Source: Halosimplex rubrum (lineage in GTDB: Archaea > Halobacteriota > Halobacteria > Halobacteriales > Haloarculaceae). From it: a DNA stretch of 64,000 nt. The translations under genes were made by a program, and so were the position numbers. Below, piece by piece: positions 1 to 64,000 of the stretch (position 1 is its first letter; every line of letters begins with the position of its first letter). The stretch spans positions 1,674,001 through 1,738,000 of the forward strand of contig NZ_CP058910.1 in NCBI RefSeq assembly GCF_013415885.1, given 5' to 3'. The notes beneath the pieces were generated by a model. The model was given only the letters and a program-made list of their open reading frames with translations. It searched no databases and was not told where the DNA came from.

Positions 1-1040
1 GGGCGGGTCGACCCCTCGGCGCGGGGGATCGCGATCTCCGTCTGGAAGCCGCCCTCCGAATCGGTTTCGACCGTCGGGAGCACGTCCGGCTTGGGCTCGG
101 GAGTGATCGGGATCCCCTTGACGCGGTGGCCCTCGTGGCGGTACCAGATCAACTCGACCTCGGTCTCGGCGGGGAAGTTCCGGCCGGTGAGTACGGCGGT
201 CGTCCCGGCCTGGCCCGAGGGGGGCGAGATCTCCAGTTCGGCCTCGGTGTCGGCGTCGATCTCGGGGTAGTGGACGCTCATCGGCTGCTCGTCGAGCAGC
301 GGGTCGACCCAGGCGGTCCGGGGGTCGTCGTCGGGCTCGGTCACCTCGACGGTCCAGACCGACTGGCGGCCGCCCGCGACCGGGCCGTACGGCGACTGGG
401 TGTTGTTCTGGAGGTAGGGGACCCCCTTGTAGTTGCGCCACACCTGGATGACGTGTTCGCCGGGCGGGCCGACCGCGCGGATCTCGGCGGTCGCGGTCCC
501 GCGGTTCATCACGCCGGTCACGAACCCGACGTTGCCGTTGTCCCAGGAGATCTGGTAGTTGTTCGTGACGACGTTCGGGCCGATCCCGTAGCCGGTGATA
601 GTAAAGGCCTCGCCCAGCGGCGCCTCGGTGCGGTCGATCTCGAAGTGGGGCGTGACCGAGAACTCGTCGCGCGCGAGGACGTTCCCGTCGCCGTTCTGGA
701 CCTGGATCCGGTGGGCGCCGCCGTAGTCTCTCGGGATCGTCCAGTCCTCGTCGAAGGCGCCGTCGGCGTCGGTCCTGACGGTCGCGATGCGGTCGGTCCG
801 GGGCTGGTACTGCGGGCCGACGACCTCGTTGCCCTCCAGGACGCCCCACCGACCTTCCGTCGAGTTCCACAGCAGCTCGTACTCCTCGTCGGCCGGGAAG
901 TTACGGCCCTTCAAGGTGATCTCGTCGCCGACGTACCCCTCCTGGTCGCTCAGCACCAGCGTGCCGTCCGAGCCGCTGCCGCGACGGTGGCGCTGGAGCG
1001 TCTCCTTCAGGTCGCTGGACACTCCGGATTCGTCGTCCAT
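1..1040 (-). CDS. Acidic protein with TIG/IPT-like repeats (C-terminus beyond window)
   Basis: The gene starts at the ATG at 1040 and runs off the left edge, leaving about 346 residues visible. There is no signal peptide or membrane segment. Three similar strand-turn patterns recur, near residues 36-58 (GDEITLKGRNFPA), 142-166 (GEAFTITGYGIG) and 277-300 (GTTAVLTGRNFPA, then EVELIW). This G-T-LTGRNFPA pattern resembles IPT/TIG or other Ig-like beta-sandwich domains, which usually bind partners or sugars. Between them are W- and N-rich stretches such as QVWRNYKG. The lack of an export signal is odd for such domains, which are mostly extracellular. Phage or contractile-particle structural proteins also carry them, but nothing here supports that. 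Function unknown; the reading frame itself is clear. Confidence 0.75.
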   Translation of the reverse strand, partial: MDDESGVSSDLKETLQRHRRGSGSDGTLVLSDQEGYVGDEITLKGRNFPADEEYELLWNSTEGRWGVLEGNEVVGPQYQPRTDRIATVRTDADGAFDEDWTIPRDYGGAHRIQVQNGDGNVLARDEFSVTPHFEIDRTEAPLGEAFTITGYGIGPNVVTNNYQISWDNGNVGFVTGVMNRGTATAEIRAVGPPGEHVIQVWRNYKGVPYLQNNTQSPYGPVAGGRQSVWTVEVTEPDDDPRTAWVDPLLDEQPMSVHYPEIDADTEAELEISPPSGQAGTTAVLTGRNFPAETEVELIWYRHEGHRVKGIPITPEPKPDVLPTVETDSEGGFQTEIAIPRAEGSTR

Positions 1041-1196
1041 GTCTGTCCGTTCGCGGCTCCCTCGAATACGTCTGTGCCGGCTTCCACACTGGCGGTGGAC
1101 ACGGCAAGAGTTAAGGGGTGAATCGACCACGGCTCGCGGTCGGCGGTGTCGAAACGAGAAAGCGGTCGGCCGTCGGTGCCGGCCGACGGGCACGAG

Positions 1197-1727
1197 CTAT
1201 CCCAGGAACAGCCGGAGCTGCGGGTACTGTTCGACGACGTCGAGCTCCTCGATGCGGGCGTCCAGACCGAGGATCCGGCCGGCGCCGAACGCGCCGAGGC
1301 CGAACAGCAGGAAGACGTACACCATGTGGTAGTCGATGAGCAGGGCGTTGTCGAAGGGATAGGAGGCCAGCCAGTAGAACAGCATCATCGTGGCGCCCCA
1401 GAACGCGCTGAACCGGACAAAGAGTCCGAGGATCAGCGCGAGGCCGACGAGCGTCAGCCCGAGCTGGTTCAGCGGCGTCAGCAGCCAGGCCCAGTCGTTG
1501 CCCATCGCCGTCCACAGGCCGGTCAGCGGGTTGCCGTCGGGGATCCCGTACAGCAGGAACCCGCGGACGCTCCACTCGGGATCGACGACTTTCGTGATCC
1601 CGGCGTAAAAGAGCGTCCAGCCCATGATGAGCCGCAATGCGAACAGCGCGTACCCTATCCACGTCTCCGAGTAGGTGAACTCCACGTCCCAGCCGAACAC
1701 CTGTGATTCGAGTTCTCGGGTCGCCAT
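1197..1727 (-). CDS. DoxX-family membrane protein
   Basis: A 176-residue membrane protein with about four hydrophobic helices (roughly residues 25-45, 85-104, 108-126 and 134-152). The first carries the DoxX-type signature RLIMGWTLFYAGITKV, and the loop YGIPDGNPLTGLW follows. DoxX/DoxD proteins are linked to quinone-dependent redox steps (the DoxD subunit of thiosulfate:quinone oxidoreductase in Acidianus) or to oxidative-stress membrane complexes. No DoxA partner is nearby, so the substrate cannot be assigned. It is encoded alone, with no operon partner. Confidence 0.85.
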   Translation of the reverse strand: MATRELESQVFGWDVEFTYSETWIGYALFALRLIMGWTLFYAGITKVVDPEWSVRGFLLYGIPDGNPLTGLWTAMGNDWAWLLTPLNQLGLTLVGLALILGLFVRFSAFWGATMMLFYWLASYPFDNALLIDYHMVYVFLLFGLGAFGAGRILGLDARIEELDVVEQYPQLRLFLG

Positions 1728-2042
1728 ACACCGACGTTCCGCCAGCGAGCGGATAAGCCGTGCCGTGATTCCCAGCCGCTGGGACCGGACGCGCGCACTC
1801 GAGACGGCGATACCGGCGATATCGCCCCACAGAACGCGGATCCCGCCCGGTCCGCCGCGGTGGCGCGAGCGACCACGTCACCTCCCGTTCCCGGCCGGCG
1901 AGAAGCCCGTCCGGGCTTGAAGGTCGCCTCCGTGGTAGCTTCGCACACGGCCGGGGACCGACCGGTCGCGGTCCGGATGCCGTCGTCGCCCGCCGCGGGG
2001 CGACGGACCGGACGGCGACCGCTCCCCGACGGTGATTCACCC
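1728..2042. other. Intergenic stretch without recognised gene
   Basis: This stretch lies between the divergent DoxX gene and the next forward gene. Open frames here have composition typical of antisense readings of GC-rich DNA and no family resemblance. I see no tRNA, clear hairpin or repeat. Confidence 0.4.
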
Positions 2043-2345
2043 ATGTCGACGCACACTCCGCTGACGGTCGCGACGCTCGTCGTGACGACGGTCGCCGTCG
2101 TCTCCGGCGCGCTCGTCGCCTCGCTCGCGTACAGGGCGGCCAATCGAACCGCGTCGCGCGAGCTGTGGCTGCTGAGTTACGGACTCGCCGCGATCGCGCT
2201 CGGCCCGCTGGCCGGGGCACTGGGCGCGGTCGCGCTCGGACTCGACGCCGAATCGACCCTGTTCGTGCAGGGGCTGCTCGTCGCCCCGGGGTTCGCGCTG
2301 CTGGTCCGGTCGCTGTACCCCGCCGGTCGACCCGTTCGGGCGTGA
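2043..2345 (+). CDS. Small three-helix membrane protein
   Basis: A 100-residue protein starting at the ATG at 2043 (MSTHTPLTVATLVV). It has three hydrophobic segments, about residues 6-30, 43-66 and 73-93, joined by short Arg-rich loops (YRAANRTASRELW). This is the plan of small haloarchaeal membrane proteins often found next to transcription regulators (possibly the DUF7521 group, from memory). The longer upstream extension of the same frame is Arg/Pro-rich and looks non-coding, so the internal ATG is preferred. Function unknown. Confidence 0.65.
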   Translation: MSTHTPLTVATLVVTTVAVVSGALVASLAYRAANRTASRELWLLSYGLAAIALGPLAGALGAVALGLDAESTLFVQGLLVAPGFALLVRSLYPAGRPVRA

Positions 2346-2586
2346 CAGCGGCCGGACGGGGGTTCGGTCAGTCGTCGCCGTCCCGCCGACCGGACCCGTC
2401 AGTATCGCGAGCGGAGCGGCCGTCCGCTCGACGGGCTCGCGACTGGTGTCCGTACCTGTACGGGTACGCCCACAGGTGTACCGAATACATGGATCACTGA
2501 AAACCTCTCAATGCGGTAATAGTGGATACCTAGAGAAGCGTTATGTGGATATTCGATCTGAGGATTACTACGGTCGAACGCCAGGT

Positions 2587-3621
2587 ATGAACGACGATCC
2601 ATCGCGGATGAAACGGAAGGTACAGAAGCTGGGGTCGTCGACGTTCGGCGTCTCGATACCGGTCGAGTGGGCGCGCGCCCACGACATCGACAAGAGCGAC
2701 CAGGTGACCCTTCAGGAATCGAAAAACGGGGAGTCGCTGCTGTTGATCCCGGAGCGGTCATCGAACGACGAGGAGGAGACGCTGATCAACGCGGACCTGT
2801 TGGAGAACGAGGCGCTGGAGCGGGCGCTCATCAGTCAGTACGTGCTGGGTCGACAGATCGTCCGGATCGAGGGGTCCGAGCCGCTGAAACTCTCCCATCA
2901 CGACGGCGTCCTGGCGGCCGAACGGCGGTTGATGGGGCTGGGCGCGATCGAACAGCGCGACCAGGTGGTGACGGTCCGGTGTTCCGTCGCGCCCGACGAC
3001 TTCGATATCCCGACGCTGCTCGACCGGCTCCACCGGACGGAGGCGTCGATGCGCGACGACGCGGTGACGGCGCTGATCGACGGCGACACCTCGACCGCGC
3101 GCGTCGTCTCCAAGCGGTACCCGCAGGTCGAGAAGCTCTACTTCCTCTTCCTGCGGCTCCTGTTCACGACCTACCAGAACCCGCGGCTCAGCCAGGACGT
3201 CGGGCTGGAGGCGGATCTCCCGATCATCGGGTTCCGGTCGATCGCCGCGGACATCCTCTCGATGGCCGACGCGGCCTGTGAGATCGCGACGATCGCCCGG
3301 GAGCAGGAGGGGACGCCCGACGCGGCGACGACCGAGCGCATCGAAACGCTCCGGGAGACGATCGACGAGGCGGCCGATATCGCCATCAAAAGCGTCAACG
3401 ACCGCGATTACGAGGGGATCGAGCGGGCGAACGACGCCTTCGACCGGGTCGACGACGAGGTCGAGTCGATGAACGAGCACCTCGCGACGGCGCGACCCGA
3501 ACCGCTGTTGGCCCTCCAGCGGTCGGTGGTCCTGCTCGAACGGAGCGCCCGCGCCGCGGAGAACAGCATCTCCGTCGCGACGGACCTGACCTTCCGCGAC
3601 CCGTCGGTCGTCGACGGATAG
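2587..3621 (+). CDS. AbrB-PhoU phosphate uptake regulator
   Basis: A 344-residue cytoplasmic regulator. Residues about 8-50 form a SpoVT/AbrB DNA-binding domain (MKRKVQKLGSSTFGVSIP, then DQVTLQES). The rest is helical and PhoU-like, with two three-helix repeats around residues 130-215 and 225-330 (ERANDAFDRVDDEVESMN). In haloarchaea this fusion is commonly linked to phosphate transporters and phosphate sensing. No pst genes are nearby, so it is an orphan here. The start at 2587 places the AbrB motif directly at the N-terminus; the longer in-frame extension has no family match. A start 24 bases downstream (MKRKVQ) is also possible. Confidence 0.85.
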   Translation: MNDDPSRMKRKVQKLGSSTFGVSIPVEWARAHDIDKSDQVTLQESKNGESLLLIPERSSNDEEETLINADLLENEALERALISQYVLGRQIVRIEGSEPLKLSHHDGVLAAERRLMGLGAIEQRDQVVTVRCSVAPDDFDIPTLLDRLHRTEASMRDDAVTALIDGDTSTARVVSKRYPQVEKLYFLFLRLLFTTYQNPRLSQDVGLEADLPIIGFRSIAADILSMADAACEIATIAREQEGTPDAATTERIETLRETIDEAADIAIKSVNDRDYEGIERANDAFDRVDDEVESMNEHLATARPEPLLALQRSVVLLERSARAAENSISVATDLTFRDPSVVDG

Positions 3622-3998
3622 GTCGCCCTCCGCTCGGCCGGTAGGTCCCGTGAACGTCGCGCCGAGCGCCGGGACGAGAAAAAGCCCAGTCCGAACTGGG
3701 GTCGGTCGCTCGCGTGTCGCACGCGATGAGAGTCCGTCGAACGCCGGCGGCGCTCAGCCGAGCCCGGCCGCCGCCCGCACGGCCAGCGACGCGGCGGAGC
3801 CGGTCGAAGAACGACTGACTGGGGGTGAGTCGCCGAAGACGACGGCGAACGGGACACTTCTCAGGGCGACCGAGAACGCCCGTTATCGAGACGTGTACCG
3901 GATGGTCACGCACCGGGCGAGGGCCGGCTGACCGCTCCGTGTCCGAGCCGTGACGCCGCCGAGAGCACGGACGAAGCGCCAGCGACGTGGTGGACCGC
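3622..3998. other. Intergenic stretch, short hairpin only
   Basis: There is no credible gene between the 3' ends of the AbrB-PhoU gene and the convergent glycosyltransferase gene. A small inverted repeat (CCCAGT, CCGA, ACTGGG) at 3685-3700 could help termination of either gene. Confidence 0.4.
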
Positions 3999-5390
3999 TC
4001 AGACCCCCTTGGCGACGCTGTACCACTCGCCGTCCCAGGTGAACAGGTAGGCGACGGCGGCGCGGATGCCGACGAGGCTGTACAGCGGGAGGACCAGCGG
4101 CGTCGCGAGCCACGCGAGGCCGACGGAGTCGACCCGCCCCCGCCGAGCGTCGCTGACTCGCAGCGCCAGCGCGGCGCCGGCCAGCGTCGCGACGGGGAGC
4201 GCGAGCCAGGTCACCGCGCCGCTGACGACGAGGACGGCGGCCTTCGAGACCAGCGAGAGCATGAACACGTTGCCGAACACCGATCCGGCACACAGCAGCG
4301 GGGCGAGCAGCGTCCGGTAGTTGCGCGGGGAGCGACACCCGACCAGGAGGTCGTGGAGCGTCTGGGCGTAGCCGGTCATCCAGCGCTTGCGCTGGCCCCA
4401 CCAGTCGGCGACGCTGTGGGCGCCCTCGATGGTCGAGGCCTGCGAGAGCAGTTCGACCACGTCGAGGTCGGCCTCGTAGCAGTCGAAGGCGAAGGCGTAG
4501 TCCTCGGTGAGCATCGCGGGGTCGTAGCCGTCGACCGCTTCGAAGGCCGACCGGCGCATCACGACGGTGCGGCTGGCGGCCATCGTGAAGTCGGTCACCA
4601 GCGTGAGCAGGCGCTGGCTCAGGTCGCCCAGCACGACCGACTCGTAGTAGGCGATCGTCTCGACGAGCCCGTCGGGCTCGGGGACGGTCCGGCCCTGCAC
4701 CACGTCGCAGTCGTCCAGCCGGGCGACGGCCGTCGAGACGAACCGCGGGTCGACCCGCTCGTCGGCGTCGAAGACGGCGAGGTACGGCGAGTCGGTCGCC
4801 TCGGCGGCGTAGTTGACGGCGCCGGCCTTGCTGCCGGGGTAGCGGGTGTTGACCAGCACTTCGACGCGGGCCTCGCGGGCGGCGTACTCGCGGGCGCGTG
4901 CGATCGAGGCCTCGTCGTCGGGTTCGGCGACGACGACCACCCGCAGGTCCTCGTAGCGGCCGTCGAGCAGGCTCTCGACGCTGCGGTCGAGGACGGCGGC
5001 GTCGCGGTGGACGGGGACGACGGCGGTGACGGTCGGGCCGGTCGACGGGCGGCGGCCGGTCTCCTCGACGGCGCGCTGGCCGAACAGGGCGAGCGCCGAG
5101 CAGCCGAACATGCCGGAGACGGTGAAACAGGCCATCACCGCCTGGACGACGACGATACTGCCGAGGCCGATTCCGAGGACGGTCGGGACCGCGACGACGA
5201 CGGTCATGCCGCCCTGGAGGTAGCCGGCGACGACGACGGCGGCGACGAGGCCGACGTACGCGGTCGCGTCGACCGCCTCCCGGACGGAGTCCGGACGGAG
5301 CGCTCGAACCGCGGCGGCGCTGCGACGGAGCGTCCGACGGAGACGGCCAGGGCCGGGGCTAACGGAGGGGAGGGCGTTTCGGGGACGCAT
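3999..5390 (-). CDS. Membrane family-2 glycosyltransferase
   Basis: A processive-type GT2, 463 residues from the ATG at 5390. Two N-terminal helices (about residues 40-60 and 70-100) precede a cytosolic GT-A domain with VTAVVPVHRD, DADE (nucleotide-sugar and metal site), TEDYAF (acceptor/base region) and QRKRW, the Q-x-x-R-W motif of cellulose and hyaluronan synthase-like enzymes. Several C-terminal helices follow. It probably extends or exports a surface polysaccharide or glycolipid sugar. The start at 5390 is chosen because a TATA-like element (5419-5428) lies about 33 bases upstream; a longer frame to 5420 would start inside that box. It is encoded alone. Confidence 0.85.
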   Translation of the reverse strand: MRPRNALPSVSPGPGRLRRTLRRSAAAVRALRPDSVREAVDATAYVGLVAAVVVAGYLQGGMTVVVAVPTVLGIGLGSIVVVQAVMACFTVSGMFGCSALALFGQRAVEETGRRPSTGPTVTAVVPVHRDAAVLDRSVESLLDGRYEDLRVVVVAEPDDEASIARAREYAAREARVEVLVNTRYPGSKAGAVNYAAEATDSPYLAVFDADERVDPRFVSTAVARLDDCDVVQGRTVPEPDGLVETIAYYESVVLGDLSQRLLTLVTDFTMAASRTVVMRRSAFEAVDGYDPAMLTEDYAFAFDCYEADLDVVELLSQASTIEGAHSVADWWGQRKRWMTGYAQTLHDLLVGCRSPRNYRTLLAPLLCAGSVFGNVFMLSLVSKAAVLVVSGAVTWLALPVATLAGAALALRVSDARRGRVDSVGLAWLATPLVLPLYSLVGIRAAVAYLFTWDGEWYSVAKGV

Positions 5391-5418
5391 CGTATCTCGA
5401 CCGTCGCACGCTTCTCGC

Positions 5419-5428
5419 ATATAAATGT
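5419..5428 (-). promoter_or_regulatory. TATA-like box for the GT2 gene
   Basis: The AT-rich string CATATAAATG lies in GC-rich surroundings about 30 bases upstream of the ATG at 5390. This matches archaeal leaderless promoter spacing and decides the start of that gene. Confidence 0.55.
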
Positions 5429-5539
5429 ATGTACGACTTCACGATCGGCAACTCGGCGAAACCGGCGGAGGGGGCGAGGGAGTCGTCTCGGCCGCGGGCG
5501 GACGCCAGGCGGCGGATCCGGCGGCGGTGGCGCGGCCGT

Positions 5540-5983
5540 TCAGTCGAGGTTCGCGAAGGCCTCGTCGACGAGTTCGCCGGTCTCGGCGACGATCCCGTCC
5601 ATCGCTTCCTCGTCGGAGACCATCCCGAGGAGTCGCGCGATGCGCATGATCGAGACGTGGTAGACGCGCTGGACGCCGGGCTCTTGCTCCCAGACGACGA
5701 CGTTACAGGGCATCAGCGCGCCGAGCCTGTTGTCGGTCGCGTCGAGCGCTCTGTCGGCGATCGCCGGGTTGCAGGCCCCCAGCACGTAGTAGGGGTCCCT
5801 GTCGGCGTCGACCTTCTCGTTGAGCATCTCCGACGGCGAGAACTCCACGGGGATCCCCATGCCGACATCGGTGAACGCCTCGCGGACGCGTTCGACGGCT
5901 TCCTCGTGGTCCATCTGCAGCGTGGTCTGGGCCTCGCCGAAGTCGTCGGGGTCGATCTCGGTCGGGTCGATCGGGAGCGTCAT
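5540..5983 (-). CDS. DUF302-domain protein
   Basis: A 147-residue soluble protein with a DUF302 core: an amphipathic helix with HEEAVERVREAFTDVGMGI, then YYVLGACNPAIADRALDA, then LGALMPCNVVVWEQ. The conserved CNP and PCN motifs are present. DUF302 proteins often bind metal or heme-like groups or occur beside redox and sulfur genes, but the biochemical role is not settled. A TATA-like box (AAATATATTT, 6011-6020) sits about 28 bases upstream, indicating a leaderless transcript. It is divergent from the HTH regulator at 6174, which may control it. Confidence 0.9.
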   Translation of the reverse strand: MTLPIDPTEIDPDDFGEAQTTLQMDHEEAVERVREAFTDVGMGIPVEFSPSEMLNEKVDADRDPYYVLGACNPAIADRALDATDNRLGALMPCNVVVWEQEPGVQRVYHVSIMRIARLLGMVSDEEAMDGIVAETGELVDEAFANLD

Positions 5984-6010
5984 TGTTGTAGAGCATTGGG
6001 CGTTCAGAAC

Positions 6011-6020
6011 AAATATATTT
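6011..6020 (-). promoter_or_regulatory. TATA-like box for the DUF302 gene
   Basis: AAATATATTT is palindromic and lies about 28 bases upstream of the start at 5983. With the box at 6138-6146 for the divergent regulator, it defines a two-way promoter region. Confidence 0.55.
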
Positions 6021-6137
6021 CGGCGGGGGCACTCCTCTCACTTCGCGTATCTATCCGGATCGAAGTCCCCCTCCGCGTCGATCCCAACCGCACACACCTC
6101 CGATTCACGTCTACAATTGCACGATCTGTACACAAAT

Positions 6138-6146
6138 CTTATACCC
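6138..6146 (+). promoter_or_regulatory. TATA-like box for the HTH regulator
   Basis: CTTATACC lies roughly 30 bases upstream of the ATG at 6174, consistent with a leaderless transcript. Confidence 0.5.
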
Positions 6147-6173
6147 GTCGATTCCGTAGCGTTCGGCACACAG

Positions 6174-6578
6174 ATGCCGGATTCGATGTCCGAACAACTA
6201 CAGCGGGACATGGAGTGTGGGGGGCTTCTGGAGTGTTTCCACGGGCTCAAACAGCTCGACAGGGACGTCTTCCAGGCGTTGGTCGACACCGACGAGCCGC
6301 TGACGGTCGACGAGGTCGCGGCGGCCGTCGACCGCGAGCGCTCGACCGCCTACCGCGCCGTCCAGCGGCTGCTCCAGACCGGTTTCATCCGGAAGGAACA
6401 GGTCAACTACGACCAGGGCGGCTACTACCACGTCTACGAGCCCGCCGACCCGGCGACCATCGCCGACGACATGCAGCGCATGCTCAACGACTGGTACGCC
6501 AAGATGGGCCAGCTCATCCGCGAGTTCGAGACGAAGTACGAGGACACCGAGACGCCCGCCGGCTCGGTCGAGGGCTGA
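6174..6578 (+). CDS. TrmB/MarR-like HTH transcription regulator
   Basis: A 134-residue protein with a winged helix-turn-helix in residues about 20-80 (DVFQALVDTDEPLTVDEVAA, then DRERSTAYRAVQRLLQTGFI). A C-terminal amphipathic helix (LNDWYAKMGQLIREFETKY) probably dimerises it. The motif is typical of haloarchaeal TrmB-like regulators that sense no obvious ligand. It is divergent from the DUF302 gene, so local control is likely. The ATG at 6174 fits a TATA box about 30 bases upstream; the longer open frame upstream crosses that promoter and is not used. Confidence 0.85.
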   Translation: MPDSMSEQLQRDMECGGLLECFHGLKQLDRDVFQALVDTDEPLTVDEVAAAVDRERSTAYRAVQRLLQTGFIRKEQVNYDQGGYYHVYEPADPATIADDMQRMLNDWYAKMGQLIREFETKYEDTETPAGSVEG

Positions 6579-6614
6579 CCGGCCCGGAGCGCGCTGGCGT
6601 GACTCGCGGGACCG

Positions 6615-7090
6615 TCACGCCAGGTCGCCGTCGACAGCCTTCGCCGCGGTGAGTACGGGGTCCCAGACCGGGCCGAACGGCGGCGAGTAGCCGAAGTCGA
6701 GGTCGGCCAGTTCCGCCACGGTGAGTTCCGTGTGGAGCGCGGTCGCGGCGGCGTTGATCCGGTGGGCACACCCCTCCTCGCCGACGAGGCCGGCGCCGAG
6801 CAGCCGGCCGTCGTCGGCGTCGGCGCCCATCTCGGCGACGATGCGCGACCCGCCGGGGTAGTAGTGGGCACGGGAGATGGTCGTGATCGTCTCCTCGACG
6901 GGATCGAAGTCGGCTGCTCGGGCCGTCTCGCCGCGCTCGATCCCGGCGTCGGCGGCCAGCTCGGCGTTCGGTTCGACGCCCTCGTCGACGAGCACGGCGT
7001 CGACCGGGATGCGCCCGTCGCCGGTCTCGATCGCGGTCACGGCGTCGTCGCCGACGAACCGCTCGACGCGACCGTCGCGGCGTCGGGACG
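6615..7090 (-). pseudogene. Decayed CoA-disulfide reductase/NADH oxidase-type flavoprotein
   Basis: Recognisable are a piece of the NADH domain (DAVLVDEGVEPNAELAADAG) and the C-terminal dimerisation domain (ISRAHYYPGGSRIV, GRLLGAGLVGEEG, YSPPFGPVWDPVL). The N-terminal FAD-binding domain and active-site Cys are missing, and upstream codons are not flavoprotein-like. About 90-100 residues that normally separate the two visible parts, including the second FAD-contact GD motif, are also absent, with the join near GETARA/ADFDPV. No intact protein could bind FAD, so this is a relic with both a truncation and an internal deletion. The frame remains open to 7208. Confidence 0.75.
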
Positions 7091-7206
7091 CGCCGTCGGT
7101 GACGGGCGGGCGGGCCGGCGGCCAACCGGGAGTAAGCCCGGCCCACTCGACCCCGGCGGGCGATACGCTCCGTGTAACAATGCGACCGCGGCGTCCCCCG
7201 TGCAAC

Positions 7207-7668
7207 ATGATAGACGGCGTCGCGGTGCGGGACCTTCAGGTGAACGCCGACGAGCGCGGCCATCTGGTCGAGTGCTTCCGCGAGGACTGGCCGGAGTTCG
7301 ACCCGGAGCCGTCGATGAGTTACCACTCGACGAGCTACCCGGGGGTCGTCAGGGCGTGGCACCGCCACGTCCGGGGACAGGTCGACCACTTCGTCTGCCC
7401 CAGCGGCCGGATCAAGGTCGGCGTCTACGACGACCGCGAGGGGTCGCCGACGCGGGGCGACCTCGACACGTTCGTCGTCGGCGAACACGACCAGCGGCTC
7501 GTCCGGATCCCGGGCGAGTGCTGGCACGGGTTCAAGGTCGTCGGCGACGAGCGCGCGCTGCTTCTCAACATGCCCACGAACCTCTACGACTACGACGACC
7601 CCGACGAGCAGCGCCTCCCCCCCGACACCGACGAGATCCCCCTCGACTGGGACGAGACGCCCCACTGA
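7207..7668 (+). CDS. rmlC: dTDP-4-dehydrorhamnose 3,5-epimerase (RmlC-type cupin)
   Basis: A 153-residue cupin starting at the ATG at 7207. It carries DERGHLVECFRED near residue 15, the catalytic-histidine region VVRAWHRH (residues 48-54) and the strand VRIPGECWHGFKVVG (99-113), with NMPTNLYDYDDPDEQRLP at the C-terminal side as in RmlC enzymes. It would convert dTDP-4-keto-6-deoxyglucose to dTDP-4-keto-rhamnose. Followed by rmlA after 67 bases, and with rmlD and rmlB within 3 kb, it completes the dTDP-L-rhamnose pathway. The variant HxH motif leaves open a related sugar 3,4-ketoisomerase or epimerase. Confidence 0.85.
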   Translation: MIDGVAVRDLQVNADERGHLVECFREDWPEFDPEPSMSYHSTSYPGVVRAWHRHVRGQVDHFVCPSGRIKVGVYDDREGSPTRGDLDTFVVGEHDQRLVRIPGECWHGFKVVGDERALLLNMPTNLYDYDDPDEQRLPPDTDEIPLDWDETPH

Positions 7669-7706
7669 CCATGTCCGGACGCGCCCCACTGACTATGTCC
7701 GGACGC
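7661..7706 (+). repeat. 24-bp tandem duplication at the end of rmlC
   Basis: The segment CCCACTGAC, C or T, ATGTCCGGACGC occurs twice with a 24-base period. The first copy contains the rmlC stop codon; the second lies in the rmlC-rmlA gap. It looks like a slippage duplication with one substitution. Confidence 0.7.
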
Positions 7707-7735
7707 TCACCCCTCGCGGTCGGGAGGGCCCGCGC

Positions 7736-8809
7736 GTGAAGGGACTCGTGCTCGCCGGTGGGACGGGGTCGCGGCTCCGGCCGATCACCCACACCGGGCC
7801 CAAACAGCTCATCCCGGTCGCGAACAAGCCGGTCGTCGAGTACGCCATCGAGGACCTCCGCGCCGCCGGCATCGACGAGATCGGCGTCGTCCTCGGGCAC
7901 AAGGGCCGCGAGGCCATCCAGTCGCTGCTCGGCGACGGGAGCGACTACGGCGTCGAGATCACCTACGTCGTCCAGGGCGCTCCCCTGGGACTGGCCCACG
8001 CGGCGGGCTGTGCCCGCGCGTTCGTCGGCGACGACGACTTCGTGATGTACCTCGGCGACAACCTCCTCAACCGCGACATCGGCCGGCTGGTCGAGCGCTT
8101 CGAGGCCGGCGACGGCGACGCGGCCATCGCCCTCCAGCACGTCGACCGGCCCCGCCAGTTCGGGATCGCCGCGGTCGACGACGACGGGACCGTCCGGCGA
8201 CTGGTCGAGAAGCCCGACGACCCGCCGAGCGACCTCGCCCTGGTCGGCATCTACGTGTTCTCCCCGGCCGTCTTCGACGCCATCGCCGACCTCGAACCGT
8301 CCTGGCGGGGGGAGCTGGAGATCACCGACGCGCTCCAGTGGCTGCTCGACGAGGGGCGGGCGGTCGACGCCCACGTCGTCGAGGGCTGGTGGAAAGACAC
8401 CGGCAAGCCCGGCGACGTGCTCGACGCCAACCGGCTCGTCCTCGAGGACATCGACCCGGCGGACGCGGGGCGGATCGCCGACGGCGCGCGGACCCGCGGT
8501 CGGGTCGATCTACGCGACGGCGCCGAAATCGAAGCCAGCGCCGTCGTCCGCGGCCCGGTCTCGATCGGCGAGGGCGCGACCGTCCGCGACGGCGCCTACG
8601 TCGGCCCCTACACCTCGATCGGCCCCGGTTCGACCGTCGCCGAGGCCCACGTCGAGAACAGCGTCCTCATCGGCGCGGTCGACGTCGACGCCGAGGTCAG
8701 GATCGTCGACAGCCTCGTCGGCCGCAACGCGTCGATCGAGAGCGCCGACGGCCACCGCCCCGACGGCCACCGGCTCGTCGTCGGCGAGAACTCCGAGCTG
8801 AAGTTCTGA
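7736..8809 (+). CDS. rmlA: Glucose-1-phosphate thymidylyltransferase (long type)
   Basis: A 357-residue enzyme starting with GTG. The N-terminal Rossmann nucleotidyltransferase domain (1-230) carries LAGGTGSRLRPITHTGPKQL, the nucleotide and Mg site, then YLGDN and VEKP. The C-terminal third is a left-handed beta-helix of hexapeptide repeats (EASAVVRGPVSIGEGATV and following) ending with NSELKF. It makes dTDP-glucose from glucose-1-phosphate and dTTP, the first step of rhamnose synthesis. Archaeal enzymes of this long type can have broader sugar or nucleotide specificity and some also acetylate. It is the middle gene of a run with rmlC upstream and a zinc-ribbon gene starting 2 bases after its stop. 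Confidence 0.92.
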   Translation: MKGLVLAGGTGSRLRPITHTGPKQLIPVANKPVVEYAIEDLRAAGIDEIGVVLGHKGREAIQSLLGDGSDYGVEITYVVQGAPLGLAHAAGCARAFVGDDDFVMYLGDNLLNRDIGRLVERFEAGDGDAAIALQHVDRPRQFGIAAVDDDGTVRRLVEKPDDPPSDLALVGIYVFSPAVFDAIADLEPSWRGELEITDALQWLLDEGRAVDAHVVEGWWKDTGKPGDVLDANRLVLEDIDPADAGRIADGARTRGRVDLRDGAEIEASAVVRGPVSIGEGATVRDGAYVGPYTSIGPGSTVAEAHVENSVLIGAVDVDAEVRIVDSLVGRNASIESADGHRPDGHRLVVGENSELKF

Positions 8810-8811
8810 GC

Positions 8812-8991
8812 ATGAAGATAATCACCCACACCTGCTCCGACTGCGGAACGGTCGTCTCCGCGAACGAACTGGAGGACCGGCGCGTCACGAAGTGTCCCGG
8901 CCTCGACTGCGAGGCGGTCCTCCGCTTCTCGGACCTGCCCGAGCGCGACCGCGAGCACTTCCTCGACAACAGGGAGCGGTATCGGCTCTGA
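8812..8991 (+). CDS. Small zinc-ribbon protein
   Basis: A 59-residue protein starting 2 bases after the rmlA stop, so probably co-transcribed. The Cys pairs CSDC (residues 8-11) and CPGLDC (near residues 29-34) can bind one zinc. The rest is charged and ends in FLDNRERYRL. Such mini zinc fingers are common in haloarchaea and often affect motility, surface or biofilm phenotypes, but no specific target can be inferred beyond linkage to the rhamnose genes. The ATG at 8812 is the only start that keeps the first Cys pair with a compact size. Confidence 0.75.
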   Translation: MKIITHTCSDCGTVVSANELEDRRVTKCPGLDCEAVLRFSDLPERDREHFLDNRERYRL

Positions 8992-9048
8992 ACGCCGGCG
9001 AACGACGCTCTCGGTGGCCGCTTCGGACTCGTCGCTGGGCGTTGTGTC

Positions 9049-9073
9049 CTTGATGGGTCGATACCCCATCAAG
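9049..9073. promoter_or_regulatory. 9-bp perfect inverted repeat
   Basis: CTTGATGGG (9049-9057) and CCCATCAAG (9065-9073) flank a 7-base loop. It sits just upstream of the PIN-like gene start at 9074 and 57 bases after the zinc-ribbon stop, so it may be an operator for the former or a terminator of the rmlC-rmlA-zinc-ribbon unit. Confidence 0.6.
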
Positions 9074-9517
9074 ATGGACGGGATACGGGGGGTTACGTCC
9101 CAACAGGGACAGATCTTTGTCGATCGGTCGTCACCACACGGGTATGAGCGACTCAGGGGGGCGTCCCCAGTCGGTGACCTCGTCCATCGGCCACTGTACG
9201 TGACGACCCACGTCCTGTCGGAGTTCGCTACGCTGGCACTCCGGTACGCTGGCCCCGCCGCCGCGGCGCGAGCCGTCGAACGCGTCCGTGACTCGGGGCT
9301 GTTCACCGTCGTCCACCCCGACCCGACCGCCTTCGACGAGGCCTGCCGAGCGCTGGAGCGCTACGACGACCAGCGGATCACGCTCGTCGACCATCTCACC
9401 GGCGTACTCGCCGACCGACGCGATGTCGCCCGCGTCTTCACCTTCGACAGCGACTTCGGGACGCTCGGATTCACCGCGATCCCGAGCGATACGGACGATG
9501 CGGGCGTCGACGAGTGA
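9074..9517 (+). pseudogene. PIN-domain nuclease-like protein with damaged N-terminal part
   Basis: The last 110 residues are clearly PIN-like: LYVTTHVLSEFATLALR (second acidic residue), ITLVDHLTGVLA (third) and VFTFDSDFGTLGF (fourth). Haloarchaeal relatives start with a VDTS-type strand and a 25-30 residue helix-rich spacer before LYVTTH. Here GQIFVD is followed by an unusual Arg/Gly/Pro-rich segment too short for the normal fold, which suggests a deletion or compensated frameshift in the first quarter. If folded, all four acidic residues could still be present. There is no antitoxin-like AbrB or RHH gene beside it. The start is uncertain; the ATG at 9074 directly follows the inverted repeat. 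Confidence 0.55.
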
Positions 9518-9542
9518 CGCCGCGGGCAGTCCACACTGACCG

Positions 9543-10451
9543 TCAGTGTTCGTCGACACTCGCCGCGAGCGCCCCGTCGATCGCCGCCAGATCCTCCGCG
9601 AGCGTCGGCTGGTCCCGACCCAGCGTCGCTTCGACCCTCGACACGTCGAGGCAGGTGTCCCGCGGCCGCGCGGCCTCGCGGTCCGCGTCCCCCATCGAGC
9701 CCGCGTCGACGAGCCCCGGATCGACGCCCAGCCGCTCGGCTATCAGGGCGCCGAACTCGCGGGGGGTCACGCAGGAGCGCGCGGCGACGTGGTAGGTCCC
9801 GCGGGCCTCGGCGGCGGCCAGGCCGAGGAGCGTCGCGGCGGCCTGGCCCGCGCGGGTCGGCGTGACGCGCTGGTCGGTGAACAGCGGGACCGCGGTGCCG
9901 GCGGCCAGTTCGTCGCGGACCCACGCGGGAAATCCGGTGAGTTCTCCCGAAAAGCCGTGGGTGCCGTAGACGAAGGAGAGTCGGGCGACGAGCGTCTCGC
10001 CCCCGGCGTCGCGGACCGCGCGCTCGCCGGCGAGCTTCGACTCGCCGTATTCCTGGAGGGGGTTCGGCTCGGCCGACTCGTCGTAGGGCTCGCTCGCCCG
10101 GCCGTCGAAGACGTAGTCCGTCGAGACGTGGACGAAGGGGACGCCGCGCTCGGCGCAGGCGCCGGCGAGAGAACCGGGGGCGCGGCCGTTGACGGCACGG
10201 GCCCGCTCGGGGTCGCGCTCGCAGCCGTCGACGTCGACCGTCGCGGTGCAGTTGACGACCAGTTCGGGGGCGGCGTCGTCGAGGACGGCGGCCGCGCGGT
10301 CGGCGTCGCGGACGTCGAACTCGTCGCAGTGGACCGGTGGGTCCGCCGGGTCCGAGCGGACGGTGCCGCGGACCGTCCAGCCGCGGTCGCGGGCGGCGGC
10401 GACGACGTTGCTCCCGAGGCGACCGTCGGCGCCGAGGACGAGCGTGCGCAC
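9543..10451 (-). CDS. rmlD: dTDP-4-dehydrorhamnose reductase
   Basis: A 302-residue extended SDR enzyme that reduces dTDP-4-keto-rhamnose to dTDP-L-rhamnose. The GTG start at 10451 places the NAD(P) motif LGADGRLGSN at residues 6-15. The catalytic STDY lies near 110-113 and YGESK (Y135, K139) forms the SDR active site. The C-terminal half carries the substrate-binding LFTDQRVTPTRAG stretch. It is transcribed away from rmlB, sharing an AT-rich promoter island (about 10471-10482). Longer in-frame readings upstream cross rmlB on the opposite strand and are not real coding sequence. Confidence 0.9.
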   Translation of the reverse strand: MRTLVLGADGRLGSNVVAAARDRGWTVRGTVRSDPADPPVHCDEFDVRDADRAAAVLDDAAPELVVNCTATVDVDGCERDPERARAVNGRAPGSLAGACAERGVPFVHVSTDYVFDGRASEPYDESAEPNPLQEYGESKLAGERAVRDAGGETLVARLSFVYGTHGFSGELTGFPAWVRDELAAGTAVPLFTDQRVTPTRAGQAAATLLGLAAAEARGTYHVAARSCVTPREFGALIAERLGVDPGLVDAGSMGDADREAARPRDTCLDVSRVEATLGRDQPTLAEDLAAIDGALAASVDEH

Positions 10452-10470
10452 GTCGTCCGGTAGGGGGTCG

Positions 10471-10482
10471 ATAAACAAATAC
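10471..10482. promoter_or_regulatory. Shared TATA-like island between rmlD and rmlB
   Basis: ATAAACAAATAC is the only AT-rich run in the 54-base gap between the two starts. It is about 25 bases from the rmlD start on one side and 30 from the rmlB start on the other, so a single island could serve both divergent promoters. Confidence 0.5.
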
Positions 10483-10505
10483 GTCGGCGCTGACCCTGCA
10501 GGCAG

Positions 10506-11432
10506 ATGCGAACGCTCGTCACCGGTGGCGCCGGCTTCATCGGCTCGAACTACGTCCGTCACCGCCTCGCCCGGACCGGCGACGAGGTGGTGACGCTCGA
10601 CGCGCTGACCTACGCGGGGTCGGCCGACAACCTCGCGGGCGTCCGCGACCACGACCGCCACGAGTTCGTCGAGGGCGACGTGCGCGACGAGGGCCTCGTG
10701 ACCGACCTCGTGGCCGACGCCGACGCGGTCGTCCACTTCGCGGCCGAATCGCACGTCGACCGGTCCATCGACGGCGCGGCGCCGTTCGTCTCGACGAACG
10801 TCGACGGGACGCGCGCTCTGCTGGACGCCGCCCGCGCGACCGACCTCGACCGGTTCCTCCAGGTGTCGACCGACGAGGTGTACGGCGAGACCGTCGACGG
10901 CCGGTTCGCGGAGACGGACCCGCTCGACCCGCGCAACCCCTACGCGGCGACCAAGGCCGGCGCCGACCACCTCGCGCTGAGCTACCGGGCCACCCACGGC
11001 GTGCCGGTCGTCGTCACCCGCTCGTCGAACGTCTTCGGGCCGCGCCAGCACCCCGAGAAGCTGATCCCGAAGTTCCTCACGCGCGCCGCTCGCGGGGAGC
11101 CGCTCCCGCTGTACGGCGACGGCTCGAACGTCCGCGAGTGGACCTACGTGACCGACAACTGCCGGGCGCTCGACCGCGCGCTGGCCGACGGCGAGCCCGG
11201 CGAGGTGTACAACGTCGCCAGCGGCGAGGAGCGCACGAACCTCGAGGTCACCGAGGCGGTCCTCGACGCCGTGGGCGCCTCGCGGGACCTGATCGAGTTC
11301 GTCGACGACCGGCCGGGTCACGACCAGCGCTACGCGCTGGAGACGGGGAAGATCCGGGGGCTCGGCTGGGAACCGGAGTACGACTTCGAAGCGGGCCTCG
11401 AACGCACGACCGAGTTCTACCTCGATGAGTGA
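10506..11432 (+). CDS. rmlB: dTDP-glucose 4,6-dehydratase
   Basis: A 308-residue extended SDR. The NAD-binding GGAGFIGSNYVRH is at residues 7-19, the TDE catalytic triplet (T122, D123, E124) lies in VSTDEVYGE, and the YAATK motif (Y146, K150) is intact. These are the hallmark residues of RmlB, which converts dTDP-glucose to dTDP-4-keto-6-deoxyglucose. The substrate-binding SSNVFGPRQHPEKLIP follows. It comes before the glycosyltransferase, methyltransferase and flippase genes on the same strand, placing rhamnose in a surface glycan assembly region. Confidence 0.93.
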   Translation: MRTLVTGGAGFIGSNYVRHRLARTGDEVVTLDALTYAGSADNLAGVRDHDRHEFVEGDVRDEGLVTDLVADADAVVHFAAESHVDRSIDGAAPFVSTNVDGTRALLDAARATDLDRFLQVSTDEVYGETVDGRFAETDPLDPRNPYAATKAGADHLALSYRATHGVPVVVTRSSNVFGPRQHPEKLIPKFLTRAARGEPLPLYGDGSNVREWTYVTDNCRALDRALADGEPGEVYNVASGEERTNLEVTEAVLDAVGASRDLIEFVDDRPGHDQRYALETGKIRGLGWEPEYDFEAGLERTTEFYLDE

Positions 11433-11582
11433 GCGCCGCCGCACCGGCCGCTCGCCGAGTCGCCCGCCCCGGAGCGAGCCGGGTAACCGGGACTTACCGT
11501 CGAAACGGGCGGTCGACCGGCGGACTGCGAGCCCGGCGAGCCGACCGAACGGCCGGTTCCGGCGGGGCCGGCGCGGGGTGGC

Positions 11583-13415
11583 ATGCGGCCGATAGCGGGC
11601 GGGCTGGTCGGGCGGGCGCGGCGCTGTCTCCGCGCGGACTTCGAGTCGGACCCGTACCTGCCGTACATCCTCGGGTTGGCGGCGCTGCTGTCCGGATTCT
11701 GGTTCTGGCATCGGGTCCCGAACTTCGCGACGCGGGACGAGCGCTGGCGGCTGGTCGACCCGATGTCGTTCGTCGGGACGGTCGCGGCCGACCCGAGTAT
11801 CGAATCCGCTCTCGACGGCCTGAGCGAGGGCCGGACGTTCGGCGCGACGTTCTACCTGTTCGGGCTGGCGCTGGTGCCGGTGTTCGTCGCCGCCTTCCTC
11901 ACCGGGCGGATCGAGGCGTTCGTCGCCATGCCCGAGCACGCGTCGGTCGACCTGTGGGCCCACTGGCAGCGCACGCCGCGGTGGATCTGGACCTGGAGCA
12001 TCGTCCTCGGGCGCCTCGTCGTCGTCGCGCTCGCGGTCGGCTGTGTCTACGTCACCTACCGGATCGGGACGACGATGCGCGACCGGGCGACCGGGCGGCT
12101 GGCCGCCCTGCTGTGCTCGCTGACGTGGGGGGTCCTGGTGCTCGCCCACGAGGTCGGCGAGGACGTGCCGGCGCTGTTTTTCGTCCTGCTGGTCGTCTAC
12201 TGGTCGCTGCGCTACGCCGAGACGGGCGACGCCGGACTCTTCCTCGCGGCGTGTCTCGCCGGCGGCGTCGCCATCGCGCTGAAGCTCACGACGGCGGTCG
12301 TCGTCGCTCTGATCGCCGTCGCCTTCCTGTTGCGGGTCGGCAACGCCGGCGACGACTGGCGGGCGGCGCTGGTCCGCCCCCGGATGCTCGCGGCGGGCGC
12401 CGCGCTCGGCGCCGCGGCCATCTTCGTCGGCTTCCCGACCGTGATCGCCGACGGGCTGGACCCGCTGGTCGCCCGCATCCAGCGGGGCGCGAGCGGCAAG
12501 ACCGACCCGCACGGCTGGCGGGTCGAGCCGACGTGGTGGTGGTTCCTGCGGAGCTATCTCGGCGGGCTGGGGCTCCCGCTGTTCGTCGCCTCGGTCGGCG
12601 CGCTCGCGGCGAGTCTCCCGCGGCTGTTCGACCGCTCGACCGAGGCCGACGCCGTCGCGCTGGCGCTGGTCGGCCTCGCCGCGTACGGCCGGCTCTACAG
12701 CAACTGGGCGTACGTCCGCGTCCACCACCTCCTGCCGACGTTCCCGCTGCTGGCGGTGCTGGTCGCCGCGGCGCTGGTGCGCCTGCGCGAGTCGCGGCCG
12801 GGGCTCGCCCGCCCGCTGATCGCCGTCCTGCTGGTGACGAGCGGGCTGTACGCGGGCGCGGGCGTCCTCGGCTACGCCGCCCAGCCGCGCGACGGGGCGA
12901 CCGACTGGCTGCGGGCCGAAGCCGGCGCGAACGCCACCGTCGAGACGTACCCGAACGACCCGCAGGAGACCGCCGTCCCGCACGACGTGACCGTCTACCG
13001 CCCGTCCAACCGGAACGCCACGCCCGGCGGCGCGAACCCAGGCGGCGGCCCGTGGCTGCTCGGGCTGGAGACCCGCTGTCCCGACTACGTGCAGTTGCAC
13101 TACTACGAGAGCGTGCTCGTGCTGGCGCCCGACGACTGGAGCGAGCGGGCCCGCCGCCTGGGGGGCGAGCGCCGCCGGCAGTACGTCCGTGACCTGCTCG
13201 CCGAGGACACCTACCCCTACCGCGTCGCGGCGACGTTCGGCTCCCGGCCGGCCTTCCTCGACGGCCGGTCGCGGTCGGCCGGACTCCCCGAACTCGTCGA
13301 AGTCGGGCTCGTCCCGCGGACGCTCCAGTACGGCGACCCCCAGGACATGGGGGTTGACCAGTACACCGTGATCCTCGAACGCAACGGCCGATGCACGCCC
13401 TCGGAGGCGTCATGA
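11583..13415 (+). CDS. Membrane glycosyltransferase of the PMT/GT39-like type
   Basis: A 610-residue polytopic membrane protein. After a first helix (about 28-45) an acidic DER motif appears early (NFATRDERWRLVDP), as in lipid-carrier-dependent glycosyltransferases where an Asp/Glu in the first outer loop is catalytic. About ten helices run to residue 445 (VHHLLPTFPLLAVLVAAALV), followed by a soluble domain of about 160 residues facing outward. These enzymes move sugars from polyprenyl phosphates to proteins or lipids outside the membrane. Position after rmlB suggests rhamnose or a derived sugar as donor, but that is inferred from context only. Confidence 0.8.
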   Translation: MRPIAGGLVGRARRCLRADFESDPYLPYILGLAALLSGFWFWHRVPNFATRDERWRLVDPMSFVGTVAADPSIESALDGLSEGRTFGATFYLFGLALVPVFVAAFLTGRIEAFVAMPEHASVDLWAHWQRTPRWIWTWSIVLGRLVVVALAVGCVYVTYRIGTTMRDRATGRLAALLCSLTWGVLVLAHEVGEDVPALFFVLLVVYWSLRYAETGDAGLFLAACLAGGVAIALKLTTAVVVALIAVAFLLRVGNAGDDWRAALVRPRMLAAGAALGAAAIFVGFPTVIADGLDPLVARIQRGASGKTDPHGWRVEPTWWWFLRSYLGGLGLPLFVASVGALAASLPRLFDRSTEADAVALALVGLAAYGRLYSNWAYVRVHHLLPTFPLLAVLVAAALVRLRESRPGLARPLIAVLLVTSGLYAGAGVLGYAAQPRDGATDWLRAEAGANATVETYPNDPQETAVPHDVTVYRPSNRNATPGGANPGGGPWLLGLETRCPDYVQLHYYESVLVLAPDDWSERARRLGGERRRQYVRDLLAEDTYPYRVAATFGSRPAFLDGRSRSAGLPELVEVGLVPRTLQYGDPQDMGVDQYTVILERNGRCTPSEAS

Positions 13416-13711
13416 CCCGACCGCGGCGGGGTCAGGTGACCCCGACCCTCCGCCGCCCGCCGCGGCGAGCCGGTGGCGGCGGACCGCGATCGAGAGGTCG
13501 GCCGATATCGACGCGTTCGACGCCTTTCGTGGCGGGCTTGTGTGTGCAAGATGATTCGTTATGCTCGTACCGGTCGACCGTTCGGGTGAGTGCTCCGTAT
13601 GTCACCGCTCGTCTCCCGCCGGGACGGGTCCGGCACGGCATCGAATCGGGCAGTCGCATGCCACTGGGGCCGCCCCGACGGGCGGTCGACGTGCGGGAGG
13701 GAGTGGTTTGG

Positions 13712-14704
13712 ATGACCGGCGACACGTCGAGCGGTTCGGAGCGGCGAGCGGGGGGCGAGCGGGTCCGCGAGCGCGGCGACGACCCGCGAGCGAGCGCGGA
13801 CGCCGAGTCGCGGCCCGCCTTCTCGCTGGTCTTTCTGACCTGGAACCCGGGCGACGCCATCGTGGCGGCGATCGACTCGGTCTGCCGGCAGGACTTCGAG
13901 GACTACGAGGTCGTCGTCGTCGACAACGGCAGCGACGACGGCACGCCCGAGCGGGTCCGGGGGGCGTACCCGGACGAGCCGGTCCGCGTCTTCGAGAACG
14001 ACCGCAACCGCGGGTTCAGCCGCGGGATCAACCGCGGTATCCGCGAGAGCCGCGGGCGGTACGTCTGCACGTACAACCACGACACGCAGTTCCCCGTGGA
14101 CTACCTGTCGACGCTGGCCGACCGGGTGACGCCGGAGGCGGTGTGGACCACCGCGCGGCGCAACTACCGCGTCGACCCGCGGGGGACCTACGTGCGCCTG
14201 CTCTCGCGGTACCGGTTCACGGTGCCCTACGTCGTCGACTCGCTGTCGGGGACGGCGGCGGTGAACTACGTCCCCGGCGACGGGACGGTCGTGCCGCGGC
14301 GGATCTACCGCGAGGAACTCGACGGGGAGGTGTTCGACCCGTCGATGCCGACCCGCGGCGAGGACGTGGACCTCTCGCTGCGGCTGGCCGACAGCGGCGT
14401 CCCGATGCGGGCGGTGCTCGACACCCACTCGATCCACCCGGACAAGGGCGACATCTACGCCCCGTCGGTCGCGAACTTCGCCGCGCTGGTCCGGACGATC
14501 GGCGCCCGGATGGCGGCCCACAGCAACAACTCCGTCCCGCGCGCGACGGTCGCCCTGGCGGCCGCGAGCCTCGTCACCCAGCCGCTGAACGTCTACTTCG
14601 CCGCCTACCCCCGCTCGGCGGAGGCGTTCGTCGAGGCGACCACGGTTCGGCGCCGCGAGGACCGACCGACGCCGGCCGACCCGACGTTCACGGAGGCGCG
14701 CTGA
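13712..14704 (+). CDS. Family-2 glycosyltransferase
   Basis: A 330-residue cytosolic GT2 enzyme. The start at 13712 (MTGDTSSG) is preferred because the longer frame upstream is Arg/Pro-rich. After a charged 35-residue leader come FSLVFLTWNPGDAIVAAIDS, VVVDNGSDDGTPERV (nucleotide site), NRGFSRGINRGIRESRG and the metal-site region YNHDTQ in place of a canonical D-x-D. A later GEDVDLSLRLAD supplies the ED catalytic-base motif. Relatives include rhamnosyl- and N-acetylglucosaminyl-transferases. Its stop overlaps the next start by one base, so it is translationally coupled to the methyltransferase. The preceding 296 bases hold no gene. Confidence 0.82.
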   Translation: MTGDTSSGSERRAGGERVRERGDDPRASADAESRPAFSLVFLTWNPGDAIVAAIDSVCRQDFEDYEVVVVDNGSDDGTPERVRGAYPDEPVRVFENDRNRGFSRGINRGIRESRGRYVCTYNHDTQFPVDYLSTLADRVTPEAVWTTARRNYRVDPRGTYVRLLSRYRFTVPYVVDSLSGTAAVNYVPGDGTVVPRRIYREELDGEVFDPSMPTRGEDVDLSLRLADSGVPMRAVLDTHSIHPDKGDIYAPSVANFAALVRTIGARMAAHSNNSVPRATVALAAASLVTQPLNVYFAAYPRSAEAFVEATTVRRREDRPTPADPTFTEAR

Positions 14705-15537
14705 TGGACTCCGACGACACCGCCGGATTCCTGCCGTTGTCGCTCGCGCCCGGGAGCGCGGTCGATCGCGGCGACCTCCTGCGGCGCTCGCTCCGGGCGA
14801 GCGGCGCGCTCGAACTGGTCCACGAGGGGGTCGACCGGTACAACCGGATCGCGGGTTCGGAGGGGTACGAGCCGCCGACGGACCTGCCGGAACTGCGGGC
14901 GGTCCAGCGACGCGCCCGCCGGAACACCGACACCAGCGACCACCTCGAACGGCTGTTCGTCGAGGCGCTGGCGGCCGACCCCGACACCGTCGTCGAACTC
15001 GGGGTGCGGGGCGGCGAGTCGACGTTCGTCTTCGAGCGGGTCGCCCGCCTGACGGGCGCGGACCTGGTCAGCGTCGACGTCGAGGGGACGACCTACGACA
15101 CCGACTACGAGCGCTGGGAGTTCGTGCGGTCCGACGACGTCGCGTTCGCCGAGGCGTTCGAGGAGTGGTGTGCGGGCCGCGAGGTCGACCCGGCCGTCGA
15201 CGTGCTGTTCGTCGACACGAGCCACGAGTTCGAACACACCGTCGCGGAGATCGACGCCTGGTTCCCCCACCTCGCCGACGACGCGGTCGTCCTGTTCCAC
15301 GACACGAACATGCGGCGGGTCTACCGCCGCGAGGACGGCACGGTCGGGCTCTCCCGGCGCGCCGACCGCGGCGTGATCCGGGCGCTGGAGGAGCACTTCG
15401 AGTGCTCGCTCGACGAGACCGAATCGTTCGCGACGGTCCGCGACGGGTTCGTCCTCGAACAGCGGCCGTCCTGCAGCGGGCTGGCCGTCCTGAAGAGGCT
15501 CGGCTTCGACCCCGCGGCGGACGGAGGCGAGCGGTGA
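14704..15537 (+). CDS. Class I SAM-dependent methyltransferase
   Basis: A 277-residue protein whose ATG overlaps the upstream stop. The SAM-binding motif VVELGVRGGESTFVF lies near residue 97, followed by DLVSVDVEG (acidic loop at the end of strand 2) and VDVLFVDTSHEFEHTVAEID, then DDAVVLFHDTN. This arrangement is typical of Methyltransf_24/CmcI-like enzymes that methylate sugars or small molecules. Placed between a GT2 and a flippase-like gene, it probably methylates a glycan sugar, for example O-methyl rhamnose or a hexuronate. The acceptor cannot be read from sequence. Confidence 0.8.
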   Translation: MDSDDTAGFLPLSLAPGSAVDRGDLLRRSLRASGALELVHEGVDRYNRIAGSEGYEPPTDLPELRAVQRRARRNTDTSDHLERLFVEALAADPDTVVELGVRGGESTFVFERVARLTGADLVSVDVEGTTYDTDYERWEFVRSDDVAFAEAFEEWCAGREVDPAVDVLFVDTSHEFEHTVAEIDAWFPHLADDAVVLFHDTNMRRVYRREDGTVGLSRRADRGVIRALEEHFECSLDETESFATVRDGFVLEQRPSCSGLAVLKRLGFDPAADGGER

Positions 15538-16583
15538 CGGCCGACTCGCGGTATCGAGCCCGGGCCGTCACCGGCGCGCAGTACCTCCTCGGCGCGCTCG
15601 CGCTGGCGTGGGTGGTCACACAGGTCGACTGGGCGCGCGCGCTCGCGCTGGTAGGGGGCGTCTCGCTCGGGACGGCGGCGGCGCTGGTCGCGGTGAGCAC
15701 CGTCGGGCTGGCCACGTCGCTGTACATGTGGCAGGTGTTGCTCGACCGGGTCGAGCCGACCGGCTACCGCGACGCGGCGGGGACGGGACTGGTCGTGCTG
15801 TTCGTCAACCAGCTGTTGCCCTCGCGGCTGTCGGGACGTGCGGTCGCACCGTTCGTCGTCCGCGAGCGCACGGGGATGGGTTACGCCGACGCCGTCGCGG
15901 TCTCGGGCGTCCACACCGGGCTCTACGCGGTGCTGTACGGCGCCACGGCGCTCGTCGGCGTCGCCCTCGCGTTCGGGCGGGTGCCGTCGGCGCTGGCGCT
16001 CGTCCTCCTGCTCTCGACGGGGCTGTACGTCGCCGCCGGCGGGCTGGTGTTGCTCGCCGGCGCGCACATGCGGAGCGTCGACCGCGTCGCCGGCCTGCTC
16101 GCGGGCGCGGGGCGGCGCGTCCCGGTCGTCGGCGACCGCCTCGCGGCGCTGTCGGGGTCGCTCCCGGCGTTCACCGAGTCGTCGTCGGCGACGTTCCGCG
16201 ACCTGCTCGGCGCGCCGGCGGCGCTGGGCCCCTACGCGGTCGGGTTCGTCGTGACGGTGCTCGCGGTACCCGGCCTGCGCGTCTGGCTGCTGTTCCGGAG
16301 CCTCGGCGTCGGGTTCGAGCCGCTGGTGGCGCTGCCGCTGTACCTCGTCGCGGCCTACAGCGTGACGCTGTTGCCGCTGACGCCCGGGAGCGTCGGCGTC
16401 ACCGAGGCGACCGCGACGGCGGTGTTCACCGCGCTGGGGGCGCCGGCCGCGGCCGTCGTCCCGGTGGTGTTCCTCGACCGCCTCCTCGGCTCGTACCTCC
16501 CGGCGCTCGTCGGCTGGTACCCCTCGCTCCGGGTCGACTTCGGCGACCTCGCCGCGGGGCCGTCCGCGGGGACCGGCGACTGA
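15534..16583 (+). CDS. Flippase-like membrane protein (UPF0104/LPG synthase TM family)
   Basis: A 349-residue protein with eight or so helices whose GTG start overlaps the methyltransferase stop by 4 bases. It carries the family signatures NQLLPSRLSGRAVAPFVVRE (residues about 86-105) and TPGSVGVTEATATAVF near residue 290. The family covers lysylphosphatidylglycerol synthase membrane domains and AglD/AglR-like proteins implicated in moving glycan-charged dolichol. As last gene of a coupled GT2-methyltransferase-flippase unit, it is a candidate lipid-linked sugar translocase. Two further paralogs lie in tandem at 49374 and 51070. Confidence 0.8.
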   Translation: MTADSRYRARAVTGAQYLLGALALAWVVTQVDWARALALVGGVSLGTAAALVAVSTVGLATSLYMWQVLLDRVEPTGYRDAAGTGLVVLFVNQLLPSRLSGRAVAPFVVRERTGMGYADAVAVSGVHTGLYAVLYGATALVGVALAFGRVPSALALVLLLSTGLYVAAGGLVLLAGAHMRSVDRVAGLLAGAGRRVPVVGDRLAALSGSLPAFTESSSATFRDLLGAPAALGPYAVGFVVTVLAVPGLRVWLLFRSLGVGFEPLVALPLYLVAAYSVTLLPLTPGSVGVTEATATAVFTALGAPAAAVVPVVFLDRLLGSYLPALVGWYPSLRVDFGDLAAGPSAGTGD

Positions 16584-16637
16584 GTCGCCGCCTCCCCGCG
16601 GCGGTCGACCTTTGCCGGTGGCGACCCATCGACCGGT

Positions 16638-17006
16638 GTGACCGACCACGACAGCCGCGGCCGGGGCCTCGCCGAGCGCCTCGCGGACGCGCTCGACCGC
16701 GAGGCGACCGGCGCGTTTCGCGTCGTCGACCGGACGAGGCGAGTCGCCCCGACGCCGGACGGGGCCTTCGCCTACGCGATCGCGGCCGACGGAACGGCGC
16801 TCGCGGAGGTGTTCGTCGCACCCGAGCGCGTCCGCGTCGAGTTCACCGCGGCACAGGAGCGCGCGGCGAGGGCGGGCGCCGACGCCGACCTGCGGGTCCG
16901 GCCGAAAGCGACGAGGCCGCCCCGGACGCTCGCGTTCGTCGAGTCTCCCGGCGACGTCGAGCGGGCGCTGGACGCGTTCGAGGCGGTTCTGACGGCCGTC
17001 GAGTGA
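16638..17006 (+). CDS. Uncharacterised acidic protein
   Basis: A 122-residue soluble protein with a GTG start (MTDHDSRGRGLAERLADALDR). Two alpha helices at residues 8-22 and 104-122 flank a beta-rich centre (FAYAIAADGTALAEVFVAPER, VRVEF). I do not recognise a family. It sits alone 54 bases after the glycan unit and may be read through from it. Confidence 0.55.
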   Translation: MTDHDSRGRGLAERLADALDREATGAFRVVDRTRRVAPTPDGAFAYAIAADGTALAEVFVAPERVRVEFTAAQERAARAGADADLRVRPKATRPPRTLAFVESPGDVERALDAFEAVLTAVE

Positions 17007-17028
17007 GCGGGGTGGTCGCGCTCGCTCG

Positions 17029-17292
17029 TCACTCGCGTTCGGCGCGGGCGGCCGCGGCGCCCTCGTCGACGTGGTCGAGACAGCGGATCTCGCCGGATTC
17101 GGTGTCGAAGGCGAACGGGTCGCCGGGGGCGATCCGTCGGCCGTCGACGGCGCAGCCGTCGTCGTGGCGGAGGAAGTACCGCCCCTCGGGGCGGCCGGTC
17201 TCCAGGCGGCCGGCCTGGACGGCGAACTTCACGAGCCCCTCGCCGATCTGCGTGCGCTCGGGCGAGTCGGCTTCGAGTCTGATGACGGGCAT
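17029..17292 (-). CDS. Small uncharacterised haloarchaeal protein
   Basis: An 87-residue protein from the ATG at 17292 (MPVIRLEADSPERTQIGEG). The sequence is mostly beta-strands and turns, with a Tyr/His/Asp-rich centre (GRYFLRHDDGCAVDG) and one central Cys. The longer frame to 17379 is Pro/Arg-rich and unlikely to be translated. No family recognised; it is convergent with the preceding gene. Confidence 0.55.
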   Translation of the reverse strand: MPVIRLEADSPERTQIGEGLVKFAVQAGRLETGRPEGRYFLRHDDGCAVDGRRIAPGDPFAFDTESGEIRCLDHVDEGAAAARAERE

Positions 17293-17422
17293 CGGTGGTC
17301 GCCGGGCCCTACCGGCGGCGGGGCGATAAATCGTCGGCCGGCCGGCGCAGGCGGCCGGGCCGGCAGCGAGCGGCGGCACTCTCAGACCGGCCGTTTAGGG
17401 GCGGCCCCGCCCAAGGGCGTCC

Positions 17423-18025
17423 ATGGGCGTCAGAGACGTGACCGACATCCACGAGGAGTTCGACGGCGAGCGGCTCCCGCCGGGCCAGCGGGAGACCGAG
17501 CGGTTCCCCGTCCTCTCGCTCGACCACACCCCGGAGTTCGACCCCGACGACTGGGCGTTCACCGTCCGCGGCGCCGTCGACGAGGAGCTGACCTACTCCT
17601 GGGCGGAGTTCCGCGAGCTGCCCACCGACACTCAACGGCAGGACTTCCACTGCGTGACGGGGTGGAGCCGCTTCGACAACGAGTTCGTCGGCGTCCCTTT
17701 CCCCGAGATTGCCGAGCGCGCCGGCGTCGACGACGACGCCGTCCACGTCATGTTCGGCGCGATGGACGGCTACTCGACGAACCTCCCCCTCGAGGAGTGC
17801 ATGCGCCGGGAGGTGCTGTTCGTCCGCGAGTTCGACGGCGACCCGCTACCCTCCGACCACGGCGGCCCCCTGCGGGTGGTCACCCCGCACAAGTACGCCT
17901 ACAAGGGCGCCAAGTGGGTCGACGGCGTCACCTTCCTCACCGAGCCCCAGCGGGGCTACTGGGAGAAACGCGGCTACTCGAACACCGCGAATCCGTGGGC
18001 CGAGGACCGCTACACGACGATGTGA
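17423..18025 (+). CDS. YedY/sulfite oxidase-like molybdopterin oxidoreductase
   Basis: A 200-residue protein corresponding to the oxidoreductase molybdopterin-binding domain. The Mo-ligand Cys is C77 in RQDFHCVTGWSR. The C-terminal half contains PHKYAYKGAKWVDGVTFL, the cofactor-contact and substrate region of YedY-like enzymes. There is no Tat or Sec signal and no heme or dimerisation domain, so this is the short cytoplasmic form (YuiH type). It may reduce or oxidise a sulfur or oxidised amino-acid substrate, but none can be inferred. No membrane partner such as YedZ lies nearby. Confidence 0.88.
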   Translation: MGVRDVTDIHEEFDGERLPPGQRETERFPVLSLDHTPEFDPDDWAFTVRGAVDEELTYSWAEFRELPTDTQRQDFHCVTGWSRFDNEFVGVPFPEIAERAGVDDDAVHVMFGAMDGYSTNLPLEECMRREVLFVREFDGDPLPSDHGGPLRVVTPHKYAYKGAKWVDGVTFLTEPQRGYWEKRGYSNTANPWAEDRYTTM

Positions 18026-18058
18026 GCGGGTCCCGTCGGGACCCGGCGGGCGGTGCCG

Positions 18059-19099
18059 TCATCCCGACGACTCCTCCGAGAGCCGGAGTTCGGCGACGAG
18101 GCGGTCGCTGACGACCGATTCGACGATGTCGACCAGTCTCTCGTCGTCGGCGGTGTAGTCGGCGAAGACGCCGAGCGAGACCTCGCCGCCGGCCATGTCC
18201 TGGTGGCCGCCGGCGGTGCCCACGTCGCCGAAGGCGTCGTCGAGGGCGTCGCCGAGGTGGATGCGCGGGTCGACCGTCCGCCCGCTGAGGTGGATCGACC
18301 GGCCGACGATGCCGAAGACGATGGCGGTTTCGACGCCTTCCAGCGTCTGGAGGTAGTCGGCGGCCTGCGGGAGGGCGTCGCGCTCGGTGGTCCGGCCGAC
18401 GTTGGAGATGAGCACGGAGCCGCGGGTCCGTCGGTGTTCGATGGCGGTGGCGATGGCGTCGAGCGTGGCACCGGTGACCGACGGGCTGGCCAGCTGGCGG
18501 AGCAGGTCGATGTCGGCCCGTTCGTGGAGGTAGCCGGCGGCCTCGTACTCGGCGCGGGTCGTCCCGCGGAGGAACTCCAGGGTCTCCCGGCGGATGGCGA
18601 ACAACAGCGCCGTCGCGAGGTCCTCGTCGAGCTCGGCGTCGAGGTCCCGGACGTACTCGGTGAAGATGGTGGCGGTCGCGCCGATCTCCTCGCGGTGGTC
18701 GACGAAGCGGGCGTCGACTTCTTCGGCCGGGTGGTGGTCGACGACGATGTCGACGGGCGTCTCCTCGGGGACACGGTTGTTCCGGCCGGGGACCGAGTGG
18801 TCGACGAACGCGAGCAGCGATCCCGATGGGCGGTCGCGGGCCATCGCGGGGTCGAACCGCTCCAGGTCGATGTCGAGCAGGGTGACGAACGCGCGGTTCT
18901 GCTGGTGGGAAATCTCCCCGCTGTAGGTGATCCGCCACTCCTCGACGCCGGCCGCCGCGGCGATCCGGCCGAGCGCGAGCGCGCTCGCCAGGCAGTCGGG
19001 GTCGGGGTTGTTGTGACAGACGATGGTGACGGCTTCGCCCTCTCTCAGGAGGTCGCGAAGCGCTCGGGCCGGACGTGCGGTCGGCGATGACTGACTCAT
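18059..19099 (-). CDS. DHH-family phosphoesterase
   Basis: A 346-residue protein with a DHH domain (CHNNPDPDCLASALALG as motif I near residue 28; VDHSVPG; VDHHPAEEVDARFVDH as the DHH motif) and a C-terminal DHHA1 domain (GTAGGHQDMAGGEVSLG). Members hydrolyse phosphodiester bonds in cyclic di-AMP, pApA, nano-RNAs or polyphosphate-like substrates. Haloarchaeal members of this length lie near RecJ/NrnA types. There is no CBS or TM domain to point to c-di-AMP signalling. It is encoded convergent to the molybdoenzyme. Confidence 0.88.
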   Translation of the reverse strand: MSQSSPTARPARALRDLLREGEAVTIVCHNNPDPDCLASALALGRIAAAAGVEEWRITYSGEISHQQNRAFVTLLDIDLERFDPAMARDRPSGSLLAFVDHSVPGRNNRVPEETPVDIVVDHHPAEEVDARFVDHREEIGATATIFTEYVRDLDAELDEDLATALLFAIRRETLEFLRGTTRAEYEAAGYLHERADIDLLRQLASPSVTGATLDAIATAIEHRRTRGSVLISNVGRTTERDALPQAADYLQTLEGVETAIVFGIVGRSIHLSGRTVDPRIHLGDALDDAFGDVGTAGGHQDMAGGEVSLGVFADYTADDERLVDIVESVVSDRLVAELRLSEESSG

Positions 19100-19177
19100 C
19101 GTGTGGCTCGGACGGGCCGTCTAGACGCCCGGTCGGCAAAACGCCCCGGCCGGCACACGCCGTCGTTCCGGGAGCGC

Positions 19178-20488
19178 TCACGAGCCGGCGGTCGAGATCT
19201 TCGACAGGGCGTCGTAGACCGGGTACAGCGACGCGTAGACGGGATACGGGAGGTTCCGCGCGACGGCCCGAGCCAGCCGCTCGCGGCGCGCCGGGGTGGC
19301 CTCGCTGGCGACCGCGGCCATGTCGACGCCGTCGAGCCACCGGAAGAAATCGGTCGCGCCGTCGACGGGGAACGACCGGTCGAGGTCGACGTGGGCCTGG
19401 ATGTCCTCCCAGTGGAAGCGAGTGTGCTCGTCCATCACGAACGCCGTCCGCTCGAAGGCCGCGCGGATCTCGTCGAGCGTCCGCCGGTCGGCCTCGTAGC
19501 CGAACTCGTTCGGGTCGAGTCCCGCGAGGACGAGCCCGACGATCGTTCGGTAGCACTTCTCGCAGTCGTTGCAGTTGCCGCCGGCGTCGTCGTGGATGCA
19601 CGTCCGCAGCGGGAACCGCTCGCCGGTCTCCTCGACGTACGCGGCGATGCGCTCTATCTTCTTCTGGCGGGTGAGCTCGAACCCGTCGTGGTTCCCGCGG
19701 CTGTGTCCCCAGCGCACCCGGTCGTCGATCGCAGGGTGCGAGCCCCACGGCTCGTCGAATCCCGCTGTGTGGCTGGCCGCGATGTGGACCGTCCCGAGGC
19801 CGAGCGCGTGGGCCAGCGGCGCGCACAGCCCGAGCAGCCCCAGCCCGTGGCCGACGGAGCTGTACCAGGCGCCGTCCACGTAGCGCTTGTAGTGGGCCTG
19901 CAGCATCGGGGTGTCCAGCACCGAGAGGGCGTTCGACCGGACGTAGCGACAGTCGAGCCCGCGCCGGTCGGCGAACGGTTCGACGTGCTCGCGGAACCCG
20001 CGCCAGCGGTCGTCCTCGTCCGGGCCGACGACCCACCCCTGGACGCCGATCAGCGTCGGCTCCGCCTCGCGGTGGCGGACGTAGCTGGCGACGGAGTCGA
20101 CCCCGCCGGTGAACAGCAGGCCGCTGTCGTCGACGGCGTCGGCCGGGCGGCCGTCGGCCGTCCGGCCGACCTCGTCCGCCCGCAGTTCCCCGGGGTCGAC
20201 GAACTCGGGGTACATCCGCGCCAGCGCCTCGCCGACCTCCCCGAGCGCGTCGAGGAACGCCCGGTCGACCGCCGGCGCCGCCACGTCGTCGCCGTTGGCC
20301 CAGGCGACCGGCGCGACGTGGGCCAGCGCCGGGATCGACGCGATCGCGGGCGGCACGTCCGAGATATCGGCGTCGTAGTCGACCCGGACCGTGTCGCCGG
20401 TGAAAAAGCGCCTGAGGTCGCGCGACGGCGTGACCTCGCACTCGACGGTCGACCCGTCGACGGTCGGTTCACCGACGACGACGGTCAT
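19178..20488 (-). CDS. PP-loop ATPase-like protein of unknown specificity
   Basis: A 436-residue protein with a central HUP/PP-loop domain: LLFTGGVDSVASYVRH near residue 125 is a TGGVDS variant of the SGGxDS ATP-pyrophosphatase motif. A downstream cluster GNCNDCEKCYRTI (Cys residues about 325-332) could bind zinc, as in QueC-like and thiouridylase-type enzymes. Conserved AASHTAGFDEPWGSHP precedes it. The N-terminal 115 residues are a beta-rich domain (MTVVVGEPTVDGSTVECEV). Such proteins adenylate a carboxylate or amide, but I do not recognise the subfamily. The start at 20488 (MTVVVGE) omits an Arg-rich upstream extension. Confidence 0.75.
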   Translation of the reverse strand: MTVVVGEPTVDGSTVECEVTPSRDLRRFFTGDTVRVDYDADISDVPPAIASIPALAHVAPVAWANGDDVAAPAVDRAFLDALGEVGEALARMYPEFVDPGELRADEVGRTADGRPADAVDDSGLLFTGGVDSVASYVRHREAEPTLIGVQGWVVGPDEDDRWRGFREHVEPFADRRGLDCRYVRSNALSVLDTPMLQAHYKRYVDGAWYSSVGHGLGLLGLCAPLAHALGLGTVHIAASHTAGFDEPWGSHPAIDDRVRWGHSRGNHDGFELTRQKKIERIAAYVEETGERFPLRTCIHDDAGGNCNDCEKCYRTIVGLVLAGLDPNEFGYEADRRTLDEIRAAFERTAFVMDEHTRFHWEDIQAHVDLDRSFPVDGATDFFRWLDGVDMAAVASEATPARRERLARAVARNLPYPVYASLYPVYDALSKISTAGS

Positions 20489-20660
20489 CGGCGGTCCCAC
20501 CCGCCCGGCTCGCCGCTCGCGCGACGGAGTCGTCTCACCCACTGATTCGCGTGCATGTTCGTCGTGACCTATGGGCGATGCGACGAGGTAGTAAATTCGG
20601 CGCTACCCGCCCGCGTCTACCCGTCCTCGCCGAGGAGAAGCGCTCCATACTGCGCGTAAG

Positions 20661-20670
20661 TGCTATATAC
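20661..20670 (+). promoter_or_regulatory. TATA-like box for the FkbM gene
   Basis: TGCTATATAC lies about 37 bases before the ATG at 20704 and marks a forward promoter in the gap from the divergent PP-loop gene. Confidence 0.45.
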
Positions 20671-20703
20671 TCATACGTATCTGCCCGGTCGTCACGACCA
20701 CAG

Positions 20704-21780
20704 ATGCAGCGGGTGGTCTCGAAGCTCCGAACGGCGCTAGCGAATCCGCGTGCGGCCCTCCCGTACGTCAGGTCGCGGCTTCGGGTGGCTCGCGGGCTGG
20801 CCGCGCTCTCGCGGTACCGCCTGGCGTCGCTGTACGTCGCCGACCTGCTCGGCGGTACCGACCGGTTCGAGTCCTACGTCCGGGCCAACGAAGGCGACCG
20901 CTACCCCGAACTCGACGTGCTGGACTTCCGGATGCGGGTGGACGCTCTCGACGAGGGGCTCTCGCGCGAACTGCTGCGCGACGGCGTCAGGGAACCACTC
21001 GCCACTGAGGCCTACCGGCGGGAGCTGACCCGGCTGGAGAGCGAACGCGGCCCGCTGACGGTGGTCGACGCGGGCGCCAACATCGGGTACTTCGCGCTCC
21101 AGTACCCGGCGCTGAGTCGGTACGTGGGCGGGAACGGGAACGAGGACGAGCACGTGGAGGGGGACGGGAACGACGAGAAACGGGAAGGGGGCGAGGGGGA
21201 GGTGATCGCCGTCGAACCGCTCCCGAGCAACGCCGCGCTCCTCGAAGGGAACGTCGCGCTCAACGGGTTCGAGGAGTCGGTGTCGTGTCACCGCTGTGCC
21301 GTCGGGTCGTCGACGACGCGGACGACGATGCACGTCTCCACGCACAGCAACTGGGGGACCGTCGGCGACACCATGGGGATGGACCACTTCGTCGACGAGA
21401 TCGAGGTCCCGGTGTGGCGCCTCGACGACCTGCTCCGCGACCGGGCGGTGCCGCTCGACTCCGTCGACGCGGTCCGGATGGACGTACAGGGCTACGAGTA
21501 CGAGGTGGTCCGCGGGATGGCCGACCTGCTCGACCGGGGCGACCTCGGCCTCCTGTTCCTGGAGATCCACCCCTGGTATCTGCGGGAGACCGGCGAGTAC
21601 GACGCGTTCCTCTCGACGCTCGAGGCGGCCGGCTTCGAGCCCGTCTTCGTCGCCGACGGCCGCACCGGCGTCCTCCGGTCGGAGAAGGCGAGCTACACCG
21701 AGCGGGAACTCGACGTCGACAGCCTCGACGAGCTGCGGTCGGTCGACTTCACGACCGAGGTCGTCCTCCGGGCGGGTTGA
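20704..21780 (+). CDS. FkbM-family methyltransferase
   Basis: A 358-residue protein. The SAM motif VVDAGANIGYFALQ (residues 120-132), then VIAVEPLPSN (167-176), VDAVRMDVQGYEYEVVRG and LLFLEIHPWYLR are the FkbM hallmarks. The family O-methylates sugars or other hydroxyl groups, often in polysaccharide regions. Unusually, a 25-residue acidic, Gly/Asn/Glu-rich insert (about residues 141-166, bases 21124-21201) splits strand 1 from strand 2, where relatives have only a short loop. The ATG at 20704 fits a TATA-like box upstream; the extension before it looks non-coding. Confidence 0.85.
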   Translation: MQRVVSKLRTALANPRAALPYVRSRLRVARGLAALSRYRLASLYVADLLGGTDRFESYVRANEGDRYPELDVLDFRMRVDALDEGLSRELLRDGVREPLATEAYRRELTRLESERGPLTVVDAGANIGYFALQYPALSRYVGGNGNEDEHVEGDGNDEKREGGEGEVIAVEPLPSNAALLEGNVALNGFEESVSCHRCAVGSSTTRTTMHVSTHSNWGTVGDTMGMDHFVDEIEVPVWRLDDLLRDRAVPLDSVDAVRMDVQGYEYEVVRGMADLLDRGDLGLLFLEIHPWYLRETGEYDAFLSTLEAAGFEPVFVADGRTGVLRSEKASYTERELDVDSLDELRSVDFTTEVVLRAG

Positions 21781-21933
21781 ACGCCGTCCCGGCGTATTAG
21801 GTGTGTCAGGACTAAGGCAGACCCCTAATAGGTATATAGACAACCGCTAAGGGCGGTCGGTCGCCCGGATCGGACGTGACCGAACGACGCCACGCGACCG
21901 ACGCGAACCGACGGACCGGGGCGGTGGTACGCC

Positions 21934-22782
21934 GTGAGTGACGCGGCCCGGCACCCGCGAGTGCTGGACCTGCCTCGGGACGAGACCGGACTGGCGACGA
22001 CGACCGTCGCGCTCAGGCGGCTGCAGGAGCTGTTGCCGGAGTTCCTCGTCGATCTGACGACCGACGCCGACGCCGAGGGGCTGGTCGTCCCGCTGGACGG
22101 CGGGGTCGCCACCGCGACGGCGGCGGCGCTGGCCGTCGACGCGGTCGGCGCCGAGGACGTGATCGGGCTCGCCATGCCCGCGGGGCTGACCGACGAGGCG
22201 ACCGCGCGGACCGCCGAGACGGTCGCGGAGATGCTGGGGATCGACCACCGGCGGCTGCAGCTGCAGCCGGTCGTCGCGGCCTTTCAGGAGACGGTCGGCG
22301 AGGCCGGCGGCCCGGCCGACGACCTCGTGGCGACGGACAACGCCGTCGAGCGGTTCCGGACGGCGACGGCCTACTACTTCGCCAACCGCCGGGAGGCGCT
22401 GGTGGTCGGGCCGGTCGACCGCACGGACCGGCTGCTCGGGTCGGCGACGAAGTACGGCGAGACGGGCGTCGACTGCTTGCTGTTCGGCGACCTCTACGGG
22501 ACGGAGGTCCGCGCGCTCGCCGCGGCGATGGACCTCCCCGTCGACATGCTCGACGGCGACGGCCGCGCGCCGGCGGGCGGCGCGACCGACGCGAACAGGC
22601 TCGACGTCGACGCCGAGACGGTCGACCGGGCGCTGCGACTCCACGTCGACGAGGGCCGGGAGCCGCGGGCGGTGGCCGACCGCCTGGGGATCGACCGCTC
22701 GGTCGTGGCCCGGCTGAAAGAGTGGTGCGCGGCGACGCGACACAAGCGACACATGCCGCCCAAACCCTCGACGAACCGCTGA
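21934..22782 (+). CDS. NAD synthetase-like protein with degenerate PP-loop
   Basis: A 282-residue protein aligning along its whole length to archaeal NadE. It keeps the helix AVDAVGAEDVIGLAMPAGLT, the segment TDRLLGSATKYGETGVD near residue 165, and the C-terminal RLGIDRSVVARL followed by HKRHMPP. However, the SGGxDS ATP-pyrophosphatase motif reads LDGGVATAT (Ser and Asp lost), and the Lys in the later substrate-contact loop (normally LYKxQVR) is replaced (LYGTEVR). It is probably not a functional NAD synthetase and may be regulatory or bind a nucleotide. GTG start at 21934. Confidence 0.8.
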   Translation: MSDAARHPRVLDLPRDETGLATTTVALRRLQELLPEFLVDLTTDADAEGLVVPLDGGVATATAAALAVDAVGAEDVIGLAMPAGLTDEATARTAETVAEMLGIDHRRLQLQPVVAAFQETVGEAGGPADDLVATDNAVERFRTATAYYFANRREALVVGPVDRTDRLLGSATKYGETGVDCLLFGDLYGTEVRALAAAMDLPVDMLDGDGRAPAGGATDANRLDVDAETVDRALRLHVDEGREPRAVADRLGIDRSVVARLKEWCAATRHKRHMPPKPSTNR

Positions 22783-22807
22783 GAGCGGGCCCGGCGCGGA
22801 CCGTCGT

Positions 22808-22917
22808 CGACGGCACCGCTCGTCGGGTGGGACCGTTCGCCGACGGCACTGCTCGTCGGCTGGGACCGTTCGCCGACGGCACCGCTCGTCGACGGCACTG
22901 CTCGTCGGCTGGGGCCG
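22808..22917 (+). repeat. 33-bp tandem repeat, two full and two partial units
   Basis: The unit begins CGACGGCAC, then C or T, GCTCGTCGG and ends in ACCGTTCGC. Full units are at 22808-22840 and 22841-22873, followed by a 16-base partial unit (22874-22889) and a further copy cut off near 22917. It lies between the NadE-like stop and the DUF4129 gene. There are too few units and no spacers, so it is not CRISPR. Confidence 0.7.
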
Positions 22918-22978
22918 ACTTCACGTCGGGTCCCCCCCCCTGCGGTACCCCTAAGGGCGGCTACCCGCTAGAAGGGGT

Positions 22979-23995
22979 GTGGATCCGTCACGCCTGAGCC
23001 CGCGGACGGTCGCCCTCGCGGTCCTGTGCGTCGCGGTGATCGCGTTCGCGGCGGCGACGCTGGACACGACGACGAACCCGGACCCGTCGGCCGGCGCGGG
23101 CTACGCCGGTGTGGACGACCAGCTGGGCGGCGAGCGCACGCCGGCCGAGGAGTCGACCGGCGACAGCGCGAGCCCCCGGGACTCGCCGCTCGACCTCGAC
23201 TTCGACTTCGCGGAGGGGTCGCCGTTCCAGTTCTGCCAGTCGTGGCTCAAACAGCCGCTCGTCCAGCTGCTGTTGCTGTCCGGCGTCGTCGGCGTGTTCG
23301 CGCTCGGTCGCCGGCTCGACGACGCGGCGACGGGGTTGGCCGCCGTCTTCGTCGTCGGCTATCCCGGTTTCTTCCTCTATCTCCTCCTGACGACCTGCCG
23401 GACGGACCCGGGACTGCTGTCGTTCGCCGACGGCGGGCGGCCGGCCCAGGAGGGCGGCGGGTTGCTCGGCGGTGAGGCGACCGTCGCGCCGCCGTCGTTC
23501 TCGACGGCCGCGCTGCTCGTGCTCGTCGTCGCGACGCTGGTCGCCGTCGCCGCGCTGGTGTTGACCGGCAACCACGACCAGCGCGAGGAGCACGAACGGG
23601 GCAGCGACGAGGACGACCCCGACCTCGAGCCGTCCGCGGACGTGCGGGCGGTCGGCGCGGCCGCGGGGCGGGCGGCAGATCGCATCGAGGAGAGCGACGG
23701 CTTCGAGAACGAGGTCTACCGCGCGTGGGCGGCGATGACCGACCACCTCGCGGTCGACCGGCCCGAGTCGAGCACGCCCGCGGAGTTCGCGACCGCCGCG
23801 ACGGACGCGGGGATGGACCCGGCGGACGTGGCCCGGCTCACCGAGGTCTTCGAGGAAGTGCGCTACGGCGGCGAGGAGCCGACCGCCGAGCGCGAGCGTG
23901 CGGCCGTCGAGACGCTGCGGCGGATCGAGGCGACCTACGCCGACGCGGACGCCGACACCGCCGGCGACGGTGAGGGGGCGGTGGACGACCGATGA
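22979..23995 (+). CDS. DUF4129-domain membrane protein, first MoxR-associated operon
   Basis: A 338-residue protein with GTG start. It has an N-terminal helix (9-28), an extracellular Asp/Ser-rich stretch, three more helices (about 93-110, 114-137 and 175-198), and a cytosolic DUF4129 domain. In that domain EVYRAWAAMTDHL, STPAEFATAATDAG and VFEEVRYGGEEPTAERERAAVETL show the conserved pattern. DUF4129 proteins are partners of MoxR ATPases and DUF58 proteins. It is the first gene of a four-gene overlapping operon; the stop overlaps the next start by 4 bases. A second copy of the operon starts at 40380. Confidence 0.88.
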   Translation: MDPSRLSPRTVALAVLCVAVIAFAAATLDTTTNPDPSAGAGYAGVDDQLGGERTPAEESTGDSASPRDSPLDLDFDFAEGSPFQFCQSWLKQPLVQLLLLSGVVGVFALGRRLDDAATGLAAVFVVGYPGFFLYLLLTTCRTDPGLLSFADGGRPAQEGGGLLGGEATVAPPSFSTAALLVLVVATLVAVAALVLTGNHDQREEHERGSDEDDPDLEPSADVRAVGAAAGRAADRIEESDGFENEVYRAWAAMTDHLAVDRPESSTPAEFATAATDAGMDPADVARLTEVFEEVRYGGEEPTAERERAAVETLRRIEATYADADADTAGDGEGAVDDR

Positions 23996-24570
23996 GCCGG
24001 AGCGTCACCGCGACGCTGGGGGTGTTGTTGGGCGTCGTCGGGCTCGCGGCCCTCGCCGTCCCACAGATCACGACGCCGCTGCCGACCGGCGAGACGTTCG
24101 TTCTGGTCGTCGGGCTGGTCCTCGTCCTGGGCGCGGTAGCGCAGGTCCAGCGCCGGCGCCACACGGAACTCGACTACGCGGAGACGCCGGACGCGGAGCT
24201 GGCGGTCGACCTGCCGACGCCGGGCGACGACCTCGACCGGCGGCTCGGCCGGCTGCGGCTGACGCGGTTCAACGAGGCCGAGCGCCACCGCATCAACGAC
24301 GAGATCCGTGACGTGGCCGCGGCGACGATCCGGCGCCGCGAGCGGGGGTCGGCCGAGGCGGCCGAGCGAGCGCTCGACGAGGGGAGCTGGACCGACGACC
24401 CGTTCGCGGCGGCCTTCTTCACGGGCCGAGTGCCCGAGGCGCCGACGACCGACCGCCTGCGCGAGCTGTTCGACCGCGAGTCGCCGTTCAAGCGCCGCGC
24501 CGTCCGGGCGATCGACGCCGTCGAGCGGCTGCTGGAGAGCGAGGTGCGCCGGGAGGCCGACGATGAGTGA
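23992..24570 (+). CDS. Two-helix membrane protein of the MoxR-associated operon
   Basis: A 192-residue protein with two N-terminal helices (about residues 6-24 and 33-49) and a cytosolic helical tail. Signature pieces are RFNEAERHRINDEIRDVA and EGSWTDDPFAAAFF. It is homologous to residues about 45-240 of the large DUF58 protein at 41408, where the two are fused. Haloarchaeal family (DUF7269 from memory). Its role is probably to anchor the complex. It overlaps its upstream neighbour by 4 bases and its downstream neighbour by 8. Confidence 0.85.
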   Translation: MSRSVTATLGVLLGVVGLAALAVPQITTPLPTGETFVLVVGLVLVLGAVAQVQRRRHTELDYAETPDAELAVDLPTPGDDLDRRLGRLRLTRFNEAERHRINDEIRDVAAATIRRRERGSAEAAERALDEGSWTDDPFAAAFFTGRVPEAPTTDRLRELFDRESPFKRRAVRAIDAVERLLESEVRREADDE

Positions 24571-26137
24571 GGACGATCCCGCACGGCCGGGTTCCGAGCG
24601 GTCGGATACCCGGGGCTCGGAGCCCGAGCGACCGGACGGCGGCCGAACGGTGGTCGACGAGGACGACGAGGCCGACGAGACCGGCGCGGCGGACGAGCCG
24701 TCAGTCGACCCCGGTGGCGGGGACGGGACCGAACCGGCGTCGGCCGGTGCGAACGAGCGGGACGGCGAGACGACCGAGGCGGGGAGGGCCGACGAAGGGG
24801 ACGTAGCAGATGGGTCGGCGGGCGGGGCCGACACCGGGGGGCCGGTGGCGGTGACGGTCCGCTCGTCGCGGCTCCGCTCGACCAACCACTGGGTGGGGTT
24901 CGCGACGCTGGTCTTCCTGTCGGCGGGGCTGGGGGCGCTGTTGCGCTCGCGGGCGCTCATGCTCGCGGCCGTCGTCGGCGTCGGCTACCTCGCCTACGCG
25001 AACACGACGGAGGCGCCCGAGCCCGACCTCGCCGTCGAGCGGCGGCTCTCGGCGGAGGACCCGGAGCCGGGCGACACGGTCGAGGTGACGGTCGTCGTCG
25101 AGAACGTCGGCGAGGCGGCGCTGCCGGACCTGCGGGTCGTCGAGCAGGTGCCCGAGGCGCTGGCGGTCACCGCGGGGCCGGCGCGGGCGGCGACCGCGCT
25201 CCGTCCGGGCGCCCGCATGACCTTCTCCTACACCGTCCTCGCGCGGCGGGGCGCCTACCGCTTCGAGGGGCTGACGGTGATCGCCCGCAACGCCAGCGGC
25301 AGCCGCGAGCGGGAACTCGACGCCGAGACCGAGCCGGCGGCGATCACCTGTCTGGCACCGGTCGACGCGACGGAGGCGGTCCCGCTGCGCGGGCTCACCT
25401 CGCCGTACACGGGCCGGGTCTCGACCGATTCGTCGGGCGAGGGCACCGAGTTCGCGTCGCTCCGGGAGTACCAGCACGGCGACGCCCTCTCGCGGATCGA
25501 CTGGAACACGTTCGCCCGCGACGGGACGCTGACGACCATGGAGTTCCGCGAGGAGCGCATGGCGACGGTGGTGGTCGTCCTCGACCTGCGCGAGGAGGCG
25601 TACCTCCAGGCCGGCGACGACGGCCCCCACGCGGTCGACCGCGGCATCGACGCGGCCCGCCGCGTGTTCAACTCGCTGCTCGGCACCGGCGACCGCGTCG
25701 GGATCGCCGCGTTCGCGGCCGAGACGGTCTGGCTGTCGCCGGGCGCGGGGCCGACCCACCGCGCCCGCGCCCGGGAGCTGCTGTCGACTCATCCGGCGCT
25801 GTCGCCGACGCCGCCGGACGGACGGGTGTACGTCCGGCTCCAGCTGCGCCGGCTGGCCCAGCGGCTCGACGACGACGCGCAGGTGGTGTTCGTCTCGCCG
25901 ATGCCCGACGAGACGAGCGCGGTGATCGCCCGCTCGCTGCAGGTGCGGGGCCACGCCGTCACCGTCCTCAGCCCAGACCCGACGATGCGGGACACGCCGG
26001 GGCGGCGGCTGGCGGCCGTCGAGCGGTCGAACCGGCTGAACGACCTCCGGGGCAGCGACGTGCGCGTTGTCGACTGGGACGGCGACGAGCGGCTGGCCGA
26101 GGCGCTCGAACGCGCGCGCAGGCGGTGGTCCGGGTGA
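24563..26137 (+). CDS. DUF58-domain protein of the MoxR-associated operon
   Basis: A 524-residue protein. An acidic, disordered leader (1-95) is followed by two helices (about 107-143), then a beta-sandwich domain (VERRLSAEDPEPGDTVEV; a CARDB-like repeat) and the DUF58 core. SLREYQHGDALSRIDWNTFA is the D-x-x-R-x-I-D-W motif and the C-terminal part is a vWA-like fold (VVVVLDLREEAY). MoxR-DUF58 systems assemble or mature membrane or extracellular complexes. Start at the ATG at 24563, overlapping the preceding gene by 8 bases. Confidence 0.9.
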   Translation: MSEDDPARPGSERSDTRGSEPERPDGGRTVVDEDDEADETGAADEPSVDPGGGDGTEPASAGANERDGETTEAGRADEGDVADGSAGGADTGGPVAVTVRSSRLRSTNHWVGFATLVFLSAGLGALLRSRALMLAAVVGVGYLAYANTTEAPEPDLAVERRLSAEDPEPGDTVEVTVVVENVGEAALPDLRVVEQVPEALAVTAGPARAATALRPGARMTFSYTVLARRGAYRFEGLTVIARNASGSRERELDAETEPAAITCLAPVDATEAVPLRGLTSPYTGRVSTDSSGEGTEFASLREYQHGDALSRIDWNTFARDGTLTTMEFREERMATVVVVLDLREEAYLQAGDDGPHAVDRGIDAARRVFNSLLGTGDRVGIAAFAAETVWLSPGAGPTHRARARELLSTHPALSPTPPDGRVYVRLQLRRLAQRLDDDAQVVFVSPMPDETSAVIARSLQVRGHAVTVLSPDPTMRDTPGRRLAAVERSNRLNDLRGSDVRVVDWDGDERLAEALERARRRWSG

Positions 26138-26637
26138 GCGGGACGGAGGTCACCCGCCGGCCGGGTCGCCACTCGCTGGTCGTCTCCGGGATCGCGGGCG
26201 CGACGGCGACGGCGATGGCGCTGACCGGCGGCGGCGCCGGCGCGGCGGTGGCGGCGCTCGGGGCGGTCGTGTTGCTCGCGGGCGTCCGGACGGCGAACCA
26301 TCGCGCCGTCGACGCGGGCGGACTGGTCGCGTTCCTCGGGGTCGCCGCCGCGGCGCTGTCGGAGGCGCCCCCGGTCGCGGTCCTGCTCGGGACGGTCGCG
26401 GCGGTCGTCGCCTGGGACGCCGGCACCAACGCCGTCTCGCTGGGCCGGCAACTGGGCGCCGAGGCCGACACCGTCCGCGCCGAGAACCTCCACGCGATGG
26501 CCGGCGCCGTCGTCGGCCTCGTCACCGCCGTCCTCGGTCTCGTCCTCTTCGAGGTCGGCCCCACCCGCCAGCCCGTCACCACGCTGTTCGTCCTCCTGAT
26601 CGCCGCGACGCTGCTCGTCGTCGCGCTGAACCGGTGA
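26134..26637 (+). CDS. Small polytopic membrane protein of the MoxR-associated operon
   Basis: A 167-residue protein from the GTG at 26134, overlapping the DUF58 stop by 4 bases. About five hydrophobic helices are joined by short loops (FLGVAAAALSEAPPVA; GTNAVSLGRQLGAEA). It corresponds to the product at 43468 in the second operon; I think the family is DUF7519. Its position and conservation suggest a structural partner of the DUF58 protein. Confidence 0.8.
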   Translation: MSGTEVTRRPGRHSLVVSGIAGATATAMALTGGGAGAAVAALGAVVLLAGVRTANHRAVDAGGLVAFLGVAAAALSEAPPVAVLLGTVAAVVAWDAGTNAVSLGRQLGAEADTVRAENLHAMAGAVVGLVTAVLGLVLFEVGPTRQPVTTLFVLLIAATLLVVALNR

Positions 26638-26660
26638 GGCGCCGACCCGACGGCTGGTGT

Positions 26661-26745
26661 TATAGTAGAATTTGAAAGCGTTTGCTCGGTCGACCGCACG
26701 ACTGCGTGCGGTCATCCGAGCGATGTCTTTCAAATTCTACTATAG
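26661..26745 (+). mobile_element. 85-bp palindromic MITE-like element, copy 1
   Basis: The ends are perfect 18-bp inverted repeats (TATAGTAGAATTTGAAAG and its complement). Inside, GCTCGG and GACCGCACG pair with their complements across a short ACT centre, interrupted by 5-base and 2-base mismatches, so the whole element folds into one long hairpin. An identical 85-base copy occurs at 63721. There is no coding content. Flanking TA could be a target duplication, as in IS630-type elements, but the palindrome includes it, so this is uncertain. Confidence 0.85.
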
Positions 26746-26902
26746 CCGTGTGCAACCGAGCGATACGATCGGGTTACCCCTCGCGGTCGCGCGCTCGGGC
26801 CGCCGAACCCGCCGGTCCCGACCGGCGGTCGCCGGCGAACACGTCGGCGCGGTCCGCTCCGATCGCGCCCGGGATCCAGCGGTACCCCGAGCCTGTGAGA
26901 AC

Positions 26903-26927
26903 GAAACGTACCGGTACCGAGCGTTTC
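26903..26927 (+). promoter_or_regulatory. Inverted repeat upstream of the ATP-grasp gene
   Basis: GAAACG and CGTTTC flank TACCGGTACCGAG, which itself contains a palindrome. It is 42 bases upstream of the ATG at 26969, near where archaeal BRE and TATA elements lie, so it may be an operator. Confidence 0.4.
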
Positions 26928-26968
26928 AGAGCCGATTACTACGAGCCGTCACCGCGTGGGATCCGGGT

Positions 26969-28198
26969 ATGGTCGAAGGCAGCACGTCCGACGGGCCCGC
27001 AGTCGCGGTGCCGGTCACGGACGTCCCGAGCACGGTCGCCACGCTCCGCTCGCTCGCTCCGCACGGCATCCACACGGTCGTCGTGTCGGAGATGGCCACC
27101 GCGCAGGCCTTCGCGTCGAAGTACTGTGACGAAGTCGTCGGGACGGCCGACCCCCACGCGGACCTGCTCGCCTACAGGGACGACTTGCTCGACGTGGCGG
27201 CCCGGGACGACGTTCGGACCATCGTCCCCGTCCGGGAGGTCGACGCGTACGTCCTCTCTCGCTACCGGTCGTCGTTCGAGCCCCACGTCTCGCTGCCGGT
27301 GCCCGACATGTCGGCGCTCGAACGCGTCCACGACAGGCTGTTGCTGGCCGAGGCCGCCGAGTCGGCCGGGGTCCCCGTCCCCGACACCCGGCGGCCGGCC
27401 GACGTCGAGGACTGGTCGCGGGACCTGCTCGCCAAGTCCCGATACAACCTGCTCACGGCCAGCTACGACGACTCGCTGGGCCCCGGGGAGAGCGCGACCT
27501 CGGACCTGATCGAGCACTTCGAGACCGGCGTCCGACCGGACCTCGACTCGCTGTACGAGCGCCATCGGGTGGAGCCGATCGTCCAGGAGTTCGTCCCGGG
27601 CGGCGAGGAGTACATGGTCGCCGCGCTGTACGACTCGGGCGACCCGCTCGCCGTGTTCCAGCACCGCCAGGTCCGGGGCACCCGCTACACCGGCTCGGGC
27701 GGCGCCTACCGCGAGTCCGTCTCGATCCCCGAACTCGAAGCGGTGGCGACGGATCTGCTCGACCACCTCGAGTGGAACGGGTTGGCCTGTCTGGAGTACC
27801 TCCGCGACGAGGACACCGGGGAGTTCGTCCTCGCGGAGATCAACCCGCGCATGTGGCAGTCGCTGGCCTCGACCGTCGCGATGGGGGCGGACTTCCCCCG
27901 GTACTACTGGCAGCAGGCCACCGGCCGGGCCGACGAGATCGACCCCTCCTACGACCTGGGCGTCGGCTGTCACTGGCTGAAAGGCGAGTTCCTGCACGCG
28001 CTGAGCCTGTTCCGGTTCGACTCCCCGCACGTCGAGCGGCCGGGCTACGCCGAGACGCTCCGGGACATCGCCGTCTCCACCTACCGCCACCCGCGGTTCG
28101 ACTACCTCTCGCTCGACGACCCCGGCCCGTTCCTCCAGGACTGCTCGACGCTCCTCGCCGAGCTGCCCGCCGTCCCGAGACTGCAGGTCAAGGGCTGA
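26969..28198 (+). CDS. ATP-grasp ligase, carbamoyl-phosphate-synthase-like fold
   Basis: A 409-residue protein from the ATG at 26969 (MVEGSTSDG). The N-terminal pre-ATP-grasp domain runs to about 115. The ATP-grasp core includes VHDRLLLAEAAESAGVPVP, VQEFVPGGEEYMVAAL, HRQVRGTRY and the metal/ATP site VLAEINPRMWQSL near residue 295, with Glu and Asn ligands. These enzymes ligate a carboxylate and an amine, and the nature of the pair is unknown. The same frame is open from 26672 inside the palindromic element, but that part is element sequence, not protein. Confidence 0.85.
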   Translation: MVEGSTSDGPAVAVPVTDVPSTVATLRSLAPHGIHTVVVSEMATAQAFASKYCDEVVGTADPHADLLAYRDDLLDVAARDDVRTIVPVREVDAYVLSRYRSSFEPHVSLPVPDMSALERVHDRLLLAEAAESAGVPVPDTRRPADVEDWSRDLLAKSRYNLLTASYDDSLGPGESATSDLIEHFETGVRPDLDSLYERHRVEPIVQEFVPGGEEYMVAALYDSGDPLAVFQHRQVRGTRYTGSGGAYRESVSIPELEAVATDLLDHLEWNGLACLEYLRDEDTGEFVLAEINPRMWQSLASTVAMGADFPRYYWQQATGRADEIDPSYDLGVGCHWLKGEFLHALSLFRFDSPHVERPGYAETLRDIAVSTYRHPRFDYLSLDDPGPFLQDCSTLLAELPAVPRLQVKG

Positions 28199-28274
28199 GG
28201 CGACCCGTCGGTGCGATTCCGGTGTCACTGGGATGACCGAAGCGTTTTTACCGGAAGATAGTCAGAAAGTTGGT

Positions 28275-29159
28275 ATGAACGGCAGAGCGGTCTTGGCGTG
28301 GGTGACGGGTGTTCTGCTGACGCTGCTGGGGCTCGTGTTCCTGGTCGGCGCGCCGCCGGTCGGTGTCGTCGTCCTGCTGGTCGGGTTGTACGTGCTCCCG
28401 CCGGTCAACCGCCGGGTCGAGATCGACATCTCGCCGTCGTGGGCCGTGTCGTGGACCGCCGGTGTACTTCTGTTCCTGTTCGCGCTCGTGATCGTTCATC
28501 TGGTCCCGCTCGCTGGAGCGGTCGCCGCCGTCGGTGGGCTGTTCGCGCTTCCCCCTGTCCGCCGGCAGGTGACGAGTCGGACGGGCCGCGAACTCGGTCG
28601 CGGAGCGGTCGTCGGGGTCGTCCTGCTGGCCGCGGTCGGTGCGGGCGGAACGGCCGCGCTCGCGCTGGAGACCGACGAGACGCTCGGCACGGACACGAAG
28701 GTCCACGACGTGGGCGAGCGGTTCGTCGTCGACGAGGACGACACCGACCTCGCGGTCACCGTTCAGGGCGTCAACAGGACGTACTCGCTGGACCGCCCCG
28801 AGGCGGTAGTGGTGGGCTCCCCGGAGGAGGTGTATCTCGTCGTCACGGTCCGTATCGAGAACGTCGGTGACGAACACGTCCCCCTCCGGGAGAGCACCCT
28901 CCTGGCGGTCAGCGCCGACGACGAGCGAAGCTACCAGATGCACGAGGGCACGGACGATATCCGCGAAGGCGGTCCGTACCGGGCGCCGGGGCTGGAACTG
29001 TCGCCGACGACCTCCGGACCGCGCCTCGACGGCGGCGAGGAGATAACCCGGACCATCGCCTTCCGCGTCGACCGCGACCGGACGTATCTCCTCACGAACC
29101 AGGCGACCGGGCCGTACTCCGGTGCGGACCGTCACTACGTCCCGCTCGGGGACGTGTGA
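28275..29159 (+). CDS. Membrane protein with DUF4352-like C-terminal domain
   Basis: A 294-residue protein starting at 28275, about 27 bases after a TATA-like TTTTTA (28244-28250). Four helices (about 4-40, 45-65, 67-85 and 100-130) precede an extracellular beta domain. That domain has VGERFVVDEDDTDLAVTVQGV, VYLVVTVRIENVGDEHVPL and GGEEITRTIAFRV, matching the DUF4352 pattern of secreted immunoglobulin-like domains. The start 42 bases earlier (28233) lies before the box and is less likely. Function unknown. Confidence 0.75.
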   Translation: MNGRAVLAWVTGVLLTLLGLVFLVGAPPVGVVVLLVGLYVLPPVNRRVEIDISPSWAVSWTAGVLLFLFALVIVHLVPLAGAVAAVGGLFALPPVRRQVTSRTGRELGRGAVVGVVLLAAVGAGGTAALALETDETLGTDTKVHDVGERFVVDEDDTDLAVTVQGVNRTYSLDRPEAVVVGSPEEVYLVVTVRIENVGDEHVPLRESTLLAVSADDERSYQMHEGTDDIREGGPYRAPGLELSPTTSGPRLDGGEEITRTIAFRVDRDRTYLLTNQATGPYSGADRHYVPLGDV

Positions 29160-29220
29160 CCGGTTGCGTGCCGGTTGCGTGTCACAACTATCAAGGTAAT
29201 TGCTAGGCTGTCGTGATGTA

Positions 29221-30585
29221 ATGGCAGACGACGATCGGAGTCGCAGACAGTTTCTCCGGGCGAGTAGCGTTCTGGGCGCTCTCGGGCTCGCAGGGTGTAC
29301 GGGCGTACTAGAGGAGACGACCGCGACGCCGCCGGACGCCGGTGAGACGACGGAGGTACCGGAACTGGTGTCGACCGGGACGGCGACGCCCACGGCGGCC
29401 GAACAGCCGGCCACGACCGGCCCGACGGAGACCGATACCCCGACGGCGACCGCGACACCGGAACCGTCGGTCACGATCGGTGTCGCGGAAGAACTCGACC
29501 GACAACGGCCGGACCTCCCGGAGCAACCGGAACCGGATTGGACCGTCGCCGCGGACGGTAGCGGCGACTACGAATCGCTCAGCGAGGCGATGCGGATAGC
29601 CAAAGACGGTGAGGTGATCGAACTCAAGGCCGGGACCTACGAGATCACGTCCGGGGGAGAGATACAGTTCGTCGGCGCCGGACGGTCGGAGACGACGGTC
29701 AACGTCACTGCAGACGGTGTCAACGGGTCGGACTTCTCCTTTCACGGTCTGACGGTGGCCGAGATGCCGGCCGTCGCCGGGCTCAATACGTCTCTCCGGT
29801 TCTACGATTGCCTGGTCGAAACCTCGATCGAGGCCGCCCGGAGCAGCCGGAGCTACGGCGTCCACGGCGTCCGGTCCCGGTTCGTCGAGTCCGTCAACGC
29901 CGAACTGCTGGAGGCCAGCGGCTGTCTGTTCGAGAGCGAGGCCAGTCCGGTAAGTATGCGCGTCAGCGACTGTCGGTTCGAGTCGGGAACGAAGCTGTTC
30001 GATGCCAAGTCACTGGAACGGTGCGTCTTCGACGAGCCCGTTAGCCTGCGTCTCCAGGGCGGGGAGACGGTGTCCGACACGGTCTTCACTGGCGTATCAG
30101 TCGATGTCATCAACGCCCGCGAATCCGGCGTGATCACGAACTGCCACTTCCAGCAGCCGGACGGCTCCACCGAGGTCGCGTCGTTCACTGGCAACGGTGA
30201 CGTGCGGTACTGTCGGTTCGAGGGATCTTGCGACCCGAACTGCCGATCCCTCTTCGCCAACGAGTTCACCGCGGACGGGGCTGTAGAGTACTTCATCGAC
30301 GGGCGAGCGCCGTCGGAGTTCGTCGCGAACGTCTTCGACGGCGCCGATATCCGGGTCGACTCGCTTCGCAACGATTTCGACTACAAGACCGCCCCGTATC
30401 TCGAAGCCGCGGAACTCGGGAACTACTACAGCGGGCACGACGAGTCGGACGAAGACGGTGACGACATCGTCGATCTCCCGTACCCGATATCCGGCGAGAT
30501 GGGCCTGACAGACAGGTACCCGTTGGCTTCCAAGGACATCGCGAGGTACCTCCCAGTGACCGCCGAGTGTGAGTTCTGTGGCTAA
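29221..30585 (+). CDS. Tat lipoprotein with right-handed beta-helix
   Basis: A 454-residue protein with a twin-arginine lipoprotein signal (RSRRQFLRASSVLGALG, lipobox LAGC with C26). A Thr/Pro-rich linker covers residues 30-85. The rest is a pectate-lyase-like beta-helix (WTVAADGSGDYESLSEAMRI near 107, then IELKAGTYEI). Its rungs repeat a C-x-F unit with Cys at about 197, 235, 251, 268, 308 and 331, each followed one residue later by a hydrophobic or aromatic residue. Such helices bind or cut polysaccharides. Catalytic residues cannot be read. The C-terminus ends in CEFCG. Confidence 0.85.
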   Translation: MADDDRSRRQFLRASSVLGALGLAGCTGVLEETTATPPDAGETTEVPELVSTGTATPTAAEQPATTGPTETDTPTATATPEPSVTIGVAEELDRQRPDLPEQPEPDWTVAADGSGDYESLSEAMRIAKDGEVIELKAGTYEITSGGEIQFVGAGRSETTVNVTADGVNGSDFSFHGLTVAEMPAVAGLNTSLRFYDCLVETSIEAARSSRSYGVHGVRSRFVESVNAELLEASGCLFESEASPVSMRVSDCRFESGTKLFDAKSLERCVFDEPVSLRLQGGETVSDTVFTGVSVDVINARESGVITNCHFQQPDGSTEVASFTGNGDVRYCRFEGSCDPNCRSLFANEFTADGAVEYFIDGRAPSEFVANVFDGADIRVDSLRNDFDYKTAPYLEAAELGNYYSGHDESDEDGDDIVDLPYPISGEMGLTDRYPLASKDIARYLPVTAECEFCG

Positions 30586-30928
30586 GCGGAGGCCCGACGA
30601 GTTCCCGGGGAGGTAGCTCAGGCGTCCCCGACGGACCGGAGGGGCTCGACGATGTTTTCTCGACGTCACCGGAGCGCTCGCGACAGCGGGCTGTTCCGGG
30701 CTGATGAGGTCGTCGACGCCGATGGCCACCCCACAGGGGACAGACGCGGCCGTGGTCGTGGACGGGTGTCGGACGACGATCCGGAAGGGCGAGCGCCAGC
30801 GTTCGACGACGCCGACTACCGCTCGGAGTCGACGAACGACGCGAGAGTAATACACCATCGGATCAGCGAGGGAATCCGCTCCAGGCCCGTTCGGGTGGGG
30901 CGGCCCGGCGTTTGCAGGCGGCCGCGTC
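30586..30928. other. Intergenic stretch without recognised gene
   Basis: This stretch separates the convergent beta-helix and photolyase genes. The frames here have no family resemblance. I see no notable repeat. Confidence 0.35.
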
Positions 30929-32500
30929 TCAGAGGTCTCCGTCGCGCTCCATCGACCGGAGTTCGCTGACGCGCTGGAAGATCTCGTCGAGTTCGCCGTC
31001 CTCGCGCTTGTCGTCGACGTGGCCGTAGACGAACCCCATCCGGTGGTTGCTCCGCAACTCGTCCTCGTTGCGGTCGAGGAAGTCCCAGTACAGCGCGTTG
31101 AGCGGGCAGGCGCCTTTGCCGGTGGTCCTGTCGGGGTCGTAAGCGCAGTCGCCGCAGTAGTCGCTCATCCGGTCGACGTAGTTGGCCGAGGCGACGTACG
31201 GCTTGGTGGCGAAGACGCCGCTGCCGTAGGCCCCCATCTCGACGACGTTCGGCGTGGTCACCCAGTGGTAGGCGTCGACGTAGGTCGCGTGGAACCACTC
31301 GTTCAACTCGGCGGGGTCGACCCCCCACAGCGTCGCGAAGTTCGAGAGGACCATCAGCCGCTGGATGTGGTGGGCGTAGCCCCGCTCGTACACGTCGGCG
31401 ACGCTGCCGCCGACGCAGGCCATGTCGGTCTCGCCGTTCCAGAAGGCGTCGGGGAGAGCCCGGTCGGCGCCCAGTCGGTTCGCTTCGGCCAGGTCTGGCA
31501 TCGCGTGGCGGTAGACGTGGCGCACGAACTCGCGCCAGCCGAGGAACTGGCGGACGGCGCCCTCGGCGGAGTTGAGCGGCACGTCCGCCCGGCTCTCGTA
31601 GGCGTCTTCGACGGCCGTGACCGCTTCCCAGGGGTGGAGCAGCCCGAGGTTGACCGCCGGCGAGAGCAGCGCGTGGGCCATCGCCGGGTCGTCGGCCCGC
31701 ATCGCGTCCTGGTACGGGCCGAACTCGGGCAGCCGTTCGGCGACGAAGTGGTCGAGCGCGGCCAGCGCGTCCTCGCGGGTGACCGGCCAGGCGAAGCCGT
31801 CGGTCGATCCCCAGGTGTCGAACTCCGCGGCGACCCACTCGCTCACCGCGGCGGTCAGGTCGTCGCGTTCAGGCTCGTACACCGGCGGGGCCTCCCAGTC
31901 GTCGGGCGGGACCGCCCGGTTGTCCGCGTCGAGGTTCCACTCGCCGCCGACCGGGCCGCCGTCCGCCATCAGGACGCCGCTCTCGCGGCGCATCCACCGG
32001 TAGAAGCTCTCGTGACGGAAGGCGTCGGTCTCGCCGTCGGCCCACTCGTCGAAGGCCGCGCGGGTGGAGCAGAACAGTTCGTTGCCGACGAGGTCGAGGT
32101 CGCCGCCGACGGCGTCGACGAGGTCGGCGAAGCGGCCGCCGCTGCGGTGGCTCGGCGAGCGCATGGCGACGAGCGTGTCGTCGGGGTGTCGCTCGAAGTA
32201 CGTCGCGAGGCCCTCGCGGAACGTCTCGGCGCGGACGTACTCGACCTCGTAGCCGGCCGCGCGGAGTTCGTCCCGGAAGTGACGCATCGCGGCGAAGACG
32301 AGCGTGAGCTTGTGGTGGTGAAAGGGCTTGCGCCGGGCGAACCCGTGGGCCTCGATCATGCAGACGCGCGACCCCGGCGGCGCGCGGCCGAGCGGTCCGA
32401 CCTCGGGGTGGAGGTGGGTCCCGAGGACCCAGGGGACGCGGTTCGGATCGGTCAGGTCGTACTCGTCGGGGGTTCCGACGACCGGGCGTGGCTGTGTCAT
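30929..32500 (-). CDS. Cryptochrome/photolyase of the FeS-BCP (PhrB-like) type
   Basis: A 523-residue protein. The N-terminal domain (1-130) is the photolyase-related Rossmann domain (THLHPEVGPL, then CMIEAHGFARRKPFHHHKLT). The FAD-binding region follows. Cys at about 362, 449, 452 and 465 (MACVGGS and YCGDCAYDPDRTTGKGACP) have almost the spacing (87, 3, 13) of the four [4Fe-4S] ligands of Agrobacterium PhrB (88, 3, 13), so this is a class FeS-BCP enzyme. PhrB repairs (6-4) photoproducts. A DNA-repair role fits a light-exposed haloarchaeon. Confidence 0.9.
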   Translation of the reverse strand: MTQPRPVVGTPDEYDLTDPNRVPWVLGTHLHPEVGPLGRAPPGSRVCMIEAHGFARRKPFHHHKLTLVFAAMRHFRDELRAAGYEVEYVRAETFREGLATYFERHPDDTLVAMRSPSHRSGGRFADLVDAVGGDLDLVGNELFCSTRAAFDEWADGETDAFRHESFYRWMRRESGVLMADGGPVGGEWNLDADNRAVPPDDWEAPPVYEPERDDLTAAVSEWVAAEFDTWGSTDGFAWPVTREDALAALDHFVAERLPEFGPYQDAMRADDPAMAHALLSPAVNLGLLHPWEAVTAVEDAYESRADVPLNSAEGAVRQFLGWREFVRHVYRHAMPDLAEANRLGADRALPDAFWNGETDMACVGGSVADVYERGYAHHIQRLMVLSNFATLWGVDPAELNEWFHATYVDAYHWVTTPNVVEMGAYGSGVFATKPYVASANYVDRMSDYCGDCAYDPDRTTGKGACPLNALYWDFLDRNEDELRSNHRMGFVYGHVDDKREDGELDEIFQRVSELRSMERDGDL

Positions 32501-32629
32501 GGCGGAGACGGGGCCGATATCTCACCTAGCGGGACTCGCACAATAGAGGCGGTACCCACACAGTTCGACCGGGGTCGCCACGCGTCCGGTCCGCGCCGCG
32601 TCCGCGCCCGGCCGGACACCTCGTCCCGC

Positions 32630-33229
32630 TCACCCGCTCCGAGGTTCGCCACCCATCGCTTCGCCGCCGCTCGCAGTCCCGCCCCGTCGACCCGCGTAGC
32701 CGACGTACACCAGCAGGACACCGGTCGACAGCAGGTGGACCCCCGTCAGGAGTCCGACCGCCCACGCGGCCGTGCTCGGGAAGCCGGCCCACAGCAGGAC
32801 GGCCAGCCCCAGCGAGACGGCGCCGCTCGCGACGTACCAGAGCCAGTTGGGCTCCGAGCGCGCCCGGATCCCCATCGCGACTTCGATGACCCCTTCGACC
32901 GCGAAGTAGGCGATGAGCAGGATCGTCACCGTCGTCAGGCCGAGCACCGGGTTGGCCAGCAGCGAGATCCCGGCGACCGCGTAGACGACCGCGAGCGCGA
33001 CCTGCCAGACCGTCCCGGCGACCCCGCCCGCCGAGAAGGCGTTGACGGCGTGCCCGAGCGCGCCGACGACCAGCAGCGCGCCGAGCAGGACCGAGACAGC
33101 GACGCCGGTCACGAACGGCGCCGCGATCGCGGTCAGTCCGAGGACGGTGATCAGGAGGCCGGCGCCCATCAGATACCGCCAGCCCCGCTGTACGTCCGCC
33201 GATTCGACCGAGGAAGTGTCTGTGCTCAT
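32630..33229 (-). CDS. HdeD-family membrane protein
   Basis: A 199-residue protein with six hydrophobic helices in three pairs, as in HdeD/DUF308. GLLITVLGLTAIAAPFVTG and LLVVGALGHAVNAF form the first pair, and the repeated pattern GISLLANPVLGL supports the family. In bacteria HdeD is linked to acid resistance; the haloarchaeal role is unknown. It is encoded alone. Confidence 0.88.
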   Translation of the reverse strand: MSTDTSSVESADVQRGWRYLMGAGLLITVLGLTAIAAPFVTGVAVSVLLGALLVVGALGHAVNAFSAGGVAGTVWQVALAVVYAVAGISLLANPVLGLTTVTILLIAYFAVEGVIEVAMGIRARSEPNWLWYVASGAVSLGLAVLLWAGFPSTAAWAVGLLTGVHLLSTGVLLVYVGYAGRRGGTASGGEAMGGEPRSG

Positions 33230-33658
33230 CGGCTCTCTCTCCCGTTAGGAGTACGCCGACCCCCGAGATAACCGTATTCGTGGCGCCCTATCGACATTGT
33301 TACTAGGTCACGCACCGTTACGGACGGTTGAATACGGTTACCGGAGAACGGAGCGGCTACTCGCCCGCCGCCGGGGTTCGGCCGGGCTCGCGGCGCGGCG
33401 GCGCGGCGGATCCGAATCGGTCGGATATCGGCTCTCGGCCGCCGCCCGCGGGACTGGCCACAGATCCGGTTCCAAGTGGGAACAACCGACTTGACGGCTT
33501 CGCCCCTCGCTTCGAAACGAGATGGGACGGGTTTCGTCGCCGCTCGCGAGCCCCGCGGTCGTCCGGCGGTGGTCGAAGGCGGTCGCTGCCCGTGGTCGGT
33601 CGCGTGTCGCCGGCGCCGCTCGCACCGGACCGGCGGTCGAACGGGGGAGCGCGGGCGG
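33230..33658. other. Intergenic stretch before the metallophosphoesterase gene
   Basis: A region of about 430 bases with Arg/Gly-rich frames only. No repeat, RNA or promoter of note was seen; the phosphoesterase frame is open upstream of 33659, but that part looks non-coding. Confidence 0.35.
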
Positions 33659-34984
33659 ATGACCGACGCCTACTACCTCCTCAGCGACCTCCACATCGGC
33701 GGCGACGAGCAGTTGCGCCACGTCGACTTTCGCGAGGAACTGATCGAGTTCCTCCGCGACCTGGCGGACAGCGACGAGGACGCCGAACTGCTGATCAACG
33801 GCGACGCGTTCGGGCTGTGGGAGCTCACCGAGGTCGAGGGGCCGGCGAAGTTCGACGCGCTGGTCGCGGACTACCCGGACCTGTTCGCGCAGTTGCGCGC
33901 GACCGGCGAGCGGGTCCCGATCACGCTCATCCCGGGCAACCACGACTACGAACTCGCCGCCCACGACGAGTACGTCGACCGGCTCGCCGAGTACAACGTG
34001 ACGCTCGACCAGTCGGTGTCGATCACGCGCGAGCTGGGCGATTCCGTCGTCCACGTCGAACACGGGATGCAGCAGGACCCGAACAACCGGATCCCGGACT
34101 TCGGGAACCCGTACGCGAATCCGCCGGGCTACTTCGTCAACCGCCAGATCACGAGCCGTGCGGGGCGGCTCTCGGGCCGCGGGAAGTACAACTGGCTCAG
34201 GGACATCCAGGCGGTGACGCCGATGACGCAGATCCCCGACTGGCTCGTCTCGAACTACTTCTACCGGGAGATGAGCGCCTGGCTGCGCTTCGCGGTCGTC
34301 CCCTTCCTGTTGCTGTTCAACGCGGCGCTGTGGTACGTCGGTGTCGTCGCCCTCGACGCGACCGGGGTCTGGTCGCTCCCGATGGAAGCCGTCCAGGACG
34401 CGCTCGCTCTGTTCGGTCCGGTCGGGTACCTCGTCGACATCGTCCTGACGGCCAATCTGGTGCTCGTCGGGCTGCTGCTCGTGATCGCCGCCCCGCTGTA
34501 CGTCTTCGCCAGGGACGTGCGGAAGACGCTCCGGCGGTTCGGGCTCGTCCACGAGGGGAGCGACGAGGACCCCGTCGAGAAGTACCTCGACCGGGCGCGG
34601 GCGGTCTTCCGGGCCGACCCCGCCGTCGCCGTCTACGTCTACGGCCACACCCACCGCCCGTCGACGACCGAAGTCGGCGACCGGCTCGTGATCAACACCG
34701 GCACGTGGCTCAAACGCCTGCACCGCGTCGATCCGGTCGTCGGCCTCCTCCCGCCGGTGTACTACGCGTCGTTCCGGCTCAACTACTTCCGGCTCACCGC
34801 GGCCGACGACGGGGGCGTCCGGGTCGACTACGAGGTCGTCGACAAGCCCGACCCCGACGACGAGACGCTCCTCCAGCGGCTCCTCACCCGCCCGCCGGAA
34901 TCCGAGGCGCAGATTCCGGAGACGACCGTCGTCGACCCGCCCGCGCCGCTCGACGAGCCGGTGTCCGAGCCCGCCGAGGAGTGA
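33659..34984 (+). CDS. Membrane-inserted calcineurin-like metallophosphoesterase
   Basis: A 441-residue protein. The metal motifs are DLH (D10, H12), GD (48-49), GNHD (N94, H95), a histidine pair (H132, H135) and GHTH (329-332). Between the H132 and GHTH motifs lies an insertion of about 190 residues with two transmembrane segments (about 209-231 and 256-283). That places the catalytic centre on one membrane face with its two parts brought together. Substrates could be nucleotides, lipids or UDP-sugar-like diphosphates. The start at 33659 (MTDAYYLLSDLHIGG) makes motif I immediate. Confidence 0.85.
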   Translation: MTDAYYLLSDLHIGGDEQLRHVDFREELIEFLRDLADSDEDAELLINGDAFGLWELTEVEGPAKFDALVADYPDLFAQLRATGERVPITLIPGNHDYELAAHDEYVDRLAEYNVTLDQSVSITRELGDSVVHVEHGMQQDPNNRIPDFGNPYANPPGYFVNRQITSRAGRLSGRGKYNWLRDIQAVTPMTQIPDWLVSNYFYREMSAWLRFAVVPFLLLFNAALWYVGVVALDATGVWSLPMEAVQDALALFGPVGYLVDIVLTANLVLVGLLLVIAAPLYVFARDVRKTLRRFGLVHEGSDEDPVEKYLDRARAVFRADPAVAVYVYGHTHRPSTTEVGDRLVINTGTWLKRLHRVDPVVGLLPPVYYASFRLNYFRLTAADDGGVRVDYEVVDKPDPDDETLLQRLLTRPPESEAQIPETTVVDPPAPLDEPVSEPAEE

Positions 34985-34999
34985 GCGGCCCACCCGGGG

Positions 35000-35971
35000 C
35001 TACGGCGCGGTCGCCGATGGGGTCGCCGGGTCGACCGGTGCGGTCGTGCCGTTCGCGGCGGTCGCGGTCGGTGACCGGTCGGTGCCGTCGGCGGTCGCGG
35101 TCGGTCCCGGGGTCGTGACGGTGACGGCCTCGGAGCCGGGGACACAGAACGCGTCGGGGCGGTCGACGGTGACGGTGCCGACTTCGCCGACGGCGAACGT
35201 CTCGACTTCGGTGGTGTTGACGATGCCGTCGATGGTGTCGCGCTGGAGCGTCCGGACCTGCCGGACGCGGCGGACGACGCCGCGGCGGTCGACGAACACC
35301 GTCGACTCGACGCTCAGCGCCTCGCCGGAGCCGACGAGAATCTCGATATCGCGGGCCTCTTGGAAGACGCGCACCTCGGTGCCGTTCCAGGTTCGCGTGC
35401 CGATCTGCGTGTAGTTGTAGTCGCCGATCCGCTCGTCGAGCCAGCTCTCGCCGGTCAGGGCATCGCGGTACCGGGCCGACCCGGGCGAGTCGGGGTCGTA
35501 GGGCTGGCGGTCGACCGCGACGCCGTCCTCGACCTGCCGGAGCCGGTAGATCGTTCCGGCGACGGCGAACACGCGGACCGACTGGAAGCCCAGCGTGACC
35601 CCCTCGTAGGTGAACGCGGTGACACCGGGCATGGCTCGCACCCGGGTGCCGTCCATCCGGAGGGAGAAGCTGTAGTCGTCCAGCGCCGCCCCGTGACCGG
35701 CGACGATATCGTCGCCGGCGACCGTCCCGTTCGTGGTCGCCAGTGGCACGGGCGTCGCCGGCGTCGGGGCCGGCGTCCGGTCGTCGGCCGCGACCCGCGG
35801 GGCGAGACACTCCGTCGGCGTCGGCGTGGCCGTCCGCAGCGACTCGGCGGTCGGGACCTCGACGGGCGTCAGCGTCGCCGTCTCGGGACGGTCCGTACCG
35901 TCCCCGCCGGCGAAGGCGTTACAGCCGGCGAGGACGACCAGCAGCGCGACGACGACGGTACGTCGATGCAC
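35000..35971 (-). CDS. Secreted lipoprotein, uncharacterised
   Basis: A 323-residue protein with a GTG start at 35971, giving the signal VHRRTVVVALLVVLAGC (lipobox LAGC). A Thr/Pro-rich linker to about residue 75 is followed by a beta-rich domain of about 190 residues (YSFSLRMDGTRVRAMPG; GTIYRLRQVEDGVAVDRQPY; NYTQIGTRTWNGTEVRVF). The end is again Thr/Ala/Pro-rich. This resembles haloarchaeal LolA/LppX-like substrate-binding lipoproteins, but I cannot confirm the family. The longer frame to 36076 runs through the divergent promoter region and would bury the signal peptide. Confidence 0.75.
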   Translation of the reverse strand: MHRRTVVVALLVVLAGCNAFAGGDGTDRPETATLTPVEVPTAESLRTATPTPTECLAPRVAADDRTPAPTPATPVPLATTNGTVAGDDIVAGHGAALDDYSFSLRMDGTRVRAMPGVTAFTYEGVTLGFQSVRVFAVAGTIYRLRQVEDGVAVDRQPYDPDSPGSARYRDALTGESWLDERIGDYNYTQIGTRTWNGTEVRVFQEARDIEILVGSGEALSVESTVFVDRRGVVRRVRQVRTLQRDTIDGIVNTTEVETFAVGEVGTVTVDRPDAFCVPGSEAVTVTTPGPTATADGTDRSPTATAANGTTAPVDPATPSATAP

Positions 35972-36126
35972 GCTCCCCACTGAGGAGTCGACCCGCAAAA
36001 ACCTACGCACGGCGATGCCCGGGGGCCGCGGGTTCGACGCCGGTCGCTCCGGCCGCCGGGGTGGACGCGCGTCCACGGCCCGTACCGACGGGGCAGGCTT
36101 ATCGCCGTGCCGCCGTTGGGGTCGGT

Positions 36127-38145
36127 ATGAACGCAGCCGACGACGCCGCCGACGCTCGCGACGCCCGCCTGGGCGTCGACGTGGGCGGCACCTTCACCGA
36201 CGTGGCGCTGGTCGTCGACGGCGAGTTGACGACCGCGAAGGTCCCGACGACCGACGACCAGTCCAGCGGGGTCGTCGCCGGGATCGAGGCGGCCTGCAAC
36301 GCCGCCGGCGTCGACCCGAGCGCCGTCGTCGGATTCCGCCACGCCACCACCGCCGCGGTCAACGCCGTCCTCGAAGGCGCGGGCGCTCGGACGGCGCTCG
36401 TCACCACGGAGGGCTTCGCCGACGCCGTCGAGATCGGTCGCCAGGACCGCCCCGACCTGTACGACCTCTCGGCGGAGAAACCCGAGCCGCTCGTCCCGCG
36501 CGAGCGACGGTTCGAGGTGGCCGAGCGCACCACCACGGAGGGGATCGAACGGGCGGTCGACCCCGACGGGATCCGGGAGCTCGCCGACGCGCTCGACGGG
36601 AACTGCGAGAGCGTGGCCGTCTCGTTCCTCCACGCGTACGCCCATCCAGACAACGAGCGCCGGGCCGCCGAGATACTGCGCGAGGAACTGGCCGTCCCGG
36701 TGTCGGCCAGCCACGAGGTGCTGGCGGCGTTCCGCGAGTACGAGCGGACGGCGACGACCGTCGCCGACGCCTACGTGACCCCGACCGTCGACGACTACCT
36801 CGCGCGGCTGTCAGAGCGGGCCGCGGACCTGGCGCTCCCGCCGGTGCGAGTGATGCAGTCCAACGGCGGGATCGCGGACGCCGAGACCGTCAGGGAGCGC
36901 GCGGTCACGACGCTGCTGTCGGGACCGGCGGCGGGCGTCGTCGGGGCGGCGCGGTTCGAACGGACCGCCGACGCCGGGCTCGTGACCTTCGACATGGGCG
37001 GCACCTCCTCCGACGTGAGCCTCGTCCGCGGGGGGAGCGCCGAGCGGACGACCGACGCCGAGATCGGGGGCCACCCCGTCGGCGCGCCGATGGTCGACGT
37101 ACACACCGTCGGCGCGGGCGGCGGGTCGATCGCCCGGGTCGACAAGGGGGGTGCGCTTCGGGTGGGACCCGAATCCGCGGGCGCCGAGCCCGGCCCGGCC
37201 TGCTACGGGAAGGGCGGCGACGAACCCACGGTCACCGACGCGGCGGTCGTGCTGGGGTATCTCGGCGCCGATACGACGCTCGGCGGGGGGCTCGAACTCG
37301 ACGCCGACCGCGCCGAGGCGGTGATGGAGGACCTCGCGGACGCGGCCGGCCTCGACACGGTCGTCGACGCCGCCCAGGGCGTCTACCGGGTGGCCAACGC
37401 GACGATGGCGCGGGCGATCCGCGGCGTGACCGTCGAGCGGGGCCACGACCCCCGGGAGTTCGCCCTCGCGGCGTTCGGCGGCGCCGGCCCGATGCACGCC
37501 GCCACGCTCGCCGACCGGCTGGGGGTCGAGACCGTCCTCGTCCCGCCCGGCAACGGCGTCCTCTCGGCGCTGGGCCTGCTGGCCGCCGACGAGCGCCACG
37601 ACGCGACCCGGACCTACCGCACCGGCCTCGCCGGCGCCGACGCCGGGGCGGTCGAGTCGGTGTTCGACGAGCTTGCCGACGAGGCGCTCGCCGACGCGAG
37701 CGACGCCGAGACCGCGGCGGTCGAGCGCGCGGTCGAGTGTCGCTACGCGGGCCAGAGCTTCGAACTCGCGGTCGACGCGCCCGACCCGTTCGACCCCGAG
37801 ACCGTGCGCGACCGGTTCCACGACGAACACGAGCGCGCCCGGGGCTACCGCATGGACGAGCCGGTCGACCTGGTCACCTGCCGAGTCACGGCGACGGTGC
37901 CGGGCGACCCGCCCGCCATCGCGTACGACCCCGAGGGCGACCCACTGGTCGGCAAGCGCGACGTGTTCTTCGAGTCGGGGTTCTACCGCGCGCCGGTGTA
38001 CGACCGCGCCCGCGTCCCGGTCGGCGTGTCCGTCGACGGCCCGACGATCTTCGCCGGCGGCGAGAGCACCGTCGTCCTCCCGCCGCAGTGGACCGCCCGC
38101 GCCGACGAACAGGGGACGCTCGTGCTGGAGGCCGGTGAGCAATGA
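36127..38145 (+). CDS. hyuA: Hydantoinase/oxoprolinase family protein, subunit A
   Basis: A 672-residue protein. It has the actin-like ATPase signature LGVDVGGTFTDVALV (residues 15-29), GFRHATTAAVNAVLEG, QSNGGIADAETV, FDMGGTSSDVS and GAGGGSIARVD, all typical of N-methylhydantoinase A/acetone carboxylase-type HyuA. With HyuB it hydrolyses cyclic amides such as 5-oxoproline or hydantoins using ATP. The start at 36127 leaves MNAADDAADARDAR ahead of the ATPase motif. The gap to hyuB is 532 bases of repeat sequence, unusual for this gene pair. Confidence 0.93.
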   Translation: MNAADDAADARDARLGVDVGGTFTDVALVVDGELTTAKVPTTDDQSSGVVAGIEAACNAAGVDPSAVVGFRHATTAAVNAVLEGAGARTALVTTEGFADAVEIGRQDRPDLYDLSAEKPEPLVPRERRFEVAERTTTEGIERAVDPDGIRELADALDGNCESVAVSFLHAYAHPDNERRAAEILREELAVPVSASHEVLAAFREYERTATTVADAYVTPTVDDYLARLSERAADLALPPVRVMQSNGGIADAETVRERAVTTLLSGPAAGVVGAARFERTADAGLVTFDMGGTSSDVSLVRGGSAERTTDAEIGGHPVGAPMVDVHTVGAGGGSIARVDKGGALRVGPESAGAEPGPACYGKGGDEPTVTDAAVVLGYLGADTTLGGGLELDADRAEAVMEDLADAAGLDTVVDAAQGVYRVANATMARAIRGVTVERGHDPREFALAAFGGAGPMHAATLADRLGVETVLVPPGNGVLSALGLLAADERHDATRTYRTGLAGADAGAVESVFDELADEALADASDAETAAVERAVECRYAGQSFELAVDAPDPFDPETVRDRFHDEHERARGYRMDEPVDLVTCRVTATVPGDPPAIAYDPEGDPLVGKRDVFFESGFYRAPVYDRARVPVGVSVDGPTIFAGGESTVVLPPQWTARADEQGTLVLEAGEQ

Positions 38146-38677
38146 GTCGGGACCGTGATCTGAGATCGAGACGAGGCGATGCGACGCTCCATGCGGCGCG
38201 CGCTGTCGTCTCGGAATCGCTCGCGATTCCGATGGGCCGTCAGAGCAGCGCTCTGACACTGGCGCGCTCTCGTGCGCGCGACGGCACCCGTGCGAGGTCT
38301 GCGGGCGAGCCGAGCGTCGCTCGCATGGCCCGAGGGAGCGCTGCTCCCTCGCTGTCTTCGCGAGATCTGCGAGCGCAGGCTCGTCGGAGCTTGCTCCGAC
38401 GGTGGATGAGGGAGCGACCGCAGGGAGCGAGCGAATCGGTCGGGGAGGCCCGTGGCTTACGGTGGCGGTGCGGTCGGTTCGGGTGGACTGAAAGGGGCCG
38501 CCGCGAGCGCGAACCCCGGCGACGTAAGCACTGGACCGAGCGACCGGCAGGAGCGAGGGAAGCGCGCAGCGAGCCGCGGGAGCACTCGCGGCGGGGGCTT
38601 TCGGCACCCGTTCCCGTGGGCGGGCTCGCAGTAGCTCGCGCCACCGATCGAGACGGCACCAACGGAGGACACGACGA
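38146..38677 (+). repeat. Hairpin-rich dispersed repeat block inside the hyuA-hyuB unit
   Basis: A 532-bp intergenic block of perfect short hairpins whose stems end in GC around a 2-3 base loop: GGAATCGC-TC-GCGATTCC (38213-38230), GTCAGAGC-AGC-GCTCTGAC (38239-38257), GAGGGAGC-GCT-GCTCCCTC (38332-38350) and TCGGAGC-TT-GCTCCGA (38384-38399). The 79-bp segment 38378-38456 matches 50828-50906 in reverse with about 70 identical positions, so this is a member of a dispersed family. The open frame across it is Arg-rich and not credible. Confidence 0.75.
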
Positions 38678-40324
38678 ATGATGGCCCTCGACCCGGTCGA
38701 ACTCGAGATACTGCGAAACCAGCTCGAAAGCGTCGCCGAGGAGATGGGACAGGTCCTGATCCGGGGGGCGTACTCGCCGAACATCACCGAGCGGCGGGAC
38801 TGCTCGACGGCCGTCTTCGATGCCGACGGGCGGCTGGTCGCCCAGGCCGAACACATCCCGGTCCACCTCGGGGCGATGCCCGAAGCGGTCGACGCGGTGC
38901 TCGACCGCGACCCCGAACCGGGCGACGTGTTCGCGCTGAACGACCCCTTCGAGGGCGGCACGCACCTCCCGGACGTGACGCTCGTCTCGCCGATCGCGCC
39001 CGAAACGGATTCGACTCCGCCCGACGGGAGCGACGCCGACACTGACGCCACGGACGACGAAATCCTCGGCTACGCGGTCTCGCGGGCCCACCACGCCGAC
39101 GTGGGCGGGATGGCGCCGGGGAGCATGCCGGCGGGCGCCCGGGACATCCACCAGGAAGGGCTACGGATTCCGCCCGTCAGGCTCGTCGCGGACGGGGAGA
39201 TCGACGACGAGGTCGAGTCGCTCGTCCTCGCGAACGTCCGCGACCCCGACGAGCGCCGCGCGGACCTGCGGGCGCAGATCGCCGCCAACGAGCGCGCCGA
39301 GGAGCGGATCGCCGACCTCCTCGCCGCCCACGGCGACCGCCTGCTCGCGGCGTTCGACGCCGTGATCGACTACTCCCGCGAGCGCGTCGAGAGCGAACTC
39401 CGCGCGCTCCCCGACGGCACCTACCGCGCCAGCGACGTGCTGGAGGGCGACGGCGTCACCGACGAGGAGATCCCCGTGGAGGTGACAGTCACCGTCGACG
39501 GCGCCGCGGTCGACGTGGACTTCGCCGGCACCGCCGACCAGGTCGCCGGCAACGTCAACGCCCCCCTGACCGTCGCCAAGAGTGCCGTATACTTCGTGAT
39601 CAGGTGTATTACTGACCCCGAGATACCGCCGAACCAGGGGTGTTACGACCCGATCACGGTGGACGCGCCCGAGGGGTCGCTGTTGAACCCCGAACCGCCG
39701 GCGGCGGTCGTCGGCGGGAACGTGGAGACGAGCCAGCGGGTGACGGACGTGGTCTTCGCGGCGCTGGCCGAGGCGGCGCCCGACCGGGTCCCCGCGGGCG
39801 GGCAGGGGACGATGAACAACCTCGTCGTCGGCGACGCCGAGTTCGCCTACTACGAGACCGTCGGCGGCGGCGCGGGCGCGAACTTGGGGAGCGACGGCCT
39901 CTCGGGCGTCCAGGTCGGGATGACGAACACGCTGAACACGCCGGTCGAGGCGCTGGAAGCGGCCTACCCGCTGCGGGTCGAGCGCTACGCGCTCCGCGGG
40001 GGCAGCGGCGGCGACGGCCGACATCGCGGCGGTGACGGGCTCGTTCGGAGCGTCCGGGTCGAGACCGACGCGACCGTCTCGCTGCTGACCGAGCGGCGTC
40101 GACACGCTCCGCGGGGGATCGCGGGCGGTGCGGACGGCCGGCCGGGGGTCAACCGCATCGACGGCGAGCGCGTCCCCTCGAAAGTCACCCGAGAGGTGTC
40201 GGCGGGGACGACCGTCACCGTCGAGACGCCCGGCGGCGGCGGTCACGGCGGATCGGCGACCGAGCGGGTCGACGAGTCCGGACCGGCCGACGACAGCGAC
40301 GAGCGGTCGGCCGACGCGGAGTGA
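38678..40324 (+). CDS. hyuB: Hydantoinase/oxoprolinase family protein, subunit B
   Basis: A 548-residue protein with the HyuB signatures ELEILRNQLESVAEEMGQVL, YSPNITERRDCSTAVFD, FALNDPFEGGTHLPDVTL, SRAHHADVGGMAPGSMP and GNVETSQRVTDVVF. It includes the Gly-rich C-terminus GGGGHGG that in relatives contributes substrate or metal binding. Starts at 38678 or 38681 are equivalent. It is separated from hyuA by a repeat block, so the two may no longer share a single translationally coupled transcript. An acidic tail extends past the family core. Confidence 0.93.
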   Translation: MMALDPVELEILRNQLESVAEEMGQVLIRGAYSPNITERRDCSTAVFDADGRLVAQAEHIPVHLGAMPEAVDAVLDRDPEPGDVFALNDPFEGGTHLPDVTLVSPIAPETDSTPPDGSDADTDATDDEILGYAVSRAHHADVGGMAPGSMPAGARDIHQEGLRIPPVRLVADGEIDDEVESLVLANVRDPDERRADLRAQIAANERAEERIADLLAAHGDRLLAAFDAVIDYSRERVESELRALPDGTYRASDVLEGDGVTDEEIPVEVTVTVDGAAVDVDFAGTADQVAGNVNAPLTVAKSAVYFVIRCITDPEIPPNQGCYDPITVDAPEGSLLNPEPPAAVVGGNVETSQRVTDVVFAALAEAAPDRVPAGGQGTMNNLVVGDAEFAYYETVGGGAGANLGSDGLSGVQVGMTNTLNTPVEALEAAYPLRVERYALRGGSGGDGRHRGGDGLVRSVRVETDATVSLLTERRRHAPRGIAGGADGRPGVNRIDGERVPSKVTREVSAGTTVTVETPGGGGHGGSATERVDESGPADDSDERSADAE

Positions 40325-40359
40325 CCGACCGGCCGACGCGACGGGAGCCTTAAGTCCCT

Positions 40360-40377
40360 CCTGACTGTTTGGTCAGG
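40360..40377 (+). promoter_or_regulatory. Inverted repeat at the second MoxR-associated operon start
   Basis: CCTGAC and GTCAGG surround TGTTTG, 3 bases before the ATG at 40380. Placed at the likely start of a leaderless transcript (AT-containing CCTTAAG upstream at 40348-40354), it could be an operator. No matching repeat precedes the first operon. Confidence 0.45.
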
Positions 40378-40379
40378 TC

Positions 40380-41411
40380 ATGGCAGACCGAGCGGCTGCG
40401 GCCGTGGTGGTGGTGTTGTGTGTCGTCGCGCTGGCGCTGACGGCGTCGACGCTCTCGGCCACGTCGAGCAACCAGCGGGGCGCGGGCGACGGCGACCGGG
40501 TCGGGGCCAGCGACGACCCGCTGGGCCAGCAGACGCCGGTCAACGAGAGCGCGCCCGACGCGCCCGGACTGCCGGGCGACCTGGTGGCGATCCTGATCGC
40601 GGCGGCGGTCGTACTGGCGATCCCGGGGGCGCTGTTGATGGGGTACGACCGGGTGCTCGGCATCGCCGCCGCAGTCGTGTTGTTCGTCGGACTGCTGGGG
40701 CTGTACGTTCTCCTCTCCGGGACGATCGACGTCCCGTCGCCCGGCGGTGCCCTCCCGAACGCGTCCGGCGATCCGCTCGGTGGCGGCGGCGACCTGGGCA
40801 GCGCCGACGAGAGCGCGGCGGACAACGCCCGGGACCTCCCCTCGCTGGTGACGTTCGGCGTCGTCGGGTTCGCGCTGTTGGCCGCGCTGGGGCTGATCTA
40901 CTACGCCAGCGCCAGCGTCGACGCGTCGGTCGACCCGACGCCGCCGCCCGAGCCCGACTCGCCCGACCGGGAGTCGGTCGGGACCGCGGCGGCCCGCGCG
41001 GCCGACCGCATCGACGACCACGAGGGCGACGCCGAGAACGCCGTCTACGAGGCCTGGGTCGAGATGACGACCGCGCTCGAGGTGCCCGACCCCGCGACGA
41101 GCACGCCCGGCGAGTTCGCCGACGCCGGGACCGCGGCCGGGATGGACGAGGCCCGCGTCGCCGAGCTGACCGACCTCTTCGAGCGGGTCCGCTACGGGTC
41201 CGAGCCCGTCACCACCGACCACGAACGGCGGGCCGTCGAGACCCTGCGTGCGATCCAGGCGGCCCACGAGGGGGTCGACGCCGACTCCGTGGCCGCGGCC
41301 GCCGCCGCCGAGTCAAACGGTGGGTCGCCGGTTGGCGACGGCCCGGGAGACGAGACGGGGGCGACCGATACCGGTGGCGACGAACCCGACGAGTCGGGTG
41401 ATCGGACGTGA
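40380..41411 (+). CDS. DUF4129-domain membrane protein, second MoxR-associated operon
   Basis: A 343-residue paralog of the protein at 22979. It has the same plan: N-terminal helix (5-26), central helices (about 63-85, 92-114 and 157-180) and a C-terminal DUF4129 domain (AVYEAWVEMTTAL, STPGEFADAGTAAG, LFERVRYGSEPVTTDHERRAVETL). The extracytoplasmic and tail regions differ. The next gene overlaps its stop by 4 bases. The CCTGAC inverted repeat directly precedes the start. Confidence 0.88.
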   Translation: MADRAAAAVVVVLCVVALALTASTLSATSSNQRGAGDGDRVGASDDPLGQQTPVNESAPDAPGLPGDLVAILIAAAVVLAIPGALLMGYDRVLGIAAAVVLFVGLLGLYVLLSGTIDVPSPGGALPNASGDPLGGGGDLGSADESAADNARDLPSLVTFGVVGFALLAALGLIYYASASVDASVDPTPPPEPDSPDRESVGTAAARAADRIDDHEGDAENAVYEAWVEMTTALEVPDPATSTPGEFADAGTAAGMDEARVAELTDLFERVRYGSEPVTTDHERRAVETLRAIQAAHEGVDADSVAAAAAAESNGGSPVGDGPGDETGATDTGGDEPDESGDRT

Positions 41412-43471
41412 GCCCGGACGACGTGGACCGGGACCCCGGGAGCGTCACCGACCAGCGCCTCCAGCAGGGCCAGGCCATGGGGCGGACGATGGAAAGCGTC
41501 GACACGGGCGTGACGGGCGACATCGACTTCGAAGCGCCGTCGGTGCGCGACAATCCGGTCAAGACGGCCATCGGGCTGGTCGTCGTCGTGGCGGGGTTGG
41601 CCGCGGTCGTCGGCCTCGACGCGGTGCCCGCGCTCCCGTTCGGGAACGGCGTCGTGGCCGGGATATCGATCTCGGCGATCCTCACCGGGTCGCTCGCGCT
41701 GGCCCGACGGGCGTTCACCGATTACGAGACGGCCGAGACGGCCGACGTGGAGTACCGCGAGTCGGTCACCGTCCCCGGTTCGGACTTCGACGACGCGCTC
41801 GCCGGCGCGATCCACGGGCTGAGCCGGACGCGCGTGGACGCCCGCCGCGACGTGACCGAACGACTCCGGCGCGCGGCCGTCTCGATCTACGCGCAGGCCG
41901 AGCGCATCCCCGAGGCGGAGGCCCGCGAGGCCGTCGCCCTGGGGACGTGGACCGACGACCCCGTCGCCGCGGCCCTGCTCTCCGACGAGGCGTCGGTCTC
42001 GTCCACCGGCGACCAGGTCCGGTCACTCGTCGGTCGCCGACCGAAGCTCGCGACCGACACCGACCGCGTGCTGGCCGAACTGGCCGCCCTCGCGCCCGGT
42101 CTCGACGCCGCCGACTGGGCGGACGAAGCGTCGACCGACGCCGACCGCCCCTCGACGGTCCGGACGACCGACCGGCGGCGCCGACAGGTCGACCGGCGGA
42201 CGAACCGGTGGACGGGCCTGACGGGGCTGGGCCTGCTCGCCGTCGGCGTCGGCATCTGGGCCGGCCACTCGGCGGTGCCGCCGTCGCTGATGGTCGCCGC
42301 CGCGACCGTCGTCGGCGCCGCCGGCTACGTCTACCTCTCCTCGCCGCCGCCCGTCGAACTGGCCGTCGAGCGCGACCTCTCCGCGACCGACCCCGCGCCG
42401 GGCGACCCCGTCACCGTGACCGTCCGCGTCACCAACGAGAGCGACGACCTCCTCCCCGACCTGCGACTGGTCGACGGCGTCCCGCCGGCGGTCCGGGTCG
42501 TCGACGGGTCGCCGCGGTTCGCCACCGCGCTGCGGGCCGGCGAGACCGTCTCCTTCTCCTACACCGTCGAGGCGGTCCGGGGCGACCACCCGTTCGACCC
42601 GGTCCACGTCGTCGCCCGCGACTTCAGTGGCGCGCTCGAACGCGAGCGCCACATCCCGGGCGAGGGCGAGACGGCCGTCTCCTGCGCGCTCGATCTGAGC
42701 GCCGACGAGGAGATCCCGGTCCACCCCCAGACGGCCCGGCGGGTCGGTCGCGTCGTCACCGACACCGGGGGCAGCGGCGTCGAACTCCACTCCGTCCGGG
42801 AGTACCAACGGGGCGACCCCCTCTCCCGGATCGACTGGAACCGCGTCGCCCGCTCCGGGGAGTTCGCCACCCTGCTCTTCCGGGAGGAACACGCCGCGAC
42901 GGTCGTGGTCCTCGTCGACGCCCGCGCGGAGGCGTACGTCGCCCCGCGGGTCGACGCCCCCTCCGCGGTCGACCACTCCATCGCCGCCGCGGACGTGGTC
43001 GTCGCCTCGCTCATCGGCGCCGGCGACTCCGTGGGGGTGGCCGCCCTCTCGCCGGAGCGCTGTTGGCTCGAACCCCGCGGCGGCGCCACGCAGGCCGCCC
43101 GCGCCCGCAGCCTGCTCGAACGCCACCCCGCATTCGACGGGAACCGGCCCGAGGGCGCCTTCTACGGCGAGTTCGCCGAGCGCCGGCTCCGCCGGGAACT
43201 CCCCAGCGACGCCCAGCTCGTCCTCTGTTCGCCGCTCGCCGACGACGACGCCGTCGACATCGTCCGCCAGCTGCACGCCCGCGGATACCCGGTCACGGTG
43301 CTCAGCCCGGACGCGACCGCCGGCGCCTCGACCGGCCAGCGGCTGGCCAGCGTCGAGCGGGCGATGCGGATCTCCCGGTTGCGCCGCGCGGGCGTCCGCG
43401 TCGTCGACTGGGACCCCGACAGGCCGCTGGAGACGGCCATCGACGCCGCCCAACGGCGGTGGTCGGCGTGA
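41408..43471 (+). CDS. Fused small-membrane-protein/DUF58 protein, second operon
   Basis: A 687-residue protein with GTG start. Residues about 45-250 resemble the separate 192-residue protein of the first operon (paired helices 51-70 and 79-97, then ALGTWTDDPVAAALL). Residues about 265-310 form the second helix pair, and the C-terminal part is a DUF58 core (SVREYQRGDPLSRIDWNRVA, VVVLVDARAEAY) with the vWA-like end. So two genes that overlap in the first operon form one chain here. It is otherwise typical of the MoxR partner role. Stop overlaps the next start. Confidence 0.9.
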   Translation: MSPDDVDRDPGSVTDQRLQQGQAMGRTMESVDTGVTGDIDFEAPSVRDNPVKTAIGLVVVVAGLAAVVGLDAVPALPFGNGVVAGISISAILTGSLALARRAFTDYETAETADVEYRESVTVPGSDFDDALAGAIHGLSRTRVDARRDVTERLRRAAVSIYAQAERIPEAEAREAVALGTWTDDPVAAALLSDEASVSSTGDQVRSLVGRRPKLATDTDRVLAELAALAPGLDAADWADEASTDADRPSTVRTTDRRRRQVDRRTNRWTGLTGLGLLAVGVGIWAGHSAVPPSLMVAAATVVGAAGYVYLSSPPPVELAVERDLSATDPAPGDPVTVTVRVTNESDDLLPDLRLVDGVPPAVRVVDGSPRFATALRAGETVSFSYTVEAVRGDHPFDPVHVVARDFSGALERERHIPGEGETAVSCALDLSADEEIPVHPQTARRVGRVVTDTGGSGVELHSVREYQRGDPLSRIDWNRVARSGEFATLLFREEHAATVVVLVDARAEAYVAPRVDAPSAVDHSIAAADVVVASLIGAGDSVGVAALSPERCWLEPRGGATQAARARSLLERHPAFDGNRPEGAFYGEFAERRLRRELPSDAQLVLCSPLADDDAVDIVRQLHARGYPVTVLSPDATAGASTGQRLASVERAMRISRLRRAGVRVVDWDPDRPLETAIDAAQRRWSA

Positions 43472-43959
43472 GCGTCGTCCGCCGCCCCGCCCGCGAGTCG
43501 GTGTGGATCGCCCTCGCGCCCGGCGTCGTCGCCGTCCTCGGCCTCGCGGTCAACCTCGGCTCGTTCGTCGTCGCCGCGGCCGGCCTCGCCGTCGTCGGCT
43601 ACGGGACCGACCGCGCCTCGCGCGCGATCGTGACCGCGGGGAGCGGCCTGATCTTCGCCGGCGTCCTCAACGCCGGCGCTCGCGGCGCCCCGCCGGCCGT
43701 CCTGCTGCTCGTGACCGCCGCCACGATCGTCACCTGGACGACCGCCGAGCACGTCGTCGGCCTCGCCGAACACCTTGGTCGCGAGGCCCCGGTCCAGCGG
43801 TCGATCCTCGTCCACCTCGGCGGCGCGACGCTGACGACGCTGGTGGCCGGCGGCATCGGCCTCGGCGTCTTCCTGGCCTCGACCGCCACGCTCACGCCCG
43901 GCGTCCTCGTCTTCCTGCTCGTCGGCAGCGGGCTGTTGCTGTACGCGCTGGAACCGTAG
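43468..43959 (+). CDS. Small polytopic membrane protein, second operon
   Basis: A 163-residue paralog of the protein at 26134. The GTG at 43468 overlaps the DUF58 stop. There are four to five helices (ALAPGVVAVLGLAVNLGSFV; AVLLLVTAATIVTWTTAEHV; TLTPGVLVFLLVGSGLLLYA), with the conserved GLAEHLG loop equivalent to SLGRQLG. The gene order DUF4129-DUF58-small membrane protein is the same in both operons. Confidence 0.8.
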   Translation: MSVVRRPARESVWIALAPGVVAVLGLAVNLGSFVVAAAGLAVVGYGTDRASRAIVTAGSGLIFAGVLNAGARGAPPAVLLLVTAATIVTWTTAEHVVGLAEHLGREAPVQRSILVHLGGATLTTLVAGGIGLGVFLASTATLTPGVLVFLLVGSGLLLYALEP

Positions 43960-43966
43960 CGCGGGT

Positions 43967-44001
43967 CCCGGCCCGGCCCGGCCCGGCCCGGCCCGGCCCG
44001 G
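43967..44001 (+). repeat. Pentanucleotide tandem repeat (CCCGG, seven units)
   Basis: Seven consecutive CCCGG units lie just after the second operon. It is a simple repeat of maximal GC and may mark slippage. No function is suggested. Confidence 0.85.
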
Positions 44002-44050
44002 TTCACCACAAAGATTTCCCGGTCGCCGGTCCGACCACTCGGTCGACAGC

Positions 44051-44221
44051 ATGGCACTCGCTACTCGACCGGCCATCGTCGCGGCGCTCGCGGGAGCCGG
44101 TCTCCTGGCGGTCCTCGCCGGACTGGTCCACTGGTACGGTCCGCTGTGGGCCGGCGCCCTGGTCGTCGCCGGCGCGGGCTACGTCGCCTTCGAGACCGCT
44201 TTCGCCGACGCGTCGTTCTGA
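44051..44221 (+). CDS. 56-residue two-helix membrane protein
   Basis: A small reading frame from the ATG at 44051 to the stop at 44219-44221 (MALATRPAIVAALAG and so on, ending FADASF). Residues 8-25 and 30-48 are hydrophobic helices separated by VHWYGPLW. The codon use matches the neighbours and there are no stops in the frame. Such small membrane proteins are common in haloarchaea. Function unknown. It lies between the second MoxR-associated operon and a DUF5789-like gene. Confidence 0.6.
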   Translation: MALATRPAIVAALAGAGLLAVLAGLVHWYGPLWAGALVVAGAGYVAFETAFADASF

Positions 44222-44293
44222 CGGACTCCCGTCCGACGCGCACCGCTCGTTTGCAAGGTGAAGGCAGTTGCGCGAGCCGACCGGAACGGGGGT

Positions 44294-44647
44294 ATGTCCG
44301 AAAGCGACGACGACCACGAGCAAGGGGTCGAGTTCGGGTCGATCGAATCGGTGTTCGAGGAGGTGTCCTACCCGGTGACCGCGGGCGAACTCGCCGAGGA
44401 GTACGGCGACCGGGAGATCGGGCGCACGAGCGCCGACCCGATCGCCATCCGGGATCTCTTCGCCGGCGCGGGCGAGCAGTCGTTCGAGTCCGACGAGGAG
44501 CTGCGCCAGGGGATGCTCAACATGATGCCCGCCGAGTCGGTGGGACGGCAGCGCTACTCCGACCGCGGGGGGTCCGACCAGGACGACATCGACCAATCGG
44601 AGATGCAGGCGGACAACGAGCGGCAGGTCGAGGACCGCGGCGAGTGA
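44294..44647 (+). CDS. DUF5789-family protein
   Basis: A 117-residue acidic protein from the ATG at 44294. Residues about 18-45 carry the haloarchaeal pattern VFEEVSYPVTAGELAEEYGDREI; the tail is Asp/Glu/Gln-rich and probably disordered. I believe this is the DUF5789 family, of unknown role. It is convergent with the MoxR gene, 6 bases between stops. Confidence 0.7.
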   Translation: MSESDDDHEQGVEFGSIESVFEEVSYPVTAGELAEEYGDREIGRTSADPIAIRDLFAGAGEQSFESDEELRQGMLNMMPAESVGRQRYSDRGGSDQDDIDQSEMQADNERQVEDRGE

Positions 44648-44653
44648 CCGGCC

Positions 44654-45601
44654 TCAGACCGTCGGGACCGGTATCTCGTCGAGGACGCTGTCGACGACCG
44701 ACGATTTCTGCACCTCGTCGACGCGGGCGTCGGGCGTGAGGACGATGCGGTGGGCCAGCACCGGCTGGGCGACGCGTTTCACGTCGTCGGGGGTGACGTA
44801 CTCGCGGCCGACCATGGCGGCGCGGGCGCGGGTCGCCTCCAGCAGGCGCTGGGTGCCCCGCGGCGAGACGCCCACCTCGACGCGCCGGTCCTGGCGGGTC
44901 GCGCGGGCGATGGCCGAGACGTAGGTCACCAGGTCGTCGTCGACGCGGACCTGCTCGGGCGCCTCGCGCAGGCTCGTCACGAGGTCCTGGTTCAGCACCG
45001 GCGAGACCGACGGGCTCTGCTCGCTGCGGCCCAGGCGGCGGTGGAGCAGCTCCTCCTCGCCGGCCTCGTCGGGGTAGCCGATGGAACTCTTGACGAGGAA
45101 GCGGTCGACCTGCGCCTCGGGGAGTTCGAAGGTGCCCTCCATCTCGACGGGGTTCTGCGTCGCGAGGACGAAAAACGGGGAGGGCAGCTCGTAGGTGTCG
45201 CCGTCGACGGTGACCTGTTCCTCCTCCATCGCTTCGAGGAGGGCGGACTGGGTCTTGGGCGGCGCGCGGTTGATCTCGTCGGCCAGCACGACGTTCGCGA
45301 ACAGGGGGCCCTCGTTGAACTCGAACTCCCGCTCGCGCTCGTTGAAGACGTGCGTGCCGGTGATGTCCGCGGGCAGCAGGTCGGGGGTGAACTGCACGCG
45401 GGAGAAGTCGAGGCCGAGGGCGGTGGCCATGCTGCGGGCGGTGAGCGTCTTCCCGGTCCCCGGCACGTCCTCCATGAGAACGTGGCCGCGGCCGACGAAT
45501 CCCAGCAGCACGGTCTCGAGGAACTCACGGTCGGCGATGACGGCCGACCCGATCTCGTCGAGGACCCGGTCGCACTCCGCGTTCGCTTCGCTTACGTCCA
45601 T
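44654..45601 (-). CDS. MoxR-family AAA+ ATPase
   Basis: A 315-residue AAA+ ATPase. Walker A is EDVPGTGKT (44-52), Walker B is ADEINRAPPKTQ, and sensor ATQNPVE and the lid with VSPRGTQRLL are all present. MoxR ATPases act as chaperones in assembly or maturation of protein complexes, with DUF58 and DUF4129 proteins as partners. It is convergent with the second DUF4129-DUF58 operon and the only MoxR gene in the window, so it may serve both operons. The ATG at 45601 (MDVSEANAE) is preferred; a start 24 bases upstream is possible. Confidence 0.92.
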   Translation of the reverse strand: MDVSEANAECDRVLDEIGSAVIADREFLETVLLGFVGRGHVLMEDVPGTGKTLTARSMATALGLDFSRVQFTPDLLPADITGTHVFNEREREFEFNEGPLFANVVLADEINRAPPKTQSALLEAMEEEQVTVDGDTYELPSPFFVLATQNPVEMEGTFELPEAQVDRFLVKSSIGYPDEAGEEELLHRRLGRSEQSPSVSPVLNQDLVTSLREAPEQVRVDDDLVTYVSAIARATRQDRRVEVGVSPRGTQRLLEATRARAAMVGREYVTPDDVKRVAQPVLAHRIVLTPDARVDEVQKSSVVDSVLDEIPVPTV

Positions 45602-45758
45602 GGAATCCCGTGAGCGCGCCGACAAGTTAGGCGTTGGGTCTGGCGTCGCGGTCGCCGGGCCGCGTGGAGGTCCGCCGGCGGCCCGCCCTCGCCGACTCCC
45701 CGACGCGAGCGGGACGAACCGTAACGGATAAAGTCGGCCTGCGTGTAGCGGGAGATGA

Positions 45759-45843
45759 GCCGAGGTAGCCTAGCCTGGCCAAGGCGCCTGCTTCGAGAGC
45801 AGGTCTCCGCAAGGACTCAGGAGTTCAAATCTCCTCCTCGGCG
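45759..45843 (+). tRNA. tRNA-Ser (anticodon CGA)
   Basis: The acceptor stem GCCGAGG pairs with CCTCGGC. The D arm is GCCTAGCCTGGCCAAGGC. The anticodon stem CCTGC/GCAGG holds the loop TTCGAGA with anticodon CGA, which reads UCG (Ser). The variable arm is long (TCTCCGCAAGGACTC), so class II. The T arm AGGAG-TTCAAAT-CTCCT and discriminator G follow. There is no encoded CCA and no intron. Confidence 0.95.
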
Positions 45844-45845
45844 TT
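45823..45845 (+). repeat. tRNA-Ser 3' end, left copy of a 23-bp direct repeat
   Basis: The last 21 bases of the tRNA and two following bases recur exactly at 45968-45990. Such a duplication at a tRNA 3' end is what tyrosine recombinases leave on integration, making this a candidate attL-like site. The interval is only 145 bases from start to start, so no element genes remain. Confidence 0.6.
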
Positions 45846-45967
45846 TCTCGTCGACGCTACCTCCCGAGAGCGTTCTATCGCTCTCGCTCCGGGTCGATGT
45901 GCCCGCCGCGCGAGATTTGAACCCTGGACGTCGCAGCGCGAGCGAAGCGAGCGACCGTCTTCCTCCG

Positions 45968-45990
45968 GTTCAAATCTCCTCCTCGGCGTT
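45968..45990 (+). repeat. Second copy of the 23-bp tRNA-Ser 3' end repeat
   Basis: The core TTCAAATCTCCTCC is flanked by non-tRNA sequence upstream, so this is not another tRNA gene. A 12-base inverted piece of the same core (GAGATTTGAACC) lies between the copies at 45912-45923, which makes a simple insertion scar less certain. Confidence 0.6.
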
Positions 45991-46029
45991 CTTCCGAACT
46001 CGACCGTCGAGCGACGGCCGTCGGCGCGG

Positions 46030-46551
46030 TCAGCCGCCGGTGCCGGGGTTCTGATAGACCGCGGCGACGATACCGGCGGTCTGGCCGAGGCCGACGGCGG
46101 CGATGCCGACGGCGGCGTCCACGTCGGAGCCGGCCAGCCCGTAGGTGGCCGCGCCGGCCAGCGCGAGGACGGCACCGCCGAGGTAGATCCGGTTGAACGG
46201 CGGGTCCATCTCGGCGGCGGTCGCGACGTAGGCCAGCGCGGGAACGATCATCCAGCCGTACAGCGTCACCGGGAGCGCGGGGTCGGCGTCGGACGTGACC
46301 GCCAGGTCGACGGCGCCGACGAGCGTGACGACGAAGCCGACGACGACGACCCCTTGCCAGACCGCGAGGACCGGGCCGGTCATCTCCCCGCGGGCGAGGA
46401 CGGCGAACGCTCCCAGGAGAACGGTCATCACGGAGAGCCCGACCAGCAGGACGTGTCGCGATACGAGCGGGGAGACGTGGGCACCGAGCGCCAGCGCCCA
46501 CGCCGCCGGGACGAGGACGGCCGGCGCGACGTCTGTCAGCGAGCGGCTCAC
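46030..46551 (-). CDS. Multipass membrane protein, uncharacterised
   Basis: A 173-residue protein with about six helices (LTDVAPAVLVPAAWALALGA; VLLVGLSVMTVLLGAFAVLA; VWQGVVVVGFVVTLVGAVDLA; IYLGGAVLALAGAATYGLAG). The GTG start at 46551 is chosen because upstream in-frame sequence overlaps other-frame coding of the DUF2070 gene. It follows that gene on the same strand, about 83 bases later, and could be co-transcribed. No family recognised. Confidence 0.6.
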   Translation of the reverse strand: MSRSLTDVAPAVLVPAAWALALGAHVSPLVSRHVLLVGLSVMTVLLGAFAVLARGEMTGPVLAVWQGVVVVGFVVTLVGAVDLAVTSDADPALPVTLYGWMIVPALAYVATAAEMDPPFNRIYLGGAVLALAGAATYGLAGSDVDAAVGIAAVGLGQTAGIVAAVYQNPGTGG

Positions 46552-46634
46552 GGCGAGCGCTACGGACAGCTCCGTGTTCGGCGTTTCGGTCGGCGTCCGA
46601 GTACGCGGGCGTCGAACCGGGAGATATCGGCCGT

Positions 46635-48509
46635 CTACAGCCGCGCGACGAGGAAGATGAGCGCCGACACGGACAGGGCGGCGGTGATGATGGCGCCGGC
46701 CAGCGGCGCGCCCATCGAGACGGCGGCGTTGGCCGTCGAGGCGAGCATCTCCGTGCGGTCGTTGCCGAAGACGGTCACCTCGGCGCTCTCGGTCTCCATG
46801 CCCGCCTCGACCGGTTCGAGGTCGGCCTTGGCCCGTTCGACGAGGTCCTCGATGGCCGCGACGACCTCCGCTTCGGGGAGGACGTCGCCGATCTGGTTCT
46901 CGGCTTCCATCGTGTTGACGACGTGCGTGTCGGTCGTCAGCACCTCGACGGTGTCGACGGTGTCCACGGCGTCGACGATGCGCTCGCGGAGGCCGGGCAC
47001 CATGTTGTTGCCGTCGACGAAGACGTAGGCGGTCTGCTGGCCGTCCACCTCGAAGACGGCCACGCGGATGCCGAGCGGGCCGATGCCCTCCTCGGGCTCC
47101 CAGTCGGTCTCGTCCCAGGCGACGCCGCACTCGAACGGTTTCCGGGTCGCGGCGGCGAGCCGGGAGCCGACGTCGCGGGCGCCGTCGATCATGTCGAACG
47201 AGCGCTGGCTGCCGGGGACGACGTGGCCCAGGTCCTCCCCGTCGAGGCCGTTGTTGCAGTTGTGGGCGTCGGCGAGCATCACCTCGTCGAGGTCGCCGGT
47301 TCGGGCCTCGGCGACTGCGGAGAGGCCGACGGCGTACTCCACGTCGTCGGCGAACCCCGGCGAGAACGTCGACGCGAGGAAGGCGCCGTCGCCGAACGCC
47401 TGGCCGGTCAGAGTGGCGTCGCCCTCCGTGAGACGGACGGACTCGGTGGCGGTCGCGCCGTACTCGATGCGCTGGTAGGCGTTCTCGGCGGTGTCGATGA
47501 CGGTCTCGACCTCGCGCTCGGTGACGAGGTTGAAGTCGTGGCCGGCGGTGGCGTGGGGCGGGAACGCCAGCCCGTCGGCCTGCTCGGCGATGCGGCGCGG
47601 GAGGTTGCCGCCGCCGATGTCGCCCATCGGGCCGGGGTGGAGCATCGGGAGGACGAACCGGGCCTTCTCGCCGCCCTCCGGCCGGCGGACCGAGAGCACG
47701 GTCACGGGGACGATGGCGTCCTCGCCGATGTCCTCGAAGAACGTCTCGAGCTCGCGGCTGCCCTCGGCGACGTGGCCGATGAACCCGCGGACGAAGTCGA
47801 GGACGCTGACGCCGAGGCTGCGCTTCCAGGGCTGGTCGATGACCGTGAGGAACAGCCAGACGCAGCCGGCGTAGACGACGCAGATGAGCGCGAGCAGGCC
47901 GAACTTCCCGGGGTCGACGTACTGCATCTCGGCGATGCGCGCGGGCGCCTCGTCGGACCGGAAGAGGAAGGCGCGAGCGACGGGGCCGCCGCCGAACTCC
48001 AGGTAGCGCATCGTCCCGCTGTAGACGAACAGCAGCAGCGCCGCCGAGGCTGTCTGGATGCTCGCGGCCGCCGACGCGACGACCAGCCGCTGGCGCGAGA
48101 CGGCCATGATGACGAACAGTCGCAGGGCGAAGATCGACGCCAGCGCGACCAGCAGGGCGTCGACGACGAACTCCTGGCCCAGCGGCGTCACGAACGCGAC
48201 GAACGCCGCGACGGTCAGCACGCCGATGGTGATGAGCTCGCAGGCCAGCGCCAAAAGCGACGCCTGGTTGCGCGAGAGCTGGCCGCCGAGCTTGCGGTCG
48301 ACGTACGGCGTGAACACGCTCGCCGCGACGGTCGGGATGCCGATGTAGAACAGCCCCTCCCAGGCGTCCTCGAAGACGAACCGGGAGTCGAAGGCCGCGA
48401 CGCCGGCGATCGCCGCGATGAGCAGGGCGAAGCCGACGCTGGAGTACCAGCTGGGCGCGCGAAAGACGAACCGCGAGAGGCTCGCGAGGTTGCCCTGTGT
48501 GGTCGTCAT
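46635..48509 (-). CDS. DUF2070 membrane protein
   Basis: A 624-residue protein with five to seven helices in the first 240 residues and one at the C-terminus (AIITAALSVSALIFLVARL). The soluble middle part contains the hallmark LPMLHPGPMGDIGGGNLP, followed by PPHATAGHDFNLV and ADAHNCNN. DUF2070 is conserved across archaea; the His/Asp/Asn-rich motifs suggest a metal-dependent hydrolase, but the reaction is not known. It is an archaeal marker gene. Confidence 0.92.
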   Translation of the reverse strand: MTTTQGNLASLSRFVFRAPSWYSSVGFALLIAAIAGVAAFDSRFVFEDAWEGLFYIGIPTVAASVFTPYVDRKLGGQLSRNQASLLALACELITIGVLTVAAFVAFVTPLGQEFVVDALLVALASIFALRLFVIMAVSRQRLVVASAAASIQTASAALLLFVYSGTMRYLEFGGGPVARAFLFRSDEAPARIAEMQYVDPGKFGLLALICVVYAGCVWLFLTVIDQPWKRSLGVSVLDFVRGFIGHVAEGSRELETFFEDIGEDAIVPVTVLSVRRPEGGEKARFVLPMLHPGPMGDIGGGNLPRRIAEQADGLAFPPHATAGHDFNLVTEREVETVIDTAENAYQRIEYGATATESVRLTEGDATLTGQAFGDGAFLASTFSPGFADDVEYAVGLSAVAEARTGDLDEVMLADAHNCNNGLDGEDLGHVVPGSQRSFDMIDGARDVGSRLAAATRKPFECGVAWDETDWEPEEGIGPLGIRVAVFEVDGQQTAYVFVDGNNMVPGLRERIVDAVDTVDTVEVLTTDTHVVNTMEAENQIGDVLPEAEVVAAIEDLVERAKADLEPVEAGMETESAEVTVFGNDRTEMLASTANAAVSMGAPLAGAIITAALSVSALIFLVARL

Positions 48510-48668
48510 GACTAACCTGATCCACCAATGACGGTACGATCACTTCAAACGTGGGAGTTCCGTCAGACGCCCGTCAGCGGCCAGTTCAGTCGTCGAAATG
48601 GCGATATCTCCGATCGCGATCGCGAGATCGTGAGGCGCGGTCACACGCCGTCGTCCGCGGGCGGTCAC

Positions 48669-49217
48669 CTACTCGCAGATGTCGAGGAAGTTCTCGAAGA
48701 CCTCCTCGCCGCGCTCGGTGTGGGCGACCTCGGGGTGCCACTGGACGCCGTACAGACCGCGGTCGGTGTCGCTCATCGCCTCGACGCCGCAGACGTCGCT
48801 CTCGGCGGTGCGGGCGAAGCCGTCGGGGACGCGCACGACCTCGTCGGCGTGGCTCGCCCAGACGCGCGTGCTCGGGGCGAGCGAGCCGATCAGGGGGTCG
48901 GCGTCGTCGACGATGTCGACGGTCACGTCGGCGTAGCCGCCGTAGTCGCCCTCGCCGACCTCGCCGCCGAGTTCCGTCGCGATCACCTGGTGGCCCAGGC
49001 AGATGCCCAGCACCGGGACGTCGAGGTCGAGGTAGTCGGGGCAGTTGCCGATGCGGTCGATCGAGGGGCCGCCCGAGAGGACGAGGCCGTCGGCGTCGAT
49101 CTCTTCCGGTGGCGTCTCGTTGTCAACGATCTCCACGTCCACGCCCATGTCCCGGAGCGCGCGCTGCTCCAGGTGTGTGAACTGGCCGTGGTTGTCGATC
49201 ACGTCGATGCGGGTCAT
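48669..49217 (-). CDS. guaAA: GMP synthase, glutamine amidotransferase subunit
   Basis: A 182-residue class I glutaminase with the nucleophile C73 in GICLGHQV and the His/Glu pair H161, E163 in QWHPEVAH. It supplies ammonia from glutamine to the separate GuaAB ATP-PPase subunit for XMP to GMP conversion. The split form is typical of archaea, and the second subunit is not in the window. The ATG at 49217 (MTRIDVIDNHGQF) is standard for the family; the longer frame adds only MGYGGV. Confidence 0.92.
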   Translation of the reverse strand: MTRIDVIDNHGQFTHLEQRALRDMGVDVEIVDNETPPEEIDADGLVLSGGPSIDRIGNCPDYLDLDVPVLGICLGHQVIATELGGEVGEGDYGGYADVTVDIVDDADPLIGSLAPSTRVWASHADEVVRVPDGFARTAESDVCGVEAMSDTDRGLYGVQWHPEVAHTERGEEVFENFLDICE

Positions 49218-49373
49218 TACGCCCCCGTAGCCCACCGGACGGTAAAAGGCGTCCGGAACGCGCAGGACTGGCCAGCGGCGGACCGCGACGACCGACGTTG
49301 TAACGAGTGGCCGCCGTCCGTCCCCGTCTCCCGGTCACCGCGCTTATGTCCGCCCCTCGCGAGCAGTCGGTAG

Positions 49374-50480
49374 ATGCGACGCCTCCTCCGGGTCGTCCTC
49401 GGGTTCGCGCTGGCCCTGCTCGCGGTGGGTGGCTTCCTGTGGATCGTCGGCCCGCGGCAGGTCCTCGCCGAACTGGCCGGCGTCGAGCCGGTCACCTACG
49501 CGGCCGGCTTTCTCGCCGTCGTCGCCGCCTTCTACTGCTGGAGCGAGGCGCTGCGGCGCCTGCTCGCGGGCGTCGACGGCGACGCTGGTGGTGAGGTCGG
49601 CGGTCCCCGCTACCGCGCGGCGTTCATGAGCGGCGAGTTCGCGAAACAGGTGGTCCCGATGGGCCACTCCGGCGGGCCCGTCTTCGTCTCCTACGCGGTC
49701 AGCCGCGAGACCGACGCCCCCTACGAGGCGGCGCTCGCGGCGGCGACGGTCGTCGAACTCGTCAACATCGGAGCGTCGATGGCCCTCGCCGGCGCCGGGC
49801 TCGGTATCGTTCTGCTCACGAGCGACGGACCGATCACGCCGCTGTTCGCGGCGCTGCTCGTCGGCTTCGCGGTCGCCGTCGTCGCGCTCGGCGGGGCGGC
49901 GCTGCTGGTCTACTCCCGCCGGGCGCTCGTCGAGCGGCTGGTCCTCCGGGCCGCCGGCGTCGGCCGGGCGACCGTCGGGCGGTTCTCCGCTCGCGCGCGA
50001 GACGCGCTGGAACCCGGTCGGGTCGCGGCGACGTTCGGGACGTACTACGCGGCGTTCGACCGGGCGCTGGCCGACCGGACGCAGGTGCGTCGCGCCGCGG
50101 TCTTCTCGATTCTGGGCTGGGCGCTGTTTCTCGCGCCGATGTACACGAGCTTCCGGGCGATCGGCGAACCGGTGCCCTACGCCCTCGTCTGCTTCGTCGT
50201 CCCCGTGCTGAGCCTGGTGAACGTCGTGCCGTTGCCCGGCGGCCTGGGCGGCTTCGAGGTGGCGCTGGCCGCCGTCGTCGTCGCGCTGGTCGGGCTGGAA
50301 CTGCCCGCGGCGACGGCCGGCGTCTTCCTCTATCGACTGTCGAACTACTGGTTCGTCGTCCTGCTCGGCGGGCTCGCCACGGCCTGGGTCTCGGCGCGAG
50401 TGGCCGACGCGCCCGGCCCGCTCGCGCCGACCTCGGAACCCGACGGATCGTCCGCGGAGTCGACGGCCGATAGCAAGTGA
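49374..50480 (+). CDS. Flippase-like membrane protein, tandem copy 1
   Basis: A 368-residue protein of the UPF0104/LPG-synthase-TM group. Eight hydrophobic helices carry the family motifs YRAAFMSGEFAKQVVPMGHSGG and LVNVVPLPGGLGGFEVALA. It shares obvious identity from end to end with the product at 51070, and the two are separated by a hairpin repeat block. The family is linked to polyprenyl-glycan or lipid transfer. Another copy is at 15534. The tail is Ser/Asp-rich. Confidence 0.85.
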   Translation: MRRLLRVVLGFALALLAVGGFLWIVGPRQVLAELAGVEPVTYAAGFLAVVAAFYCWSEALRRLLAGVDGDAGGEVGGPRYRAAFMSGEFAKQVVPMGHSGGPVFVSYAVSRETDAPYEAALAAATVVELVNIGASMALAGAGLGIVLLTSDGPITPLFAALLVGFAVAVVALGGAALLVYSRRALVERLVLRAAGVGRATVGRFSARARDALEPGRVAATFGTYYAAFDRALADRTQVRRAAVFSILGWALFLAPMYTSFRAIGEPVPYALVCFVVPVLSLVNVVPLPGGLGGFEVALAAVVVALVGLELPAATAGVFLYRLSNYWFVVLLGGLATAWVSARVADAPGPLAPTSEPDGSSAESTADSK

Positions 50481-51010
50481 AGTCGCTGCTCGATCCGTGT
50501 TGCTCGTCGATCGGTTGTTTCCGCTGGGATCGGCTCGGACGGAAGTCCTACGAGAGCGGCCGCACTCGTCGATGAGCGATGAAAGCCCTCGCCGCGCTCG
50601 CGGTCGGCTCCGCCGACCGCCGCAGGCCGTGGCGGCTTCTTGGCGCGGCTTCGCCGCGCCAACGGTCCGAGGGAGCGAAGCTCCCTCGCTATCGCCGCCA
50701 CGCGCACCTCGCCCGTTCAGTCCGCCGGGAGAGCGAGCTCTCCCGAGCCCTGACTCGCTTCGCTCGTCAGGACACCAGGGGCCGCAACCGCCCCGCACAG
50801 TAACCGCCCCGCACAGCACCGCAGACGGCCACGAGCCTCCCCAGCCGATTCGCTCGTTCGCTGCGCTCACTCGCTCATCCACCGTCGGAGCAAGCTCCGA
50901 CGAGCCTTCTCTCACGAGTTCGAGAAGACCTCGCGCGGCTACGTCGCGGCACGGAGGCCGCGACAGCGCGCGCCAACCGCACCACACCCGCTCACAACAG
51001 CACTTGCACT
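50481..51010 (+). repeat. Hairpin-rich dispersed repeat block between the flippase genes
   Basis: The second member of the family also seen at 38146. Perfect hairpins end in GC around 2-3 base loops: CGGTCGGC-TCC-GCCGACCG (50601-50619), GGCGCGGC-TTC-GCCGCGCC (50642-50660), GAGGGAGC-GAA-GCTCCCTC (50669-50687) and GGGAGAGC-GA-GCTCTCCC (50727-50744). The 79 bases at 50828-50906 are the reverse of 38378-38456 at about 90% identity. Orientation relative to 38146 is opposite. Confidence 0.75.
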
Positions 51011-51069
51011 GAACGGACCCATCGCGAGCGTCGGACGATTTTTACCGGCCGGCCGCGTTCGTCGTCAGT

Positions 51070-52134
51070 ATGTCACGTCGCGTTCGGCTGGTCGCGGGGT
51101 TCACGCTCGCGTTCCTGGCCGTCGGCGGGCTCCTCTGGGCGGTCGGACCCGAGGCCGTGCTGGCGGAACTGGTGTCGGCGGATCTCGCGGTGCTGTCGGT
51201 CGGCTTCCTCGCGGTGGTCGCCGCGCTCGGCGTCTGGAGCGAGGCGGTGCGGCGCCTGCTGGCGAGCACCGGCCACACCGTCCGGGGCCGGCGCTACCGC
51301 TCGGCGTACCTGAGCGGCGAGTTCCTCAAGCAGGTGCTACCGATGGGGCAGAGCGGCGGGCCGGTGCTGATGTCCTACACGGTCAGCCGCGAGACCGCGG
51401 CGCCCTACGAGTCGACGCTGGCCGCGGCGTCGGTGTTCGCCTTCCTCAACGTCGTCGCGTCGCTCGTGCTCGCCGTCGTCGGCCTGGCGCTCCTGGTCGC
51501 CACCCAGCGGGGCCCGTCCGGGACGCTGCTGCGCAACGTCCTCGTTGCGATGGTCGCCGTGACCGTCGTCGTCCTCGCGCTCACCTATCTCGCCGTGTAC
51601 CGACGGGAGGTCCTCGAAGGGATCGCGCTCCGGGTCGCCGCCGGCCTCCGCCGGACGGTGGGACGCGTCTCCCCGCGGGCCGACGCGGCGCTGGCGCCCG
51701 AGCGCGTCGCGGACGCGGCCGCGCGGTTCGGCGGATCGATCGGCGACCTGGCGGGCGACCGCCGGCGGATCGGAACGACCGTCGCGCTGGCGGTCACCGG
51801 TTGGCTCTGCTTCCTGCTGCCGCTGTACACGAGCTTCCTCGCGATCGGCGAGCCGGTCCCATACGCGCTCGTCGTCTTCGTCGTTCCGGTCGTCACGCTG
51901 CTGAACGTCGTGCCGCTGCCCGGCGGCCTGGGCGGGTTCGAGGTGGCGCTGGCGGGCGTGACCGCCGCGCTCGCCCCGGTCGGCCTGCCGACGGCGACCG
52001 CCGCCGTCTTCCTGTTCCGGCTGTCGAACTACTGGTTTATCGTCCTGCTGGGCGGGCTGGCCGCCGCGTCGCTGTCGGTCCGAGTGAGCGACCCGCCGCC
52101 GGTGGTTCCGCTGGAGGACGACGAGGGGGTCTGA
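51070..52134 (+). CDS. Flippase-like membrane protein, tandem copy 2
   Basis: A 354-residue paralog of the upstream gene with the same helices and motifs (YRSAYLSGEFLKQVLPMGQSGG; LLNVVPLPGGLGGFEVAL). A TATA-like TTTTTA (about 51039-51046) lies about 27 bases before the ATG, so it has its own leaderless promoter. The pair looks like a tandem duplication. Its substrate is unknown; lipid-linked sugars are plausible. Confidence 0.85.
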   Translation: MSRRVRLVAGFTLAFLAVGGLLWAVGPEAVLAELVSADLAVLSVGFLAVVAALGVWSEAVRRLLASTGHTVRGRRYRSAYLSGEFLKQVLPMGQSGGPVLMSYTVSRETAAPYESTLAAASVFAFLNVVASLVLAVVGLALLVATQRGPSGTLLRNVLVAMVAVTVVVLALTYLAVYRREVLEGIALRVAAGLRRTVGRVSPRADAALAPERVADAAARFGGSIGDLAGDRRRIGTTVALAVTGWLCFLLPLYTSFLAIGEPVPYALVVFVVPVVTLLNVVPLPGGLGGFEVALAGVTAALAPVGLPTATAAVFLFRLSNYWFIVLLGGLAAASLSVRVSDPPPVVPLEDDEGV

Positions 52135-52171
52135 CCGCTCTCGCTCTCGGGCTACGTGTCACCGGACACGC

Positions 52172-52753
52172 TCACGTACCGCCGGGTCCGTCCGCGTCGT
52201 CGCTCCCGCCTGTCTCGAACCGCTCGGCGGCGGACCGGAAGCCGAGTTCGGACCGTTCCCGGGAGCGACGCCCCTCGCGCTCGGCGATGGCCTCGGGATC
52301 GGGGTTGGCGTCGTCGTCGACGCTCGCCCACGAGTCGTGGACCTTCGCGTGACACCACCGACAGAGGAAGACCGTTATCTCGTGGCTCGGTTCCTCGTCG
52401 TCGGACCCGCTCGCGTACGAGAGGTGGTGCTCCTCCAGGAGCGGCCGCTCGTCGTCGTGGGCCATCCGGCGCTCTTCGAGCCCGCAGCGCTCGCACGCCC
52501 GGTCGCGGTTGCGACACCGGAAGTGCGGGCAGTCGGCCCACTCCCAGGGACCGGTCAGTCCCTCCTCGTCGAACTCGCCCACGACCGGACACCGGAAGTC
52601 CTCGCGACTGCGCGCGTCGGCGAACTCGGGGTCGCGCTCGCCCCGCTCGACGGCGAACCGACAGCGACCCTCGTCGGTGCAGTGGTCGCAGCGGTCGACG
52701 TGGGCGTACGGGTCCTCTACCCCCACCGACGTGCCGGCGGGCGTCTTCTCCAT
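52172..52753 (-). CDS. HNH-like zinc-binding protein (DUF7097-like)
   Basis: A 193-residue protein from the ATG at 52753. The N-terminal Cys-rich part (CDHCTDEGRC; CPHFRCRNRDRACERC) precedes an HNH-type arrangement: CERCGLEERR, LEEHHLSYA, then CRWCHAKVH, giving CxxC, His-His and CxxCH. This suits an HNH nuclease-like fold that binds zinc and DNA. I believe it matches the haloarchaeal DUF7097 family. The longer frame upstream adds an unlikely leader that crosses the next gene's promoter. Confidence 0.75.
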   Translation of the reverse strand: MEKTPAGTSVGVEDPYAHVDRCDHCTDEGRCRFAVERGERDPEFADARSREDFRCPVVGEFDEEGLTGPWEWADCPHFRCRNRDRACERCGLEERRMAHDDERPLLEEHHLSYASGSDDEEPSHEITVFLCRWCHAKVHDSWASVDDDANPDPEAIAEREGRRSRERSELGFRSAAERFETGGSDDADGPGGT

Positions 52754-52880
52754 GTCCGGCCGGTGGGCGCCGAGGGGTTTGAACCTCCCGCTCGCCCGGG
52801 GCCCGACCGCCAACCGGTCAGTTCTCAAATAATGAAATACGCGTCCAGCATTTATCACGCACGTGTTCGAGTCGACCCGT

Positions 52881-54611
52881 ATGGACGTTCGCCCCGTTCG
52901 GTGGTACAAGCGGTTCATACGACGGTGGATGACGACGATGGGGATCGACCGGTCGGTCGAGCGGACGGTCGTCGCGGCGGCCGGGATTCAGTTTCTGATA
53001 TCTGTCGCTCAGGCGGTCGTCCCGTTCGTGACGACGGGCGCCGCGCGGGTCGCGCTCGCTGCGGTCCTGTTCGTGGGGGCGGCGCTGGCGCTCGCGAACA
53101 CGGTCTGGATCACGCGTGAAGACGTGGTCGTCCCCGTCCGGCGGCTGGAGGCGGCGGCCGACCGGATCGCAGACGGGGAGGTGGACGTGGCCGTGCCGGC
53201 CAGCGACGACCCTTCGGAGGTCGGGAGCCTGACCCGGTCGTTCGCGGCGATGAGCTCGCACATCGAACTCGTGGCGGCGCAGGCGGACGCGCTGGCCGAC
53301 CAGGAGTTCGACGCGCCCGTCCTCGACGAACGGGTGCCCGGCGCCTTCGGCGAGTCGCTGGCCCGGATGGCCGAGAATCTCCGCGAGTACACCGACGAGT
53401 TGGAGACGATGACCGCGGACCTGGAACGGCGCTCCGAGCGGCTGGAGTCGCTCGTCGCGGCGTTCGGCGACGCGACCGACCGCGCCGCGGACGGGGACCT
53501 GACCGCGCGGCTCGACCCCGACGATGTCGCGGGCGACGACGACCAGTTCCGGGAGATCTGCGAGAACTACAACCGACTCGTCGGGACGCTCGGCGCGACG
53601 GTCGGCGACGTGCGCGCGTTCGCCGACGACGTGTCGGCGGCCAGCGACGACGTGGCCGCGAGCATGGACGAACTCGACCGGACGAGCGACGAGGTGGCCG
53701 AGTCGATCCAGGGGATCTCCGAGGGCGCGACCCGCCAGAGCGAGCAGGTCCGGTCGGTCGCCGAGCGGTTGAACGACCTCTCGGCGACCGTCCAGCAGAT
53801 CGCCGCCTCCGCCGACGAGGTGGCCGACACCGCGGGGACCGCCGCCGAGCGCGGCCGCTCCGGGCGCGACACCGCGACCGAGGCCATCGACGCGCTCGAC
53901 GATCTGGAGGGGCGGATGGAGCGGACCGCCGACGCCGTCGAGGGGTTGGCCGACCGCATGACCGAGGTCGACGAAATCGTCTCCTTTATCGACGGCATCG
54001 CCGAGGAGACGAACATGCTGGCGCTGAACGCGAGCATCGAGGCCGCCCGCGCCGGCGGCGACGGAGGCGGTGGCGGCGCGGGCGACGGCTTCGCGGTCGT
54101 CGCCGACGAGGTCAAGGGGCTGGCCGAGGAGACCCGCGACGCCGCCGAGGAGGTGGGCGACCTCGTCGGCGAACTCCAGCGCGAATCCGCCGAGGCGGCC
54201 GCGACGGTCAGGGAGATGCACGACCAGGTCGGCGACAGCGTCGCCACGATAGAGGGGGCGCTGGGCGATTTCGAGGACATCGTCGCCGACGTGGGGGACC
54301 TCGACGAGAGCGTCCGCGAGATCAGCGCGGCGACCGACGAGCAGGCGGAGACGACCCAGGACGTGGTCGCCGTCGTCGACGAGGTGGCGAGTATCAGCGA
54401 GGACACCCGCGACGAGGCCGAATCGGTCGCCGCGGCGGCCGAGCAACAGACCGCCTCGGTCTCGACGGTCTCGGCGGACGTGCGGTCGGTCGCCGACCGC
54501 GCGGACGACCTGCTGACCGCGCTCGATCGTTTCGACCTGCCCGACGGCGCGGGCGACGGGGCCGCGACGCTCGCGACCGGTCGCGCCTCGGCCGCGCCGA
54601 CCGACGATTGA
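52881..54611 (+). CDS. Methyl-accepting chemotaxis-type transducer
   Basis: A 576-residue protein. Two hydrophobic helices (about 33-55 and 56-80) are followed by HAMP-like segments ([21 protein letters not shown] and a second near residues 195-215). A long cytoplasmic coiled coil ends in the signalling hairpin [20 protein letters not shown]. The hairpin tip then contains about six extra Gly-rich residues ([10 protein letters not shown]) before [16 protein letters not shown]; bacterial and archaeal relatives have a much shorter link. With no extracellular ligand domain it would sense a membrane or cytoplasmic cue and signal to CheA. No che genes are nearby. Confidence 0.88.
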
Positions 54612-54649
54612 GGGCAACGGTTTTGTCCCGCTCTCTCCAGGGTGTAGCC

Positions 54650-55006
54650 ATGCGCCTCGTCCACGAGTCGGCCGACGGCGACACGCGGACCCTCGCGACG
54701 GACGTGGAGCGAGCCGACTCGCTGCTACAGAAGATCAAGGGGCTGATGGGCAAGTCCTCGCTGCCCGACGGGTACGCGCTCGTGTTCGACTTCGGGCGGA
54801 CGAGCTATCGCGACGTACACATGCTGTTCGTCCGCACGCCGCTGGACGTGGTCTGGTTGCTCGACGACGAGGTCGTCCAGGTGAAGACCCTGGAACCCTG
54901 GCGTGGTACCGGCGTCGCCAAGGCCGACTGCTTCGTCGAACTGCCCGGCGGCGCCGCCGACGGCGTCGAAGTCGGCGACCGGGTGTACCTCGACGGCGAC
55001 GAGTGA
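54650..55006 (+). CDS. DUF192-family protein
   Basis: A 118-residue protein whose core LLQKIKGLMGKSSLPDGYALVFDF and DVHMLFVRTPLDVVWLLDDEVVQVKTLEPWRG is a complete DUF192 domain. The family forms a small beta-barrel; its role is unknown. The start at 54650 (MRLVHES) follows the transducer gene by 38 bases, and the two may share a transcript. Confidence 0.9.
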   Translation: MRLVHESADGDTRTLATDVERADSLLQKIKGLMGKSSLPDGYALVFDFGRTSYRDVHMLFVRTPLDVVWLLDDEVVQVKTLEPWRGTGVAKADCFVELPGGAADGVEVGDRVYLDGDE

Positions 55007-55057
55007 GCGAGCGTCGGTGAAAACCGAGAACGGAGTCGACGGCGTCGAACCCGACGG

Positions 55058-55065
55058 TTTAATTA
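55058..55065 (+). promoter_or_regulatory. TATA-like box for the leader ORF and LeuA-type gene
   Basis: TTTAATTA stands out in GC-rich sequence. It lies about 31 bases before the ATG at 55093 and about 100 bases before the synthase start, so the transcript would begin near the leader ORF. Confidence 0.55.
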
Positions 55066-55092
55066 GGGCGGCTCGCTTCACCTCGGAGTACG

Positions 55093-55162
55093 ATGTCGGA
55101 CTATACCGACACGGAGGATAGAGGAAGTCGCCTCACGGCGGCTGGCCGAGAAATTCTCCGTC

Positions 55163-55170
<8 letters not shown>
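55093..55170 (+). CDS. Possible 25-residue leader ORF overlapping the synthase start
   Basis: Reading from the ATG at 55093: MSDYTDTED, then RGSRLTAAGREILRHV, stop at 55168-55170. It overlaps the synthase ATG (55163) in another frame, and the promoter position would make this the first start on a leaderless transcript. Only two Leu codons occur, so it is not a Leu-rich attenuation peptide, but translational coupling is possible. Confidence 0.4.
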
Positions 55171-56728
<1,558 letters not shown>

Positions 56729-56755
56729 CCGCGGCGCGGTGACTTTTCGCCCCGC

Positions 56756-56959
56756 TCACGCCGACAGCCGGGCGGAGGCTTGGACGGCGCCAAAGAGTAC
56801 GGCCAGCGCGCCGGTCTCGACGAGCATCGGCGGGTCCCCCTCGAGTATCGTCCGCAAGACCAGCGCCAGCACGCCGAACAGCGTCGCCAGCAGCAGGTTG
56901 TACTTCGCCGGCACGACCCGGGTCTCCCGGTCGAGTTCGACGAGACCGTCTGATCCCAC
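56756..56959 (-). CDS. Small two-helix membrane protein
   Basis: A 67-residue protein with a charged N-terminus (MGSDGLVELDRETRVV) and two helices (about 22-38 and 47-62). No family named. It is convergent to the synthase gene. Confidence 0.6.
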   Translation of the reverse strand: MGSDGLVELDRETRVVPAKYNLLLATLFGVLALVLRTILEGDPPMLVETGALAVLFGAVQASARLSA

Positions 56960-56990
56960 ACCCCGTTCGGAGTTCGAGACGGGAACCCCC

Positions 56991-57527
56991 TCAGAACGGG
57001 TCGTCGTCGCCGAAGCCGGGATCGTCGTCCTCGTCGTCGAACTCGAAGCTCTCCTCGCCGAGGTCGTGTTCGCGGCGGGCTTCCTCCTCGTCGACGAAGC
57101 CGAGTTCGTCGGGGTCGCGGCCGGCCTCGTCGATCACCTCGTCGGAGACGATGATGGGACAGTCGACGCGCAGGGCGAGCGCGATGCCGTCGCTGGGCCG
57201 GGCGTCGAAGACCATCTCCGAGCGCCCCTCGTCGCCGTACTGCTCGGTGTCGATCTTCGCGTAGAACGTGCCGTCGGCCAGATCGTCGATGCGGATGCGG
57301 TCGATGGCGGCGCCGAACTCGGCGACCATGTCGACGAACAGGTCGTGGGTGAGCGGGCGCTCGAAGGGCGTCCCGTCGAGGGCGTGTTGCATCGACTGGG
57401 CCTGGTCGGCGCTGACGAAGATGGGGACCAGTTCCTCGCGGACCCGCAGCAGCACGACCGGGTGGCCCGGGCCGTCGTCGCCGACGCCCACGCCGACGCC
57501 CTCGACCGTGGCCTCGTGAGTTGCCAT
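56991..57527 (-). CDS. Bifunctional nuclease (DUF151)
   Basis: A 178-residue protein from the ATG at 57527. The DUF151 core has HPVVLLRVREELVPIFVS, FDARPSDGIALALRVDCPI and the acidic dimerisation region, as in the Thermotoga TM0160 and plant BFN families. Its tail of about 40 residues is a run of Asp/Glu (FEFDDEDDDPGFGDDD). Relatives cut DNA and RNA non-specifically. A TATA-like box lies about 27 bases upstream (57552-57557). Confidence 0.88.
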   Translation of the reverse strand: MATHEATVEGVGVGVGDDGPGHPVVLLRVREELVPIFVSADQAQSMQHALDGTPFERPLTHDLFVDMVAEFGAAIDRIRIDDLADGTFYAKIDTEQYGDEGRSEMVFDARPSDGIALALRVDCPIIVSDEVIDEAGRDPDELGFVDEEEARREHDLGEESFEFDDEDDDPGFGDDDPF

Positions 57528-57570
57528 GTTACCGCGTTGGGGCGCGACCGTCAAAAAGGACCGTGCGCGA

Positions 57571-57626
57571 CCATCTTTTTGGCGGAGGGGTGGGCAAACT
57601 GCACCCGCCCTCCGCGAAAAAGATGG
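57571..57626. promoter_or_regulatory. Long imperfect hairpin between two divergent genes
   Basis: CCATCTTTTT (57571-57580) pairs with AAAAAGATGG (57617-57626), and GCGGAGGG (57582-57589) with CCCTCCGC (57608-57615), with one mismatched pair between and an 18-base loop. The gap lies between the divergent starts at 57527 and 57748, so it is not a terminator of either gene. Confidence 0.6.
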
Positions 57627-57674
57627 GTGAAAACGCCCTCCTCCGCGGGGGTTCGGTCCGCTCTGACGGAAGGA

Positions 57675-57695
57675 CCGCGCGCCGCAGGCGCGCGG
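57675..57695 (+). repeat. 9-bp GC hairpin with GCA loop
   Basis: CCGCGCGCC and GGCGCGCGG flank GCA, a strong structure 52 bases before the amphi-Trp start. It resembles the hairpin units of the repeat blocks and may be a small relative or part of the leader region. Confidence 0.5.
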
Positions 57696-57747
57696 ATGCT
57701 CAGTGCAGCCTCTGGACTTATCGGTGCAGGTGACGTAGTGTCTCTGT

Positions 57748-58035
57748 ATGCCTGAAAAAGTCCTGTTCAAATCCGAGACCGATCAGACCCGAGAAGAGAT
57801 CGCGTCGTATCTTCGTAGTGTCGCTGATAAACTCGACCGAGGAGAAGCGGTCACGCTGAAATCCGGTTCCGAATCGGTGACGATGGAGCCGCCAGCCCGC
57901 CCGACGTTTGAGGTCAAAGCCGAACGCGAGGGACCGACGGACGGGTCCGGCGAACTGAGCATCGAGTTCGAACTCGAATGGGACGAGAACGCCGGTGGGG
58001 ATGGCGGTGGCAGCGGCCAATTAGAGATCGAGTGA
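57748..58035 (+). CDS. Amphi-Trp domain protein
   Basis: A 95-residue protein with the pattern KVLFKSETDQTREEIASYLRSVADKL, then a glutamate-rich strand ending in FELEWDENA, as in haloarchaeal amphi-Trp proteins named for an amphipathic tryptophan-bearing strand. The Gly-rich tail (GGDGGGSGQLEIE) is typical. Role unknown. A TATA-like CTTATC at 57717-57722 precedes the start by about 28 bases. Confidence 0.8.
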   Translation: MPEKVLFKSETDQTREEIASYLRSVADKLDRGEAVTLKSGSESVTMEPPARPTFEVKAEREGPTDGSGELSIEFELEWDENAGGDGGGSGQLEIE

Positions 58036-58113
58036 CCGGTTCGCTCAACGAACTGAACACCGTCACACGGAGCGGAGGCGAACGCTGAAATGGGCCGGCG
58101 TCGTGGCCCCGGT

Positions 58114-58572
58114 ATGAGTCTCGTCGCCGACGAACTCGCCGGTGTGGTCGACCTCTTCGGGGGACTGACTCGGGCGGAACTGCGCCGCGCGCTCGAAGAG
58201 CTGGCGTACAAGCGCGGCGAGGAGCCCGACGCCGACGCCGTCGCCGCGGCCGTCGAGGCGGCCGTCGAGAGCTATCACCTCGTGCCCGTCGAGCGCGACG
58301 AGGTGACCCTGCTCGTCGCCGGGCCGACGGCCTTCCCGACGCTGCCCGAGCACGCGGAGGACCTCCCGCACATCATGGACGTGCAAGACCGGTCGGTCGA
58401 CCGCGAGACCGCCGCGGTCGCCGCCCGCGACCGCCTCGACGCCCAGGCGGTCGAGGTCGCCGAGGCCGGTGACGCCGACCGCGCCGACGAACTCGTCGAG
58501 GTCTGTTACGACCTCGAGACGTGGGCCGCCATCGACACCGCGGAACTGCGCGAGCGACTCGACGACGTGTGA
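58114..58572 (+). CDS. Uncharacterised haloarchaeal helical protein
   Basis: A 152-residue acidic protein beginning MSLVADELAGVVDLFGGL (ATG at 58114), with an almost all-helical pattern, a conserved region LTRAELRRALEELAYKRG and an internal VGPTAFPTLPEHAEDLP-like stretch (AGPTAFPTLPEHAEDLP). The reading from 58090 adds eight doubtful residues. I recall a Halobacteria family (DUF7109), but the function is unknown. It is 76 bases before the Nudix gene. Confidence 0.65.
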   Translation: MSLVADELAGVVDLFGGLTRAELRRALEELAYKRGEEPDADAVAAAVEAAVESYHLVPVERDEVTLLVAGPTAFPTLPEHAEDLPHIMDVQDRSVDRETAAVAARDRLDAQAVEVAEAGDADRADELVEVCYDLETWAAIDTAELRERLDDV

Positions 58573-58647
58573 GCCCCCGGCCCGACCGGCGACCGTTCCT
58601 TCGAGGGTAACCCGCCAGTTAAGACCACCCGCCCCGTTGCTCCGCGT

Positions 58648-59286
58648 ATGGACCTGTCGCGGGTGCGAGAGCGTGACCCGGTCGGCCTGCCGGCCGAGGG
58701 GTCGCGAGCCGACGGGAGCGACCGCCTCACCGGCGAGGAGCGCGAGGCGGCGGTCCTGGCGCCGGTCGTCACCCGCGACGGCGCCGACCACGTCCTGTTC
58801 ACCAAGCGCGCCGACCACCTCCCGGACCACCCCGGGCAGATGAGCTTCCCCGGCGGCGGCCGCGAACCCGAGGACGCGGACCTGCTCGCCACCGCGCTCC
58901 GGGAGGCCGACGAGGAGGTCGGGCTCCGGCCCGACGAGGCCGAGGTCGTCGGCCGGCTCGACGACATCCGGACGATCACCGACTACCTCGTCCGCCCGTT
59001 CGTCGCCCGCGTCGCCGACCGCGAGTACCTGCCCGGCGACGGGGAGGTCGCCGAGGTGGCCGTCCTCCCCGTCGCCGGACTCGTCGACCCCGACAACTAC
59101 GAGAGCGAGCGCCGCGACCACCCCCACTACGGCGAGATCCGACTGCACTTCTTCCGCGTCGACGGGTTCACCGTCTGGGGCGCCACAGCCAACATGCTCG
59201 TCCAGCTGCTGGAGTTGACCACCGACTGGGACCTCCCTCCGGAGCCCGACCGGACCGTCGACGCCGACGTCGACCTCCCCGGGTGA
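58648..59286 (+). CDS. CoA pyrophosphatase-like Nudix hydrolase
   Basis: A 212-residue protein. The Nudix box runs from GGREPEDADLLATALREADE to EVGL, with the catalytic Glu residues. The region LFTKRADHLPDHPGQMSFPGG matches the CoA-pyrophosphatase (NudL-like) motif upstream of the box. Its likely role is cleavage of CoA or related dinucleotides in housekeeping. It is followed by an MGMT-like gene after 88 bases. Confidence 0.88.
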   Translation: MDLSRVRERDPVGLPAEGSRADGSDRLTGEEREAAVLAPVVTRDGADHVLFTKRADHLPDHPGQMSFPGGGREPEDADLLATALREADEEVGLRPDEAEVVGRLDDIRTITDYLVRPFVARVADREYLPGDGEVAEVAVLPVAGLVDPDNYESERRDHPHYGEIRLHFFRVDGFTVWGATANMLVQLLELTTDWDLPPEPDRTVDADVDLPG

Positions 59287-59374
59287 CCGGGGTCGGACGG
59301 CTGGCCGGGCGACCCGGGACCGGCTGGCGCGCGCGGGACGAATCTTCAAGTTCCGACCGGACGGAGGTGGTGCT

Positions 59375-59836
59375 ATGAACGAGGAGGCGGGGATCTACGC
59401 GCGGGAGTCATCGTATCTCGACCGACACGTCCAGTTCGGAGAAGCGCAGGGACGGGTACTCTCGCTGTCGTTCCCGAACGCGCCCGACGACGACGCGGCC
59501 GTCGACCACGCACTGCTCGACCGGATCGAGGAGTACCTCGCCGGCGGGGACGACGACTTCACCGACGTGACCGTCGCGCTGACGGTCCCGACCGACCGCC
59601 GTGCGGTGCTCGAGGCGGTCCGGGAGATTCCCCACGGCGAACAGGTGAACGTCGCCCAGCTCGTCCGGATGACGGCCGAGGGCGACCCCGACGACGAGGA
59701 AGACGTGCGCACCGCTCGCAGCGCGCTGGCCGACAACCCCGCGCCGCTGCTCATCCCGGACCACCGCGTCCGCGACGGTCCCAGCGCCGCCCCTGCGGAG
59801 GTCGAACAGCGCCTGCGCTCGCTCGAAGGGCTCTAA
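59375..59836 (+). CDS. MGMT-like protein lacking the alkyl-acceptor Cys
   Basis: A 153-residue protein. Residues about 1-75 form a short N-terminal domain; the rest resembles the methylated-DNA-cysteine methyltransferase C-terminal domain (EIPHGEQVNVAQLVRM; ADNPAPLLIPDHRVRDG). The PCHR active-site tetrad reads PDHR, so the acceptor Cys is Asp. That makes a suicide alkyltransferase role impossible and resembles ATL proteins, where the Cys is replaced, usually by Trp or Ala. It may bind alkylated DNA for hand-over to repair. Convergent to the next gene. Confidence 0.7.
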   Translation: MNEEAGIYARESSYLDRHVQFGEAQGRVLSLSFPNAPDDDAAVDHALLDRIEEYLAGGDDDFTDVTVALTVPTDRRAVLEAVREIPHGEQVNVAQLVRMTAEGDPDDEEDVRTARSALADNPAPLLIPDHRVRDGPSAAPAEVEQRLRSLEGL

Positions 59837-59839
59837 GCG

Positions 59840-60217
59840 TCAGGCCGCCGCGTCGTCCGCGTCGCCCGCCCGATTCGAGAGGACCAGCAACAGCGCGGCG
59901 AGGATCGCCAGGTCCGCCACCAGCGAGAGCGTGCCCGTTTCGACCGGCGACCACCCGACACCGACCGCCGACAGCACCAGTGCCGTTCCGCCGGCGACGA
60001 GCAGCCCGCCGGCGAGCAGGCGCGCCTGCGCGCCCGTCGCGGCGACGGCCACCGCGCCGACGCCCCCGAGGACGAGCGCGAGCCCCACCGCGAGGTCGGC
60101 CGGCGCGAACGCCAGGCCGCCCGTCGAGTCGGTCACGGCGACCGCGAACCACGCCAGCGCGAGCAGCGCCCACCCCGCGAGCGTCGCGCGACGGACGAGC
60201 GCGTCGTCGACGTCCAT
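59840..60217 (-). CDS. Four-helix membrane protein, uncharacterised
   Basis: A 125-residue protein with four helices (about 13-29, 37-58, 66-87 and 95-113), rich in Ala/Val/Gly/Leu. No recognised family or charged active site. It may share a transcript with the CPBP protease upstream (43 bases between them). Confidence 0.6.
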   Translation of the reverse strand: MDVDDALVRRATLAGWALLALAWFAVAVTDSTGGLAFAPADLAVGLALVLGGVGAVAVAATGAQARLLAGGLLVAGGTALVLSAVGVGWSPVETGTLSLVADLAILAALLLVLSNRAGDADDAAA

Positions 60218-60260
60218 ACGCGACCGGTCACCCCGTTGTCAGAAAACGGTGGCGCTCCGC

Positions 60261-61304
60261 TCAGGACCACACCGGGTCGGGGAGGCCCAGTCCCTCGTGA
60301 GCCAGAAACTCCAGCGCGTTGACGAGGTAGTGGGCGACGACGACGACGAGCAGGCTATCGGTCAGGACGAACCCGGCCGCGAGCGCGAAGCCCAGGCCGC
60401 CGGTGACGAGCACGCCCACGCGACCCTGGGCGCCGTGGCCGAGCGCGAACGCGACCGAGGAGACGACGGCGAGAACCCAGGGGGAGGTACCGGCCGCCGG
60501 CGTCACCGCGCCGACGACCGCCGCCCGGAAGACGAACTCCTCGACCACCGCGATGGTCGGCAGCGTCGCCCCCAGCAACAGCCCCCAGCCGCGGACCCCC
60601 TCCGGCGCGAGTAGCTCGCGCAGTCCCTCGTCGTAGTCCGCGCCCGAGGCCGCCGCCAGCCCGGAGGCGAGTTCGTTGCCGACCCAGAGGACGACTCCGA
60701 AGACGACACCGACCAGAAGCGCCGGCAGCCCCGTCGAGAGCGCGTCGCCGCCGACTCCCAGTACGTCCAGCGGAACGCCGAAGTACCAGACCCCGCCCGC
60801 GAGGATCGCGCCGAACAGCCCCTGCGTGAGCGCCACGTTCAGCAGGAGCAAACCGGGCGACATCGCCGGGTCCTCCCGGACGTTGCGTGCGACGGCGGGT
60901 TCGACCGGGCGATCCGCCGCGCCCCCGTCGGCGTCGCGGAGCCGATCGGCGTCCTCGGTCGGCCCCAGCGCCCCGTCGGGCGCCAGCGGGTGCGCGACCG
61001 GCGACGACTCCGGCGCGTCTTCGTCCCCGTCGCGGTCGCCGTCACCGGTGATCCCCCGTTCGGCCGCGTTTATCTCGCGACCGCCGAATCCCGTCTGTCC
61101 CGTCGAATGCGGCCGCTCGGGGCTCGAATCGTCGTCCCCGTGGTCGCCGTCCGCCTCGTCGCCGTCGGCGACGCCCTGCGAGAGCCGCGCGAGTATCAGA
61201 AAGCCCGCCAGGACGACGGCGACGAGCCAGGCGAACCCGGCCAGATCCGTCTCGGGGACGGGCAGCGTCTGGAGGGCGCGACCGACGGCCGGCGAGAGCG
61301 TCAC
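60261..61304 (-). CDS. CPBP (Abi) intramembrane metalloprotease
   Basis: A 347-residue membrane protein. The catalytic EExxR-type motif is in IAVVEEFVFRAAVVG and the second metal-binding helix is FALGHGAQGRVGVLV. There is an acidic Glu/Asp-rich loop (about residues 50-95) after the first helix. CPBP proteases cleave membrane proteins in prenylation, quorum-sensing or stress pathways. The archaeal target is unknown. Confidence 0.88.
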   Translation of the reverse strand: MTLSPAVGRALQTLPVPETDLAGFAWLVAVVLAGFLILARLSQGVADGDEADGDHGDDDSSPERPHSTGQTGFGGREINAAERGITGDGDRDGDEDAPESSPVAHPLAPDGALGPTEDADRLRDADGGAADRPVEPAVARNVREDPAMSPGLLLLNVALTQGLFGAILAGGVWYFGVPLDVLGVGGDALSTGLPALLVGVVFGVVLWVGNELASGLAAASGADYDEGLRELLAPEGVRGWGLLLGATLPTIAVVEEFVFRAAVVGAVTPAAGTSPWVLAVVSSVAFALGHGAQGRVGVLVTGGLGFALAAGFVLTDSLLVVVVAHYLVNALEFLAHEGLGLPDPVWS

Positions 61305-61399
61305 ACCCGGAGTTGGGACTCGGCGGTCGAAAGTCGTTTCGGAGCCGAAGAAAGCGAATTCGCGGGTCGAACGAGCGGCGTCGGGCCGAAGCGCCGCGA

Positions 61400-63562
61400 C
61401 TACTGCGGGCTCGGCGAACCGCCGGTCTGACCGACCTCGCGCTGTTCGAGCGCCTTGCCCGTGATGGACTTGAGGCGGTCGACGAGCCCGTCCTTCTCGG
61501 GCTCGCCCGCCAGCGCGACCTCCAGCACCTCGGAGATGTGCTGGACGGGGACGATCTCGATCTGGTCTTTGAACTCGTCCTCGATCATCACGTCCTGCTC
61601 GTTGGCCTTGGGGATGATGACCGTGTCGAGGCCGGACTTCGCCGCCGCCTCGATCTTGTGCGTGACGCCGCCGACCGGGAGCACGTCCCCGCGGACCGAC
61701 AGCGAGCCGGTCATCGCGAGGTTCTGCTCGACGGGCACGTCTTCCAGCGCGCTTATGACGGCCGTCGCGACCGTGATGGAGGCGGAGTCGCCGTCGACGC
61801 CGCCCTCCCCGGCCTGGACGAACTGGATGTGGACGTCCCGCTCGGAGATGTCCTCGTCGCTGAACTTCTTGATGATAGCCGAGACGTTCTGGACCGCCTC
61901 CTCGGCCATCTCCTTGAGCTGACCGGTCGCGATGACCTGACCGGGGCCCTGCGACGGCGTGACCTCGGCCATGACCGGGAGGACGATCCCGCTGTCCTCG
62001 CCCATGACCGCGAGGCCGTTGACGCGGCCGACCACGTCGCCCTGGTTGACGGTGAGCTCGTAGTCCTTGCGCCGTTCGATGTAGTTGTCCGCGAGCTGTT
62101 GCTCGATCGACCGGGAGCGCTTTTTCGCCTGGAGCACGTCCTCCCGTTCGGTGAACTCCTTGTCCTCGGCGCGGGCGATGTCGCCCGCGACGCGGACCAG
62201 CCCACCGAGGTCACGGAGCTTCAGCGAGAGGTGGCCCTTGCGGCCGGAACGGCGGCGAGCCTCGAGGATGACCTCCTCGACGGCCTCCTCGGTGTAGTGG
62301 GGCAGACGGCCGTCCTTCTCGACCTCCTGGGCGACGAACCGGGAGTACTTCCGGCGCATCTCGGGCTCGTCGTCGATGGTGTCGTCCATGTACACCTCGT
62401 ACCCGTACCCCTTGATACGCGAGCGCAGGGCCGGGTGCATGTTCTCCATGGCGTCGAGGTTCCCGGCCGCGACGATGATGAAGTCCGTCGGGACGGGCTC
62501 GGTCTGGACCATCGCGCCCGAGGAGCGCTCGGACTGGCCCGTGATCGAGAACTCGCCCTCCTGGATGGCCGTCATCAGCTTCTGCTGGCTGCGGATGTCG
62601 AGCGTGTTGATCTCGTCGACGAACAGCACGCCCTTGTTGGCCTTGTGGATGTCGCCGGCCTCGACGCGGTCGTGGCTGGGCGTCTCCATGCCGCCGGACT
62701 GGAACGGGTCGTGGCGCACGTCGCCCAGCAGCGCGCCGGCGTGGGCGCCGGTGGCGTCCTCGAACGGCGCGGTCTGCTGGTTGGCGTTGTTGACCAGCAG
62801 GTTCGGGATCATCGCGTCGTTGCCCCGCGAGCCGTAGCGGAAGGCGAGATAGACGACGCCGGCCGCGAGGATACCCAGGAGGACCGACCCCTGGATGAGC
62901 AGCGCGTACCCGATGATGATCGCGATGATGATCCACATCAGGAACGACCGCATCTGGTTGCGCTTGCGCGCCTCCTCCTTGTGCGCGTCGACGATCTGTT
63001 CGCCCTTCCCCGCCGGCACGGTGCGGATCTTCGGCTCGTTGCCGTCGTCGGGGTTGTGGTAGACGAGCACGTCCTGCAGCTCCTCCTTGGGGAGCAGCTG
63101 GCTCATCGCCTTCGCCAGCATCGACTTGCCCGTCCCCGGCGAGCCGATCATCATCACGTGGCGGCGCTGTTTGGCCGCCTTCAGCACCACGTCGCGGGCG
63201 TGGTCCTGTCCGATGACCTGGTCGACCAGCCGGTCGGGCACCTCGATGTCCGCCGTGGTCTCGATGTCGAGCCCGCCGAGCAGGTCCTCGTCGGCGGCCT
63301 CGTCGGCGTCCTTGACGACGGCCTCGTCGTCGATCTCGACCGTGCTGCCGAGACTGTCGTCGCCGTCGACCGCGACGGCGGACTCGCCGTCCCCGGACTC
63401 GTCGGTACCCGACTCGTCGCCGCCCTCGGCGTCGGCCGACGGCCCCGGCTCTTCGCCCCGCTCGTCGGGGGTCGAGTCCGGCGCCTCCTCGGCCACGCCG
63501 ACCTCCTCGGTCTCGTCCGCGTCGTCTGCGGACGGATCGTCGGTGTCGATATTCTCACTCAT
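61400..63562 (-). CDS. lonB: Membrane-anchored ATP-dependent protease LonB
   Basis: A 720-residue protein from the ATG at 63562. An acidic leader covers residues 1-100. Walker A is GSPGTGKS (140-147), the membrane helices are 207-223 and 226-243, and Walker B is FVDEINTLD. The protease domain carries the catalytic Ser593 (GDSAS) and Lys636 (THKIEAA), 43 apart as in other Lon proteases. It degrades damaged and regulatory proteins at the membrane. Upstream AT-rich boxes (about 63594-63609) give a promoter. Essential in Haloferax. Confidence 0.95.
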   Translation of the reverse strand: MSENIDTDDPSADDADETEEVGVAEEAPDSTPDERGEEPGPSADAEGGDESGTDESGDGESAVAVDGDDSLGSTVEIDDEAVVKDADEAADEDLLGGLDIETTADIEVPDRLVDQVIGQDHARDVVLKAAKQRRHVMMIGSPGTGKSMLAKAMSQLLPKEELQDVLVYHNPDDGNEPKIRTVPAGKGEQIVDAHKEEARKRNQMRSFLMWIIIAIIIGYALLIQGSVLLGILAAGVVYLAFRYGSRGNDAMIPNLLVNNANQQTAPFEDATGAHAGALLGDVRHDPFQSGGMETPSHDRVEAGDIHKANKGVLFVDEINTLDIRSQQKLMTAIQEGEFSITGQSERSSGAMVQTEPVPTDFIIVAAGNLDAMENMHPALRSRIKGYGYEVYMDDTIDDEPEMRRKYSRFVAQEVEKDGRLPHYTEEAVEEVILEARRRSGRKGHLSLKLRDLGGLVRVAGDIARAEDKEFTEREDVLQAKKRSRSIEQQLADNYIERRKDYELTVNQGDVVGRVNGLAVMGEDSGIVLPVMAEVTPSQGPGQVIATGQLKEMAEEAVQNVSAIIKKFSDEDISERDVHIQFVQAGEGGVDGDSASITVATAVISALEDVPVEQNLAMTGSLSVRGDVLPVGGVTHKIEAAAKSGLDTVIIPKANEQDVMIEDEFKDQIEIVPVQHISEVLEVALAGEPEKDGLVDRLKSITGKALEQREVGQTGGSPSPQ

Positions 63563-63720
63563 ATAAACGATTCTGACATCAGAAGCCAAGGGCTGTTTAT
63601 TGATATACTTTCTCCCACAGCGCGTCCCGATAACGCGCTCAAACCGCCGGACGTTGGCGGTATCGGCTGCCTCGGAGTACACGGCTCCTACCGGTCAGTC
63701 CGGAAAAAACAGGGGGTATC

Positions 63721-63805
63721 TATAGTAGAATTTGAAAGCGTTTGCTCGGTCGACCGCACGACTGCGTGCGGTCATCCGAGCGATGTCTTTCAAATTCTAC
63801 TATAG
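63721..63805 (+). mobile_element. 85-bp palindromic MITE-like element, copy 2
   Basis: Every one of the 85 bases equals the copy at 26661-26745. It lies in the lonB-nadM intergenic region, upstream of both divergent genes. The flanking sequence differs from copy 1. It could form a long hairpin in RNA or DNA and may influence expression on either side. Confidence 0.85.
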
Positions 63806-63960
63806 GGTTGGCGCGCGGGGCGGAGCGGGGTCGTCCGTCGCCCCAGATCGGCCGTCGGGCGGGCGACAGCCGTGGGATCGTGGGCGGGCCGACGAGCACG
63901 GGCCCCGCTCGACGAGGCGAGTCACGGGGGTTAATGTGCCCGCTCCGCACAGGAAGCCGT

Positions 63961-64000
63961 ATGACGCGCGGGTTCTACATCGGGCGCTTCCAGCCGTTCC
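63961..64000 (+). CDS. nadM: Nicotinamide-nucleotide adenylyltransferase (start only)
   Basis: Only MTRGFYIGRFQPF is visible before the window ends. This is the N-terminus of archaeal NadM, with the GRFQPFH-type nucleotidyltransferase motif. NadM makes NAD from NMN and ATP. A TATA-like TTAATG at 63931-63936 lies about 28 bases upstream. Confidence 0.85.
   Translation, partial: MTRGFYIGRFQPF

Follow-up and report, generated by a model that had tools for sequence, protein, structure and literature searches.

NadEL, a conserved haloarchaeal NAD synthetase paralogue that has very probably lost its catalytic chemistry

NAD synthetase is a near-universal and essential enzyme, and a gene whose product resembles it overall while lacking its catalytic residues raises the question of what such a protein does. 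One such gene, which we term NadEL, lies in the 64,000-nucleotide stretch of DNA analysed here (the window), which derives from a 4.48-Mb Halosimplex chromosome whose nearest named match is Halosimplex pelagicum (96% protein identity). A first-pass annotation had described the product as an NAD synthetase-like protein with an altered SGGxDS loop and had proposed a new job for it, such as the sensing of NaAD, NMN or ATP. A literature search, incomplete in its coverage, returned no account of a conserved, catalytically emptied branch of NAD synthetases.

The NadEL open reading frame (21934-22782, + strand) begins with GTG and encodes 282 amino acids. It matches the PF02540 NAD_synthase profile with 145 bits (E 2e-42) over residues 36-275 and profile positions 7-242 of 242, and it passes the NCBIfam nadE model TIGR00552 (118 bits versus a cut-off of 63.65), but not the stricter PRK13980 model (178 versus 255 bits). 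It does not pass the model for the LarE sulfur transferase (TIGR00268, 19.2 bits versus a cut-off of 150). The following features were mapped on the gene:

21934..22782, + strand: NadEL, NAD synthetase paralogue without the catalytic residues, 282 amino acids (PF02540 match, AlphaFold2 model, clade support 99/99, omega)
22093..22116, + strand: degenerate P1 (PP) loop, residues 54-61, LDGGVATA where canonical NadE has LSGGxDS[TA] (alignment of 42 versus 109 sequences)
22339..22386, + strand: conserved dimer-helix and dinucleotide-site segment, residues 136-151 (N136, R140, R142, Y147, Y148)
22420..22473, + strand: second motif, residues 163-180, with Asp165, Ser170 and Glu176 changed and K173 and D180 kept
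22498..22500, + strand: Gly189 where the catalytic Lys (B. subtilis K186) is expected (Lys in 0/42 versus 108/109)
22546..22599, + strand: P2 lid (residues 205-222), its sequence degenerate and its modelled structure poorly ordered (entropy and pLDDT)
22741..22749, + strand: HKR motif, residues 270-272, retained (42-sequence alignment)

An AlphaFold2 model of NadEL, built from a 45-sequence alignment, reached a pLDDT of 88.4 and a pTM of 0.88, and its top match in the PDB was the Pyrococcus NadE 2e18 (TM 0.79/0.86, r.m.s.d. 2.4 Å), followed by other NadE structures. Together with the full-length profile match, the model bears out the description of NadEL as NadE-like overall, and we are confident that the predicted fold is an intact NadE fold. 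Residues 209-216 of the P2 lid have pLDDT values under 50.

To compare residues, 42 distinct NadEL proteins were aligned with 109 canonical NadE proteins, with B. subtilis numbering taken from the 1ee1 alignment. At the P1 loop, which in the window protein reads L-D-G-G-V-A-T-A-T from L54, as the first-pass annotation had noted, Ser46 (window position 55) is Asp in 42/42 NadEL proteins and Ser in all 109 canonical ones. Asp50 (window 59) and Glu162 (window 165), which we take to be Mg ligands, are retained in 1/42 (versus 109/109 canonical; clade variants E/G/A) and 4/42 (clade residues D/Q/E/R/A) of the clade, respectively. Of the two presumably catalytic residues, Asp173 (window 176) persists in 6/42 proteins and is Glu in the window protein, and Lys186 (window 189), the lysine of the LYK region that was said to be absent, is indeed missing throughout the clade, where R/G/H/W/Q/Y take its place. 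The Tyr at window position 227, invariant in canonical NadE, is likewise gone, and the consensus of the P2 lid has dissolved (entropy 2.04 versus 1.19 bits in canonical NadE). Adenylation requires the P1 loop, the Mg ligands, the Lys and the lid; since all of these are altered, NAD synthetase activity is very unlikely and, judging from the alignment, NadEL has very probably lost this chemistry.

The loss extends to the nicotinate side of the site. Window position 170 is S/T/R/A/G in 42/42 NadEL proteins and Y/F in 109/109 canonical ones, and we infer from motif alignment that it corresponds to Tyr525 of human and Trp490 of M. tuberculosis NadE, the aromatic residue stacked on the nicotinic ring (PMC6946656). 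The segment TKYGETGVD, reported earlier as kept, is present at residues 172-180, and conservation of this region is partial, with Glu for Asp176 and Ser for the aromatic at 170. Loss of the nicotinate contact in every clade member speaks against NaAD or NMN as specifically sensed ligands, and loss of the P1 loop and of the lid, which in NadE closes over the ATP site (PMC6946656), argues against sensing of ATP; these suggested ligands are thus weakened.

In contrast to the positions that have changed, Gly47, Arg137, Arg139, Tyr144, Lys170, Asp177 and His257 (B. subtilis numbering; G56, R140, R142, Y147, K173, D180 and H270 in the window protein) are retained in 42/42 NadEL proteins, and five of these, R137, R139, Y144, D177 and H257, are adenine-side or dimer residues. 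Segment 136-151, presumably the dimer helix and dinucleotide site by comparison with known NadE structures, is the part of NadEL most like canonical haloarchaeal NadE (consensus identity 0.69 versus 0.46 overall) and has lower entropy in NadEL than in canonical proteins (0.64 versus 1.05 bits). The HKRHMPP sequence is present at residues 270-276 as described, with H270 in 42/42, K271 in 40/42 and R272 in 42/42 proteins. Through the HKR/HKM motif H270 appears to match His648 of the human enzyme, a residue at the dimer interface that bonds to the adenine ribose of NaAD (PMC6946656). The clade also has residues of its own, including D55 (42/42), T164 (42/42) and W264 (41/42).

NadEL orthologues scoring above 200 bits and free of internal stops were found in 36 of 391 sampled Halobacteria genomes, which represent eight genus groups in two families; the named loci include Halosimplex, Haloarcula, Halomicrobium, Natrinema, Halopiger, Natronorubrum, Salinadaptatus and two haloarchaeal metagenome-assembled genomes. 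When the P1-loop columns and the other catalytic columns were left out of the alignment, the DG-type NadEL proteins (24 non-redundant sequences) were monophyletic in the resulting tree, with support of 99/99. Their nearest relatives are L061, on a long branch and with LRGDVDS at the loop, and an SGG-type clade, a placement with weak support (84/62); a clade of DG-type proteins plus L061 was not rejected (p-AU 0.37). L061 (L061:9587-10342) is a NadE paralogue with further altered catalytic residues, and may be an intermediate or an independent loss.

The first-pass annotation had held that orthologues with an intact SGGxDS motif would mark NadEL as a decayed copy, and had called for a search for a canonical nadE elsewhere in the genome and for orthologues with the same replacement. 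The window genome holds two canonical NadE genes with SGG[VI]DS loops (266 and 251 bits), and canonical NadE is present in every NadEL genome checked. All 42 clade members carry D-G at the loop, and no orthologue with an intact SGGxDS was found within the clade. Pairwise dN/dS (omega) values of 0.05-0.47 place NadEL under purifying selection. The two canonical genes, the lack of SGGxDS in the clade and the purifying selection together speak against a decayed copy: NadEL is a functional protein, and its divergence is not local decay. They also support the proposal of a new job, in that the protein is conserved without its catalytic residues alongside canonical nadE.

The genomic surroundings offer one recurring lead, as no neighbour is conserved throughout the NadEL loci compared. 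A gene for a PF03444 winged-helix (wHTH) protein occurs near NadEL in three NadEL lineages: it lies 59 bp downstream in three Halomicrobium genomes and 1-5 kb away in lineage G230 and two Natrinema genomes, with a gap above 1 kb in both of these lineages. It also lies 149 bp from L061, an R-type variant, and about 500 bp away, divergently oriented, in the SGG-type sister clade. It was found beside none of 12 canonical NadE loci, nor at the loci of most NadEL lineages, including that of the window. As genomes carry about two PF03444-type genes each, adjacency to NadEL is unlikely to arise by chance, but the pattern was noticed after looking. The linked wHTH proteins do not form one orthologous group: those of Halomicrobium, Natrinema, G230 and L061 are of type B, and that of the sister clade is a separate branch of type A. 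The wHTH genes beside the SGG-type loci L064, L065, L068 and L073 encode a candidate regulator of that NadE branch. The type-B homologue of the window genome sits elsewhere, after nuo-like genes; in a Halosimplex locus (L220:2023-7417), nuoA-B-CD-H-I-like genes, named by eye, are followed directly by the type-B gene, and the usual remainder of the nuo operon does not follow.

Other neighbours proved to be local. Downstream of NadEL in Halosimplex lie DUF4129-DUF7269-DUF58-DUF7519 genes and then mostly an ATP-grasp gene. This run had been taken for a MoxR-associated operon, a designation that fails because the adjoining genes include no MoxR ATPase, the nearest lying at about 45.09-45.48 kb. 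With the DUF4129-DUF58 run syntenic next to NadEL in Halosimplex only, we rejected it as a partner system; Natrinema versiforme alone shows a different MoxR-DUF58 set near NadEL. The window's only MoxR-type AAA core is the gene segment at 45092-45484 (- strand); the genome has eight strong PF07726 matches, this one included, and a second DUF4129-type gene set starts near 40.4 kb. The tandem repeat reported after NadEL is real, with 33-bp units at 22798-22907 between NadEL and the DUF4129 gene; it is also species-specific, since four other Halosimplex lack it or have another repeat in its place, and was discarded as part of a NadEL system. Another PP-loop-like protein (LLFTGGVDSVASY) is encoded two genes upstream of NadEL, at 19178-20542 (- strand); it matched no Pfam profile at E 1e-3.

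The Haloarcula gene adjoins 5'-deoxyadenosine deaminase (DadD), beyond which lies a plasmid-borne selenium-dependent molybdenum-hydroxylase cluster; this cluster around an orphan selD has been described, with no mention there of an NAD synthetase (PMC2276186). The deaminase recurs at two Natrinema NadEL loci, with an isochorismatase and a YqcI/YcgG protein. In lineage G230 a frameshifted NadEL copy (L230:7458-8775) adjoins a cluster of urate oxidase, hydroxyisourate hydrolase, OHCU decarboxylase and xanthine dehydrogenase-type genes together with the PF03444 wHTH gene. A general link to selenium and molybdenum hydroxylases, DadD or purine catabolism, as these neighbours suggest, was rejected because YqeC, DadD and urate oxidase do not follow the distribution of NadEL and are not encoded in the window genome.

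The reading that we favour, tentatively and at somewhat under an even chance, is that NadEL is a haloarchaeal pseudoenzyme that arose a single time from NAD synthetase and acts as a non-catalytic regulator or sensor. On the pattern of conserved residues, it would form a NadE-type dimer whose inter-subunit site binds an adenine nucleotide or the adenine half of a dinucleotide (NAD(H), AMP or similar) with no adenylation, and in some lineages it may work with the winged-helix PF03444 regulator encoded beside it. A narrower version, which we think rather improbable, is a module for control of NAD status, in which a dead NAD synthetase either detects an adenine dinucleotide or serves NadE as a capping pseudo-subunit, acting together with a PF03444 winged-helix repressor, the link between the two predating the loss of catalysis. 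The main regulatory rival holds that NadEL pairs with canonical NadE in a heterodimer, supplying residues of the NaAD site in trans while its own ATP site is dead, and so tunes NAD synthesis. It draws on the unusually canonical and well-conserved dimer-helix segment and the constant presence of canonical NadE; the NaAD site of NadE lies at the dimer interface (PMC6946656), and a dead paralogue in trypanosomatid deoxyhypusine synthase (PMC3663545) sets a precedent. However, NadEL stems from the can1 branch, and G016, G184, G041, G064 and G228 retain only the can2 type; we consider the heterodimer unlikely.

PAPS reductases are PP-loop relatives that lost SGGxDS, and the changed loop of NadEL, D-G-x-[VIL]-[EAGD]-[STA], might similarly have been turned to a different reaction with a nucleotide substrate. 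All 42 proteins have D55 and G56, so the loop is constrained rather than drifting; many of the substitutions preserve charge (D/E, E/D, K/R), K173, R140, R142 and D180 are retained, and W264 is peculiar to the clade. The changes at D55, E/A59 and K/R could be compatible with new chemistry rather than none, which counts against a pseudoenzyme. Yet even within the clade the P2 lid and the Mg ligands have either disappeared or come to vary, which fits loss better than a new fixed site, and a new enzyme seems to us improbable. NadEL could also have kept synthetase activity despite its unusual loop, making NAD or, as Francisella NadE* does, NMN. Its TIGR00552 score and the nadE label on Haloarcula and Natrinema plasmids would accord with this. 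Against this, every catalytic position is altered, the Francisella protein (3fiu) keeps an intact SGG loop, and a milder change of the P1-loop Ser to Asn in Salmonella NadE already raised the Km for ammonia about 70-100 fold (PMC3376133), and we hold continued synthetase activity to be very improbable. A decaying or chance remnant, for which the frameshifted copy in G230 might speak, is scarcely credible given the omega values, the stop-free matches in 36 genomes and the invariant clade-specific residues. Among these readings, the pseudoenzyme remains the one we favour.

The distinction matters for annotation. Plasmid-borne NadEL genes (L252:7992-8840, HAH_RS18880 of Haloarcula hispanica, on pHH400, L253:2992-3840 on pNG700 and L254:5965-6819 on pNVE414) are annotated 'nadE: NAD(+) synthase', which is likely a misannotation, and because calls based on TIGR00552 return nadE, NAD pathway reconstructions (those covering the plasmids of Haloarcula hispanica and H. 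marismortui, for example) include a probable non-synthetase. If NadEL regulates, it would give a lead on how archaea control NAD homeostasis and offer a compact case of an enzyme turned regulator, with an active-looking sister clade for comparison.

Among known systems, the NH3-dependent NadE enzymes (PF02540; PDB 2e18, 1ee1 and 3hmq) share with NadEL the fold, length, dimer helix, adenine-side residues and HKR tail, whereas NadEL lacks their SGGxDS, Mg-binding Asp/Glu, catalytic Asp/Lys, nicotinate aromatic and P2 lid signature. Francisella NMN synthetase NadE* is likewise a paralogue of NadE whose role has changed but, unlike NadEL, is an active enzyme with an intact P-loop (SGGIDS). PAPS reductase has the same fold class and a modified loop, with no sequence or context link to NadEL seen. 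Trypanosomatid deoxyhypusine synthase has an inactive paralogue beside an active oligomeric enzyme, as may be the case for NadEL, but belongs to an unrelated family, and a complex of NadEL with NadE is a proposal. The SGG-type clade of other haloarchaea, probably the nearest relatives of NadEL although their position is not firm, likewise sits beside a PF03444 wHTH gene and, in contrast to NadEL, keeps its SGGLDS, RSE, LYK and GDG motifs intact.
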